A stretch of 44,235 nucleotides of DNA from an uncultured Gallionellaceae bacterium (GTDB lineage Bacteria > Pseudomonadota > Gammaproteobacteria > Burkholderiales > Gallionellaceae), in the NCBI GenBank assembly GCA_903913145.1, contig CAIWKC010000084.1:1-44235 (forward strand), given 5' to 3'. Below are positions 1 through 44,235 of this stretch, piece by piece (position 1 is the first letter of the stretch; every line of letters begins with the position of its first letter). The notes below the pieces were generated by a model. The model did not search any database. It had not been told where the DNA came from and worked only from the letters and a program-made list of their open reading frames with translations. The position numbers were made by a program, and so were the translations under genes.

Positions 1-63
1 GCAGCTATGGCTGCTATAGATACCGACAGGGTGCTGATCCAAGCATTTATTAAGTTCTCCTAA
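1..63 (+). CDS. possible 3' end of a gene cut by the window edge
   Basis: The first forward frame is open from base 1 to a TAA at 61-63, giving 20 residues that end in the sequence IQAFIKFS. Nothing in it identifies a family. It could be the tail of a gene that starts outside the window, or chance, since an open frame this short is common. Confidence is low. Confidence 0.2.
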   Translation, partial: AAMAAIDTDRVLIQAFIKFS

Positions 64-406
64 AAATCAATTTAATTACAACACGACTCCAAGAAAACAC
101 TCACAAACCGGTGTGCATTTTTTTGAGCATACAACTGGAGAAAATAAAATAGTCTGTGGAGGAAAAGGAACAGAAATAAATGTTTATTGATCTGGGGTAT
201 AAAATTTATTCATAGAGATAGTATAGTCTCTTCCCCGCGATGTATGTATTACCCTTTGTTTTTAGATAGTTGAACTACAAATTCCTTAATATCCGGCTTG
301 CTGATGCATGGCAATTTGCCACAGTCAAGAGGTTGGGTGTACAAAAATTGCAGTAACGATGCGGCATTGGGTAAAATGCAGGTCTTACGTGATTGGAAAT
401 ATCAAA
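64..406. other. AT-rich intergenic region upstream of xseB
   Basis: This stretch carries no convincing gene; the short frames across it lack a ribosome site and a recognisable protein. It is rich in A and T, and has a small inverted repeat (AGAGA at 214-218, TCTCT at 227-231). The likely xseB promoter lies at its right end. Nothing else is recognisable. Confidence 0.5.
348..377 (+). promoter_or_regulatory. candidate sigma-70 promoter of xseB-ispA-dxs
   Basis: A TTGCAG at 348-353 and a TAAAAT at 372-377 are separated by 18 bases. Transcription would start near 384, leaving a leader of about 23 bases before the xseB ATG at 407. This is a visual consensus match only. Confidence 0.4.
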
Positions 407-649
407 ATGGCCGGAAAGTCCACCAAAGCTTTGTCTTTCGAGGCAGCTGTGGCCGAGTTGGAGCAAGTTGTTGCGGACATGGAATCAGGCAAGCTGTCTC
501 TCGATGATTCTCTGGCGGCTTATCAACGCGGCGCAGATTTGTTGATGCAATGTCGCTCACGTCTGGATGATGCCCATCAGCAAGTGCGGATATTGGAAGA
601 TGGCGTATTGAAAAATTTCGCGGATACTCCGAAAGCTGTTGATGCCTGA
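407..649 (+). CDS. xseB: exodeoxyribonuclease VII small subunit
   Basis: XseB is the small subunit of exonuclease VII. Several copies bind one XseA and together degrade single-stranded DNA in both directions in the cytoplasm. The 80-residue product has the family core: FEAAVAELEQVVADMESG, then LSLDDSLAAYQRGADLL, then a helix ending RILEDG. This matches the usual length of 70-85 residues. I start it at ATG 407; the same frame is open back to 308, but the extra 33 residues do not resemble the family. The gene overlaps ispA by 8 bases, and the xseB-ispA-dxs order is common in proteobacteria, so the three are probably one transcript. The partner xseA is not in the window. Confidence 0.93.
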   Translation: MAGKSTKALSFEAAVAELEQVVADMESGKLSLDDSLAAYQRGADLLMQCRSRLDDAHQQVRILEDGVLKNFADTPKAVDA

Positions 650-1529
650 TTTTCAAAACTGGATCAGTGAACATCAGCTACGTTTCGAGGAAGTGTTGAA
701 ACATTTGCTGGCCTCTGCCGATCTCGCGCCTCAACAACTGCATGCGGCTATGCGCTATAGCGTGTTGGATGGAGGCAAGCGCGTACGACCTTTGCTGGCT
801 TTCGCCGCAGGTGAATTGGCGGGAGCGGATGTTTCACGCGTCAATATTGCCGCCGCTGCGGTTGAGTTCATTCACGCGTATTCTCTCGTGCATGACGATA
901 TGCCTTGCATGGACGATGATGTGCTGCGCAGAGGTAAGGCTACCTGCCATGTTGAATTCGATGAGGCTACCGCGCTGCTAGTGGGCGATGCCCTGCAAAG
1001 TCTGGCTTTTCAACTTTTATCCGAAAACTGTCTGTGCGACGATGCAACAAGACAATTGCAGATGGTTAAACTGCTCGCCGTGGCCTCTGGTTCACGCGGC
1101 ATGGCTGGCGGACAGGCAATTGACCTCGAGAGTGTGGGCAAGCATCTCACCTTGACAGAACTTGAGCATATGCACATCCATAAGACTGGCGCATTGATTC
1201 GAGCGGCTATTCTGTTGGGTGCACATTGTGGCAATTTAAGTCAGGTGCAACTTGACAAGCTTGATCGTTATGGCAAATGTATCGGCTTGGCCTTTCAGGT
1301 GGTCGACGATGTACTGGACAGTGAAGCCGATACCGTCACTCTGGGTAAAACTGCGGGCAAAGATGCGAAAAAAGAAAAGCCGACCTATGTAACACTAATG
1401 GGCGTTTCTGACGCAAAAAAAATGGCCAGGGAGTTGCACCAGGAAGCGCTGCAATCTCTGGCTGAGTGTGGTGGAAAAACGCATCGATTAAACGAGTTGG
1501 CCGACTTCATTGTAATGAGAAAATTTTGA
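642..1529 (+). CDS. ispA: farnesyl diphosphate synthase (polyprenyl synthetase)
   Basis: IspA condenses dimethylallyl or geranyl diphosphate with isopentenyl diphosphate to give farnesyl diphosphate, the precursor of undecaprenyl phosphate, quinone side chains and haem O. The 295-residue product has the first aspartate-rich motif DDMPCMD at residues 85-91 (the DDxxxxD form of bacterial farnesyl synthases) and the second, DDVLD, at 222-226. It also has the GGKRVRP substrate site near the N terminus and a KTGALI segment. A TTG at 639 is in frame, but ATG 642 is the natural start. It overlaps xseB upstream, and its stop overlaps the start of dxs, whose product opens the pathway that feeds it. 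Confidence 0.95.
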
Positions 1530-3415
1530 TTTCAACAAATCCCCCCCCGATACTTGCAACGATTAATTCCCCAAGTGATCTGCGTCAGTTGGAGCGAAAA
1601 CAATTAACCCAGCTTGCCACTGAATTGCGTGCTTTTTTGATCGAATCTGTGAGTAAGACAGGCGGGCATCTTTCATCTAATCTCGGCACTATCGAACTTA
1701 CTATCGCACTACATTACGTGTTCAATACCCCGGATGATAAACTGGTTTGGGATGTTGGCCACCAGACTTACGCGCACAAGATTTTGACAGGCCGTCGTGA
1801 GGCGATGCAGACCCTGCGCATGGCGGGAGGTCTCTCCGGTTTTCCCAAACGTAGCGAGAGCGCATTCGATGCTTTTGGCACCGGACATTCAAGTACGTCA
1901 ATTTCGGCTGCATTGGGCATGGCAGTGGCAGCAAGGCTCGCGGGCAATGACAATCGTGCTGTCGCCATAATCGGTGACGGTGCCATGACGGGCGGTATGG
2001 CGTTTGAGGCGCTGAACAACGCAGGGACGGTCGATGCCAATTTGCTGGTGGTGTTGAACGACAATGATATGTCAATTTCCACACCAGTCGGTGCTCTCAA
2101 TAATTATCTGGCAAAGTTAATGTCCGGACGCTTTTATGCGGCAGTGAGACGCGGCAGTGAAAAAGTGCTGAAAGGAATGCCGCCGGTTTTGGAATTCGCC
2201 AAGCGCGCGGAGGAGCATGTCAAAGGCATGGTCACTCCGGGAACCTTATTTGAGGAGCTGGGTTTCAACTATATCGGCCCCATTGATGGACACGATCTCG
2301 ACACATTAGTGACAACTTTGCACAATATTCGCGCTCTTGAAGGTCCTCAATTTCTGCATATTGTCACACAAAAAGGTAAAGGCTATGCCCAAGCGGAAGA
2401 TAATTGCCTGCTATATCACGGTGTAACCACTTTCGATCCGACCCGGGGCATTATCCCTTCACCGGTTGCAAAAAAATCTTACACAAATATATTTGGCGAT
2501 TGGCTATGCGATATGGCCGCTGCCGATGAAAAGTTGGTTGGCATCACGCCGGCAATGTGCGAAGGCTCCGGCATGGTTGAGTTTGCAGAAAAATTTCCGC
2601 AGCGATATTTTGATGTGGGTATCGCCGAGCAACATGCGCTTACGTTTGCGGCAGGATTGGCGTGCGATGGCTACAAACCGGTAGTGGCGATCTATTCAAC
2701 TTTTTTGCAACGCGCTTATGATCAACTCATCCACGATATTGCCATTCAAAATTTGCCCGTCATGTTGGCGATAGACCGTGGCGGCTTGGTGGGTGCCGAT
2801 GGGGCGACCCATGCGGGTAGCTTCGATCTAAGCTATTTGCGCTGTATACCGAACATGACTGTGATGACCCCCTCAGACGAAAATGAATGTCGCCAAATGC
2901 TGACTACGGCCTATCGACTGGAGTCGCCGACCGCAGTCCGCTATCCGCGCGGAGCCGGCACAGGGGTCGCCGTACAAAAAGTTTTCGAGCCCATTCCTTT
3001 GGGCAAGGGCGAGTTGCGTCGTCAAGGTAAGCAAGTGGCCATTCTGGCTTTTGGCTCGATGCTGGCGCCGGCGCTGGTGGCGGCAGAAAAGCTCGATGCC
3101 ACAGTAGCGAATATGCGTTTTGTTAAGCCGTTGGATGAGGAATTGGTGCTGCGGTTGGCGCGCGAACACACTTTAATTGTGACTGTGGAAGAAAATGTTA
3201 TTCAGGGCGGTGCGGGTAGCGCAGTGCTTGAATGTTTAGCGCATCACGGCGCGGCAACAAATTTATTACAGCTTGGTTTGCCTGATCACTTTATTGAACA
3301 GGGAGAGCATAAAAAACTTTTGACAGATTGCGGTTTGGACTCTGCGGGGTTGGTAAAATCCATTTCCCGGTTTGCGGAAGAGTATGGCATTACAACTGCA
3401 CCACTGAATATCTGA
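1526..3415 (+). CDS. dxs: 1-deoxy-D-xylulose-5-phosphate synthase
   Basis: Dxs is a thiamine-diphosphate enzyme that joins pyruvate and glyceraldehyde 3-phosphate to form DXP, the entry point of the MEP isoprenoid pathway and a precursor of thiamine and pyridoxal phosphate. Visible landmarks are TINSPSDLR near the N terminus, the cofactor motif [18 protein letters not shown] near residue 150, and the catalytic glutamate E368 in [15 protein letters not shown]. No ATG exists near the family's usual start. TTG at 1526 fits best: it overlaps the ispA stop in a TTGA and has GAG at 1517-1519 as a weak ribosome site. This gives 629 residues against about 620 in E. coli. A run of eight C (1541-1548) encodes prolines at codons 6-8. 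Confidence 0.95.
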
Positions 3416-3451
3416 AGGGTTACTGCCTGCCCTCTACGCTGATGTAGTTAG

Positions 3452-5446
3452 ATGAAGCAACTTTATTCAAGAATTTTTTCGATCCTCATTTTTTTCACAT
3501 CGATCCCCGCTTTTGCGCTCGAAGATATCACCCTGCAGCTCAAGTGGACGCACGCATTCCAATTCGCCGGATACTATGCTGCGTTGGAGCAAGGCTACTA
3601 CCGGGAAGTTGGTCTGCAGGTAAATATTGTGGAAGCATCACCTGTTACAAATCCTGTTCAAGAGGTGCTTGATGGCAAAGCACAGTTTGGGGTCGGTACC
3701 AGCAGCCTGTTGCTTGAAAGAGCGGCAGGCAAACCGGTTGTCGTATTGGCCGTTGTGTTTCAGCAATCTCCCTACAAGATTTTCGCGTCACCGAATATTC
3801 ATAATCTGCACGACTTGATAGGCAAGCGAATCATGCTTGAGCCGCAGTCAAATGAAATTATTGCGTATTTGAAAAAAGAAGGTATTCCACTGGAAAGTAT
3901 CCATCAGATTCCGCATAGCTTTGATGCAGATGGTCTGATGAATGGTGATGCAGAAGCAATCTCCGGTTACATTTCTAATGAACCGTACTACTTTCAACTG
4001 GCACACTACCCTTACCAAACATTCAGTCCACGTTCTGCGGGAATTGATTTCTATGGTGATAATTTGTTTACGTCCGAGAACGAATTGCGTAAGCATCCTG
4101 AGCGGGTAAAAGCATTTCGGGCAGCCAGTTTGCGTGGCTGGCAATATGCCAAGGAGCATCATGATGAAGTCATCGACTTAATCCTGAGCAAGTATTCAAA
4201 ACTGAACTCGCGGGACTATCTGGATTTTGAGTCTGATCAAATGATTCCACTGTTGCAACCCAATTTGATCGAAATTGGCTACATGAATCGAAATAGATGG
4301 CGCCACATTGCCGATACCTATACTGAAATCGGGTTGTTACCCCGTAATTTTCCGCTGGATAACTTTATTTATGATGCGACCGAGCCGGATTTAATCTGGT
4401 TCTATCGGGGATTAATCATCGCCCTGGTTCTGAGCGGTATCATCACCTCGGTTGCGTTATACATTTTGCGAACTAATCGCAAGCTGCAAAGCAGTCTGAT
4501 CAAATTGAGCACAACGCAAGACGCACTGTCGAAAAGTGAAAAACACTATCGTTTTATCGTTGATAACATGCGAGATGTGGTGTGGATACTGGATCCGGAA
4601 ACACTGCGCTTTCGTTACACGAGTCCGTCGATTGAACAGTTTCGCGGATTTAGCGTTGAAGAGATGATGGGCATGCCGATGGATAATGTGCTGCCTCCAC
4701 CAGAGGCAGAAGCATTGAAACAAAAACTGCATGGATACTTGAAGGAGTTTTTGTCGGGCAATTACACCGACAAGATATATGTCGAAGAATTGCCCATGCT
4801 TCGTAAAGATGGTTCAGTCGTATGGGGCGAGGTGATCGCCAAGTACTATCGCAACGAGGAAACAGGACAAATCGAATTACATGGCGTGACGCGGGATATT
4901 TCAGAACGCAAAGCGGCCCAGGAAGAAATAAAGCGCCTGGCGACACATGATATTTTGACTGGCCTGCCCAATCGAATGTTGCTCAATGACCGCTTGCAGC
5001 AAGCACTGATCGCCACCAGGCGTGATAACAGTCATGGGGCATTGATGTTTCTTGATCTAGATAAATTCAAACAGATCAATGATTCGCTGGGTCATGATAT
5101 TGGCGACAATCTGTTGAAACATGCTGCAACCAGAATGCTTGAGTGTGTACGTGAATCGGATACGGTCGCGCGAATCGGCGGTGATGAATTTATAGTGCTG
5201 CTGCGGACAGTGGAAGACGCACGTGATGCAATTGTAGTGGCTGAAAAAATTCGATTTGCGTTGAGCCAACCATTTGAATTTGCATCCCATCGCTTGTCAA
5301 TTTCATGCAGCATAGGTATTGCAATTTACCCGGAACATGGTATCGATAGCGTTGAATTGTCAAAGAATGCTGACATTGCGATGTATCAGGCCAAAGAGAG
5401 TGGACGAGATAACGTTCGCCTATTCGAGCAGGGGTTAAAAACTTGA
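3452..5446 (+). CDS. membrane diguanylate cyclase with periplasmic NMT1/THI5-type sensor and PAS domain
   Basis: The 664-residue protein starts with a signal peptide (about residues 1-22, ending PAFA). A periplasmic substrate-binding domain of the NMT1/THI5/SsuA type follows (LQLKWTHAFQFAGYYAALEQ, about 25-300), then one membrane helix (about 325-347), a PAS domain (about 363-490) and a GGDEF domain. The active-site motif is GGDEF at 576-580, and an inhibitory-site RxxD (RESD, 567-570) lies five residues before it, so the cyclase should be active and product-inhibited. There is no EAL domain. By architecture a ligand bound in the periplasm would control cyclic di-GMP synthesis. THI5-type domains often bind thiamine-precursor pyrimidines or organosulfur compounds; which one applies here cannot be told. 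It follows dxs by 36 bases and may be cotranscribed. Confidence 0.88.
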   Translation: MKQLYSRIFSILIFFTSIPAFALEDITLQLKWTHAFQFAGYYAALEQGYYREVGLQVNIVEASPVTNPVQEVLDGKAQFGVGTSSLLLERAAGKPVVVLAVVFQQSPYKIFASPNIHNLHDLIGKRIMLEPQSNEIIAYLKKEGIPLESIHQIPHSFDADGLMNGDAEAISGYISNEPYYFQLAHYPYQTFSPRSAGIDFYGDNLFTSENELRKHPERVKAFRAASLRGWQYAKEHHDEVIDLILSKYSKLNSRDYLDFESDQMIPLLQPNLIEIGYMNRNRWRHIADTYTEIGLLPRNFPLDNFIYDATEPDLIWFYRGLIIALVLSGIITSVALYILRTNRKLQSSLIKLSTTQDALSKSEKHYRFIVDNMRDVVWILDPETLRFRYTSPSIEQFRGFSVEEMMGMPMDNVLPPPEAEALKQKLHGYLKEFLSGNYTDKIYVEELPMLRKDGSVVWGEVIAKYYRNEETGQIELHGVTRDISERKAAQEEIKRLATHDILTGLPNRMLLNDRLQQALIATRRDNSHGALMFLDLDKFKQINDSLGHDIGDNLLKHAATRMLECVRESDTVARIGGDEFIVLLRTVEDARDAIVVAEKIRFALSQPFEFASHRLSISCSIGIAIYPEHGIDSVELSKNADIAMYQAKESGRDNVRLFEQGLKT

Positions 5447-5478
5447 GTAGATTTGTCGGATAAGTTTATAATTGTATC
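5443..5478 (+). promoter_or_regulatory. candidate folE2 promoter overlapped by a 20-base palindrome (possible Zur site)
   Basis: A TTGAGT at 5443-5448 and a perfect TATAAT at 5467-5472 are 18 bases apart. The -10 lies inside an imperfect palindrome at 5459-5478 of the form GATA-N3-TTATAA-N3-TATC. A repressor bound there would block the promoter. In many bacteria folE2 is repressed by Zur, whose sites are AT-rich palindromes of this general look. That assignment is inference. Confidence 0.4.
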
Positions 5479-5500
5479 AAGTTATTTTTGAAAGTTGATG

Positions 5501-6292
5501 ATGAATCCAGTAATTCCAGACGTACAAAACAGTGCTGACACCCGCCAATTGGCGATCAACAAGGTCGGCATCAAGAGTATTCGTCATCCTGTTGTTGTCA
5601 AAGACAAAAGTGTAGGTGTTCAACACACTATCGCTACTTTTAATATGTACGTGCATTTGCCGCACAACTTTAAAGGTACGCACATGTCTCGATTTGTGCA
5701 AATTTTGAATGAACACGGTCGCGAAATTTCGGTCGAATCTTTCGAGAGCATTTTGCTCGAGATGGTGCAAAAACTAGAGGCAAAGTCTGGGTATATCGAA
5801 ATGTCATTTCCCTATTTTGTCAACAAAACTGCCCCGGTTTCCGGAGTGCAAAGTCTGCTTGACTATGACGTTACTTTCGTCGGCGAAATTATCGAAGGTC
5901 AGTATTATTTCACTATGAAGGTATTGATTCCGGTAACCAGCTTGTGCCCCTGTTCGAAAGAAATATCCGAGCGCGGAGCGCACAATCAACGTTCGCATGT
6001 GACAATCACCGTAAGGACAAAACGCTCAGTCTGGATTGAAGAGCTGGTTCGTTTTGGTGAAGAGCAGGCATCCAGCGAGCTTTATGGGTTGCTGAAACGG
6101 CCGGATGAAAAATTCGTCACTGAACGCGCCTACGACAATCCAAAATTTGTGGAAGACATGGTGCGTGACGTGGCCGCCGCATTGAATGAAGATGAACGCA
6201 TCGACGCTTACATTGTTGAGTCGGAAAACTTTGAGTCCATTCACAATCATTCAGCCTATGCGTTGATTGAACGGAACAAGACTAAAGATTGA
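5501..6292 (+). CDS. folE2: GTP cyclohydrolase I, FolE2 type
   Basis: FolE2 converts GTP to 7,8-dihydroneopterin triphosphate, the first step of folate and queuosine synthesis. Unlike FolE it is not strictly zinc-dependent. Recognisable parts are [20 protein letters not shown] at the N terminus, [20 protein letters not shown] in the centre with the conserved metal-ligand cysteine C149, and [14 protein letters not shown] near the C terminus. The product has 263 residues, usual for the family. TTG 5495, ATG 5498 and ATG 5501 are all in frame; I prefer 5501 because GAAAG at 5490-5494 then has a 6-base spacer. As I recall, dxs and folE2 are neighbours in several betaproteobacteria, with the cyclase gene inserted here. 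Confidence 0.95.
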
Positions 6293-6395
6293 ACCTAACC
6301 CAACCAATTTCGATCTTGTTAAATCCAAGGGTGAGTTTTGCAGGATATTATTCTGAATTGAGTTTTTTGAAAGTGCTTTCAGGGAAACACGATTT

Positions 6396-7103
6396 ATGAA
6401 ACCAATTGCTATTTTTAGACATGTATCCCCAGAAGGCGGAGGATATTTCGTTGAATTTCTCAACGCACATGCAATTCCGTGGCAATTAATACGCATAGAT
6501 GAAGGAGACCCCGTACCTCAAAGTGCACGGGACTATTCCGGATTGGTTTTCATGGGTGGACCGATGAGTGTAAACGATGATTTACCTTGGATATCATTTG
6601 TCTTGCCATTGATACGCGATGCATTTTTACACGATGTACCCTTGCTTGGACATTGCCTTGGAGCGCAACTTATCGCTAAGGCACTCGGCGGCGTAGTTCG
6701 TAAAAATGAAGTGAAAGAGATAGGTTGGGGTAAAGTAAATTCAACTGAAAACGAAACCACGCGAGCATGGTTTGGCGATATTCGCTCATTCGACGCGTTT
6801 CATTGGCACGGAGAGACATTCAGTTTGCCACAAGGCGCAGTTCATCTTTTATCATCTCCACATTGCGCGAATCAGGCCTTCGCTATCGGAAAACATCTGG
6901 CTCTGCAATGCCATGTTGAAATGACCCGGCAAATGATTCAGGAATGGTGCGATCTCGGCGCCAGTGAAATTACCTCAAATTACGCCAGTCCGGCGGTACA
7001 ATCTGCACAAGAGATGCAGTCGCAGATGAATGACAAGTTAACAGAATTACATCATGTGGCTACCCAACTTTATAGGCACTGGTTGCACGGGTTGTCGCAC
7101 TGA
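6396..7103 (+). CDS. class I glutamine amidotransferase-like protein
   Basis: This 235-residue stand-alone amidotransferase-like protein has the class I fold. FMGGPMSV forms the oxyanion strand, [15 protein letters not shown] carries the nucleophile C87, and QCHVEM provides H173 and E175, so the catalytic triad is complete. Such proteins are usually annotated as GMP-synthase-like amidotransferases. Some relatives cut gamma-glutamyl bonds rather than passing ammonia to a synthase, and no synthase domain or obvious partner is adjacent. The true substrate is unknown. ATG 6396 is used. It lies 16 bases before the ferredoxin gene and may share its transcript. Confidence 0.8.
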
Positions 7104-7119
7104 TGGATGGAGAAGGAAA

Positions 7120-7443
7120 ATGACGTATGTTGTAGGCGAGAATTGTATCAAATGCAAATACACTGACTGTGTTGACGTTTGTCCGGTAGATTGCTTTCGC
7201 GAGGGTGAAAATTTTCTGGTGATCGAACCGGAGGAATGCATTGACTGTTCGTTGTGTGTGTCGGAGTGCCCTGCGAACGCAATTTATGCCGAGGATGATG
7301 TACCCGCCGATCAGCGACACTTCATTGCACTCAATGCCGAGCTTGCCAAATCCTGGCAGGCAATTATTGCCAAAAAAAACGCGCCTGCCGATGCGGATGA
7401 GTGGCTTAATGTAAAAGACAAATTACATCTGCTGAAAAGGTGA
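7120..7443 (+). CDS. fdxA: 7Fe ferredoxin (3Fe-4S/4Fe-4S), FdxA type
   Basis: This is a small cytoplasmic electron carrier of 107 residues. The N-terminal half reads [20 protein letters not shown] and is followed by [18 protein letters not shown]. The cysteine pattern is that of Azotobacter-type seven-iron ferredoxins, one 3Fe-4S and one 4Fe-4S cluster, with the typical C-terminal extension of about 45 residues. The start at ATG 7120 is supported by a strong ribosome site (GGAGAAGGA, 7109-7117); the frame is open further upstream without such support. Its stop overlaps the GTG start of the AddB-like gene, so the two are probably translationally coupled. Confidence 0.93.
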
Positions 7444-10100
7444 AGGTCGCAGCCGACTTCTTTGATTTTATCGCCGGGCGTATTTTGAAAGCGCACGCAG
7501 CGGCAATGCCCGATCTTCGTAATATCATCGTTCTGCTTCCTAATTTTCATGCTGCGCAACCGCTTGCCAGAGCATTAATGCACCAAGCGAAACAACCGGT
7601 ATTGCTGTTGCCGCAGATGGTGACATTAAACGAATGGGCGCAAAGTATTCAGATTGAGGCGCCTATCGTGGCAGATTGCCAGCGCAGTGCGATGCTCTAT
7701 CAATTGCTGCGTGACAATAAATGGTTTGAGCAATCAGATGTTTGGGGCATGACGCAGGAGTTGCTGGTGTTGTTCGACGAGCTGACAAATTCGCTTAACG
7801 AACTTCCGTGCGATGCGGCTGAGTTCGCGAAAGCTATTCAGCATGCGTATAAGGCGCGGCAGAACAGCACATTACAACTCGAGACGCGACTGGTATTTGA
7901 GTTGTGGCACGCGATGCAAAGCGGCGAAGAATTGGATAATGCGCGAGCGTACCAGCAGCGTTTGGCAAAGTTGGCGGCGCAGGCCAAGCAACCACTATTT
8001 GTGTTGCGTACTTCAGATTGGAATTCACTGGAGCAACGTTTTCTTGAACAATATGCCGTTAATGCCAAAGTGACGGAGTGCGATTTGAGAGAGATGCTGG
8101 AAGATAGTCTCAGCGTTGTCTCGCAAGCCCTCACCCCAAACCTTTCCCCGGGGGGGGGATCTTTACTGCAACAATCTGAAGCTCTCAGAACCCAAAACAT
8201 ACCGTCACTAAGTGGTAAAGTGAATTTTTTCGCCGCAACCAGTCTCGAACAAGAAGCTCGTGCCGCAGCAATGCAAGTGCGTCTTTGGTTGCAGCAGGGC
8301 AAACGGGACATCGCCATTGTCGTTCAAGACCGTGTCGTGGCACGGCGCATGCGCGCACTACTTGAACGAGCCGAAGTGTTGGTGACTGACGAGACCGGCT
8401 GGACTTTTGCCACTTTGTCGGTCAGCACCGTGCTGGATCGCTGGCTCTCGGCACTGCAAAGTGATTTCTACCATGTCGATTTGTTGGATTTACTCAAGTC
8501 GCCCTTTATCTTTTCCGACATGGCTTCCGCAGAACGCAAAGCAGCGGTCTATCAGCTGGAACAGTTGTTGCGTAAACAGGGGGTGGTGACAGGGCTGGAA
8601 AAATTCACCGCACTGACCGCACATGATGTCGCATTACATCGGCCGATGGCAAGATTGCGTCAAGCAGTTGAGTTGTTTGGGCAGGGCAAGAAAAAATCAC
8701 TGGCAGAATGGCTGGTTGTGTTGCGGGAAAGTTTGCAAGTGTTGGGTATCGACACCAGTTTGCAACAAGATGAAGCGGGTGCGCAATTGCTGCAAAGCAT
8801 GGAACTATGGCAACAAGAACTGAAGGAAGATAAGGGGCGTTATCGCTTTAACGAATGGCGGCGCTGGCTGGCACAACAACTTGATACACAGACATATCGA
8901 GACAGCAGCATCGACAGTACGGTGAGATTTACGCATTTGGCGGCGACACGCTGGCGCGTATATGACGCGGTACTATTACTGGGTTGCGATGCCGATCATT
9001 TACCCGGCGATGCGGATGGAGGGCGCTGGTTCAACGATGCAGTGCGCGGCAGTTTGAATTTATCCACTCGCAACACGCATGCGGCACGGCAACGCGATGA
9101 CTTGTTGGCTTTGCTTACTTTGAATCGCTGTGTGCTGGTTACCTGGCAAAAAGATCGCAATGGTGAAGTCGGGCTGCTGAGTCCCTATTTGGAAATTCTG
9201 CGAGAATTGCATAAGCTGACTTATGGCGACGACCTGAGTGACCACGAATTACAAGCCATACTTCTGGCCGAAGAAACACACTTGGTCGAACTGGCAGGAG
9301 CAGGGAAACCGTCACCTTCTGTAGCAGCAAAAAGGGTACCCGCAAGTATCTCTATTAGTGCCTACAACAGTTTGGTCGCATGCCCCTATCAGTTTTATGC
9401 GCGTTACATTTTGCGTCTGAATGAACTGGATGAAGTGCAGGAAGGAATTGATAAGCGCGACTACGGCGAACGTGTGCATGAAATCTTGCGGAGATTCCAT
9501 GAACGCTATACACAAGTGAGCGAACATCCCGTTATCGAACTGAACACGACCCTGCGGCAGATCAGTGAGGATGTTTTTGCTGATCTGCTGCTACAGGATT
9601 TTTCGGCACGTGCCTGGCTTGCGCGTTGGTTTACAACATTGCCGGCCTACCTAGATTGGCAAATCGAAAACGAAAAACAAGGCTGGCACTATGCCGAGTC
9701 GGAGAGCCCGTTTGATTGGGAATTGGAAGAAGTGCGCTTGCGCGGACGCATTGACCGGTTGGATGTCAGAGGAGAAGAAAAACGCGTTCTGGACTACAAA
9801 ACACAAAGCGAACAAGTGCTGCGTAATAAATTACGCGAGCCGGGAGAAGATGTGCAACTGGCATGTTATGCCTACGCGCATGAAGCTGCGGATGCTGCTT
9901 TTGTCAGTATTGAAAACGGGAAAGTAAAGTTGGTTGAACCCAAACACGATATGCCACAACTGGCCCAGCTGAATACAGAACGTCTGGTACATTTGATGGC
10001 TAATATACGCGCTGGATCAGTCCTGCCTGCGAATGGTATTGATGCAACGTGTGAATATTGCGAAATGCGCGGTGTGTGCAGGAAGGGCGAATGGATATGA
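7440..10100 (+). CDS. AddB-like PD-(D/E)XK nuclease (DNA repair protein)
   Basis: This 886-residue protein resembles AddB, the second subunit of the AddAB helicase-nuclease that processes DNA double-strand breaks for recombination, and fits the AddB-related family of about 900 residues (TIGR03623). The N-terminal region lacks a clear Walker A motif, so it probably has no ATPase of its own. The C terminus carries the nuclease core RGRIDRLDV followed by RVLDYKTQ. Cysteines C648 and C871-C874-C880 ([10 protein letters not shown]) are placed as in AddB proteins that hold an iron-sulfur cluster. The start is GTG 7440, overlapping the ferredoxin stop. Its end overlaps the AddA-like gene. A GC-rich repeat encoding [11 protein letters not shown] lies inside (see 8128-8159). 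Confidence 0.85.
8128..8159 (+). repeat. GC-rich repeat unit inside the AddB-like coding region
   Basis: The sequence begins CCCTCACCCCAAACCTTTCC and ends in CCCC followed by nine G (8150-8158). Its first half resembles the reverse complement of the repeat at 23547-23583, which begins CCCCTACCCCAACCCTCCCC. The translation is [11 protein letters not shown], a peptide that dispersed repeats of this kind commonly give. The reading frame stays open. It lies in a linker-like region of the protein between about residues 225 and 245. Confidence 0.6.
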
Positions 10101-13100
10101 GCAATCACATCGCGCTAGATCCCAAATTTAGCATTGTCGTAGAAGCCTGTGCAGGTAGTGGCAAGACTTGGCTTCTGGTATCGCGCATCGTGCGACTGCT
10201 AATGGACGGTGCACAGCCATCTCAAATTCTCGCGATCACTTTCACCCGCAAAGCTGCCCAGGAAATGCAGGCACGATTGCAGCTTTGGTTGCGTGACTTG
10301 GCCATGTCAGACGATAAGAGAGTGCGTAAATTTTTCGTTGAGCGCGGGCTGGATAATTTGAATACTGCGCAAATTCAACGCGCACGCAGTCTGTATAGCA
10401 ACGTGCTCCTGGCCCAACCCGGTATTACGATCAGCACTTTCCACGGTTGGTTTATGCAAGTCATGCAGCGTGCGCCGCTGAATGCGGATGTGATGCACGG
10501 CATGAGTTTGCTTGAACGCGCAGCAGCAATGCAGGAGGAAGCCTGGGAAGAATTATTGGAGCGAATGCACAAACAACCGGATAGTGTTGCAGCTCAATAT
10601 ATGCAATGGCTGTTTAGCGAATATGGCTTGGTTTCGACGCGCAAATTGCTGTTTAATTTTCTTGGCAAACGTTCAGAATGGTGGGCTTACACCGATAGTC
10701 ACCGCGAGGAAGCGTCCATTCAATTTGCACTCGACAAATTACGGGGAAAACTTGGCGTAGACATGGAGTTAGATCCAGTTTTCAATTGGGGAATGAGCAA
10801 TACAAGCAATGAAGAACTTTTCACTTTTGCCCAGCAGTGGGCCGGCAATTGCACCGCCACACAAAAAGACAAAGCAAGCGAACTCGAACGTGCATGGACA
10901 GAAAATTTAGAAGCTGAACGTTTCGCAAAAATATGGCCGCTATTGTTTACTCAAGCAGATGAGCCACGCAAACTCAAGCACACAAAAAATCAAAATGAAA
11001 CGGCATTCGCTACCGCATTGAATGTAATACAAACCAGTTTGCAAAACGTTAAAGATGTTCTTGGCGAACAAAATGCGTATCGCCTGAATGAAGCGGTGAT
11101 ACATTGCGGTGTGGCTTTTCTTGAGTGCTACCAAGAGCTCAAGGCGCAAAAGCAGCAAATTGATTTTTCTGATCTGGAATGGCAACTGTGCCGCTTGTTG
11201 CAACAGAGCGAACATGCCGAGACCATGCAATATAAACTTGATAGTCGCTACCGGCATGTTTTGCTGGACGAGTTTCAAGATACCAATCCCTTGCAATGGC
11301 AAATATTGCGCGCATGGTTTGATGCTGCAGTAGCGGTGGATTCTCAGCCGACGGTATTCGTCGTTGGGGATCCAAAACAATCGATTTACCGCTTTCGCCG
11401 TGCCGATGCACGTTTGTTCGGCGTGGCGCGCGAATACCTCAAAGAAAATTTCGCCGCATACGAATTGCACAATAATCACACACACCGGAATTCTCCTGCC
11501 GTATTGGAAGCAGTCAATGCAGTGTTCGCCGGGCATCCGGAAGGGTTTATAGATTTTGAGCAGCACACAGCTGAACATAAGGAATTACCAGGTTACGTAA
11601 TGGCATTGCCGCTTGCCATCGCTGACGAAATACCCTCGTATGAGATCGAAGATGATGGGTTACACCTGCGTGACCCGCTGACGACACCAAGAGATGAAGC
11701 TAAAGAAGGTGCCCGCCAAAAAGAAGCCGTTCAATTTGCCGGGCTGCTGAAAACCATCACCTGCGATTGGATGGTTATCGAAGACGGTAACCAGCGTCGC
11801 GCCAACTTCGGAGACATCATGGTATTGGTGCGCAGTCGTACCCACCTCGCGGTGTACGAAGCTGCATTACGGAGGCAACACATTCCCTTCATCAGTTCGC
11901 GGCGCGGAGGTCTGCTTGATACACTCGAAGCGGAAGACATACAAGCGCTGCTGATGTTTCTCATCACGCCGTTTGCTGATCTCGCGTTGGCGCAGGTGCT
12001 GCGCACACCCATTTTTGCCTGTAGCGATGCTGATTTGATGCTCATTGCCCAAAGCAATCCATCTGGCATTGAGGAAGTAAAGACTTGCTGGTGGCAACGT
12101 CTGCAACTTCTAACCGAGACATCAGCAACGTTACAACGCGCTGCAATTTTTTTGCGACACTGGCTTGAGCTAGCCGATAAGCTTCCCGTCCACGACTTGC
12201 TCGACCGTATCTATTTTGAAGGTGACGTATTGGCGCGGTACAGCGCCGTGCTCCCTCTAGAGATGCGTCACAAAGTCACTGCAAATCTGCACGCCTTTAT
12301 GGAAATTGCGTTAAGCGTTGACGCCGGACGCTACCCGAGTTTGCCGCGATTTTTGCAAGAACTGAGGGAATTGCGCGACAGTCGTGACGATGCTCCGGAC
12401 GAGGGCAAACTCGGCACCGCGGGAAACGCGGTACGAATCTACACCGTACATGAATCGAAAGGTCTGGAGGCGCCTATCGTCTGGCTACTGGATGCGAATG
12501 CGGAAAAGAAAAACCATGAAGGTAATGAAGTGCTAATTGATTGGCCGACGCATGCAGAGCGCCCACAGCATTTTTCGCTCTATACTGATCTGGCCTCACG
12601 CGGCAAAAAACGCGCACCGCTGTTCGAACAAGATGCTGCGCATCAGGCACGCGAAGAAATGAATCTTCTCTACGTTGCCATGACCCGGGCAAAGCAGGCT
12701 CTGATTGTCAGCGGAAATGCCAAAAGCGAAGTCAAAGAAGAAAACAAAAAAGCGCTGTCATGGTATGACCGCATCGATGCAACCATTGGCAAACAAAAGA
12801 ATTCAATGCTTGGTTTGCCACACTCGGCTGAATACAAGGTAAATTTGCCAGAGCTCGGAGGAAAAGGAATTCATGGGGATGTTATGGAATTACCAACAAT
12901 CATTCCCGTCGGGAAACGTACTTCCCCCATCACAGTGCAACAACAGCGCGGCATTTGGCTACATGCGCTTTTGCAAAAACTATTGGATGGGAACTGCGCA
13001 GAAGAGGCAGAAATGCAGCGAATCACGGACATACCACAGGTTGAAATGAACTCACTCTGGGGCACTGTGCATTATTTGTACAATGCTCCACATCTCGCAC

Positions 13101-13381
13101 GTTTCTTTGATGCAAGGCAATATCTAAACGCCAGCAACGAAATGCCCTACATCAATGCGAAGGGTGAATTAAAACGCATTGATCGGCTGGTTGAATTTGA
13201 AAAGGAAGTGTGGATACTTGACTACAAGTTGGGGGATAGTGAGGACGCTACCCGATACTTTGCGCAAATGCACGAATATCGAATCGCCATGCAGGCAATG
13301 TATATAAATAAGATTGTTCGCTGTGCCTTGATATTTGCAGACGGAAAATTGGATGAGGTGAAGGAATATAATTATAAATAA
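10091..13381 (+). CDS. AddA-like UvrD-family helicase-nuclease
   Basis: This 1096-residue superfamily 1 helicase resembles AddA. It has Walker A CAGSGKT at residues 20-26, motif Ia AITFTRKAAQEM, motif II LLDEFQDTNPLQW, motif III VGDPKQSIYRFR, motif IV-like VLVRSRTHLAVYEA, motif V YTVHESKGLEAPIVW and motif VI LLYVAMTRAK. The C terminus has a nuclease core RIDRLVEF followed by ILDYKLGDS, so both subunits of the pair appear to keep an active nuclease. ATG 10091 is preferred because AGGAAGGG precedes it; ATG 10097 gives an ATGA overlap with the AddB-like gene. Together they would load onto broken DNA ends and cut both strands, in place of RecBCD. Confidence 0.88.
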   Translation: MDMSNHIALDPKFSIVVEACAGSGKTWLLVSRIVRLLMDGAQPSQILAITFTRKAAQEMQARLQLWLRDLAMSDDKRVRKFFVERGLDNLNTAQIQRARSLYSNVLLAQPGITISTFHGWFMQVMQRAPLNADVMHGMSLLERAAAMQEEAWEELLERMHKQPDSVAAQYMQWLFSEYGLVSTRKLLFNFLGKRSEWWAYTDSHREEASIQFALDKLRGKLGVDMELDPVFNWGMSNTSNEELFTFAQQWAGNCTATQKDKASELERAWTENLEAERFAKIWPLLFTQADEPRKLKHTKNQNETAFATALNVIQTSLQNVKDVLGEQNAYRLNEAVIHCGVAFLECYQELKAQKQQIDFSDLEWQLCRLLQQSEHAETMQYKLDSRYRHVLLDEFQDTNPLQWQILRAWFDAAVAVDSQPTVFVVGDPKQSIYRFRRADARLFGVAREYLKENFAAYELHNNHTHRNSPAVLEAVNAVFAGHPEGFIDFEQHTAEHKELPGYVMALPLAIADEIPSYEIEDDGLHLRDPLTTPRDEAKEGARQKEAVQFAGLLKTITCDWMVIEDGNQRRANFGDIMVLVRSRTHLAVYEAALRRQHIPFISSRRGGLLDTLEAEDIQALLMFLITPFADLALAQVLRTPIFACSDADLMLIAQSNPSGIEEVKTCWWQRLQLLTETSATLQRAAIFLRHWLELADKLPVHDLLDRIYFEGDVLARYSAVLPLEMRHKVTANLHAFMEIALSVDAGRYPSLPRFLQELRELRDSRDDAPDEGKLGTAGNAVRIYTVHESKGLEAPIVWLLDANAEKKNHEGNEVLIDWPTHAERPQHFSLYTDLASRGKKRAPLFEQDAAHQAREEMNLLYVAMTRAKQALIVSGNAKSEVKEENKKALSWYDRIDATIGKQKNSMLGLPHSAEYKVNLPELGGKGIHGDVMELPTIIPVGKRTSPITVQQQRGIWLHALLQKLLDGNCAEEAEMQRITDIPQVEMNSLWGTVHYLYNAPHLARFFDARQYLNASNEMPYINAKGELKRIDRLVEFEKEVWILDYKLGDSEDATRYFAQMHEYRIAMQAMYINKIVRCALIFADGKLDEVKEYNYK

Positions 13382-13551
13382 GTTTTTAAGCATTAATAAT
13401 CACCCAATTAATATCTATCTTATTGAATAAATGAAATAATAACTAACAAAAGCCAAAATCAATTGATACTAATTTGTACAAACCCAGGATGAAATCAATA
13501 AGGACATAGCGCAATTGCAAGGCTAAATTGAGATTTATTCTATAAAAACAA

Positions 13552-13580
13552 TTGACAATGTATTTTTGTTAAATTAGATT
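13552..13580 (+). promoter_or_regulatory. strong sigma-70-like promoter of the msh operon
   Basis: A perfect TTGACA at 13552-13557 and TAGATT at 13575-13580 are separated by 17 bases in a 209-base AT-rich gap. Transcription would start near 13587, only a few bases before the ATG at 13591. The mshI message could therefore be leaderless or nearly so. No other feature is seen between 13382 and 13550. Confidence 0.6.
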
Positions 13581-13590
13581 CGCAATAATT

Positions 13591-14547
13591 ATGCAAATAA
13601 CCCAAATTTTAAATGTATTTAAACGAATCAACCGTGATGTCGGATGGGTGAGCATTCTTGTCGGCGGAAATGGAGTATATTTTGTCAGGTTGAAGCGCAC
13701 TGTGTCCCAAGTGGAAGTTTTAATGTGTGAATTTCATCCAATTGAAAATGTTAGTTCGGCTGAATTAGAAAAACTTGTCAGAGATCGTAATCTTGGTGCA
13801 TTCCAATTCACCACTTTGTTGGCCCCGGACGAATACCAAATATTAATGGTAGATGCCCCGAATGTTCCTGCGGAAGAATTAAAGACTGCAGTTCGATTCA
13901 GGATCAAAGATTCGCTAAATTACCATGTAGATGAAGCTACTGTGGATGTATTGCAAATACCTGGCAATGCAAACTCGGGAAACCGCCCGCAGTCATTGTT
14001 TGCCGTTGCAGCGTCCAATGAAATTCTGAGAAAAAGAATTTCCATGTTTGAGAAAGCCAAAATTAACCTGACAGTAATTGATATTCCGGAAATGGCACAA
14101 CGGAATATTGCTGCACTTTATGAAACCGAAGGCAGAGGATTGGCGCTATTATCTTTCGATGATCGGGGTGGACTGCTGACGTTTACCAGTGGCGGAGAAT
14201 TATTTTTGGCGCGGAGAATGGATATTACTTCGGGGCAATTACTTGATGCGAATGAGAATGTTCGGCAACAATATGTCGAGCGCGTTGAATTGGAAATTCA
14301 GCGATCGATGGACTATTTCGACCGGCAGTTTCATTACATATCGCTGGGGAAAATGTTAGTGAGTGCACCTGAGGGAGCCGGCTTGGTGAAGTTGTTTGCG
14401 AATAGTCTTGGTTTGCCGGTAGAGGCAATTAATCTGGCAGGAATATTCGATATTTCTGCCACACCCGCATTGTTAAATCATGATTTTGTTACTGAAGCCT
14501 TGCCGGCAGTTGGCGCAGCGTTGCGCCAGGAAAGGCGTAAGCAATGA
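13591..14547 (+). CDS. mshI: MSHA biogenesis protein MshI (PilM-like)
   Basis: MshI is the actin-like cytoplasmic platform of the mannose-sensitive haemagglutinin type IV pilus, equivalent to PilM of other type IV pili. The 318-residue product has LLAPDEYQILMVDAPNVPAEELKTAVRFRIKDSL, broken here as LLAPDEYQILMVDAPNVP and EELKTAVRFRIKDSL, which is typical of MshI. A central segment, VIDIPEMAQRNIAAL, leads into ALLSFDDRGGLLTFTSGGEL. There is no alternative upstream start, since the frame closes at 13570-13572. No ribosome site precedes ATG 13591. It overlaps the next gene in an ATGA. It heads seven pilus genes in one direction. Confidence 0.85.
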   Translation: MQITQILNVFKRINRDVGWVSILVGGNGVYFVRLKRTVSQVEVLMCEFHPIENVSSAELEKLVRDRNLGAFQFTTLLAPDEYQILMVDAPNVPAEELKTAVRFRIKDSLNYHVDEATVDVLQIPGNANSGNRPQSLFAVAASNEILRKRISMFEKAKINLTVIDIPEMAQRNIAALYETEGRGLALLSFDDRGGLLTFTSGGELFLARRMDITSGQLLDANENVRQQYVERVELEIQRSMDYFDRQFHYISLGKMLVSAPEGAGLVKLFANSLGLPVEAINLAGIFDISATPALLNHDFVTEALPAVGAALRQERRKQ

Positions 14548-15173
14548 GCCAACAGATTAATTTATTCAATCCGCAATTTTTAAAAAAGAAAGATTATTTT
14601 TCAGTATTGACGATGCTGCAAGGATTGGGGCTTATTGCTCTCGGATCGGTGGCCTTTTATGCGTATGCAGTTTTTCAGGTAAACGCATTGGAAAAACAAT
14701 CTGAACAAACGACTAAGCAATATGCAGCCGAGCAAATTAGGTTTGCCAACTTTGCCAATGAGTTTTCGCCAGAAAAAAATGATCAACTATTGCAGGAAGA
14801 AGTTAAGAAACTTGACGCGGAATCTGCTTCCCAAAAGGAAATACTGGAAACATTAAAGAACGGAGTTATTGGTAACACCGAAGGGTATTCAGAATATATG
14901 CGTGCTTTTGCCAGACAGGTTGTGAATGGTTTGTGGCTGAATGCATTTGATATTCAGGGCGACGGGGCGCAAATGAGTTTGAGTGGAGGGGTGGTAAGCC
15001 CGCAACTCGTACCAATGTACATACAACGCTTGAACAAAGAAAATGTCTTAAAGGGAAAAACTTTTGCAGCCTTGCAAATGCAACAGCCCAAACCAATTGC
15101 CGGCAAAGTGCCGGTGACGAGCTATGTTGAATTTAGCATGCAATCGGTTGAAGCGCCCGGAGCGGCAAAATGA
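14544..15173 (+). CDS. PilN-like inner-membrane pilus assembly protein
   Basis: The 209-residue protein has a short cytoplasmic N terminus containing INLFNPQF, the hallmark by which PilN-type proteins dock on PilM/MshI. One membrane helix (about residues 23-43) and a coiled-coil segment rich in Q, E and K (about 45-105) follow, then a small alpha/beta domain. It would join the MshI-MshJ inner-membrane platform of the MSHA pilus. Some genomes call this gene mshI2. It overlaps both neighbours by 4 bases (ATGA), as expected for subunits made in fixed ratio. Confidence 0.82.
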   Translation: MSQQINLFNPQFLKKKDYFSVLTMLQGLGLIALGSVAFYAYAVFQVNALEKQSEQTTKQYAAEQIRFANFANEFSPEKNDQLLQEEVKKLDAESASQKEILETLKNGVIGNTEGYSEYMRAFARQVVNGLWLNAFDIQGDGAQMSLSGGVVSPQLVPMYIQRLNKENVLKGKTFAALQMQQPKPIAGKVPVTSYVEFSMQSVEAPGAAK

Positions 15174-15868
15174 ACAATATACTCAAGTTGCAGTGGGAAA
15201 AGCTGACCTCAAAGATAGATGGACTTTCGTTGCGAGAACGCGCGATTATTTTCATCGCAGTAGCTTTTTTGCTGGTATCTTTAATTAACGCAGTGTTTCT
15301 TGATCCCTTGCTGGCCAGGCAAAAAAAACTTTCCCAGCAAGTTGTTCAGCAACAGGAAAAGATGAAAGAGATTCAGGCCAATCTTGCTGCTTTGGTACAG
15401 GCCAAAAACAATGATGCCAATTCACCGTTGCGGGAACGGATCAAGTTGCTTAAACAACAGATCAGCGAAGGAGAATCATACCTAAAAAGTCGTCGGGATA
15501 AACTCGTTCCACCGGAAAAAATGGGTGAATTGTTGCAACAGGTTCTGACCAAAAATGCAAATTTGCAGTTGGTCACTTTGGTTACTTTGCCGGCCACACC
15601 TTTGCTTGAACCATCTCAGACCAAGCAGGAAAATGGTACTGTTATCACGAAATCGAGCGGACTGGAAAGGCAAATCTTCAAACACGGAGTCAAGATCACC
15701 GTACGGGGTAGCTATGCTGACTTGTTGCAATATCTGACTGCGCTGGAAAAACTTCCCACCCAGATGTTTTGGGGGGCAGCCAAGTTGAATGTGAACCGAT
15801 ATCCCACAGCGGAATTGACCCTTACCCTTTACACACTGAGTTTAGATGCGACATGGCTTCGAGTTTAA
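15170..15868 (+). CDS. mshJ: MSHA biogenesis protein MshJ (PilO-like)
   Basis: MshJ is a bitopic inner-membrane protein of the pilus alignment complex. The 232 residues show a cytoplasmic start with LSLRERAIIF, a membrane helix (about 26-46, IFIAVAFLLVSLINAVF), a long coiled coil (about 52-125) and a C-terminal ferredoxin-like region that ends LTLTLYTLSLDATWLRV. The LTLTLYTLSLD ending is typical of MshJ. The 3' end overlaps mshK by 16 bases. Confidence 0.82.
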   Translation: MNNILKLQWEKLTSKIDGLSLRERAIIFIAVAFLLVSLINAVFLDPLLARQKKLSQQVVQQQEKMKEIQANLAALVQAKNNDANSPLRERIKLLKQQISEGESYLKSRRDKLVPPEKMGELLQQVLTKNANLQLVTLVTLPATPLLEPSQTKQENGTVITKSSGLERQIFKHGVKITVRGSYADLLQYLTALEKLPTQMFWGAAKLNVNRYPTAELTLTLYTLSLDATWLRV

Positions 15869-16332
15869 TCAAATTATTGTTGGCAGGCGCTTTGCTGAAT
15901 GCGGCAACTCCCGTTCTGGCTGTGGAATCATTGCCAGACCCGACCAAGCCGGCGGTGGATATTCCCTACGAATCTGAAGCTGGAAAACCAGCAGAGTCAG
16001 TAGCAGTGCTTGTGCCCAAAAAAGAGGGTTTGCAATCAATTATTATTTCCCCGCAACATCGGGCAGCGGTTATTAATGGAGAAATGATACTGTTGGGCGG
16101 TAAAATTGGTGATGCCACGCTGGTGGAAGTGAACAAAAAAAGCGTAGTGCTGCAAGGAGCACAGGGAAAACGAGTTATGGAATTATTTCCCGGAGTGCAT
16201 ATAAGTAAAGCAGAAGACGAGTTTCCTGCGGGTAACAAATCGCTGCTGAAACAATACAAACAAGTAATCAAGCCTGAGGCTGATTACAAGAGAAGAAAAT
16301 CATCCAAGCCTGTTCACACTGAACAAGATTAG
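15853..16332 (+). CDS. mshK: MSHA biogenesis protein MshK (PilP-like)
   Basis: MshK is a small periplasmic protein thought to link the inner-membrane platform to the secretin. From ATG 15853 the product has 159 residues with a signal peptide (MASSLIKLLLAGALLNAATP, cut near VLA). The family segment SLPDPTKPAVDIPYE follows, then a compact beta domain with LQSIIISPQHRAAVINGEMI and GKIGDATLVEVN. The frame is open further upstream inside mshJ, but the signal peptide fixes the start. It lies 18 bases ahead of mshL. Confidence 0.82.
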   Translation: MASSLIKLLLAGALLNAATPVLAVESLPDPTKPAVDIPYESEAGKPAESVAVLVPKKEGLQSIIISPQHRAAVINGEMILLGGKIGDATLVEVNKKSVVLQGAQGKRVMELFPGVHISKAEDEFPAGNKSLLKQYKQVIKPEADYKRRKSSKPVHTEQD

Positions 16333-16350
16333 GAATATGAGGATAAGTAA

Positions 16351-18063
16351 ATGAAACAATTTTTCGTGGTGTTTTTGTTACTCTCTCTGGTTGCGTGCTC
16401 ATCACCGAACATTAAAACGGATACGGTGGTAAGAATTAGCAAAGATATGGATGCGCTGGTGACTGAGAGTGCAGCACCCAGTAAAGCGGACGCTGTTAAT
16501 AATGCGTTGCTACCCCCATTAACGTTGCCCAAACCCAAGGTCGACAGCGGGCAGTTGGAATCGCGCTTTGACTTGACCGTTAATAATACACCGGCCAAAG
16601 AGGTGTTTGCCGCGATCGGTTCAGGCAGCCGTTACAATATGTTGCCTCTGCCGGGAGTAGACGGAAACATCACTTTAAATCTCAAAGACGTGACGATCTT
16701 TGAGGCACTGGACACGATACGTGCGCTGTATGGATACGAGTACGATATTCAAGGTAAAAGCATATATATTCAGCCTGTTACATTGCAAATTAAATTGTTC
16801 AAGATCGACTACCTTGCGGCAATGCGGGATAGCTCTTCTTCTATTTCCGTCAAAGCTTCTGGTCAGGCTCCTACATCAGCTACGGGTACTCCCGTCGCTC
16901 CGGTCGCTACACCGGGTGGTTCAGCTCAATCGAATAATTCAAGTTTTGTATCCACCAAGCAATCGGCCACAGAATTTAATTTTTGGCAGAATCTGCAAGA
17001 TGCACTGACATCGATTATCACGCCCAAGGATAAAGACAAAGCCAATCAGGCTGAACGCAGTGTGGTCATTAATCGAATGTCCGGTGTCATTGTTGTACGT
17101 GCAATGCCAGAAGAGTTGCGCTATGTGGCTGAGTTTCTGAAGGCATCGCAACTTTCTGTCGAACGGCAGGTCATCATCGAAGCCAAATTTGTTGAAGTGA
17201 CTTTGAGTGATACTTACCAATCAGGAGTGAATTGGGCTGCAATTGGAACTAAAGGGAATGGTAATTATTCGACAGGAATTGTTTCACAAGGCATAACACA
17301 AAACGGAGCACAAATATTGCCAAGTTTGGTGCCAAGCTCAGGTGGCGCTGGGGTATTAATGAATAATGGCGCCTTTTCTGCTACGCCCGGGGCGAGTATA
17401 TCTGGCGGAATAGCCACTGGAGCACAAAACTCATTGTTCGGGTTAGCGTTTCAAACAAATAATTTTGCAGCCATGTTAAATTTCCTTGAGACTCAAGGAA
17501 GTGTTCATGTGTTATCCAGTCCGCGTATCTCGACCTTGAATAATCAAAAAGCGGTCCTCAAGGTTGGCGTTGATGAGCCCTACGCTACCGGTTTTACGCC
17601 TGGTACTTCAACAACTGTCTCGGGAGGTAGCAACACTTTGCCTACGCCTATCTATACGCCCATGTTTTCAGGCATTGCGCTGGATGTAACACCTCGCATC
17701 AATGAAAAAGACGAGATAATTTTGCATGTTCATCCTTCGATCAGCCAAGTGACCTCGGTCTCAAAAGACGCCGGTAGTGGGTCATTTATACAGATGGCAT
17801 CGACTAGCATTGAAGAAACGGATAGTGTTGTACGTGCGAAGGACAGCCAGATAGTTGTAATTGGCGGCTTGATGAGTCAAAGCACCACAGCGGCAGATTC
17901 GGGCTTGCCTGGATGGATCAAATCCATTTTTGGGCAAACGAGCAAGAGTTCAAGCAAGCGTGAACTGGTGATTTTGTTGAAACCAACTGTCGTCGATAAT
18001 GACAAGGATTGGTCGGATGAAATTAGCCGCACTCGGGATCGCATGAACGGAATGTCCCGCTAA
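16351..18063 (+). CDS. mshL: MSHA pilus secretin MshL
   Basis: MshL forms the outer-membrane channel through which the MSHA pilus emerges. The 570-residue protein begins with a lipoprotein signal (MKQFFVVFLLLSLVAC, lipobox cysteine 16). A secretin N0 domain (about 70-145, RFDLTVNNTPAKEVFAAI) comes next, then a linker rich in S, A, P and T (about 160-205) and an N1-like domain (about 225-280). The secretin barrel contains VLSSPRISTLNNQKAVLKVG, DVTPRINEKDEIILHVHPSI and VVIGGLMSQS, ending in ELVILLKPTVV. The length is usual for MshL. Inserts rich in G, N and S within the barrel (about 300-360) are normal lumen or gate loops. Confidence 0.9.
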   Translation: MKQFFVVFLLLSLVACSSPNIKTDTVVRISKDMDALVTESAAPSKADAVNNALLPPLTLPKPKVDSGQLESRFDLTVNNTPAKEVFAAIGSGSRYNMLPLPGVDGNITLNLKDVTIFEALDTIRALYGYEYDIQGKSIYIQPVTLQIKLFKIDYLAAMRDSSSSISVKASGQAPTSATGTPVAPVATPGGSAQSNNSSFVSTKQSATEFNFWQNLQDALTSIITPKDKDKANQAERSVVINRMSGVIVVRAMPEELRYVAEFLKASQLSVERQVIIEAKFVEVTLSDTYQSGVNWAAIGTKGNGNYSTGIVSQGITQNGAQILPSLVPSSGGAGVLMNNGAFSATPGASISGGIATGAQNSLFGLAFQTNNFAAMLNFLETQGSVHVLSSPRISTLNNQKAVLKVGVDEPYATGFTPGTSTTVSGGSNTLPTPIYTPMFSGIALDVTPRINEKDEIILHVHPSISQVTSVSKDAGSGSFIQMASTSIEETDSVVRAKDSQIVVIGGLMSQSTTAADSGLPGWIKSIFGQTSKSSSKRELVILLKPTVVDNDKDWSDEISRTRDRMNGMSR

Positions 18064-18076
18064 CCGGGAATAGTCA

Positions 18077-19036
18077 ATGTATCTAGAGCATTTCGGATTT
18101 AGAGAGTTTCCCTTTTCGTTAACGCCGGATACCAGTTTCTTCTTCGCCTGTGCTAATTATCAAGAAGGATTGAACACGCTGCTGGTGGCTGCACGCAGCG
18201 GCGAAGGTTTTATCAAAATTGTCGGTGAAGTGGGAAATGGCAAGACCTTGTTGTGCCGAAAATTCCTGCTGACGCTTAACAATGACAAGTCGGCGACAAC
18301 GGCAATCGGCACGCAAGATTCTTCTGTTGAAGATACCAATACCGGTGCAAAATTTATTACCGCATATATTCCCAATCCCTATTTGGAGCCGCGCAGTATG
18401 TTGCTGGCGTTGGCCGATGAGTTCCGTATTGAACTCGATAGTACTGTCGATCAGCATCACTTATTGAAAGAACTCACGCAGGCATTATTAAACTTCGCGC
18501 GTGAAGGGAAACGGGTACTGGTGTGTTTGGATGAAGCGCAAGCGATGCCTTTGGAAAGTCTCGAAGTGCTACGTCTGTTAACTAATTTGGAGACTGAGAA
18601 ACGCAAATTGATGCAAGTAGTCTTGTTTGGACAGCCGGAATTGGACGAACGTCTAAAACAAAATTCAGTACGCCAATTGCGCCAGCGCATCAGTTTTCAA
18701 TATGAATTAAAAGGACTGAAGCAAGACGAACTGGAGCGATATTTGCGGCATCGTTTATTGATGGCCGGATTTCAGGGTGAAACCTTGTTTACCCCTGAAG
18801 CGGTAGCTTTGCTTCATCGGGTAACAGGCGGAACTCCGCGTTTAGTCAACATCATCGCGCATAAAGCTTTGATGTTGTCATTTGGGCAAGGAAAACAGCA
18901 GGTGACTGCCAAGCATATTCGTGGTGCAGCAGCTGATACTCCCGAGGCACGCAAAGATTGGATGATGTGGGTTTGGAGCGGGATGGGTATGCTAGCATTG
19001 ATTGTATTTGCACTGACTATAGTGTGGTTGCAATGA
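18077..19036 (+). CDS. mshM: MSHA biogenesis ATPase MshM (ExeA-like)
   Basis: MshM is an ExeA/GspA-like AAA ATPase proposed to help assemble the secretin. The 319-residue protein opens with MYLEHFGFREFPFSLTPDT, the family signature. Walker A is GEVGNGKT (about residues 50-57) and Walker B is VLVCLDEAQAM. RQLRQRISFQYEL and GGTPRLVNIIAHKALM are the sensor and lid regions. A membrane helix at the very C terminus (about 297-318) anchors it to the inner membrane. It ends in an ATGA overlap with mshN. Confidence 0.88.
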   Translation: MYLEHFGFREFPFSLTPDTSFFFACANYQEGLNTLLVAARSGEGFIKIVGEVGNGKTLLCRKFLLTLNNDKSATTAIGTQDSSVEDTNTGAKFITAYIPNPYLEPRSMLLALADEFRIELDSTVDQHHLLKELTQALLNFAREGKRVLVCLDEAQAMPLESLEVLRLLTNLETEKRKLMQVVLFGQPELDERLKQNSVRQLRQRISFQYELKGLKQDELERYLRHRLLMAGFQGETLFTPEAVALLHRVTGGTPRLVNIIAHKALMLSFGQGKQQVTAKHIRGAAADTPEARKDWMMWVWSGMGMLALIVFALTIVWLQ

Positions 19037-20064
19037 GTTTGATCAATCAGGTTTTAATTGATTTGGAGAAGCGCGGCATTGCCAGAGAAGCGTCAGGGGA
19101 CGATGCAATCAGGGTTACCCACGAACAGACAGAATCAAGATTATTGTTGTACATTTTGATTGGCGTATTATGTGTTGGCTTGGTTGCGGCCATATGGGCT
19201 ATTAAACGCAAACCGACAGCCATCCCTAAACCTGTCGTATTGACACCGTCAGTTCCTCTGGAAGGTGTATTGGCGATTTCTCATGCTGTCATCCCCTCTC
19301 AAGTACAGGCCGTTTCTTCGGTGGAGGCGGATTCGAGTCCATCGACAGGAAATTTACATGTAAAACCACTTGTCAGTTTGTCAAAACCGGGCCCTGCTGT
19401 TGCTGCGTCTTCTGTATTACCTCATCCGGCAAATACAATTGTGCGAACGGCTTCAGTGGTACCGGTAACCAACCAATTTAAAACAGTAAGTCTGCAGCAA
19501 CAAGCCGAAAATGAATTCCGCAAAGCTTATCTTCTGGCACAGCAAGGTCAACTAAAAGAAGCTGCAGACGGTTATGAATTGGCGCTACATCTAGATCCCT
19601 CGCATGTTCTGGCGCGTGAAGCCCTGTTGTCGGTGCTGCTGGAAAGCAAACGCAATATTGAGGCTGAAAATGTGCTGAAAGAGGCACTCAGTCAGGATGA
19701 TAAACAAACGCATTACGCCATGCTACTCGCGCGTTTGCAGGTGGAGCGAAATGCTGTTCCTCTGGCTTTGGAAACGCTGGAAAGATCATTACCTTATGCC
19801 GAACGCTTGGCTGATTATCAAGCATTCATGGCGGCATTGCTGCAAAGGCAAGGGCGACACAAGGACGCGATACCTTTTTATCAGAATGCATTACTGTTGT
19901 CACCGGCATCCGGTTTATGGCTAATGGGATTGGGCATTTCATTGCAAGCTGAGCTACGCAAAGATGAAGCGCTCGATATTTATAAACGAGCCATTGAGAC
20001 GCATAGCCTAAGCCCGGAATTGCAGGCATTTGTGGAACAAAAAATAAAGGAAATGAAACCGTAA
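19033..20064 (+). CDS. mshN: MSHA biogenesis protein MshN (TPR protein)
   Basis: The product has 343 residues from ATG 19033. It starts MSLINQVLIDLEKRG, the conserved MshN opening, and has a membrane helix at about residues 38-58 (LLLYILIGVLCVGLVAAIWA). A P/V/S-rich periplasmic linker and tetratricopeptide repeats (about 160-340, for example AYLLAQQGQLKEAADGYELA) follow. MshN is taken to support pilus or secretin assembly in the periplasm. It is the last msh gene here. The motor ATPase mshE, platform mshG and pilin genes do not follow, and the next gene is convergent comF. Confidence 0.85.
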   Translation: MSLINQVLIDLEKRGIAREASGDDAIRVTHEQTESRLLLYILIGVLCVGLVAAIWAIKRKPTAIPKPVVLTPSVPLEGVLAISHAVIPSQVQAVSSVEADSSPSTGNLHVKPLVSLSKPGPAVAASSVLPHPANTIVRTASVVPVTNQFKTVSLQQQAENEFRKAYLLAQQGQLKEAADGYELALHLDPSHVLAREALLSVLLESKRNIEAENVLKEALSQDDKQTHYAMLLARLQVERNAVPLALETLERSLPYAERLADYQAFMAALLQRQGRHKDAIPFYQNALLLSPASGLWLMGLGISLQAELRKDEALDIYKRAIETHSLSPELQAFVEQKIKEMKP

Positions 20065-20118
20065 TTAAAGAACTAAGGGCAAGTTTATCAGTCTTTCAAT
20101 TTTTAAGACTTTGAAGTC

Positions 20119-20814
20119 TCAGCGGGGTAGCGTTCGCGCCAATACCCAAGCGCTTACCTTTGTTGCTCCCTTTTGACGCAAAGTCCGCGCCAGTTCCTCG
20201 ATTGTTGTTCCTGTAGTCATGACATCATCAACGATAGCGATATGTTTCCCGGTTAGATCGGCTGAACAGTCAAATGCTCCGCGCATATTTTTGCCACGCT
20301 CTTGCCATGGTAATGAAGATTGATGCGGTGTATTGCGCGTGCGTGAACAAATATCGGTTAGCAGAGAAATACCAAAATGGCGGGCGAGGCGCTGGGCTAA
20401 CAAATATGACTGATTAAAGCCGCGCTCGCGTAAACGCAAGGGGTGCAATGGCATCGCAACAATAAAATCAGGCCGGATAGTAATGCGCGATGCGAGCGCA
20501 TCGGCAAGTTGGTTTGTTAGCGCAAAGCGGCCGGAAAACTTGACTGCCTGCACAAGTTTATCGACAGGAAAAGCATAAGCAAAAGCCGCTGAGGTAGTCT
20601 CAAAACTTGGCGCATGTTTTAGACATTTGCCGCATATTTCTCCATTAAGTGTGGGTAGTCCGCAGACTGGACAGTGATCACTTCCCAAACGCGGTAAATC
20701 CGCATCGCATGCCCGGCACCAAACACCGTCCATGCTAAATGCGCCGCATAAAATGCAGGGCTGAACCGGCATAACTTGCTTAAATTTTAGGCTATTGTTA
20801 AATATACGAAACAT
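20119..20814 (-). CDS. comF: ComF family phosphoribosyltransferase-like protein
   Basis: ComF/GntX proteins take part in DNA uptake and use of DNA as nutrient; the biochemical role is not settled. The product has two zinc-ribbon-like cysteine pairs (CILCG and CRAC, then CPVCG and CGKC). A PRTase domain follows, with AMPLHPLRLRERGFNQSYLL and the phosphoribosyl-diphosphate loop IAIVDDVMTTGTTIEE. The start is uncertain. ATG 20814 gives 231 residues; ATG 20772, just before VQPCILCG, gives 217. Neither has a good ribosome site. It is divergent from bioB, as in many betaproteobacteria where comF, bioC and other bio genes cluster. Confidence 0.88.
   Translation of the reverse strand: MFRIFNNSLKFKQVMPVQPCILCGAFSMDGVWCRACDADLPRLGSDHCPVCGLPTLNGEICGKCLKHAPSFETTSAAFAYAFPVDKLVQAVKFSGRFALTNQLADALASRITIRPDFIVAMPLHPLRLRERGFNQSYLLAQRLARHFGISLLTDICSRTRNTPHQSSLPWQERGKNMRGAFDCSADLTGKHIAIVDDVMTTGTTIEELARTLRQKGATKVSAWVLARTLPR
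20776..20804 (+). promoter_or_regulatory. possible bioB promoter inside the 5' end of comF
   Basis: TTGCTT at 20776-20781 and TAAATA at 20799-20804 have 17 bases between them. They would start transcription near 20811, giving a leader of about 36 bases to ATG 20847. I see no convincing BirA-type palindrome. The match is moderate and lies in AT-rich sequence, so this is tentative. Confidence 0.3.
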
Positions 20815-20846
20815 CGAAATTGACAGGCGCCATGGTTTAATCGAAG

Positions 20847-21875
20847 ATGCCGGTTGTTAATTACGTCCATTCTGCCATGCAAATTCAAGCCGTAAAGCTT
20901 TATCGTTCGACTCCTGAAATTAAAACAGAACAACAACGTTGGACAGTTGACGAGATCGAATCGTTATTCAAGCTACCTTTCGCCGACTTACTGTATCGCG
21001 CTCAGCAGATACACCGCGAACATTTTGACCCGAATCAGGTGCAACTTTCCACGTTGCTGTCAATCAAGACCGGTGGCTGCTCTGAAGATTGCGGTTATTG
21101 CCCGCAATCGGCATTTCACTCTGCGGGTGTGGAAAACAAAAAAATGCTGGATGTAAGTGAAGTCGTCAAAGCGGCCAAAGCTGCCCAGCATGCCGGCGCG
21201 GATCGTTTTTGCATGGGAGCCGCATGGCGTGAACCTTCGGAAGAAGACATGATTGCAGTGGTTGAAATGGTCAAAGCGGTGCGTGGTTTGGGTATGGAAA
21301 CTTGCGCCACGCTGGGCATGTTGAGTAATGAGCAGACTGAACAATTGCGCCATGCCGGACTGGATTATTACAACCACAATCTGGACACCTCGCCGGAATT
21401 TTATGGCGACATTATCAGCACACGCGACTATCAGGATCGCCTGGATACCTTGGAAAGGGTGCGCAAAGCAGGTATGCATGTTTGCAGTGGCGGCATTGTC
21501 GGCATGGGTGAAAATCTGACACAGCGTGCGGGACTGATTGCGCAATTGGCAAACATGGAACCATACCCCGAAAGTGTGCCGATCAATAATTTGGTCAAGG
21601 TTGAAGGCACTCCACTTGCACAAACTGAAGACTTGGACCCGTTTGATTTTGTGCGCACCATCGCCGTTGCACGCATCACCATGCCCAAAGCGCGGGTGCG
21701 CTTATCAGCAGGTCGCCAGCAGATGAGCGATGCCATACAAGCATTGTGTTTCCTAGCCGGAGCTAATTCAATTTTTTACGGAGAACAGCTACTAACCACA
21801 GGCAATCCGGAAGTCGAAAAGGATCGCGCGTTGATGGATAAGTTGGGGATGTATCCGTTTGCCGAGAAACACTGA
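20847..21875 (+). CDS. bioB: biotin synthase
   Basis: BioB is a radical-SAM enzyme that inserts sulfur into dethiobiotin to make biotin. The 342-residue product has the SAM cluster motif CSEDCGYC (C78, C82, C85) and the family segments [34 protein letters not shown] and [11 protein letters not shown], with the ending [23 protein letters not shown] 20847 is used; ATG 20877 is also in frame and would fit families that begin a few residues before the conserved [10 protein letters not shown], so the first ten residues are doubtful. It opens the bio operon, but a DUF559 gene and repeats separate it from bioF. There is no bioA in the window. Confidence 0.95.
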
Positions 21876-21883
21876 GTTTTTCA

Positions 21884-22366
21884 GTGGTTGAAATACAAAA
21901 ATCTAACCCCCCTCAGTGCCCTCTTGTCAGGGGGGAAGACGGGGGTTTCCCGGACATGGTTGTGGGGTGGGGCGAAGTAGCTCCTTCCCTGAAAAGGGGA
22001 AGTAGGGAAGGGTTAGATTTTATTCCATACGACACAAAACTCATCGCATTAGCTCGAGCCAACAGGAAAAATTCCACCGTTGCCGAACAAAAAATCAGGT
22101 TCGAAATATTACGTAGCCGCCAATTTCCGAACTACAAATTGCTGCGACAAAAGGCAATTGATCGTTTCATTGTGGATTTCTATTGTTCATCACTGCGCTG
22201 GGTGATTGAATTAGATGGTGATAGTCATGCAGAAGATATGGCTTATGACGTTAAGCGCACACAAATTTTACAAGGCCACAATTTAGCCGTTACGCGCTAT
22301 ACAAACCATGATGTGTTACATAACATCAGCGGGATTTTTGACGATATGACAAGGCTGGTTGCCTGA
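21884..22366 (+). CDS. DUF559 (Vsr-like PD-(D/E)XK fold) protein inserted between bioB and bioF
   Basis: The recognisable domain begins near base 22022 with IPYDTKLIALARANRKNSTV. AEQKIRFEILRSRQFPNYKL, FIVDFYCSSLRWVIELDGDS and a C-terminal segment around VTRYTNHDVLHNI follow. These are the DUF559 landmarks, related to very-short-patch-repair endonucleases; the acidic residues in FIVDFY and IELDGDSH are the putative catalytic ones. No enzyme activity is established for most members. GTG 21884 gives 160 residues and ATG 21956 gives 136. Both starts lie before or within the inverted repeat at 21898-22021, and there is no start codon after it. The stop overlaps the bioF ATG by one base, so bioF translation is probably coupled to it. 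Confidence 0.75.
   Translation: MVEIQKSNPPQCPLVRGEDGGFPDMVVGWGEVAPSLKRGSREGLDFIPYDTKLIALARANRKNSTVAEQKIRFEILRSRQFPNYKLLRQKAIDRFIVDFYCSSLRWVIELDGDSHAEDMAYDVKRTQILQGHNLAVTRYTNHDVLHNISGIFDDMTRLVA
21898..22021. repeat. inverted pair of GC-rich repeats covering the start of the DUF559 gene
   Basis: AAAATCTAACCC at 21898-21909 and GGGTTAGATTTT at 22010-22021 are perfect 12-base inverted copies. The similarity continues inward: both arms run through C-rich sequence to a TCAGGG and then a G-rich block. The pair looks like two copies of one palindromic repeat facing each other, about 124 bases overall. Confidence 0.7.
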
Positions 22367-23526
22367 TGCCATTCACCGAGCTTCAAAGTAAACTTGATGA
22401 GCGTGCTGAGCAGGGTCTGCTACGCAGTCGGCGCACATTGGCAAGTCCGCAATCGCCATACATCATTGTAGATGGCACAGCCTATCTCGCCTTTAGTAGC
22501 AACGACTATCTCGGACTTGCCAATCATCCGCAACTCATTAAAGCATTGCAGCTCGGAGCCCAGCAATGGGGTGTGGGGGCGGGCGCCGCACATTTGGTGA
22601 ACGGGCATTTTGATGCCCATCACCAACTGGAACAGCAACTTGCCAACTTTATCGGGAAACCTGCCACACTGTTGTTTTCCACCGGCTACATGGCTAATCA
22701 GGGTGTGGTACAAGCCTTGGTAGGCAAGGCCGATACGGTCTTTGCCGACAAGCTCAATCATGCTTCGCTAAACGATGCCATGTTGCTTTCGCGCGCAACG
22801 GTGAAACGCTATCGGCATGGAGACACGGCACAGTTGTCGCAATTGTTGTCGCAAGTGCAAAGTGGCAGAAAACTGGTTATTAGCGATGCAGTATTTAGCA
22901 TGGATGGTGATGTTGCCCCGTTACGTGAGTTGTTGGCGTTGTGCGAGCAATACGATGCATGGCTGTATGTGGATGATGCGCACGGATTTGGTGTACTGGG
23001 AGCGCAGGGTCGAGGGTCTCTGGCACATTTCGGTATTCAATCGGAACGTATCATTTATATGGCGACCTTGGGCAAAGCTGCAGGGGTTTCCGGCGCGTTT
23101 GTAGCAGCGGAGCAAGTTGTGATTGATACGCTTGTGAATAATGCGCACAGCTACGTATATACCACGGCAGCGCCACCGGCTCTATCCGTTGCGTTATTGC
23201 AGAGTTTGCAATTGATCGGGCAAGGTGATGAATTGCGAACGCACCTGAAGCGTCTGATTGCGCAATTGCGTAACGGTTTGTCAGATTTGCCGTGGCGATT
23301 AATGCCCTCGGATACCGCTATCCAGCCGCTGCTGATTGGTGATAATAAATATGCAGTGAGATTGAGTGAAGGATTGCGTGAACGCGGCATATGGGTTGCT
23401 GCGATTCGCCCGCCAACAGTGCCACAGGGCACAGCAAGGCTACGCATCACTTTGTCTGTTGCACATAACGAGGCTGATGTGGATAAACTAATTGGTGTAT
23501 TGCATGAGCTTGCTAAGGAATTTTAG
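22366..23526 (+). CDS. bioF: 8-amino-7-oxononanoate synthase
   Basis: BioF is a pyridoxal-phosphate enzyme that condenses pimeloyl-ACP (or CoA) with L-alanine. The 386-residue product shows FSSNDYLGLANHP, GAGAAHLVNGHFDAHHQLE, LLFSTGYMANQGVVQAL, DKLNHASLNDAM and the aspartate pair of YVDDAHGFGVLG. The cofactor lysine is K237 in ATLGKAAGVSG. The C terminus has IRPPTVPQGTARLRITLS. ATG 22366 shares one base with the upstream stop (TGATG). The enzyme is complete, so the upstream insertion has not broken it. Confidence 0.95.
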   Translation: MPFTELQSKLDERAEQGLLRSRRTLASPQSPYIIVDGTAYLAFSSNDYLGLANHPQLIKALQLGAQQWGVGAGAAHLVNGHFDAHHQLEQQLANFIGKPATLLFSTGYMANQGVVQALVGKADTVFADKLNHASLNDAMLLSRATVKRYRHGDTAQLSQLLSQVQSGRKLVISDAVFSMDGDVAPLRELLALCEQYDAWLYVDDAHGFGVLGAQGRGSLAHFGIQSERIIYMATLGKAAGVSGAFVAAEQVVIDTLVNNAHSYVYTTAAPPALSVALLQSLQLIGQGDELRTHLKRLIAQLRNGLSDLPWRLMPSDTAIQPLLIGDNKYAVRLSEGLRERGIWVAAIRPPTVPQGTARLRITLSVAHNEADVDKLIGVLHELAKEF

Positions 23527-23546
23527 ATTCGCGCAGCGATGCGTGT

Positions 23547-23583
23547 GCCCCCTCTCTCTATGGGGGAGGGTTGGGGTAGGGGA
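23547..23583 (-). repeat. GC-rich repeat between bioF and bioH
   Basis: The forward strand reads CCCCCTCTCTCTATGGGGGA followed by GGGTTGGGGTAGGGG. Read on the reverse strand it begins CCCCTACCCCAACCCTCCCC, close to the unit at 8128. It folds into a C/G hairpin. Its last bases provide the AGGGGA that acts as the ribosome site of bioH. Confidence 0.6.
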
Positions 23584-23591
23584 AACGAACA

Positions 23592-24389
23592 ATGCAAATT
23601 GCCATGCACGTTGAAAGAATAGGTAGTGGTGCTCCGCTATTGATGATTCACGGCTGGGGAATGCATGGGGGAGTCTGGAGCGAAGTCGCAAAAATACTGG
23701 CAGCAAATTTTCGAGTTCATAGCGTTGATCTGCCAGGATACGGATATTCGAAAAATGCAGGATGGGTGGCAACAAAATCACCTATCCTGCTTAATGAGGT
23801 TGTAGATAGGTTGTCGGCAAATTTTGTTGAACCGCTTACCGTGTGCGGATGGTCGCTAGGCGGTCAAATTGCACTGCGCTGGGCCACGCGCGAACCGGAC
23901 AAAGTGCGACGTTTGATTCTGGTAGCAAGTACGCCTTGTTTCTCCGAACGAGAAGACTGGCCTTTCGGTATGGAAAAAAAAGTGCTGGAGAAGTTTGCTG
24001 TCGAATTAGAACAAAATCACGCAGCCACATTACGTCGCTTCATCACGTTACAATTACGGGGTAGCGAAAATGAGCGAGAGTTATTGGCGAAATTGCGCGA
24101 GCGTTTGTTCAGCCACGGTGAACCGGATATGCAAGCATTGCGCGACGGATTGAGTATTCTGCGTGATGTTGATTTGCGGAGTGAATTGCAGAGTGTAGCT
24201 CAGCCGGCCATGATAATCGCCGGTGAGCGTGACAAACTGACGCCGCCGGGAGCATCACGCCATTTGGCAGAAAATATTTCGGATGCCAGTTTGGTGGAAG
24301 TAAAAGGCGCAGCGCATGCCCCATTTCTTTCTCACCCTGATGAGTTTGTGAAGCAAGTGAAAATATTTATGGGAAGCCAAATTAATTAG
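23592..24389 (+). CDS. bioH: pimeloyl-ACP methyl ester carboxylesterase
   Basis: BioH removes the methyl group from pimeloyl-ACP methyl ester, ending the pimelate-forming part of biotin synthesis. The 265-residue alpha/beta hydrolase has LLMIHGWGMHGGVWSEVA (oxyanion region), the nucleophile S88 in CGWSLGGQIALRW, an acid in IIAGERDKLTPP and the histidine in VKGAAHAPFLSHPDEF. The GWSLGG elbow and neighbours mark it as BioH rather than a generic esterase. ATG 23592 is chosen because AGGGGA lies 8-9 bases upstream; ATG 23604 would put the serine at 84, close to E. coli S82. Confidence 0.92.
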   Translation: MQIAMHVERIGSGAPLLMIHGWGMHGGVWSEVAKILAANFRVHSVDLPGYGYSKNAGWVATKSPILLNEVVDRLSANFVEPLTVCGWSLGGQIALRWATREPDKVRRLILVASTPCFSEREDWPFGMEKKVLEKFAVELEQNHAATLRRFITLQLRGSENERELLAKLRERLFSHGEPDMQALRDGLSILRDVDLRSELQSVAQPAMIIAGERDKLTPPGASRHLAENISDASLVEVKGAAHAPFLSHPDEFVKQVKIFMGSQIN

Positions 24390-24426
24390 CCACAGAGGAC
24401 GCAGATAAATATGTGATCACTGTGGC
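24389..24426. repeat. hairpin repeat between bioH and bioC
   Basis: GCCACAG at 24389-24395 and CTGTGGC at 24420-24426 are perfect inverted copies around 24 bases. The left part, CCACAGAGGACGCAGA, resembles a dispersed intergenic repeat of the form CCACAGAGGACACAGA seen in many proteobacteria. It starts inside the bioH stop codon and is followed by AAAAAAGG, which may help bioC translation. Confidence 0.5.
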
Positions 24427-24443
24427 AAAAAAGGTTTTTAACA

Positions 24444-25313
24444 ATGAATGAATTCGAAATAGACAAGAAGCAAGTACGTCGTGCCTTCAGTCGTGCAGCG
24501 CAGAATTACGATGCCGCTGCAGTGTTGCAGCGCGAAGTCTGTACTCGCATGCTGGAAAAACTGAGTTGCATTAAGCTGCAACCCTCGCGCATTATTGACG
24601 TTGGCAGCGGCACAGGGTGGGGCACTCGCCAATTGGGTGAGCGTTATCAGAAGACTGACATCATGGCGCTGGACATTGCTATAGGAATGTTACAAGCAGC
24701 AAGAGGAACATCCAACTGGTGGCAGAAACTGTTTGCAGGAAAGCGTGAAAGTTTTGTTTGCGCAGATGTAGAGGCTTTGCCAATTGCTGCAAATAGTGTT
24801 GAGATGGTTTGGTCTAACCTGGCTCTGCAATGGTGTAATGATTTACCGTCGACTTTTGTTGAATTAAAGCGCGTGCTCAAAGTAGAAGGCTTGCTCATTT
24901 TTTCTACCTTCGGCGTAGATACCTTAAAAGAATTACGCAGCGCATTCAGTGAGGTGGACGGCTACAATCACCTGAGCCGCTTTATTGATTTGCACGACAT
25001 TGGCGATATGCTGGTGGGGGCTGGATTTGCCGATCCTGTCATGGAGATGGAAAGAATAACGCTGACCTACAATGACGTACGTGCAGTCATGCAAGATTTG
25101 AAAAGTATCGGTGCACATAATGCTACCGCGGGGCGTGCGTCGGGCATGATGGGCAAGTCTGCCTGGCAGAAAATTACCGAAAATTATGAAAAGTTGCGTC
25201 GTGATGGAAAACTGCCCGCTACCTTCGAGATTATTTACGGACATGCGTGGAAACCAGCACCCAAAAAAATTCAAGACGGGCGCGCTATCATCAACACAGA
25301 TTTTAAAATATGA
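24444..25313 (+). CDS. bioC: malonyl-ACP O-methyltransferase
   Basis: BioC methylates malonyl-ACP with S-adenosylmethionine so that the fatty acid synthesis enzymes can extend it to pimeloyl-ACP methyl ester. The 289-residue product has the opening DKKQVRRAFSRAAQNYDAAA, the SAM loop IIDVGSGTGWGTRQL, the conserved NLALQWCNDLPSTF, FSTFGVDTLKELRSAF and a C-terminal EIIYGHAWKP. All are BioC signatures. It is slightly longer than the E. coli enzyme (251), as is usual in betaproteobacteria. It overlaps bioD in an ATGA. Confidence 0.95.
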   Translation: MNEFEIDKKQVRRAFSRAAQNYDAAAVLQREVCTRMLEKLSCIKLQPSRIIDVGSGTGWGTRQLGERYQKTDIMALDIAIGMLQAARGTSNWWQKLFAGKRESFVCADVEALPIAANSVEMVWSNLALQWCNDLPSTFVELKRVLKVEGLLIFSTFGVDTLKELRSAFSEVDGYNHLSRFIDLHDIGDMLVGAGFADPVMEMERITLTYNDVRAVMQDLKSIGAHNATAGRASGMMGKSAWQKITENYEKLRRDGKLPATFEIIYGHAWKPAPKKIQDGRAIINTDFKI

Positions 25314-25972
25314 ACTATTTCATCACCGGCACCGATACAGGTGTTGGAAAAACGCTAGTGAGCTGTGCCTTACTTCATGCCTTTGCCGCACAAGGCAAGC
25401 GGGTGGTGGGATTTAAACCCGTGGCAGCAGGATGCGGTGAAAATGACCGTAGCGAAGATGCTGAACAATTGTGGGCTGCCAGCAACGTTCTGGCGACTTA
25501 TGGACAGATTAATCCGTATTGTTTTGTGCCTCCGATTGCGCCGCATATTGCAGCAAGACGTTCCGGTGTGCGCATTGAATTTAATCGCATCCTTACTTCT
25601 TTTCGCGAGCTGTCGAGTCAGGCTGATGTGGTGGTCGTGGAAGGCGCAGGGGGTTTTTTGATCCCTTTGAATGAAAAACAAGACGGAGGGCACCTTGCCC
25701 GCGAATTGGCCTTGCCGATTATCGTGGTTGTCGGAATGCGTTTGGGGTGTATCAACCATGCCTTACTGACACAGCGGGTGATTGAAGGCTGCGGTTTAAT
25801 ATGCGCGGGATGGGTTGCCAATGTTACGGATGCCGAGATGCTTGCCTTGAATGAAAATATTGAAGCCTTACAACAGCGCATCGCAGCTCCCTTGCTTGGA
25901 GTGGTTCCCTATCAACTCACCCCGGATGCGAACAGGGTCGCAGGGATGCTGGACATCAGTTTGCTGGGGTAG
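25310..25972 (+). CDS. bioD: dethiobiotin synthetase
   Basis: BioD closes the ureido ring of dethiobiotin from 7,8-diaminononanoate, CO2 and ATP. The 220-residue product has the P-loop FITGTDTGVGKTLVSCALL, the KPVAAGC substrate loop, VVVEGAGGFLIPLNEKQ and VVGMRLGCINHALLT. Its start overlaps the bioC stop by 4 bases. With bioB, F, H and C it leaves only the bioA step (diaminononanoate synthesis) unaccounted for in this window. Confidence 0.95.
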   Translation: MNYFITGTDTGVGKTLVSCALLHAFAAQGKRVVGFKPVAAGCGENDRSEDAEQLWAASNVLATYGQINPYCFVPPIAPHIAARRSGVRIEFNRILTSFRELSSQADVVVVEGAGGFLIPLNEKQDGGHLARELALPIIVVVGMRLGCINHALLTQRVIEGCGLICAGWVANVTDAEMLALNENIEALQQRIAAPLLGVVPYQLTPDANRVAGMLDISLLG

Positions 25973-25976
25973 GGAG

Positions 25977-26576
25977 ATGAACGTGAGCAGAATGTCTAAA
26001 CTGGTTATGTTAATTCTGCTGCTTGCGCTGGGTGCCTGCAACAAATCTGACTATCCCTCACCTCTTAATGCAATCGACATAAGCTGGCAACATGCGCAAG
26101 CAGATTTCCATTTATATAACGAGAGAGGTAAGCAACGTAGTTTGTCGGATTACAGGGGCAAGGTTGTGGTGCTATTCTTCGGCTATACCCATTGTCCCGA
26201 AGTGTGTCCCACTACTCTGGCGGATTTGGCGCATGCCATGCGTATGCTGGGACCGGATGCAAAAAAAGTGCAAGTGTTATTTGTCACTCTTGATCCGGAA
26301 CGGGATACCCCGGAAGTACTAGCCAAATATATTCCTTCTTTTGACCCCTCATTCGTCGGGCTGTCAGGCGACTCACAGGCTACAGCACAAGCAGCCAAAT
26401 CTTTTGGAGTGAACTATCAAAAACAATCAGATAATCATGGAAGTTATACGCTGGATCATTCGGATGGGACTTATTTGATTGGTGTTGAGGGTAAACCGTT
26501 GTGGATGTCGCGTTATGGGCAAAAGACGGATATGATTGTACAAGATATCAAATTGTTACTGGCTATCCACAACTGA
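25977..26576 (+). CDS. SCO1/SenC copper chaperone lipoprotein
   Basis: SCO proteins deliver copper to the CuA site of cytochrome c oxidase or keep its cysteines reduced. From ATG 25977 (GGGAG just upstream) the protein has 199 residues, with a lipoprotein signal ending LALGAC. The thioredoxin-like fold carries the copper motif HCPEVCP (C73, C77) and the distant ligand H161 in YTLDHSDGTYLI. It would sit on the periplasmic face of the membrane. It begins 4 bases after bioD, so it may ride on the biotin transcript. No oxidase genes are nearby. Confidence 0.9.
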   Translation: MNVSRMSKLVMLILLLALGACNKSDYPSPLNAIDISWQHAQADFHLYNERGKQRSLSDYRGKVVVLFFGYTHCPEVCPTTLADLAHAMRMLGPDAKKVQVLFVTLDPERDTPEVLAKYIPSFDPSFVGLSGDSQATAQAAKSFGVNYQKQSDNHGSYTLDHSDGTYLIGVEGKPLWMSRYGQKTDMIVQDIKLLLAIHN

Positions 26577-26586
26577 AAGGATTTGT

Positions 26587-28362
26587 TTGGATTACGCAAC
26601 AACATGGCGGGAAGAAATAAGCTTTCGAATTGACGCGGAGAATTTGTCTATCCGTGCGGATCAAACGCGCGAGCGCTTGAAGTTTTTTCCTTCCATGGTG
26701 GGCAGTCAGTCACTCATTGAACCATTACTGGTGGGGTTGTTGTGGAATCAGGTTTCACATAGGTTGCTGCTAAGTTGGCTGGCTATACTGATGTTGGTTC
26801 ATGTGGCGGAGATGTGGTCTTGGTTGAGGCACCGCTTTTCAACGTACACAATTGAGCAGTGCATCAAGTGGCGCTTTCGTTTCATATTATTTGCCGGGTT
26901 TGTTGGTGCAATGTGGGGAATTGGGGCAGTCGTTTTTTTTCCGGGTGAACTGGTGTATCAGGCGCTCATTATTTGCGTGATTTTGGGACTTGCTGCGGGA
27001 GCGGTGACCATGAATCCGGTATATCCACCCGCATTGTTAATTTACCTTGCTGCAGTCATGTTACCGACGATTTTTCGAGTCGCTTGCGAAAATGACTCGT
27101 TGCATTGGATACTTGCGGCGATGCTGACGTTATTTTCCTTTGTAGTGATTGGCTCGGGTCGGCAATTGGGGCGAACATTTTATATCTCCTTAAATCAGCG
27201 TTACGAAAATAAATTACTGGTGGAGCAACTAACCAAAGAAATGTCGCGCGCAGAAATTGCGAATCGTGAAAAATCGCGCTTTATAGCAGCTGCGAGCCAT
27301 GATCTTCGCCAACCTTTACAGGCACTCATGCTGTTCAGTGATGCGCTGCAAAATGCTGCTCAGGAAAAGGGAACCAAACTGCTGTCGGTGCAGATAGGCA
27401 AGTCCGTGCACGCACTGGTTGAAATGGTCAATGAACTGCTTGATGTTTCAAGGCTTGAAGCTGGAATTGTAGAAGCTCGCCAGCAAAATTTTGAATTGCA
27501 GCCGTTACTGGACAGTCTCTATCTGGAAATGATCTCTATCGCAAATAAAAAGGAGTTGGATTTCAATATGCCCAGTGGAGATTGGGTTGTTTATAGTGAT
27601 CCGTTTTTATTGGATCGGATGCTGCGTAACCTGATCTCAAACGCAATTCGCTACACTGATCATGGCAGCGTGGTAGTGCAATGCACTCAGATTGGGGAAA
27701 GTTTACGTTTTTCTGTCATTGACACGGGAATCGGTATCGCACAGGAGGCACTGCCGCATATTTTTGAAGAATATTTCCAGGTAGACAATCAGCATCGTGA
27801 CCGGCGCAAAGGGCTCGGACTGGGGTTGGCCATCGTGCGCAGAGTTGAAAGTTTGCTTGGTTGCAAAGTTGAGGTTCAATCGACACCAAAAAAAGGTTCG
27901 GAATTTAGTTTTGTGGTGCCCTTGGGAAACGCCGCGCAGAAAATGGAGCAGCCATTCGTGGCAACGCTTTCACGATATGACATGCAGGATGTAATTGTGG
28001 CACTGGTGGAAGATGATCTGGATATTCGCGAGATGCTGATCAAGCTGATGGAAGAATGGGGTTGCAGCGTTTTTGCAGGCGAAGGGTCAGATGAAGTGAT
28101 GCTTAGATTGAATGTTAAGGGATTGCGCCCGAATATACTCGTATGTGATTACCGGTTGCCGAATGGCAGAACGGCGGTTCACGTGATTAAGAGTATGCAT
28201 GAGTTGTGGGGTGAGGGAATTCCTTCACTTATCTTGACGGGTGATACCGCCTCGGAAGCACTGCAAAATATACACACGAGCGGGGCAATTTTGTTGCATA
28301 AACCAATCGCACCGGTACGACTCCGCGCCATGATGTATTTTGCCATGCATGGTGAAAATTGA
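26587..28362 (+). CDS. membrane hybrid sensor histidine kinase with C-terminal receiver
   Basis: From TTG 26587 (592 residues) there is an N-terminal block of about five hydrophobic helices (about 40-195). A short coiled coil leads into HisKA with H238 in AAASHDLRQPLQAL, and HATPase_c has NLISNAIRYTDHG, DTGIGIAQEALPHIFEEYFQ and KGLGLGLAIVRRV. A receiver domain with phospho-acceptor D521 in LVCDYRLPNG ends the protein. No known ligand-binding domain is seen; the helices may sense the membrane or quinones. TTG 26587 has AAAGGA 6 bases upstream. The same frame is open back to 26536, inside the SCO gene, without a ribosome site. The LuxR-type regulator 48 bases downstream is the likely partner. 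Confidence 0.85.
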   Translation: MDYATTWREEISFRIDAENLSIRADQTRERLKFFPSMVGSQSLIEPLLVGLLWNQVSHRLLLSWLAILMLVHVAEMWSWLRHRFSTYTIEQCIKWRFRFILFAGFVGAMWGIGAVVFFPGELVYQALIICVILGLAAGAVTMNPVYPPALLIYLAAVMLPTIFRVACENDSLHWILAAMLTLFSFVVIGSGRQLGRTFYISLNQRYENKLLVEQLTKEMSRAEIANREKSRFIAAASHDLRQPLQALMLFSDALQNAAQEKGTKLLSVQIGKSVHALVEMVNELLDVSRLEAGIVEARQQNFELQPLLDSLYLEMISIANKKELDFNMPSGDWVVYSDPFLLDRMLRNLISNAIRYTDHGSVVVQCTQIGESLRFSVIDTGIGIAQEALPHIFEEYFQVDNQHRDRRKGLGLGLAIVRRVESLLGCKVEVQSTPKKGSEFSFVVPLGNAAQKMEQPFVATLSRYDMQDVIVALVEDDLDIREMLIKLMEEWGCSVFAGEGSDEVMLRLNVKGLRPNILVCDYRLPNGRTAVHVIKSMHELWGEGIPSLILTGDTASEALQNIHTSGAILLHKPIAPVRLRAMMYFAMHGEN

Positions 28363-28410
28363 GCTGAACGGCGAGAATGGTATGATTGCGAACAAGAAAA
28401 GGGGAAAGGC

Positions 28411-29100
28411 ATGAAGATTAAAGTATTAATGGTTGATGACCATGTTCTGTTTCGCGATGGAATGCGCTATGTGCTGCAGCAGCTCGCCGATGAAGTTGAG
28501 GTTATTGACTCGGGCAATTTTAATGATGGCATGAAGCATGCGGCCATGTCGCCGGATTTCGATCTGGCTTTGCTGGATTTGAACATGCCCGGTAGTGACG
28601 GCGTTAAATCGGTGCTGTTGTTTCATGAAAGCAATCCAAGCATCCCTTTGGTAGTGGTTTCCGGCTCTGATCAGCGGGAAGACATCGAGAAGGTTATGGA
28701 ATATGGGGCAATGGGCTTTATTTCAAAAATGTCCTCCAGCAAGATTATGCTTGGGGCATTGCGCATGGTATTGGACGGAGGCGTATATTTACCGCCACAG
28801 TTATTGCAGCAAGCAATAGCTGGACTGGATCAAGGAGGCGTTGATAAGCGCACGGTTCGCAACAACAAAAATTGGTTGACGACACGTCAGATGCAGACGC
28901 TACAATTGCTCGCCGAAGGCCTGTCGAATAAAGAAATATCTGAAAGATTGGATCTGGCCGAGGGAACGGTAAAAATCCATACTGCGGCAGTTTATCAGGC
29001 ATTGCGCGTGAATTCGAGACTTGAAGCGGTTAGCGCGGCAAGACGTCTGGGATTCCTCCCCGGACCAGCATCGGTAACCGATGACTCAAACAGCCAATAG
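28411..29100 (+). CDS. LuxR/NarL-family response regulator
   Basis: The 229-residue product has an N-terminal receiver (about 1-120) with acidic residues in [11 protein letters not shown] and phospho-acceptor D56 in [11 protein letters not shown] linker and a LuxR-type DNA-binding domain (about 155-220) follow; [20 protein letters not shown] and [20 protein letters not shown] form the helix-turn-helix. AGGGGAAAGG before ATG 28411 is a strong ribosome site. It most likely receives phosphate from the upstream hybrid kinase. Targets cannot be told from the window. Its last 20 bases overlap ftsK. Confidence 0.9.
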
Positions 29101-31360
29101 TACCTTGTCACCATTTTCCGAAAAACTGCGCATACTATTGCGCGAATCACGCTGGCTAATGCTCGTGGCAGTAGCCTTCTATTTTATTCTTGTTCTCTAT
29201 GGCTACGACCGTGCCGATTCAGCCTGGTCACATAGTGACAGCAGAGCCTTAACAACGCACAACCCAGGCGGCATGGTTGGGGCATGGCTGTCCGATCTGC
29301 TGCTTTACGTCTTTGGATTTTCTGCCTGGTGGTGGGTGGTGTTGATGCTACAGCGAGTATGGGCAAGCTACCGAAGCATTCGCGCCGATAGTCTTTTTGC
29401 CGAACGTGCCGCGTGGGCGGTCGCCTTGGGATTTTTTATTCTGATTCTTTCTAGTAGTGCGCTGGAAGCCTTGCGTCTTTACACATGGAAAGTGGCGATG
29501 CCACTCGCGCCAGGCGGCATGTTCGGTGCAATATTGGGCAGCTTTATGGCTCGCTTGATTGGATATACAGGCGCGACTTTGTTTTTGTTGGCATTAATGG
29601 CAATTAGTTTTAGTTTGTTTACCGGTTTGTCGTGGTTGCGATTCATTGATCGTGTGGGAGAAGTAATTGAAACCGCTTATCTGTGGGCACGAAATGCGTG
29701 GCAAACAAGACAGGATAAACGCATCGGTGCCCACGCAACAAATGAACGTTCTGCGGTGGTGGAAGTAGAAAAGAAGCGGGTTGTTGATCACCAGCCTATT
29801 CATATCGAATTGCCGGTTGTTGAAGTGCCGCGTTCCGCCCGCGTGGAAAAAGAAAAACAAGTGTCGTTATTTGACGATATGCATGATTCAAATTTGCCAC
29901 CGCTGCATTTGCTGGATCAGCCGCGTCATGAAGTTGAAGTTCTGTCCGCAGAAACGCTGGAATATACCTCGCGCCTGATAGAGCGCAAACTTAATGATTT
30001 CGGAGTAGAGGTCAAAGTTGTGGCAGCCTACCCCGGCCCGGTAATTACACGCTACGAAATCGAGCCGGCAGTTGGCGTTAAGGGTAGTCAGATTACTAAC
30101 TTGGTGCGCGACCTCGCACGGGCGTTGTCGGTGGTTAGTATTCGACTGGTAGAAACCATCCCGGGAAAAAGTTATATGGCACTGGAACTGCCGAATCCAA
30201 AACGGCAGATGGTGCAGCTATCCGAGATTCTCGGCTCACAAGTTTACGCCGATATGGGGTCGGTACTGACCATGGCGATGGGGAAAGATATTGCCGGTAA
30301 ACCTGTTGTTGCTGATCTGGCCAAAATGCCGCACGTGCTGGTGGCTGGTACAACCGGTTCGGGCAAGTCGGTGGGTATCAACGCCATGATCCTCAGTATT
30401 CTTTACAAGGCCACACCGCAGCAAGTGCGCATGATGTTGATCGATCCCAAGATGCTGGAACTTTCTGTCTATGAAGGTATTCCGCATTTGCTGGCCCCTG
30501 TTGTCACCGATATGCGCCAAGCGGCATCGGGTCTGAATTGGTGTGTGCAGGAAATGGATAAGCGCTACAAGCTGATGTCCGTGCTCGGCGTGCGCAACAT
30601 GGCAGGATATAACCAAAAAGTTCGCGAAGGAATTAAGGCGGGCAAACCGCTTGCGAACCCGTTTACACTGACACCGGATAATCCGGAGGCCCTGGAAGAG
30701 TTGCCATTTATCGTTGTCTTCATTGATGAGTTGGCCGACCTGATGATGGTGGTGGGCAAAAAAGTTGAAGAACTCATCGCCCGACTTGCGCAGAAAGCAC
30801 GCGCATCAGGCATTCATTTGGTGTTGGCAACGCAACGTCCCTCTGTAGATGTCATTACCGGACTGATCAAAGCTAATGTGCCAACCCGAGTAGCTTTCCA
30901 AGTTTCGAGCAAAATAGACTCACGCACGATTCTGGATCAAATGGGCGCGGAAGCTTTGCTGGGGCAGGGTGACATGCTCTACTTGCCCCCCGGTACCGGC
31001 TATCCGCAACGTGTGCATGGCGCTTTTGTATCCGACCAGGAAGTGCATCGCGTAATCGAATATCTCAAGTCTCACGGCGAAGCCAACTATATCGAAGGCG
31101 TACTTACTTCGATGGAAGAGCAGGGGGACGGGGCAGAACTTGATGGCGGTGCGGAAGCCGAAGCAGATCCACTTTATGATCAAGCGGTGGCCGTCGTGCT
31201 TAAATCACGACGTGCGTCGATTTCATTTGTGCAGCGAGATCTGCGCATTGGTTACAACCGTGCCGCACGCCTTATTGAGCAAATGGAAAAAGCGGGTATC
31301 GTGACTGCAATGCAGCATAACGGGAACCGTGAAGTGATTGCTCCGGCGAGACCGGAATAG
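29081..31360 (+). CDS. ftsK: DNA translocase FtsK
   Basis: FtsK pumps chromosomal DNA through the division septum and activates XerCD recombination at dif. The 759-residue protein has four N-terminal membrane helices (about 22-185), a variable linker (about 190-285) and the motor. The motor contains [17 protein letters not shown], the Walker A GTTGSGKS at 423-430, a Walker B near [15 protein letters not shown] and [22 protein letters not shown]-terminal gamma winged-helix domain (about 690-755) recognises polarity sequences. It is the short form (E. coli FtsK has 1329 residues), usual outside enterics. ATG 29081 lies inside the regulator gene; TTG 29105 is a less likely start. Confidence 0.95.
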
Positions 31361-31494
31361 ATTTGTTTGCGGCAAAATAAAAGGCTAAAACTGATTTTTT
31401 GATATGCGAGAAAAGTTGTCAGCGTAATGCTTCTGCAGCTCAATAGCGTGCAGGAACTGCAAATCAAGTTAGTGCATTTTCTGGATCGTGCTTG

Positions 31495-31510
31495 CCATCA
31501 AATTTGATGG
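31495..31510. promoter_or_regulatory. perfect 16-base palindrome upstream of the RsbQ-like gene
   Basis: CCATCAAATTTGATGG is its own reverse complement. It lies about 60 bases before the -10-like and -35-like pair at 31554-31582, in a 251-base gap after ftsK. No T-run follows, so a terminator is unlikely. A dimeric regulator could bind here. No family can be assigned. Confidence 0.35.
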
Positions 31511-31553
31511 GCTAACATCAATAAAACACCAAATGTGCCGTGTGAAATCTAAA

Positions 31554-31582
31554 TTGACTTTTGAGGTTGAGTTTCCTATCCT
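31554..31582 (+). promoter_or_regulatory. candidate promoter of the RsbQ-PAS-GGDEF operon
   Basis: TTGACT at 31554-31559 and TATCCT at 31577-31582 are 17 bases apart. Transcription would begin near 31590, leaving a 22-base leader before ATG 31612. The spacing is ideal and the sequences are good matches to the sigma-70 consensus. Confidence 0.5.
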
Positions 31583-31611
31583 TAATCTCATTAAACACCG
31601 TTGGAAACCCG

Positions 31612-32451
31612 ATGAACAAAATTAGTTCGAGTTCAAATATTTTTGTAAGAAACAACGTCAAGGTCTTGGAGGGTGATGGTGACGTGGTGCTATATGCCCA
31701 TGGATTTGGATGTAATCAAGATATGTGGGATCGTGTGACGCCGGCTTTCAAATCCTCCCACAAACAAGTTTTATTCGATTATGTAGGAAGTGGTCGATCC
31801 GACATTTCCGCCTTCGACTCTGATAAGTACGCCAGCCTAAAAGGCTATGCCCAAGATGTCCTTGATATTTGTGATGCTCTGGATTTAAGAAGTGGCGTCA
31901 TCTTTGTTGGTCATTCGGTGAGTTGCAGTGTAGGCATTCTTGCGTCGATTGCACGCCCGGGACTCTTCGCCAAATTGGTTCTGATAGGCCCCAACCCTTG
32001 CTTTGTCAACCATGCGCCGGAGTACGTCGGTGGCTTTGAGAAAGAAGATTTGGAAGGGCTTCTGGCGTTAATGGATCAAAACTACATTGGCTGGGCAAAC
32101 TATCTTGCGCCAGTGGTATCGGCACAAGGAGAAACAGGTGCAGTAACGACGGAGCTTTCAGACAGCTTTTGCTCTACCGATCCATTTGCGGCAAAGGTCT
32201 TTGCACGGACTACGTTTTTTTCAGACAACAGGAATGATCTGCCAAAGGTTACAGTGCCTTGCCTTATTCTTCAGCACCGTACCGACACTCTTGCTCCAGT
32301 CAGCGTTGGCGAGTTTGTCCATGCTCATTTGAGCGGGAGTACATTGAAAGTTCTGGAAGTAATAGGGCACTGTGCACACATGAGTGACCCAGAACTTGTT
32401 GTAGATGCGATGCAAGAATTTCTTACCTTGCCCAATCAGACGGCAAAGTAG
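31612..32451 (+). CDS. RsbQ-like alpha/beta hydrolase (signalling)
   Basis: The 279-residue product closely resembles RsbQ, the hydrolase needed by the PAS phosphatase RsbP in the Bacillus energy-stress pathway, and belongs to the fold of plant KAI2/D14 receptors. It has NNVKVLEGDGDVVLYAHGFG at the N terminus, CNQDMWDRVTPAF, YVGSGRSD, the nucleophile in VFVGHSVSC-type sequence (read as IFVGHSVSC), the acid in LQHRTDTLAPVSVGEFVH and the histidine in VIGHCAHMSDPELV. The triad is complete. The frame is open to 31561, but ATG 31612 matches the family start. The next gene, a PAS-GGDEF protein, begins 2 bases after its stop. It therefore probably produces or senses a ligand for that PAS domain. Confidence 0.87.
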   Translation: MNKISSSSNIFVRNNVKVLEGDGDVVLYAHGFGCNQDMWDRVTPAFKSSHKQVLFDYVGSGRSDISAFDSDKYASLKGYAQDVLDICDALDLRSGVIFVGHSVSCSVGILASIARPGLFAKLVLIGPNPCFVNHAPEYVGGFEKEDLEGLLALMDQNYIGWANYLAPVVSAQGETGAVTTELSDSFCSTDPFAAKVFARTTFFSDNRNDLPKVTVPCLILQHRTDTLAPVSVGEFVHAHLSGSTLKVLEVIGHCAHMSDPELVVDAMQEFLTLPNQTAK

Positions 32452-32453
32452 TC

Positions 32454-34091
32454 GTGCCAACTTTTGATCATTTACCTTGCCCTGCTTTAGTGACCGACCG
32501 GGGCGGCGTCGTTCAATCGATCAATCAGTGCTTGCTGGAGCTAGTGGGCGGGGTCAAAGACAATTGGGTCGCAAAGCCGTTGGACCTCATGTTTCCAATG
32601 GCAAGCAGAATATTCTTGCAGACGCACGTTTGGCCCATGCTGTTGCGCGAAGGTCGTGTCAGCGAAATCCGCTTGCAGTTGCTTAGCGATGCTAATAAAC
32701 AAGTTCCAGTGTTTGTGAACTGCCAAAAGTCTACGCTTGACTCAATTGAGCGTTATACGTGGGTCTTCTTTGTGTCGATTGAGCGCATTCGTTATGAGCA
32801 AGAGTTGCTGGAAGCCAGGCAAAGGGCTGAAGCGATGTCAGTCGACCTCGCCAAAAGTGAGAGATTCATTCGCACTGTAACAGAGGCAATGCCAAGCATG
32901 ATCGCTTACTGGGACTTTCAGTTGCGGTGTCAGTTTGCAAACAAGTCGTACTTGGAATGGTTTGGGCGAACACCTCAGGAAATGTTAGGGTTGTCTATAT
33001 CGACCGTCTTGGGCCCTAATTTGTTTGAAGAAAATTGGCCGCATATTCAAGGCGCTTTGTCAGGCGAGCCTCAGGAGTTTGAGCGTGCCATTCTAAAGCC
33101 CGATGGGACTGTTGGCCAAACACTGGCAAATTACATCCCCGACTTCAATGCGAATGGAGACGTCTTGGGATTCTTTGCGCTAGTGACCAACATCAGTCGT
33201 CTGAGGGAAGCAGATGCGGCGATTCGACTTTCGGCAAGCGTGTTTGAAGCCACTATGGAAGGCATCATGGTGACAGATGCAACTGCAACAATTATTTCTG
33301 TTAACCCTGCCTTCACCGCGCTCACAGGATACACATCCGAAGAAATTATTGGTCAGAATGCGCGAATACTGAAATCTGGACGCCATGATGCGGCATTTTT
33401 TAACGCGATGTTTCATGATTTGCGTGTCAGCAAATTGTGGAAGGGTGAAGTCTGGAGCAAGCGAAAAGACGGCACGATTTACCTGGAACGACTCTGCATT
33501 TCGGCAATTTGTAACGAAGCTGGAGTGGCTCATCGCTATGTCGGTGTATGTGCTGACATAACCCAGCAGTGGAACAAAGAGCAATTAGTCCAACACATGG
33601 CTTTGCACGATGGTTTAACAGATTTGCCGAACCGCGCTCTCTTGATGGAACGCATTGGCCAATTGATCGCCATGACTGCACGTGAACCACGTCGCATTGC
33701 ACTCCTGTTTCTTGATTTGGATGGGTTCAAGTTGGTCAATGACACTTGGGGCCATGAGATAGGTGACCAGGTACTAAAGACGGTTTCCTCGCGACTCTTG
33801 AGTTTGCTCCGACCGTCAGACACCGTCGCCCGCCTTGGGGGCGATGAATTCGTTCTACTGCTAGACAACCCGGAAAATCGCGATAGCGTAGCCATGATTG
33901 CCTCGCGGGTCATTGAAGTGGTTAATGATCCTATGAATTTTAATGGTAAGACCGCACATGTAGGAACTTCAATCGGAATCGCTTTTTTTGCGAAGGAAGT
34001 GACATCGCCTGACGATCTACTCAAAAATGCTGACGATGCAATGTACAAGGCTAAGGCCGCAGGAAAAAACACTTACCGTTTCTCGGATTGA
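32454..34091 (+). CDS. triple-PAS diguanylate cyclase paired with the RsbQ-like hydrolase
   Basis: The 545-residue soluble protein starts at GTG 32454. The first PAS domain (about 5-105) contains a segment around RIFLQTHVWPMLLREGRVSE like that of PAS proteins found next to RsbQ homologues. Two further PAS domains (about 135-255, MIAYWDFQLRCQFANKSYL, and about 258-375, GIMVTDATATIISVNPAFT) and a GGDEF domain follow. The active motif is GGDEF at 462-466, with an inhibitory RPSD at 453-456. There is no membrane helix and no EAL. The likely role is cytoplasmic cyclic di-GMP synthesis under control of the hydrolase product through the first PAS domain; that link is inference from gene pairing. Confidence 0.88.
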   Translation: MPTFDHLPCPALVTDRGGVVQSINQCLLELVGGVKDNWVAKPLDLMFPMASRIFLQTHVWPMLLREGRVSEIRLQLLSDANKQVPVFVNCQKSTLDSIERYTWVFFVSIERIRYEQELLEARQRAEAMSVDLAKSERFIRTVTEAMPSMIAYWDFQLRCQFANKSYLEWFGRTPQEMLGLSISTVLGPNLFEENWPHIQGALSGEPQEFERAILKPDGTVGQTLANYIPDFNANGDVLGFFALVTNISRLREADAAIRLSASVFEATMEGIMVTDATATIISVNPAFTALTGYTSEEIIGQNARILKSGRHDAAFFNAMFHDLRVSKLWKGEVWSKRKDGTIYLERLCISAICNEAGVAHRYVGVCADITQQWNKEQLVQHMALHDGLTDLPNRALLMERIGQLIAMTAREPRRIALLFLDLDGFKLVNDTWGHEIGDQVLKTVSSRLLSLLRPSDTVARLGGDEFVLLLDNPENRDSVAMIASRVIEVVNDPMNFNGKTAHVGTSIGIAFFAKEVTSPDDLLKNADDAMYKAKAAGKNTYRFSD

Positions 34092-34151
34092 TATTCCTTT
34101 TGCCTGCCAACTCCCTTATCAAGCCACTCTCCCTAGACCAACGCTAGCTAA

Positions 34152-34190
34152 CTGACAAATGAGCCCGCACTCATTTGACCGTCAGCTTTT
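34152..34190 (+). terminator. candidate terminator after the PAS-GGDEF gene
   Basis: CAAATGAG at 34156-34163 and CTCATTTG at 34170-34177 form an 8-base perfect stem with loop CCCGCA. CTGAC at 34152-34156 and GTCAG at 34181-34185 can extend or compete with it. CTTTTC and later GTTTTG follow on the forward strand. It lies between two convergent genes. The T-run is short, so efficiency is uncertain. Confidence 0.45.
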
Positions 34191-34204
34191 CATGTTTTGT
34201 ACCA

Positions 34205-36718
34205 TTATGGGACCGTCGTGACCTTGCTTTTGCTCTGTACCTGCGGTAGCTTTAGTTCCAGTTGGGCTACAAAAATATCAAGTTGTTTTTTAAGCTGCTT
34301 GAGTAGTGCATCGATTTGACTTTGCGTTTGACGCTCCTTTATCGCGGTCTCGATCTTTTCCGCCAACTGTTGCAAATCGGTAGCGCTAATGCTCGCGGAT
34401 CCGCCTTTTAACGTGTGAGCAAGTCGTTCTGCAACGTCCCATTGGTTTTCATCTAGCGCCTTACGTATTGTCTCTGTTACGGATTTTTGCCCTGACACGA
34501 ATTTGCGCAGCATTGATAGGTAGAGAGGCTTTTTGCCGAGTACGCGACGCAGGCCGTTGGCAACATCCAGTCCTTCGATGCCGGACGGCAATTCGATGTC
34601 TTGCGGTATTGGAGATTTTTCTTTTTCAGCGGAGGGAGGAACATGACGTGGTTTGGCCCATTTCAGCAGTGTCTTCCACAAATCTTCCGGTTCAATTGGT
34701 TTGGCAATGTGGTCATTCATGCCGGCAGCCATGCAACGATCACGATCGCTTTGCATGGAGTTGGCTGTCATGGCAACTACCGGAAGATCATTGAATCTAG
34801 CGTCTTTGCGAATCTCTTGTGTCGCCATCACACCGTCCATCACAGGCATCTGCATATCCATCAACACAATGTCGTAATCGGACGTCCTTATTTTGTCCAG
34901 AGCGATTTGTCCGTTCTCGGCAAGGTCAACATTGAATCCGGCATCACGCAACAATTCCAAACCGACTTCCTGATTCAAATCATTGTCCTCGACGAGAAGA
35001 ATACGAGCGCCCTTGATGTTAGCCAATTCGTTGAACGTATCTGTTGTTTTGTCGGGACCATGTTTTTTTTCTACGACACCGCCCAGGACGCGAACTACCC
35101 CATCAAATAACACCGACGCTGTTACCGGTTTGATCAGTACGTCTGCTATGCCCGCCTTCTCTGCCTCTTTAATTATTTCTTCACTGCCATAAGCTGTCAC
35201 CATGATCATGTGCGGAATGATGTTATGTGAACGTTTTCTTAGACGACTGGATGTTTCAATGCCGTCCATGTCAGGCATTAACCAATCAAGAAACACAATA
35301 TCGTAAGGTTTACCCTGAGCTTCAGCGATATCTGCAGCGGCGATGGCAGCTTGCCCTGATTCAGCCTGATCAACGTTGAAACTCATGTTATTGAGCATGA
35401 CGCACAGAACCTGTCGAGCATTTTCGTTGTCGTCTACAACGAGTACGCGTTTTCCTTGAAAGTCACTTGCCAATGCTAACTTTCGCGCAACTCCAACGCC
35501 TTTGCCAAGTCTTGCCGTGAACCAGAATGTGCTGCCCATGCCGAATTCACTTTTTACACCCACCTCACCACCCATTAACTCAGCCAGTTTTTTTGCAATG
35601 ACCAAACCCAGACCAGTGCCGCCAAATTTTCGGGTCGTTGAGGCATCTGCCTGAGAAAAGTTCTGGAATAATCTGCTTATCTGTTCTTCTGTCAAACCAA
35701 TACCGGTATCACGTACAGAGCAGTACAACAGCACTTCATTTTCGGATTCTTCTTTGGGGGAGATGGAAATAACAATCTCACCTTTATCAGTAAATTTGAC
35801 TGCATTGTTGCAATAGTTGATTAGAACCTGCCCAAACCTGAGGGAGTCTCCAATCAAAACGGAGGGTACGTTTTTGCCTATGTTGAAAACGAGTTCGATC
35901 TGCTTGTTAGAAGCTTTGTCTGCAATTAAATCTGATATATTCTCAATTACTTTCTCAAGTTCAAATTCTGTATGCTCAACGGAAAGCTTCCCTGCTTCAA
36001 TTTTGGACAGATCAAGAATGTCGTTGATGATGCCGAGCAAGTGGCGGCTGGAACCTTTGATTTTGTAAATGTAGTCGCGTTGGCGAGGGGTCAAATCTGT
36101 CTTGAGTGCCAAATAGGACATGCCGATAATTGCATTCATCGGCGTACGAATTTCGTGACTCATATTGGCCAGAAAATCTGATTTGGCAAGGTTGGCAACC
36201 TCGGCAGTCGACTTGGCAATTTCAAGTTCGGTATTTTTCTCTTGCAACAATCGATCAAGCCGTTTACGTTCGGTGATATCTCTGAAAATGACGGCAATCT
36301 TGTAGCTTCCTAATTCGCCGATCCGAAAGACGTAAAGGTCGTACCAGTGCTTTCCGAAATAGTCGGTCTCGCTCTGAAAACGGTTTGGCTCACCAGTCCG
36401 AGCGACATCGCCGTAAATTTTGAACCAATACGGTTCCAAATTTGGGACAAGCTCTGAAACACGTTTCCCGATGGCGTTGGTTGCTCCATTCTGTTTCTCG
36501 AAAGCAGGATTTGTTTCCAGAAAGACCCAGTCGATCAGGTTTTCGTGCTCGTCATAAATCATCTCGAGGATGCATAAACCTTCATCAGTTAAATTGAAAA
36601 TCGAGTGATAACGCTCCTTGCTCGAGCTCAATTCAGCAATCAACCTCTGTTGGCTGTCTGCCTTGTCCTCTGCGGTTTCGAGACGTTCTTTTAATTCTGC
36701 GTATGATGGCTCAGTCAT
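34205..36718 (-). CDS. hybrid histidine kinase: PAS, HisKA, HATPase, two receivers, HPt
   Basis: The 837-residue protein is probably soluble. It has an N-terminal coiled coil (about 5-30), a PAS domain (about 33-155, ending [10 protein letters not shown]) and HisKA with H188 in [14 protein letters not shown]. HATPase_c follows ([31 protein letters not shown]), then two receivers (phospho-acceptors in [13 protein letters not shown] and [13 protein letters not shown]) and an HPt domain with H768 in [12 protein letters not shown]. This is the BarA/TorS-like phosphorelay layout. Both receivers keep their aspartate. No dedicated response regulator is adjacent on its strand. It is convergent with the PAS-GGDEF gene and separated from lolA by 468 bases. 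Confidence 0.9.
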
Positions 36719-37186
36719 TTGAGATTGCTCATGTGGAATTAGCAGTTAAACAATAAAGGCTATGAAAAATGACTTTTCTCCATCATTCATAAAAACATTG
36801 TATTGTTGCTTTTGCTATAGATAGGTACGCTGACCAACATAAAAAACGATTGGCCGCACTATTTAGTGCAAGAAAGCCAACGTCCGGTTCGCGGCAACGA
36901 ATACGTTACGAACAATGACCAAATGGGATATTTGAATCATTCACCATAAATTCAAAGATATCTAACTTCCAATATGCTCGCCAAATAAAAAACAAAACGC
37001 AACTTCATTAAAATACTGGATAATTTGTAACAATGACTTTTAGGTTGGGGCATATGGGATAACAGCCACCTGACTAAGGCAGCAAGTTGCCAAGTCATGG
37101 GTAATCGCATATACCTCTGCGAAATTTAAAAAATCGAATATTTAAAGGTGTTAAGCTCGTTTTACGATTAACGACGGAGTGCAGTA
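36719..37186. other. 468-base intergenic region between the hybrid kinase and lolA
   Basis: The stretch is AT-rich and has no plausible gene. The left part should hold the minus-strand promoter of the hybrid kinase, which I cannot place firmly. The right part holds a hairpin element at 37066-37100 that resembles one upstream of serS. Weak lolA promoter boxes (TTTAAA at 37141-37146, TACGAT at 37163-37168) are possible. Confidence 0.4.
37066..37100. repeat. hairpin element upstream of lolA, related to the one upstream of serS
   Basis: The fold is CCA, CC, TGACT, AA, GGCA, a six-base loop GCAAGT, TGCC, A, AGTCA, TGG. Outer stem TGACT/AGTCA and flanks match the element at 39200-39239, while the inner stem differs on both sides. 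Sequence similarity continues rightward for about a dozen bases (GGGTAATC here, GGTTATC there). Confidence 0.5.
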
Positions 37187-37819
37187 ATGTCAGATTTTAG
37201 ATTCAGCGTGTCGAAGCTCATTACATTGGTGTTTTTTATGCTGCCGTTTGTCGCGCATGCTGCCGCGACCGACAAACTGAAAGCATTCGTCTCTGCCACG
37301 CATTCTGCGCAAGCGAATTTTACGCAAGAACTGCTCGACAAAAACGGCAAGCGTATTCAATTTGTCTCGGGCATGATGCAGTTCGAAAGACCGGGAAAAT
37401 TTCGTTGGGAATATCAAAAGCCTTATGAGCAAATTATCGTTGGTGATGGTAAAAAGTTCTGGTTATATGATGTCGACCTGAATCAGGTGACGGTGAAAAA
37501 ACTGGATGCAGCGCTGGGTAGCAGTCCTGCTGCGCTACTTTCCGGTAGCAACGAAATTGAGCACGGTTTCAACCTCACTGACCAGGGAATGAAAGATGAG
37601 CTCGACTGGCTGCAAGCAGTACCCAAAACAACCGAGACTACTTTCTCAAAAATTCTCATGGCTTTTAACGCGAAGTCAGAGTTGGTTGTGATGGAGTTGC
37701 ATGATACTTTTGGCCACAGAACAGTGTTGCGTTTCTCGGCGCTAAAAAACAATCCGTCGTTGTCGGCGCAACAGTTTAAATTTGTTCCGCCACAAGGAGC
37801 CGATGTACTCGGTGAGTGA
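37187..37819 (+). CDS. lolA: outer-membrane lipoprotein carrier protein LolA
   Basis: LolA carries lipoproteins across the periplasm from the LolCDE complex to LolB. The 210-residue product has a signal peptide (about 1-25, ending VAHA), then TDKLKAFVSATHSAQANFTQ, GMMQFERPGKFRWEYQKPYE, IIVGDGKKFWLYDVDLNQVT and the C-terminal FKFVPPQGADVLGE. These are clear LolA signatures, and the FRW segment holds the conserved arginine of the hydrophobic cavity. It is followed within 5 bases by rarA, the same order as in E. coli ftsK-lolA-rarA-serS. Here ftsK is displaced by 5.8 kb. Confidence 0.95.
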   Translation: MSDFRFSVSKLITLVFFMLPFVAHAAATDKLKAFVSATHSAQANFTQELLDKNGKRIQFVSGMMQFERPGKFRWEYQKPYEQIIVGDGKKFWLYDVDLNQVTVKKLDAALGSSPAALLSGSNEIEHGFNLTDQGMKDELDWLQAVPKTTETTFSKILMAFNAKSELVVMELHDTFGHRTVLRFSALKNNPSLSAQQFKFVPPQGADVLGE

Positions 37820-37824
37820 TTCCC

Positions 37825-39138
37825 ATGAGTAGCGCAGATTTGTTCTCCCCTAATCATCCTGCTGCACCGCTCGCTGAACGTCTGCGCCCAAAACATTTCG
37901 ACGAGGTGATCGGTCAGTCGCATTTGTTGGGTGAGGGTAAGCCACTGCGTTTGGCATTTCAATCTGGAAAATTGCATTCTATGATTTTGTGGGGGCCGCC
38001 GGGTGTCGGCAAGACTACGCTGGCGAGGCTAATGGCATCAGCGTTCGATGCAGAATTTGTGCCGTTATCGGCAGTGTTGTCCGGAGTGAAAGACATTCGC
38101 GAAGCCATTGCGCAAGCAGAGCGAACTTTGCAACAAAATGGTCGTCACACTATATTGTTCGTGGACGAAGTACATCGTTTCAATAAATCACAGCAAGATG
38201 CGTTCCTGCCTTTCGTCGAGCAGGGTTTGGTTACTTTTATTGGTGCGACGACTGAAAATCCATCGTTCGAGTTGAACAACGCTTTGCTTTCTCGTGCGCA
38301 GGTGTATGTATTGCAATCGCTGTCTACAGCCGAAATGGAACAGTTGTTACGGCGGGCGCAGCAAACCGTATTGCAGGGTATTTCAATTGATGCGGCAGCT
38401 CAGGACCGTATCATTGGCTATGCCGACGGCGATGCGCGTCGTTTGTTCAATGTGTTGGAGCAATTGCAGACCGCCGCACAAGCCGCAGGGGTGAGCGAAG
38501 TAGATGCCGCTTTTCTGGATAACACACTTGCGCAAAAATTACGTCGCTTTGATAAAGGCGGCGAAGCGTTTTATGACCAAATCTCCGCGCTGCACAAATC
38601 AGTGCGCGGCTCCAATCCGGACGCAGCCTTGTACTGGTTTGTGCGTATGCTGGATGGGGGTGCCGACCCACGCTATCTGGCACGGCGTATCGTACGTATG
38701 GCGTGGGAAGACATCGGCCTTGCCGATCCGCGCGCTATCCAATTAACCAATGATGCCGCCCAAACCTATGAACGCCTCGGTTCGCCCGAGGGAGAATTGG
38801 CCTTGGCACAAGCGGTCATATATTTAGCTGTTGCAGCTAAGTCGAATGCGGGCTACGTCGCGTATAATGCCGCCCGCGCCTTCGTCAGTCAGGACGGCTC
38901 GCGTGAAGTACCTTTGCATTTGCGCAACGCGCCGACCAAGCTGATGAAAGAGTTGGACTACGGCAAAGATTACCGTTACGCACACAACGAGGCAGGGGGC
39001 TACGCGGCAGGAGAGAATTATTTTCCTGAGGGAATGCAGGATGTGAGTTTTTACCAGCCGACAGAGAGAGGGCTGGAAGCAAAGATTTCAGAGAAGTTGG
39101 CGCATTTGCGTGAACTGGATGCAAAGGCTAAAAAATAA
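37825..39138 (+). CDS. rarA: replication-associated recombination protein A
   Basis: RarA (MgsA) is a clamp-loader-like AAA ATPase acting at stalled replication forks. From ATG 37825 it has 437 residues: PLAERLRPKHFDEVIGQSHL, Walker A in ILWGPPGVGKTTLAR, Walker B in ILFVDEVHRFNKSQQDAF and sensor 1 in TFIGATTENPSFELNNAL. The C-terminal tetramerisation part carries VRGSNPDAALYWFVRMLDGG and ARRIVRMAWEDIGLADP. GTG 37816 overlaps the lolA stop and is an alternative start, but GGTGAG at 37811-37816 fits ATG 37825 better. Confidence 0.95.
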   Translation: MSSADLFSPNHPAAPLAERLRPKHFDEVIGQSHLLGEGKPLRLAFQSGKLHSMILWGPPGVGKTTLARLMASAFDAEFVPLSAVLSGVKDIREAIAQAERTLQQNGRHTILFVDEVHRFNKSQQDAFLPFVEQGLVTFIGATTENPSFELNNALLSRAQVYVLQSLSTAEMEQLLRRAQQTVLQGISIDAAAQDRIIGYADGDARRLFNVLEQLQTAAQAAGVSEVDAAFLDNTLAQKLRRFDKGGEAFYDQISALHKSVRGSNPDAALYWFVRMLDGGADPRYLARRIVRMAWEDIGLADPRAIQLTNDAAQTYERLGSPEGELALAQAVIYLAVAAKSNAGYVAYNAARAFVSQDGSREVPLHLRNAPTKLMKELDYGKDYRYAHNEAGGYAAGENYFPEGMQDVSFYQPTERGLEAKISEKLAHLRELDAKAKK

Positions 39139-39140
39139 AA

Positions 39141-39265
39141 TGTAGGGTGGGTTGGCGTAGCGTAACCCGCCGTTTTGATCGATGGGTAGCTTTGCATAGC
39201 CATCTGACTAAGCTGTCAAAATCGACAGCAAGTCATTGGTTATCATTTCACTACACTCATCCTAC
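39141..39265. repeat. about 125-base repeat element between rarA and serS
   Basis: The ends TGTAGGGTG (39141-39149) and CATCCTACG (39257-39265) are imperfect inverted copies. The left arm continues into GGGTTGGCGTAGCGTAACCC, itself an inverted repeat, and resembles a dispersed repeat found between genes in many proteobacteria. The centre holds a hairpin at 39200-39239: outer stem TGACT/AGTCA, inner stem GCTGTC/GACAGC, loop AAAATC. It lies within the serS leader and may influence serS expression. Confidence 0.55.
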
Positions 39266-39279
39266 GCAAAGTGGCGTAG

Positions 39280-41971
<2,692 letters not shown>

Positions 41972-42005
41972 GGAAACATTCTGCCCGATTTTTAACTCTT
42001 ACTGG

Positions 42006-42038
42006 TAAAATGCGCGCCGTCTCGCCCCAAGCGGGGCT
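42006..42038 (+). promoter_or_regulatory. tRNA-Ser -10 region, GC-rich discriminator and leader hairpin
   Basis: TAAAAT at 42006-42011 is followed by a GC-rich stretch (GCGCGCCG), typical of stable-RNA promoters under stringent control. GCCCC at 42025-42029 and GGGGC at 42033-42037 can pair just before the mature tRNA end. A good -35 is not evident. Confidence 0.35.
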
Positions 42039-42040
42039 TC

Positions 42041-42128
42041 GGAGAGGTGGCAGAGTGGTTGATTGTACTTGACTCGAAATCAAGCGTACCGAAAGGTATC
42101 GGGGGTTCGAATCCCCCCCTCTCCGCCA
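42041..42128 (+). tRNA. tRNA-Ser (anticodon CGA)
   Basis: The acceptor stem is GGAGAGG with CCTCTCC, followed by discriminator G and an encoded CCA (42126-42128). The anticodon stem CTTGA/TCAAG encloses CTCGAAA, so the anticodon is CGA (42075-42077), reading UCG. A long variable arm (TACC GAAA GGTA) marks a class II tRNA. The T arm is GGGGGTTCGAATCCCCC. The 3' half is a typical target for tRNA-specific integrases. Confidence 0.97.
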
Positions 42129-42233
42129 GAGCGCCTAAGCTCTTGAATTGATTTATAGCTGCATGTTTTTTCGTAGGTTTTCCTTGTTTGCTACAAGAGA
42201 GTGCTACAAACACTCGCTACTTACGGAAGCATC

Positions 42234-43268
42234 ATGTCACGCCAAATACCCTACATGAAACGCCGAGGCTTCGGGTTCACTTTTCGTATTTCAGTGCCGT
42301 TCGACCTTCGTTCTCGTATCGGGACTAGTGAAATCACTAAAGCACTTCACACATCAAACAAAAAGCTAGCCGAACCAATGGTGTTAGTATTCGCCGCACG
42401 TGCCAAGCATTTGTTTGGTGAACTAAGGTCAAACATGACAACAGCATCAGATAGCGACGATGACAAACGCGCAGTCATGGACTTCGATAAGTTACAAAAG
42501 CACATGGTCAATGTTAAACATAGATTGAATATCGATGACCTCACGTTGCAACATGAGGATGAACTGTTGGCTCAACGCCGTCTGCACAAGCAGGAACTAG
42601 AAACAACCAAGCTAAAAGCCGAGAATGAAGTGTTGCGGCAATTATTGGCAGGCAACCGCGATCTACATTCCACATCATCATCTGCTACTGTTAGCCCGCT
42701 AACGGAGCCAGCTAAGTCTGCTGCGCCTATGCTCAAAACAGTTATTGATAGTTTCTTGAGCAAGTATCAACAGGATAAAAAGCCTGCTATGTTCAAGAAA
42801 CACAAGCCAGTCTTAACGATGCTAATTGAAGTTATTGGCGACAAACCTATTAATGAACTCAAACAGGCAGATATTAATGACTTCTTTGAGCTGTTGGGCA
42901 ACTTGCCACCACGTTGGAGTGATGAATGTCGTAAGCGAAAGCTAAATATTAGGGAGCTTGCTTGTTTGGATCATCCTGAAACGCTTGGACCAAAGAGTTT
43001 TGACGATACATATATCGCCTGTGTACGACCATTTCTTAAGGCTGCGAAGAAGGATTGGCAGGATCAAGGTTTTCCTTTGGGCCTAACTACCGAAGGCATT
43101 GAATATTTGGGTGACAGAGAAGAGGGAGAAAGCAAGCAACGTGCTCTTTATCCGCTGGAGTTGAAACGCCTATTTGAAGGTGAGGAAATGAAAGTGTTTG
43201 CCAATGACAAGGAACAAGCTCATCGCTTCTCCTTTGATCACGTCAACTTTGACGCGGGAAGAATATGA
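42234..43268 (+). pseudogene. tRNA-associated tyrosine integrase lacking its catalytic domain
   Basis: The frame starts at ATG 42234 (ACGGAAG upstream) with MSRQIPYMKRRGFGFTFRIS, the N-terminal domain of a group of phage and island integrases (DUF6538 type). A coiled coil (about 95-140) and a SAM-like core-binding domain (about 165-290) follow. Family resemblance stops after LKRLFEGEEMKVFANDKEQA and HRF (near base 43228), where the catalytic domain with its R-H-R-Y residues should begin. The last dozen residues read into another gene in a different frame. At 344 residues it has lost its catalytic third and cannot recombine DNA. It lies 105 bases from tRNA-Ser, its likely original attachment site. 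Confidence 0.75.
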
Positions 43269-43956
43269 CACAGCTCTGCGTGCAATGGGTACCAATGAGT
43301 TCAAGGTCGGTTTTCTTCCTTACTCTATTGTCGATGGCTGGCAACAACTGCTAAAGGATTTTGCGTACTGGAGGGCTGATAAGGCAGCAGCAGAATTCGC
43401 AACTTCAAAAACAGATCATGATTGGCTTGCCAACGATCGTCGACTTCGAGAGTCGATCATCATTCGAGATCTGGGATACTGGAGTCATTTTGTTGGTGAC
43501 GCAAGTCAGCCGCATCACGTATCTATTCACTATGATGGCTGGGGTGATTTCCCGAACCCGCAAGGGTTTTCGAAAACAAAAGGATTTCATGCTGCATTCG
43601 AAGGGGAGTATGTCGCCCAATATGTTAAGGCAGAAGACATATACAAGAAACTAAAACCCATTCAACACTGGGATTCAACAATTCAAATACGCACCCTTTC
43701 CTATTTGAAAGAATCCTATTCACAAGTTGTGCCTTTGTTTGAACTGGAGAAAGCCGGTAAATTTGCTACAAATACTTTGGAAGGGGTAGATTTCACTACT
43801 CAAAGACTTGCAGCGGGAGTGTCTGAACTAAGGGACATGATATTAGAAGCTTGGCGTAGAAGTGCTGATGCATCAGTGGGCTATCCTGCAATCTCAGTGA
43901 AAGATGTTGAGTCAGGCAAAGTGAATCCGATTCGGCAAATGCGCGGTATTGATTGA
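43204..43956 (+). pseudogene. 5'-truncated S1/P1 nuclease-like (phospholipase C fold) gene
   Basis: The first part of this frame, up to about base 43250, is integrase sequence read out of frame. Resemblance to a zinc-dependent S1/P1 nuclease or phospholipase C type fold begins with TREEYDTALRAMGTNEFKVG. The best landmark is LGYWSHFVGDASQPHHVSIH, the HxxGDxxQPxH zinc site. The usual secreted start, with signal peptide and N-terminal zinc ligands, is missing, so it is probably inactive. It could be translated from ATG 43204, but no good ribosome site precedes it. Assignment to the fold is fairly safe; the exact activity is not. Confidence 0.6.
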
Positions 43957-44058
43957 TTTTCCTTGTAGCCAAGGTTTGTTTGACCAAATCAAGTTATCCA
44001 TGCCGATTAGCTTTTTAGCATTTGCCATTTGAGCAGGATAAAATTTAGCAACTAACTG

Positions 44059-44235
44059 TTAATGCGTACGTTCTAATGACTTCCGACGATCTTCAAGATT
44101 ACTTATGTTTTCCAATTCAAGCTTTAAGCTCGGAGCATTCAAATTTTTAAGTGAAAGACTTGCAAATATAGATATGCGCCAATTGATTTGGGTAAATGTT
44201 TTTAGAAAAGCCTTCTGTTTCTCGGCGATGCCCCC
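44059..44235 (-). CDS. possible 3' part of a minus-strand gene cut by the window edge
   Basis: On the reverse strand a frame is open from the window edge (44235) to a TAA at 44059-44061, giving 58 residues ending NLEDRRKSLERTH. The composition is protein-like, with a charged helical tail, but no family is recognisable. Between 43957 and 44058 nothing else is seen. It could be chance. Confidence 0.35.
   Translation of the reverse strand, partial: GGIAEKQKAFLKTFTQINWRISIFASLSLKNLNAPSLKLELENISNLEDRRKSLERTH

Follow-up and report, generated by a model that had tools for sequence, protein, structure and literature searches.

A gene pair on contig CAIWKC010000084.1 of an uncultured Gallionellaceae bacterium raises the question whether an alpha/beta hydrolase can act as the sensory partner of a diguanylate cyclase. 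The stretch of DNA analysed, 44,235 nucleotides, is referred to below as the window. A sequence-only reading of it had proposed that the hydrolase and a PAS protein form a switch feeding cyclic di-GMP. Homology, gene linkage, the signature of the first PAS domain and the swapping of outputs all spoke for such a switch, and the pair is quite probably an RsbQ-PAS signalling module with a diguanylate cyclase output, in which the state of the hydrolase sets cyclic di-GMP synthesis. The switch itself is not new, because diguanylate cyclase outputs were already reported for RsbQ-PAS modules in 2011 (PMC3183031). The window adds one more member, an output swap in close relatives and evidence of a recent gain.

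Nadezhdin, Brody and Price (2011) described the bipartite RsbQ-PAS module from 45 gene pairs, with a PPM phosphatase, a histidine kinase or a diguanylate cyclase as output (PMC3183031). In the excerpted text of that paper, the RsbP-type PAS is the most N-terminal domain in every pair, and five proteins carry extra PAS domains; proteins with one or two such extras are mentioned. RsbQ contacts the PAS domain directly in Bacillus subtilis; alanine substitutions of F55, Y59, L48 and E72 in RsbP were null, F55A abolished RsbQ binding, and mutants of the catalytic triad, cited as earlier work, were also null (PMC3183031). The authors described the energy-sensor assumption as being without experimental support and the ligand of the module as unknown (PMC3183031), and the natural ligand of plant KAI2 is likewise given as unknown in the excerpted text of PMC10504578.

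In the mechanism proposed here, RsbQ would bind or hydrolyse a small molecule in its Ser-Asp-His pocket and, by analogy with B. subtilis RsbQ-RsbP, would dock on the F-alpha helix of PAS1 of its partner; on the same analogy, the active site of the hydrolase would be needed. Docking would then shift the packing of the PAS-helix-PAS-PAS-GGDEF dimer, a control of the dimer that we infer, and cyclic di-GMP synthesis, for which the sequence predicts the activity, would be raised or lowered with the state of the hydrolase. The other two domains, PAS2 and PAS3, probably serve as further inputs or help to transmit the signal.

Organisation of the gene pair

The first gene (31612..32451, forward strand) encodes an RsbQ-type alpha/beta hydrolase of 279 aa with an ATG start, as identified from its ORF, by Pfam and by a search of solved chains. 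In the ORF list its frame opens at an upstream TTG at 31561, the ATG being at 31612. The hydrolase had been read as intact from its RsbQ-like elbow and its histidine motif, and the catalytic residues Ser102 (31915-31917, in GHSVSC), Asp225 (32284-32286) and His253 (32368-32370, in GHCAHMS) were all present on the forward strand. Its stop codon is separated by 2 bases from the GTG start of the second gene (32454..34091, forward strand; ORF, Pfam), which encodes a PAS-PAS-PAS-GGDEF protein of 545 aa; both ORFs are intact and arranged as had been proposed.

All domains of the second protein are encoded on the forward strand. PAS1 (residues 1-112; 32454..32789) is of the RsbP-PAS type and carries C9, F54, H58, P61, E71 and P85. 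PAS2 (about residues 136-255; 32859..33218) was matched by Pfam PAS_4 over residues 144-251, and PAS3 (about residues 256-376; 33219..33581; Pfam) has a DIT motif at its end. The GGDEF domain (residues 383-539; 33600..34070) gave a full-length Pfam match with an E-value of 4.3e-48. Two sequence motifs lie within it, RPSD as RxxD (33810-33821) and GGDEF (33837-33851), spaced by five residues in the string RPSD-TVARL-GGDEF. We take the GGDEF motif to be the cyclase active site and RxxD to be the inhibitory site; the string indicates that both are intact, in agreement with the sequence-only reading. The promoter that the pair had been thought to possess was not borne out, as the single sigma-70-like match (TTGACT-17-TATCCT, 9/12; 31554..31582, forward strand) was not above chance: a scan of positions 31300-34300 gave 5 promoter-like sites, and shuffled sequence gave 3.4 (sd 2.0).

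The same two frames were found in the same order in the loci of relatives. Read-through of the rsbQ stop codon into the PAS gene was considered as well and rejected, since no phase of the PAS frame was enriched among 95 pairs (24, 41 and 30 pairs in phases 0, 1 and 2).

The hydrolase is of the RsbQ type

The hydrolase was searched against all solved chains, and the figures that follow are from the best 60 of 143 matches. B. subtilis RsbQ (1wom) was the best solved relative (E 1.4e-92, 313.6 bits) and Olei00960 of Oleispira antarctica (3qvm) the second (E 1.1e-76, 261.6 bits), followed by KAI2/D14 chains with 148-192 bits; the next hydrolase chains reached at most 51. Within these matches the protein is nearer RsbQ than KAI2/D14 (313.6 against at most 192 bits). 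Its earlier assignment to the RsbQ type was upheld, and a placement among ordinary esterases was not seen (148-314 bits for RsbQ/KAI2/D14 against 51). NCBIfam gave generic hydrolase matches only, far under their cut-offs, so that annotation pipelines would label the protein a plain alpha/beta hydrolase. The window genome contains one such gene, its sole other match being a distant hydrolase with 21% identity.

Linkage with PAS partners and exchange of outputs

Loci were gathered by RsbQ alone, not by PAS. The census of 103 drew on 74 loci from named genomes, one of which (L076) was dropped because it had no RsbQ at the threshold used, on 29 further regions and on the window. These 103 loci contain 102 different RsbQ sequences. 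L068 and L118, which may be one genome seen twice, are the same in RsbQ. The catalytic Ser and Asp were conserved in 103/103 loci and the His in 102/103. L019 is the sole locus with Asp in the catalytic His column, which may be due to the alignment or may mean that activity has been lost.

The search of genomes for RsbQ homologues beside PAS proteins, suggested by the earlier reading, revealed a PAS partner immediately downstream or fused in 97 of the 103 loci, window included, and an absence of linkage was not seen. The automatic survey accounted for 95 of these; L122 is fused, and in L030 the full PAS-PAS-PAS-GGDEF protein was recovered by tblastn, its frame beginning 5' of the survey cut-off. 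The remaining six loci had no intact partner: for L045 this is only because its contig stops 153 bases further along, in L017 all that is left is a PAS remnant of 38 residues, and in L040, L041, L119 and L134 no PAS partner was found beside RsbQ by survey and tblastn. Five intact-looking RsbQ (all of these except L045) therefore stand without an intact adjoining partner. L040 and L041, in Hydrogenophaga-named records, have an identical RsbQ with the variants GHSASC and GHAAHMS; L119 and L134 carry diverged RsbQ copies which grouped on the RsbQ tree, a grouping that is unsure because long branches meet there. In the reverse search, PAS1 against 300 genomes of the order gave 5 matches at E <=1e-8, although this query missed eight further RsbQ-bearing genomes. 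RsbQ adjoined in 4/4 of the matches at <=1e-20 (window included), and the fifth match, a weak one in G195 (E 7e-10), had no RsbQ beside it.

Outputs in the 95 surveyed loci were GGDEF in 63 (15 with EAL), histidine kinase in 27 and none in five. Among these five, L114 is a kinase by Pfam, and so is L067 when a second reading segment is included; the frame of L009 runs to the end of its contig, and L008 and L028 seem to be truncated. On an RsbQ tree of 103 rows, made by a quick method and with many open forks, the output changed between kinase and cyclase at least seven times, and at least 11 changes were counted with three output states; L067 and L114 were labelled by hand, and L008, L009, L028, L126 and L128 were left unlabelled. 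The window was placed with cyclases of the triple-PAS kind from records named Rhodoferax or Oxalobacteraceae. Inside this group, L004 (84% identical in RsbQ and 69% in PAS1) showed three further PAS_3-type matches and HisKA in place of GGDEF, after which the contig ends; it is a clear case of an output swap among close relatives.

Conservation and covariation of PAS1

By analogy with the pairs of PMC3183031, PAS1 is the expected docking site of the hydrolase. The window PAS1 agreed by class at 9/9 published signature sites (C10, L13, L48, Q53, F55, C56, Y59, E72 and P86 of RsbP), and across 95 loci all nine sites were found in 34 and at least seven in 82, in a mapping that assumes a constant one-residue offset from RsbP and our own assignment of class letters to sites. 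P61, E71 and N24 were invariant (95/95), F54 was aromatic in 91/95 loci and H58 was His or Tyr in 93/95. PAS1 ends VFFVSIERIRYEQ, without a DIT motif, as expected of the PAS in the module of PMC3183031, and PAS3 ends CADIT. A search with the PAS1 sequence gave no match to solved structures at E up to 1.

Conservation bears on the alternative that survives best, in which the hydrolase works in metabolism and its product, formed inside the cell, diffuses to PAS1 or is loaded into it, the PAS domain being the sensor (model 1 of PMC3183031). That paper left this model open, with the null triad mutants of earlier work, and a catalytic triad near-invariant in at least 102 of the 103 loci suits it. 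PAS1, however, is far more variable than RsbQ (median p-distance 0.58 against 0.38 in 57 cyclase loci), and its conserved sites, as far as can be judged from their positions in the sequence, would cluster on the F-alpha helix and not over the whole pocket. We regard this model as possible, though on the doubtful side, and favour direct docking of RsbQ on PAS1.

Distance correlations were calculated for 57 cyclase loci, with near-identical ones removed, and separately for 24 kinase loci. In the cyclase loci they were 0.86 for RsbQ-PAS1, 0.53 for RsbQ-GGDEF and 0.66 for PAS1-GGDEF, and 0/2000 permutations reached any of the three. The partial correlation of RsbQ with PAS1 given the output was 0.79, and that of RsbQ with the output given PAS1 was -0.09; the kinase loci gave 0.70 and 0.16, respectively. 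Among 16 loci that have the PAS1-PAS2-PAS3-GGDEF architecture of the window, RsbQ correlated with PAS2 (0.87), PAS3 (0.85), GGDEF (0.82) and PAS1 (0.82), and no PAS1-specific co-evolution beyond co-inheritance was found. This equal tracking of all domains indicates that the signal comes from exchange of domains at the border of PAS1. Mutual information between residues of RsbQ and of PAS1 gave no clear covariation (top z 4.9; effective number of sequences 68.5 of 95). The test of co-evolution between hydrolase and first PAS domain that had been suggested thus gave a partial correlation over the 57 cyclase and the 24 kinase loci, but neither a PAS1-specific effect in the 16 nor a clear signal at the level of residues.

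A single-chain RsbQ-PAS-GGDEF protein

One of the two copies in the one-contig genome G578 is a single-frame RsbQ-PAS-GGDEF fusion of 585 aa with the GGEEF variant (L122/L139; L139:1501-3255, minus strand), and the other copy is unfused. The second copy of G578, G706 and G708 each have one stop within the corresponding stretch, and for the first two of these it was placed between the genes. Pfam called the hydrolase and GGDEF of the fusion and left the PAS uncalled, yet this region aligns with PAS1 and showed a PAS-like order of strands and helices in an AlphaFold model. For the RsbQ-PAS part, the model had a pLDDT of 90.8 and a pTM of 0.72 with a low-confidence linker, the domains being good and their arrangement not firm; it was made with an alignment of 56 rows in place of a 117-row version in which rows with PAS alone had been set wrongly against RsbQ. 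Residues 54-61 of PAS1 align with a stretch that falls in helix 325-342 of the model. Among the 50 Foldseek matches listed, all concerned the hydrolase part, with 3qvm and 1wom best. No earlier account of an RsbQ-PAS-GGDEF fusion was found in a literature search or in the excerpted text of PMC3183031. With cyclase-linked modules, and above all with the fusion, ligand screens could be read directly through an enzymatic product, cyclic di-GMP.

The fusion also bears on the improbable case that RsbQ and the cyclase are operon neighbours which do not interact, their linkage being due to joint inheritance of a cassette. Such inheritance would account for the equal covariation of all domains with RsbQ among the 16 loci that share one architecture. 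The linkage, however, spans Betaproteobacteria, Campylobacterota, Alphaproteobacteria and Bacteroidota-named records with differing output domains, RsbQ tracks PAS1 and not the output, the proteins are fused in one genome, and the B. subtilis pair interacts according to the excerpted text of PMC3183031. Chances are slightly smaller again that the cyclase is silent or inhibitory, for example binding c-di-GMP via RxxD only, with the PAS protein as receptor or scaffold: the outputs of relatives do include GGEEF and EAL partners, and the cyclase activity in the window is a predicted one, but the GGDEF motif is intact in a full-length domain. An ordinary esterase or metabolic hydrolase beside an unrelated PAS-GGDEF protein, as the generic NCBIfam matches alone might suggest, is effectively excluded by the 97/103 linkage and by the drop in score, about 100 bits, from the RsbQ/KAI2/D14 group to the hydrolase that follows among solved chains.

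Within the favoured reading of a signalling module, a wider proposal is that RsbQ-PAS1 forms a mobile receptor cassette, neutral as to output, that recognises a single conserved small molecule, a bacterial counterpart of the KAI2 ligand, and is plugged into varied second-messenger and kinase systems. Outputs are exchanged and RsbQ evolves slowly relative to its partners, both of which agree with this proposal; we nevertheless consider it unlikely. If true, the receptor would be plugged into the host's own second-messenger or kinase system, and in at least one genome fused into a receptor-cyclase.

Gain of the module in the window lineage

The module was found in one of 60 relatives searched, namely the window itself, and none of the 7 other genomes searched from the genus had it (E 1e-40; several incomplete). 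At 1e-60, RsbQ was present in 12/300 genomes from the order and in 18/398 from the phylum. In G002, G003 and G005, roughly 100-130 bases separate ftsK from lolA, the next gene. The ftsK-lolA interval of the window comprises 5.8 kb and contains the module together with a hybrid kinase, and that of G007 comprises about 2.2 kb with a gene for an Mrr-type restriction endonuclease; G006, G001 and G004 were uninformative owing to contig ends or to the lack of an ftsK match. Absence of the module from the genus relatives, together with adjacent ftsK and lolA in three of them, suggests that it was probably gained in the window lineage, with transfer as the simplest reading. Base composition was not outstanding (0.460 against 0.476).

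What lies at the ftsK-lolA junction (window 31361-37186) thus varies within the genus. The hybrid histidine kinase (34205-36718, minus strand; HisKA, HATPase, two receivers and Hpt by Pfam) converges on the module and may be part of its insertion. Elsewhere in the window, aminotransferase, hydrolase, methyltransferase and AAA_26 genes lie in a row at 22366-25972 (Pfam); we take them to be bioF-bioH-bioC-bioD, which have the look of a biotin synthesis cluster. Four SpoIIE-type phosphatase matches were observed in the window genome (on C207, C390, C148 and C52), so partner-switching pathways may coexist with the module.

Comparison with known systems

The module of PMC3183031, as far as its excerpted text goes, shares with the window an rsbQ immediately 5', an N-terminal RsbP-type PAS, a GGDEF output and optional extra PAS domains, and A1SVT3 and A1SX34 of Psychromonas ingrahamii, with cyclase output, are examples of the same kind. 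The window differs in that its protein has another two PAS domains ahead of GGDEF and in having relatives without the module. B. subtilis RsbQ-RsbP resembles the window pair in hydrolase family, gene order and PAS1 signature sites, but its output is a PPM phosphatase in the sigma-B pathway, whereas that of the window is GGDEF. Olei00960 (3qvm) ranks behind RsbQ as the second best solved relative of the hydrolase among the best 60 of 143 matches. KAI2 and D14, the plant receptors for karrikins and strigolactones, have the hydrolase fold and the catalytic triad in common with the window hydrolase, at a similarity below that of RsbQ, and their partners are MAX2/D3 and the SMAX/D53 proteins, not PAS proteins.
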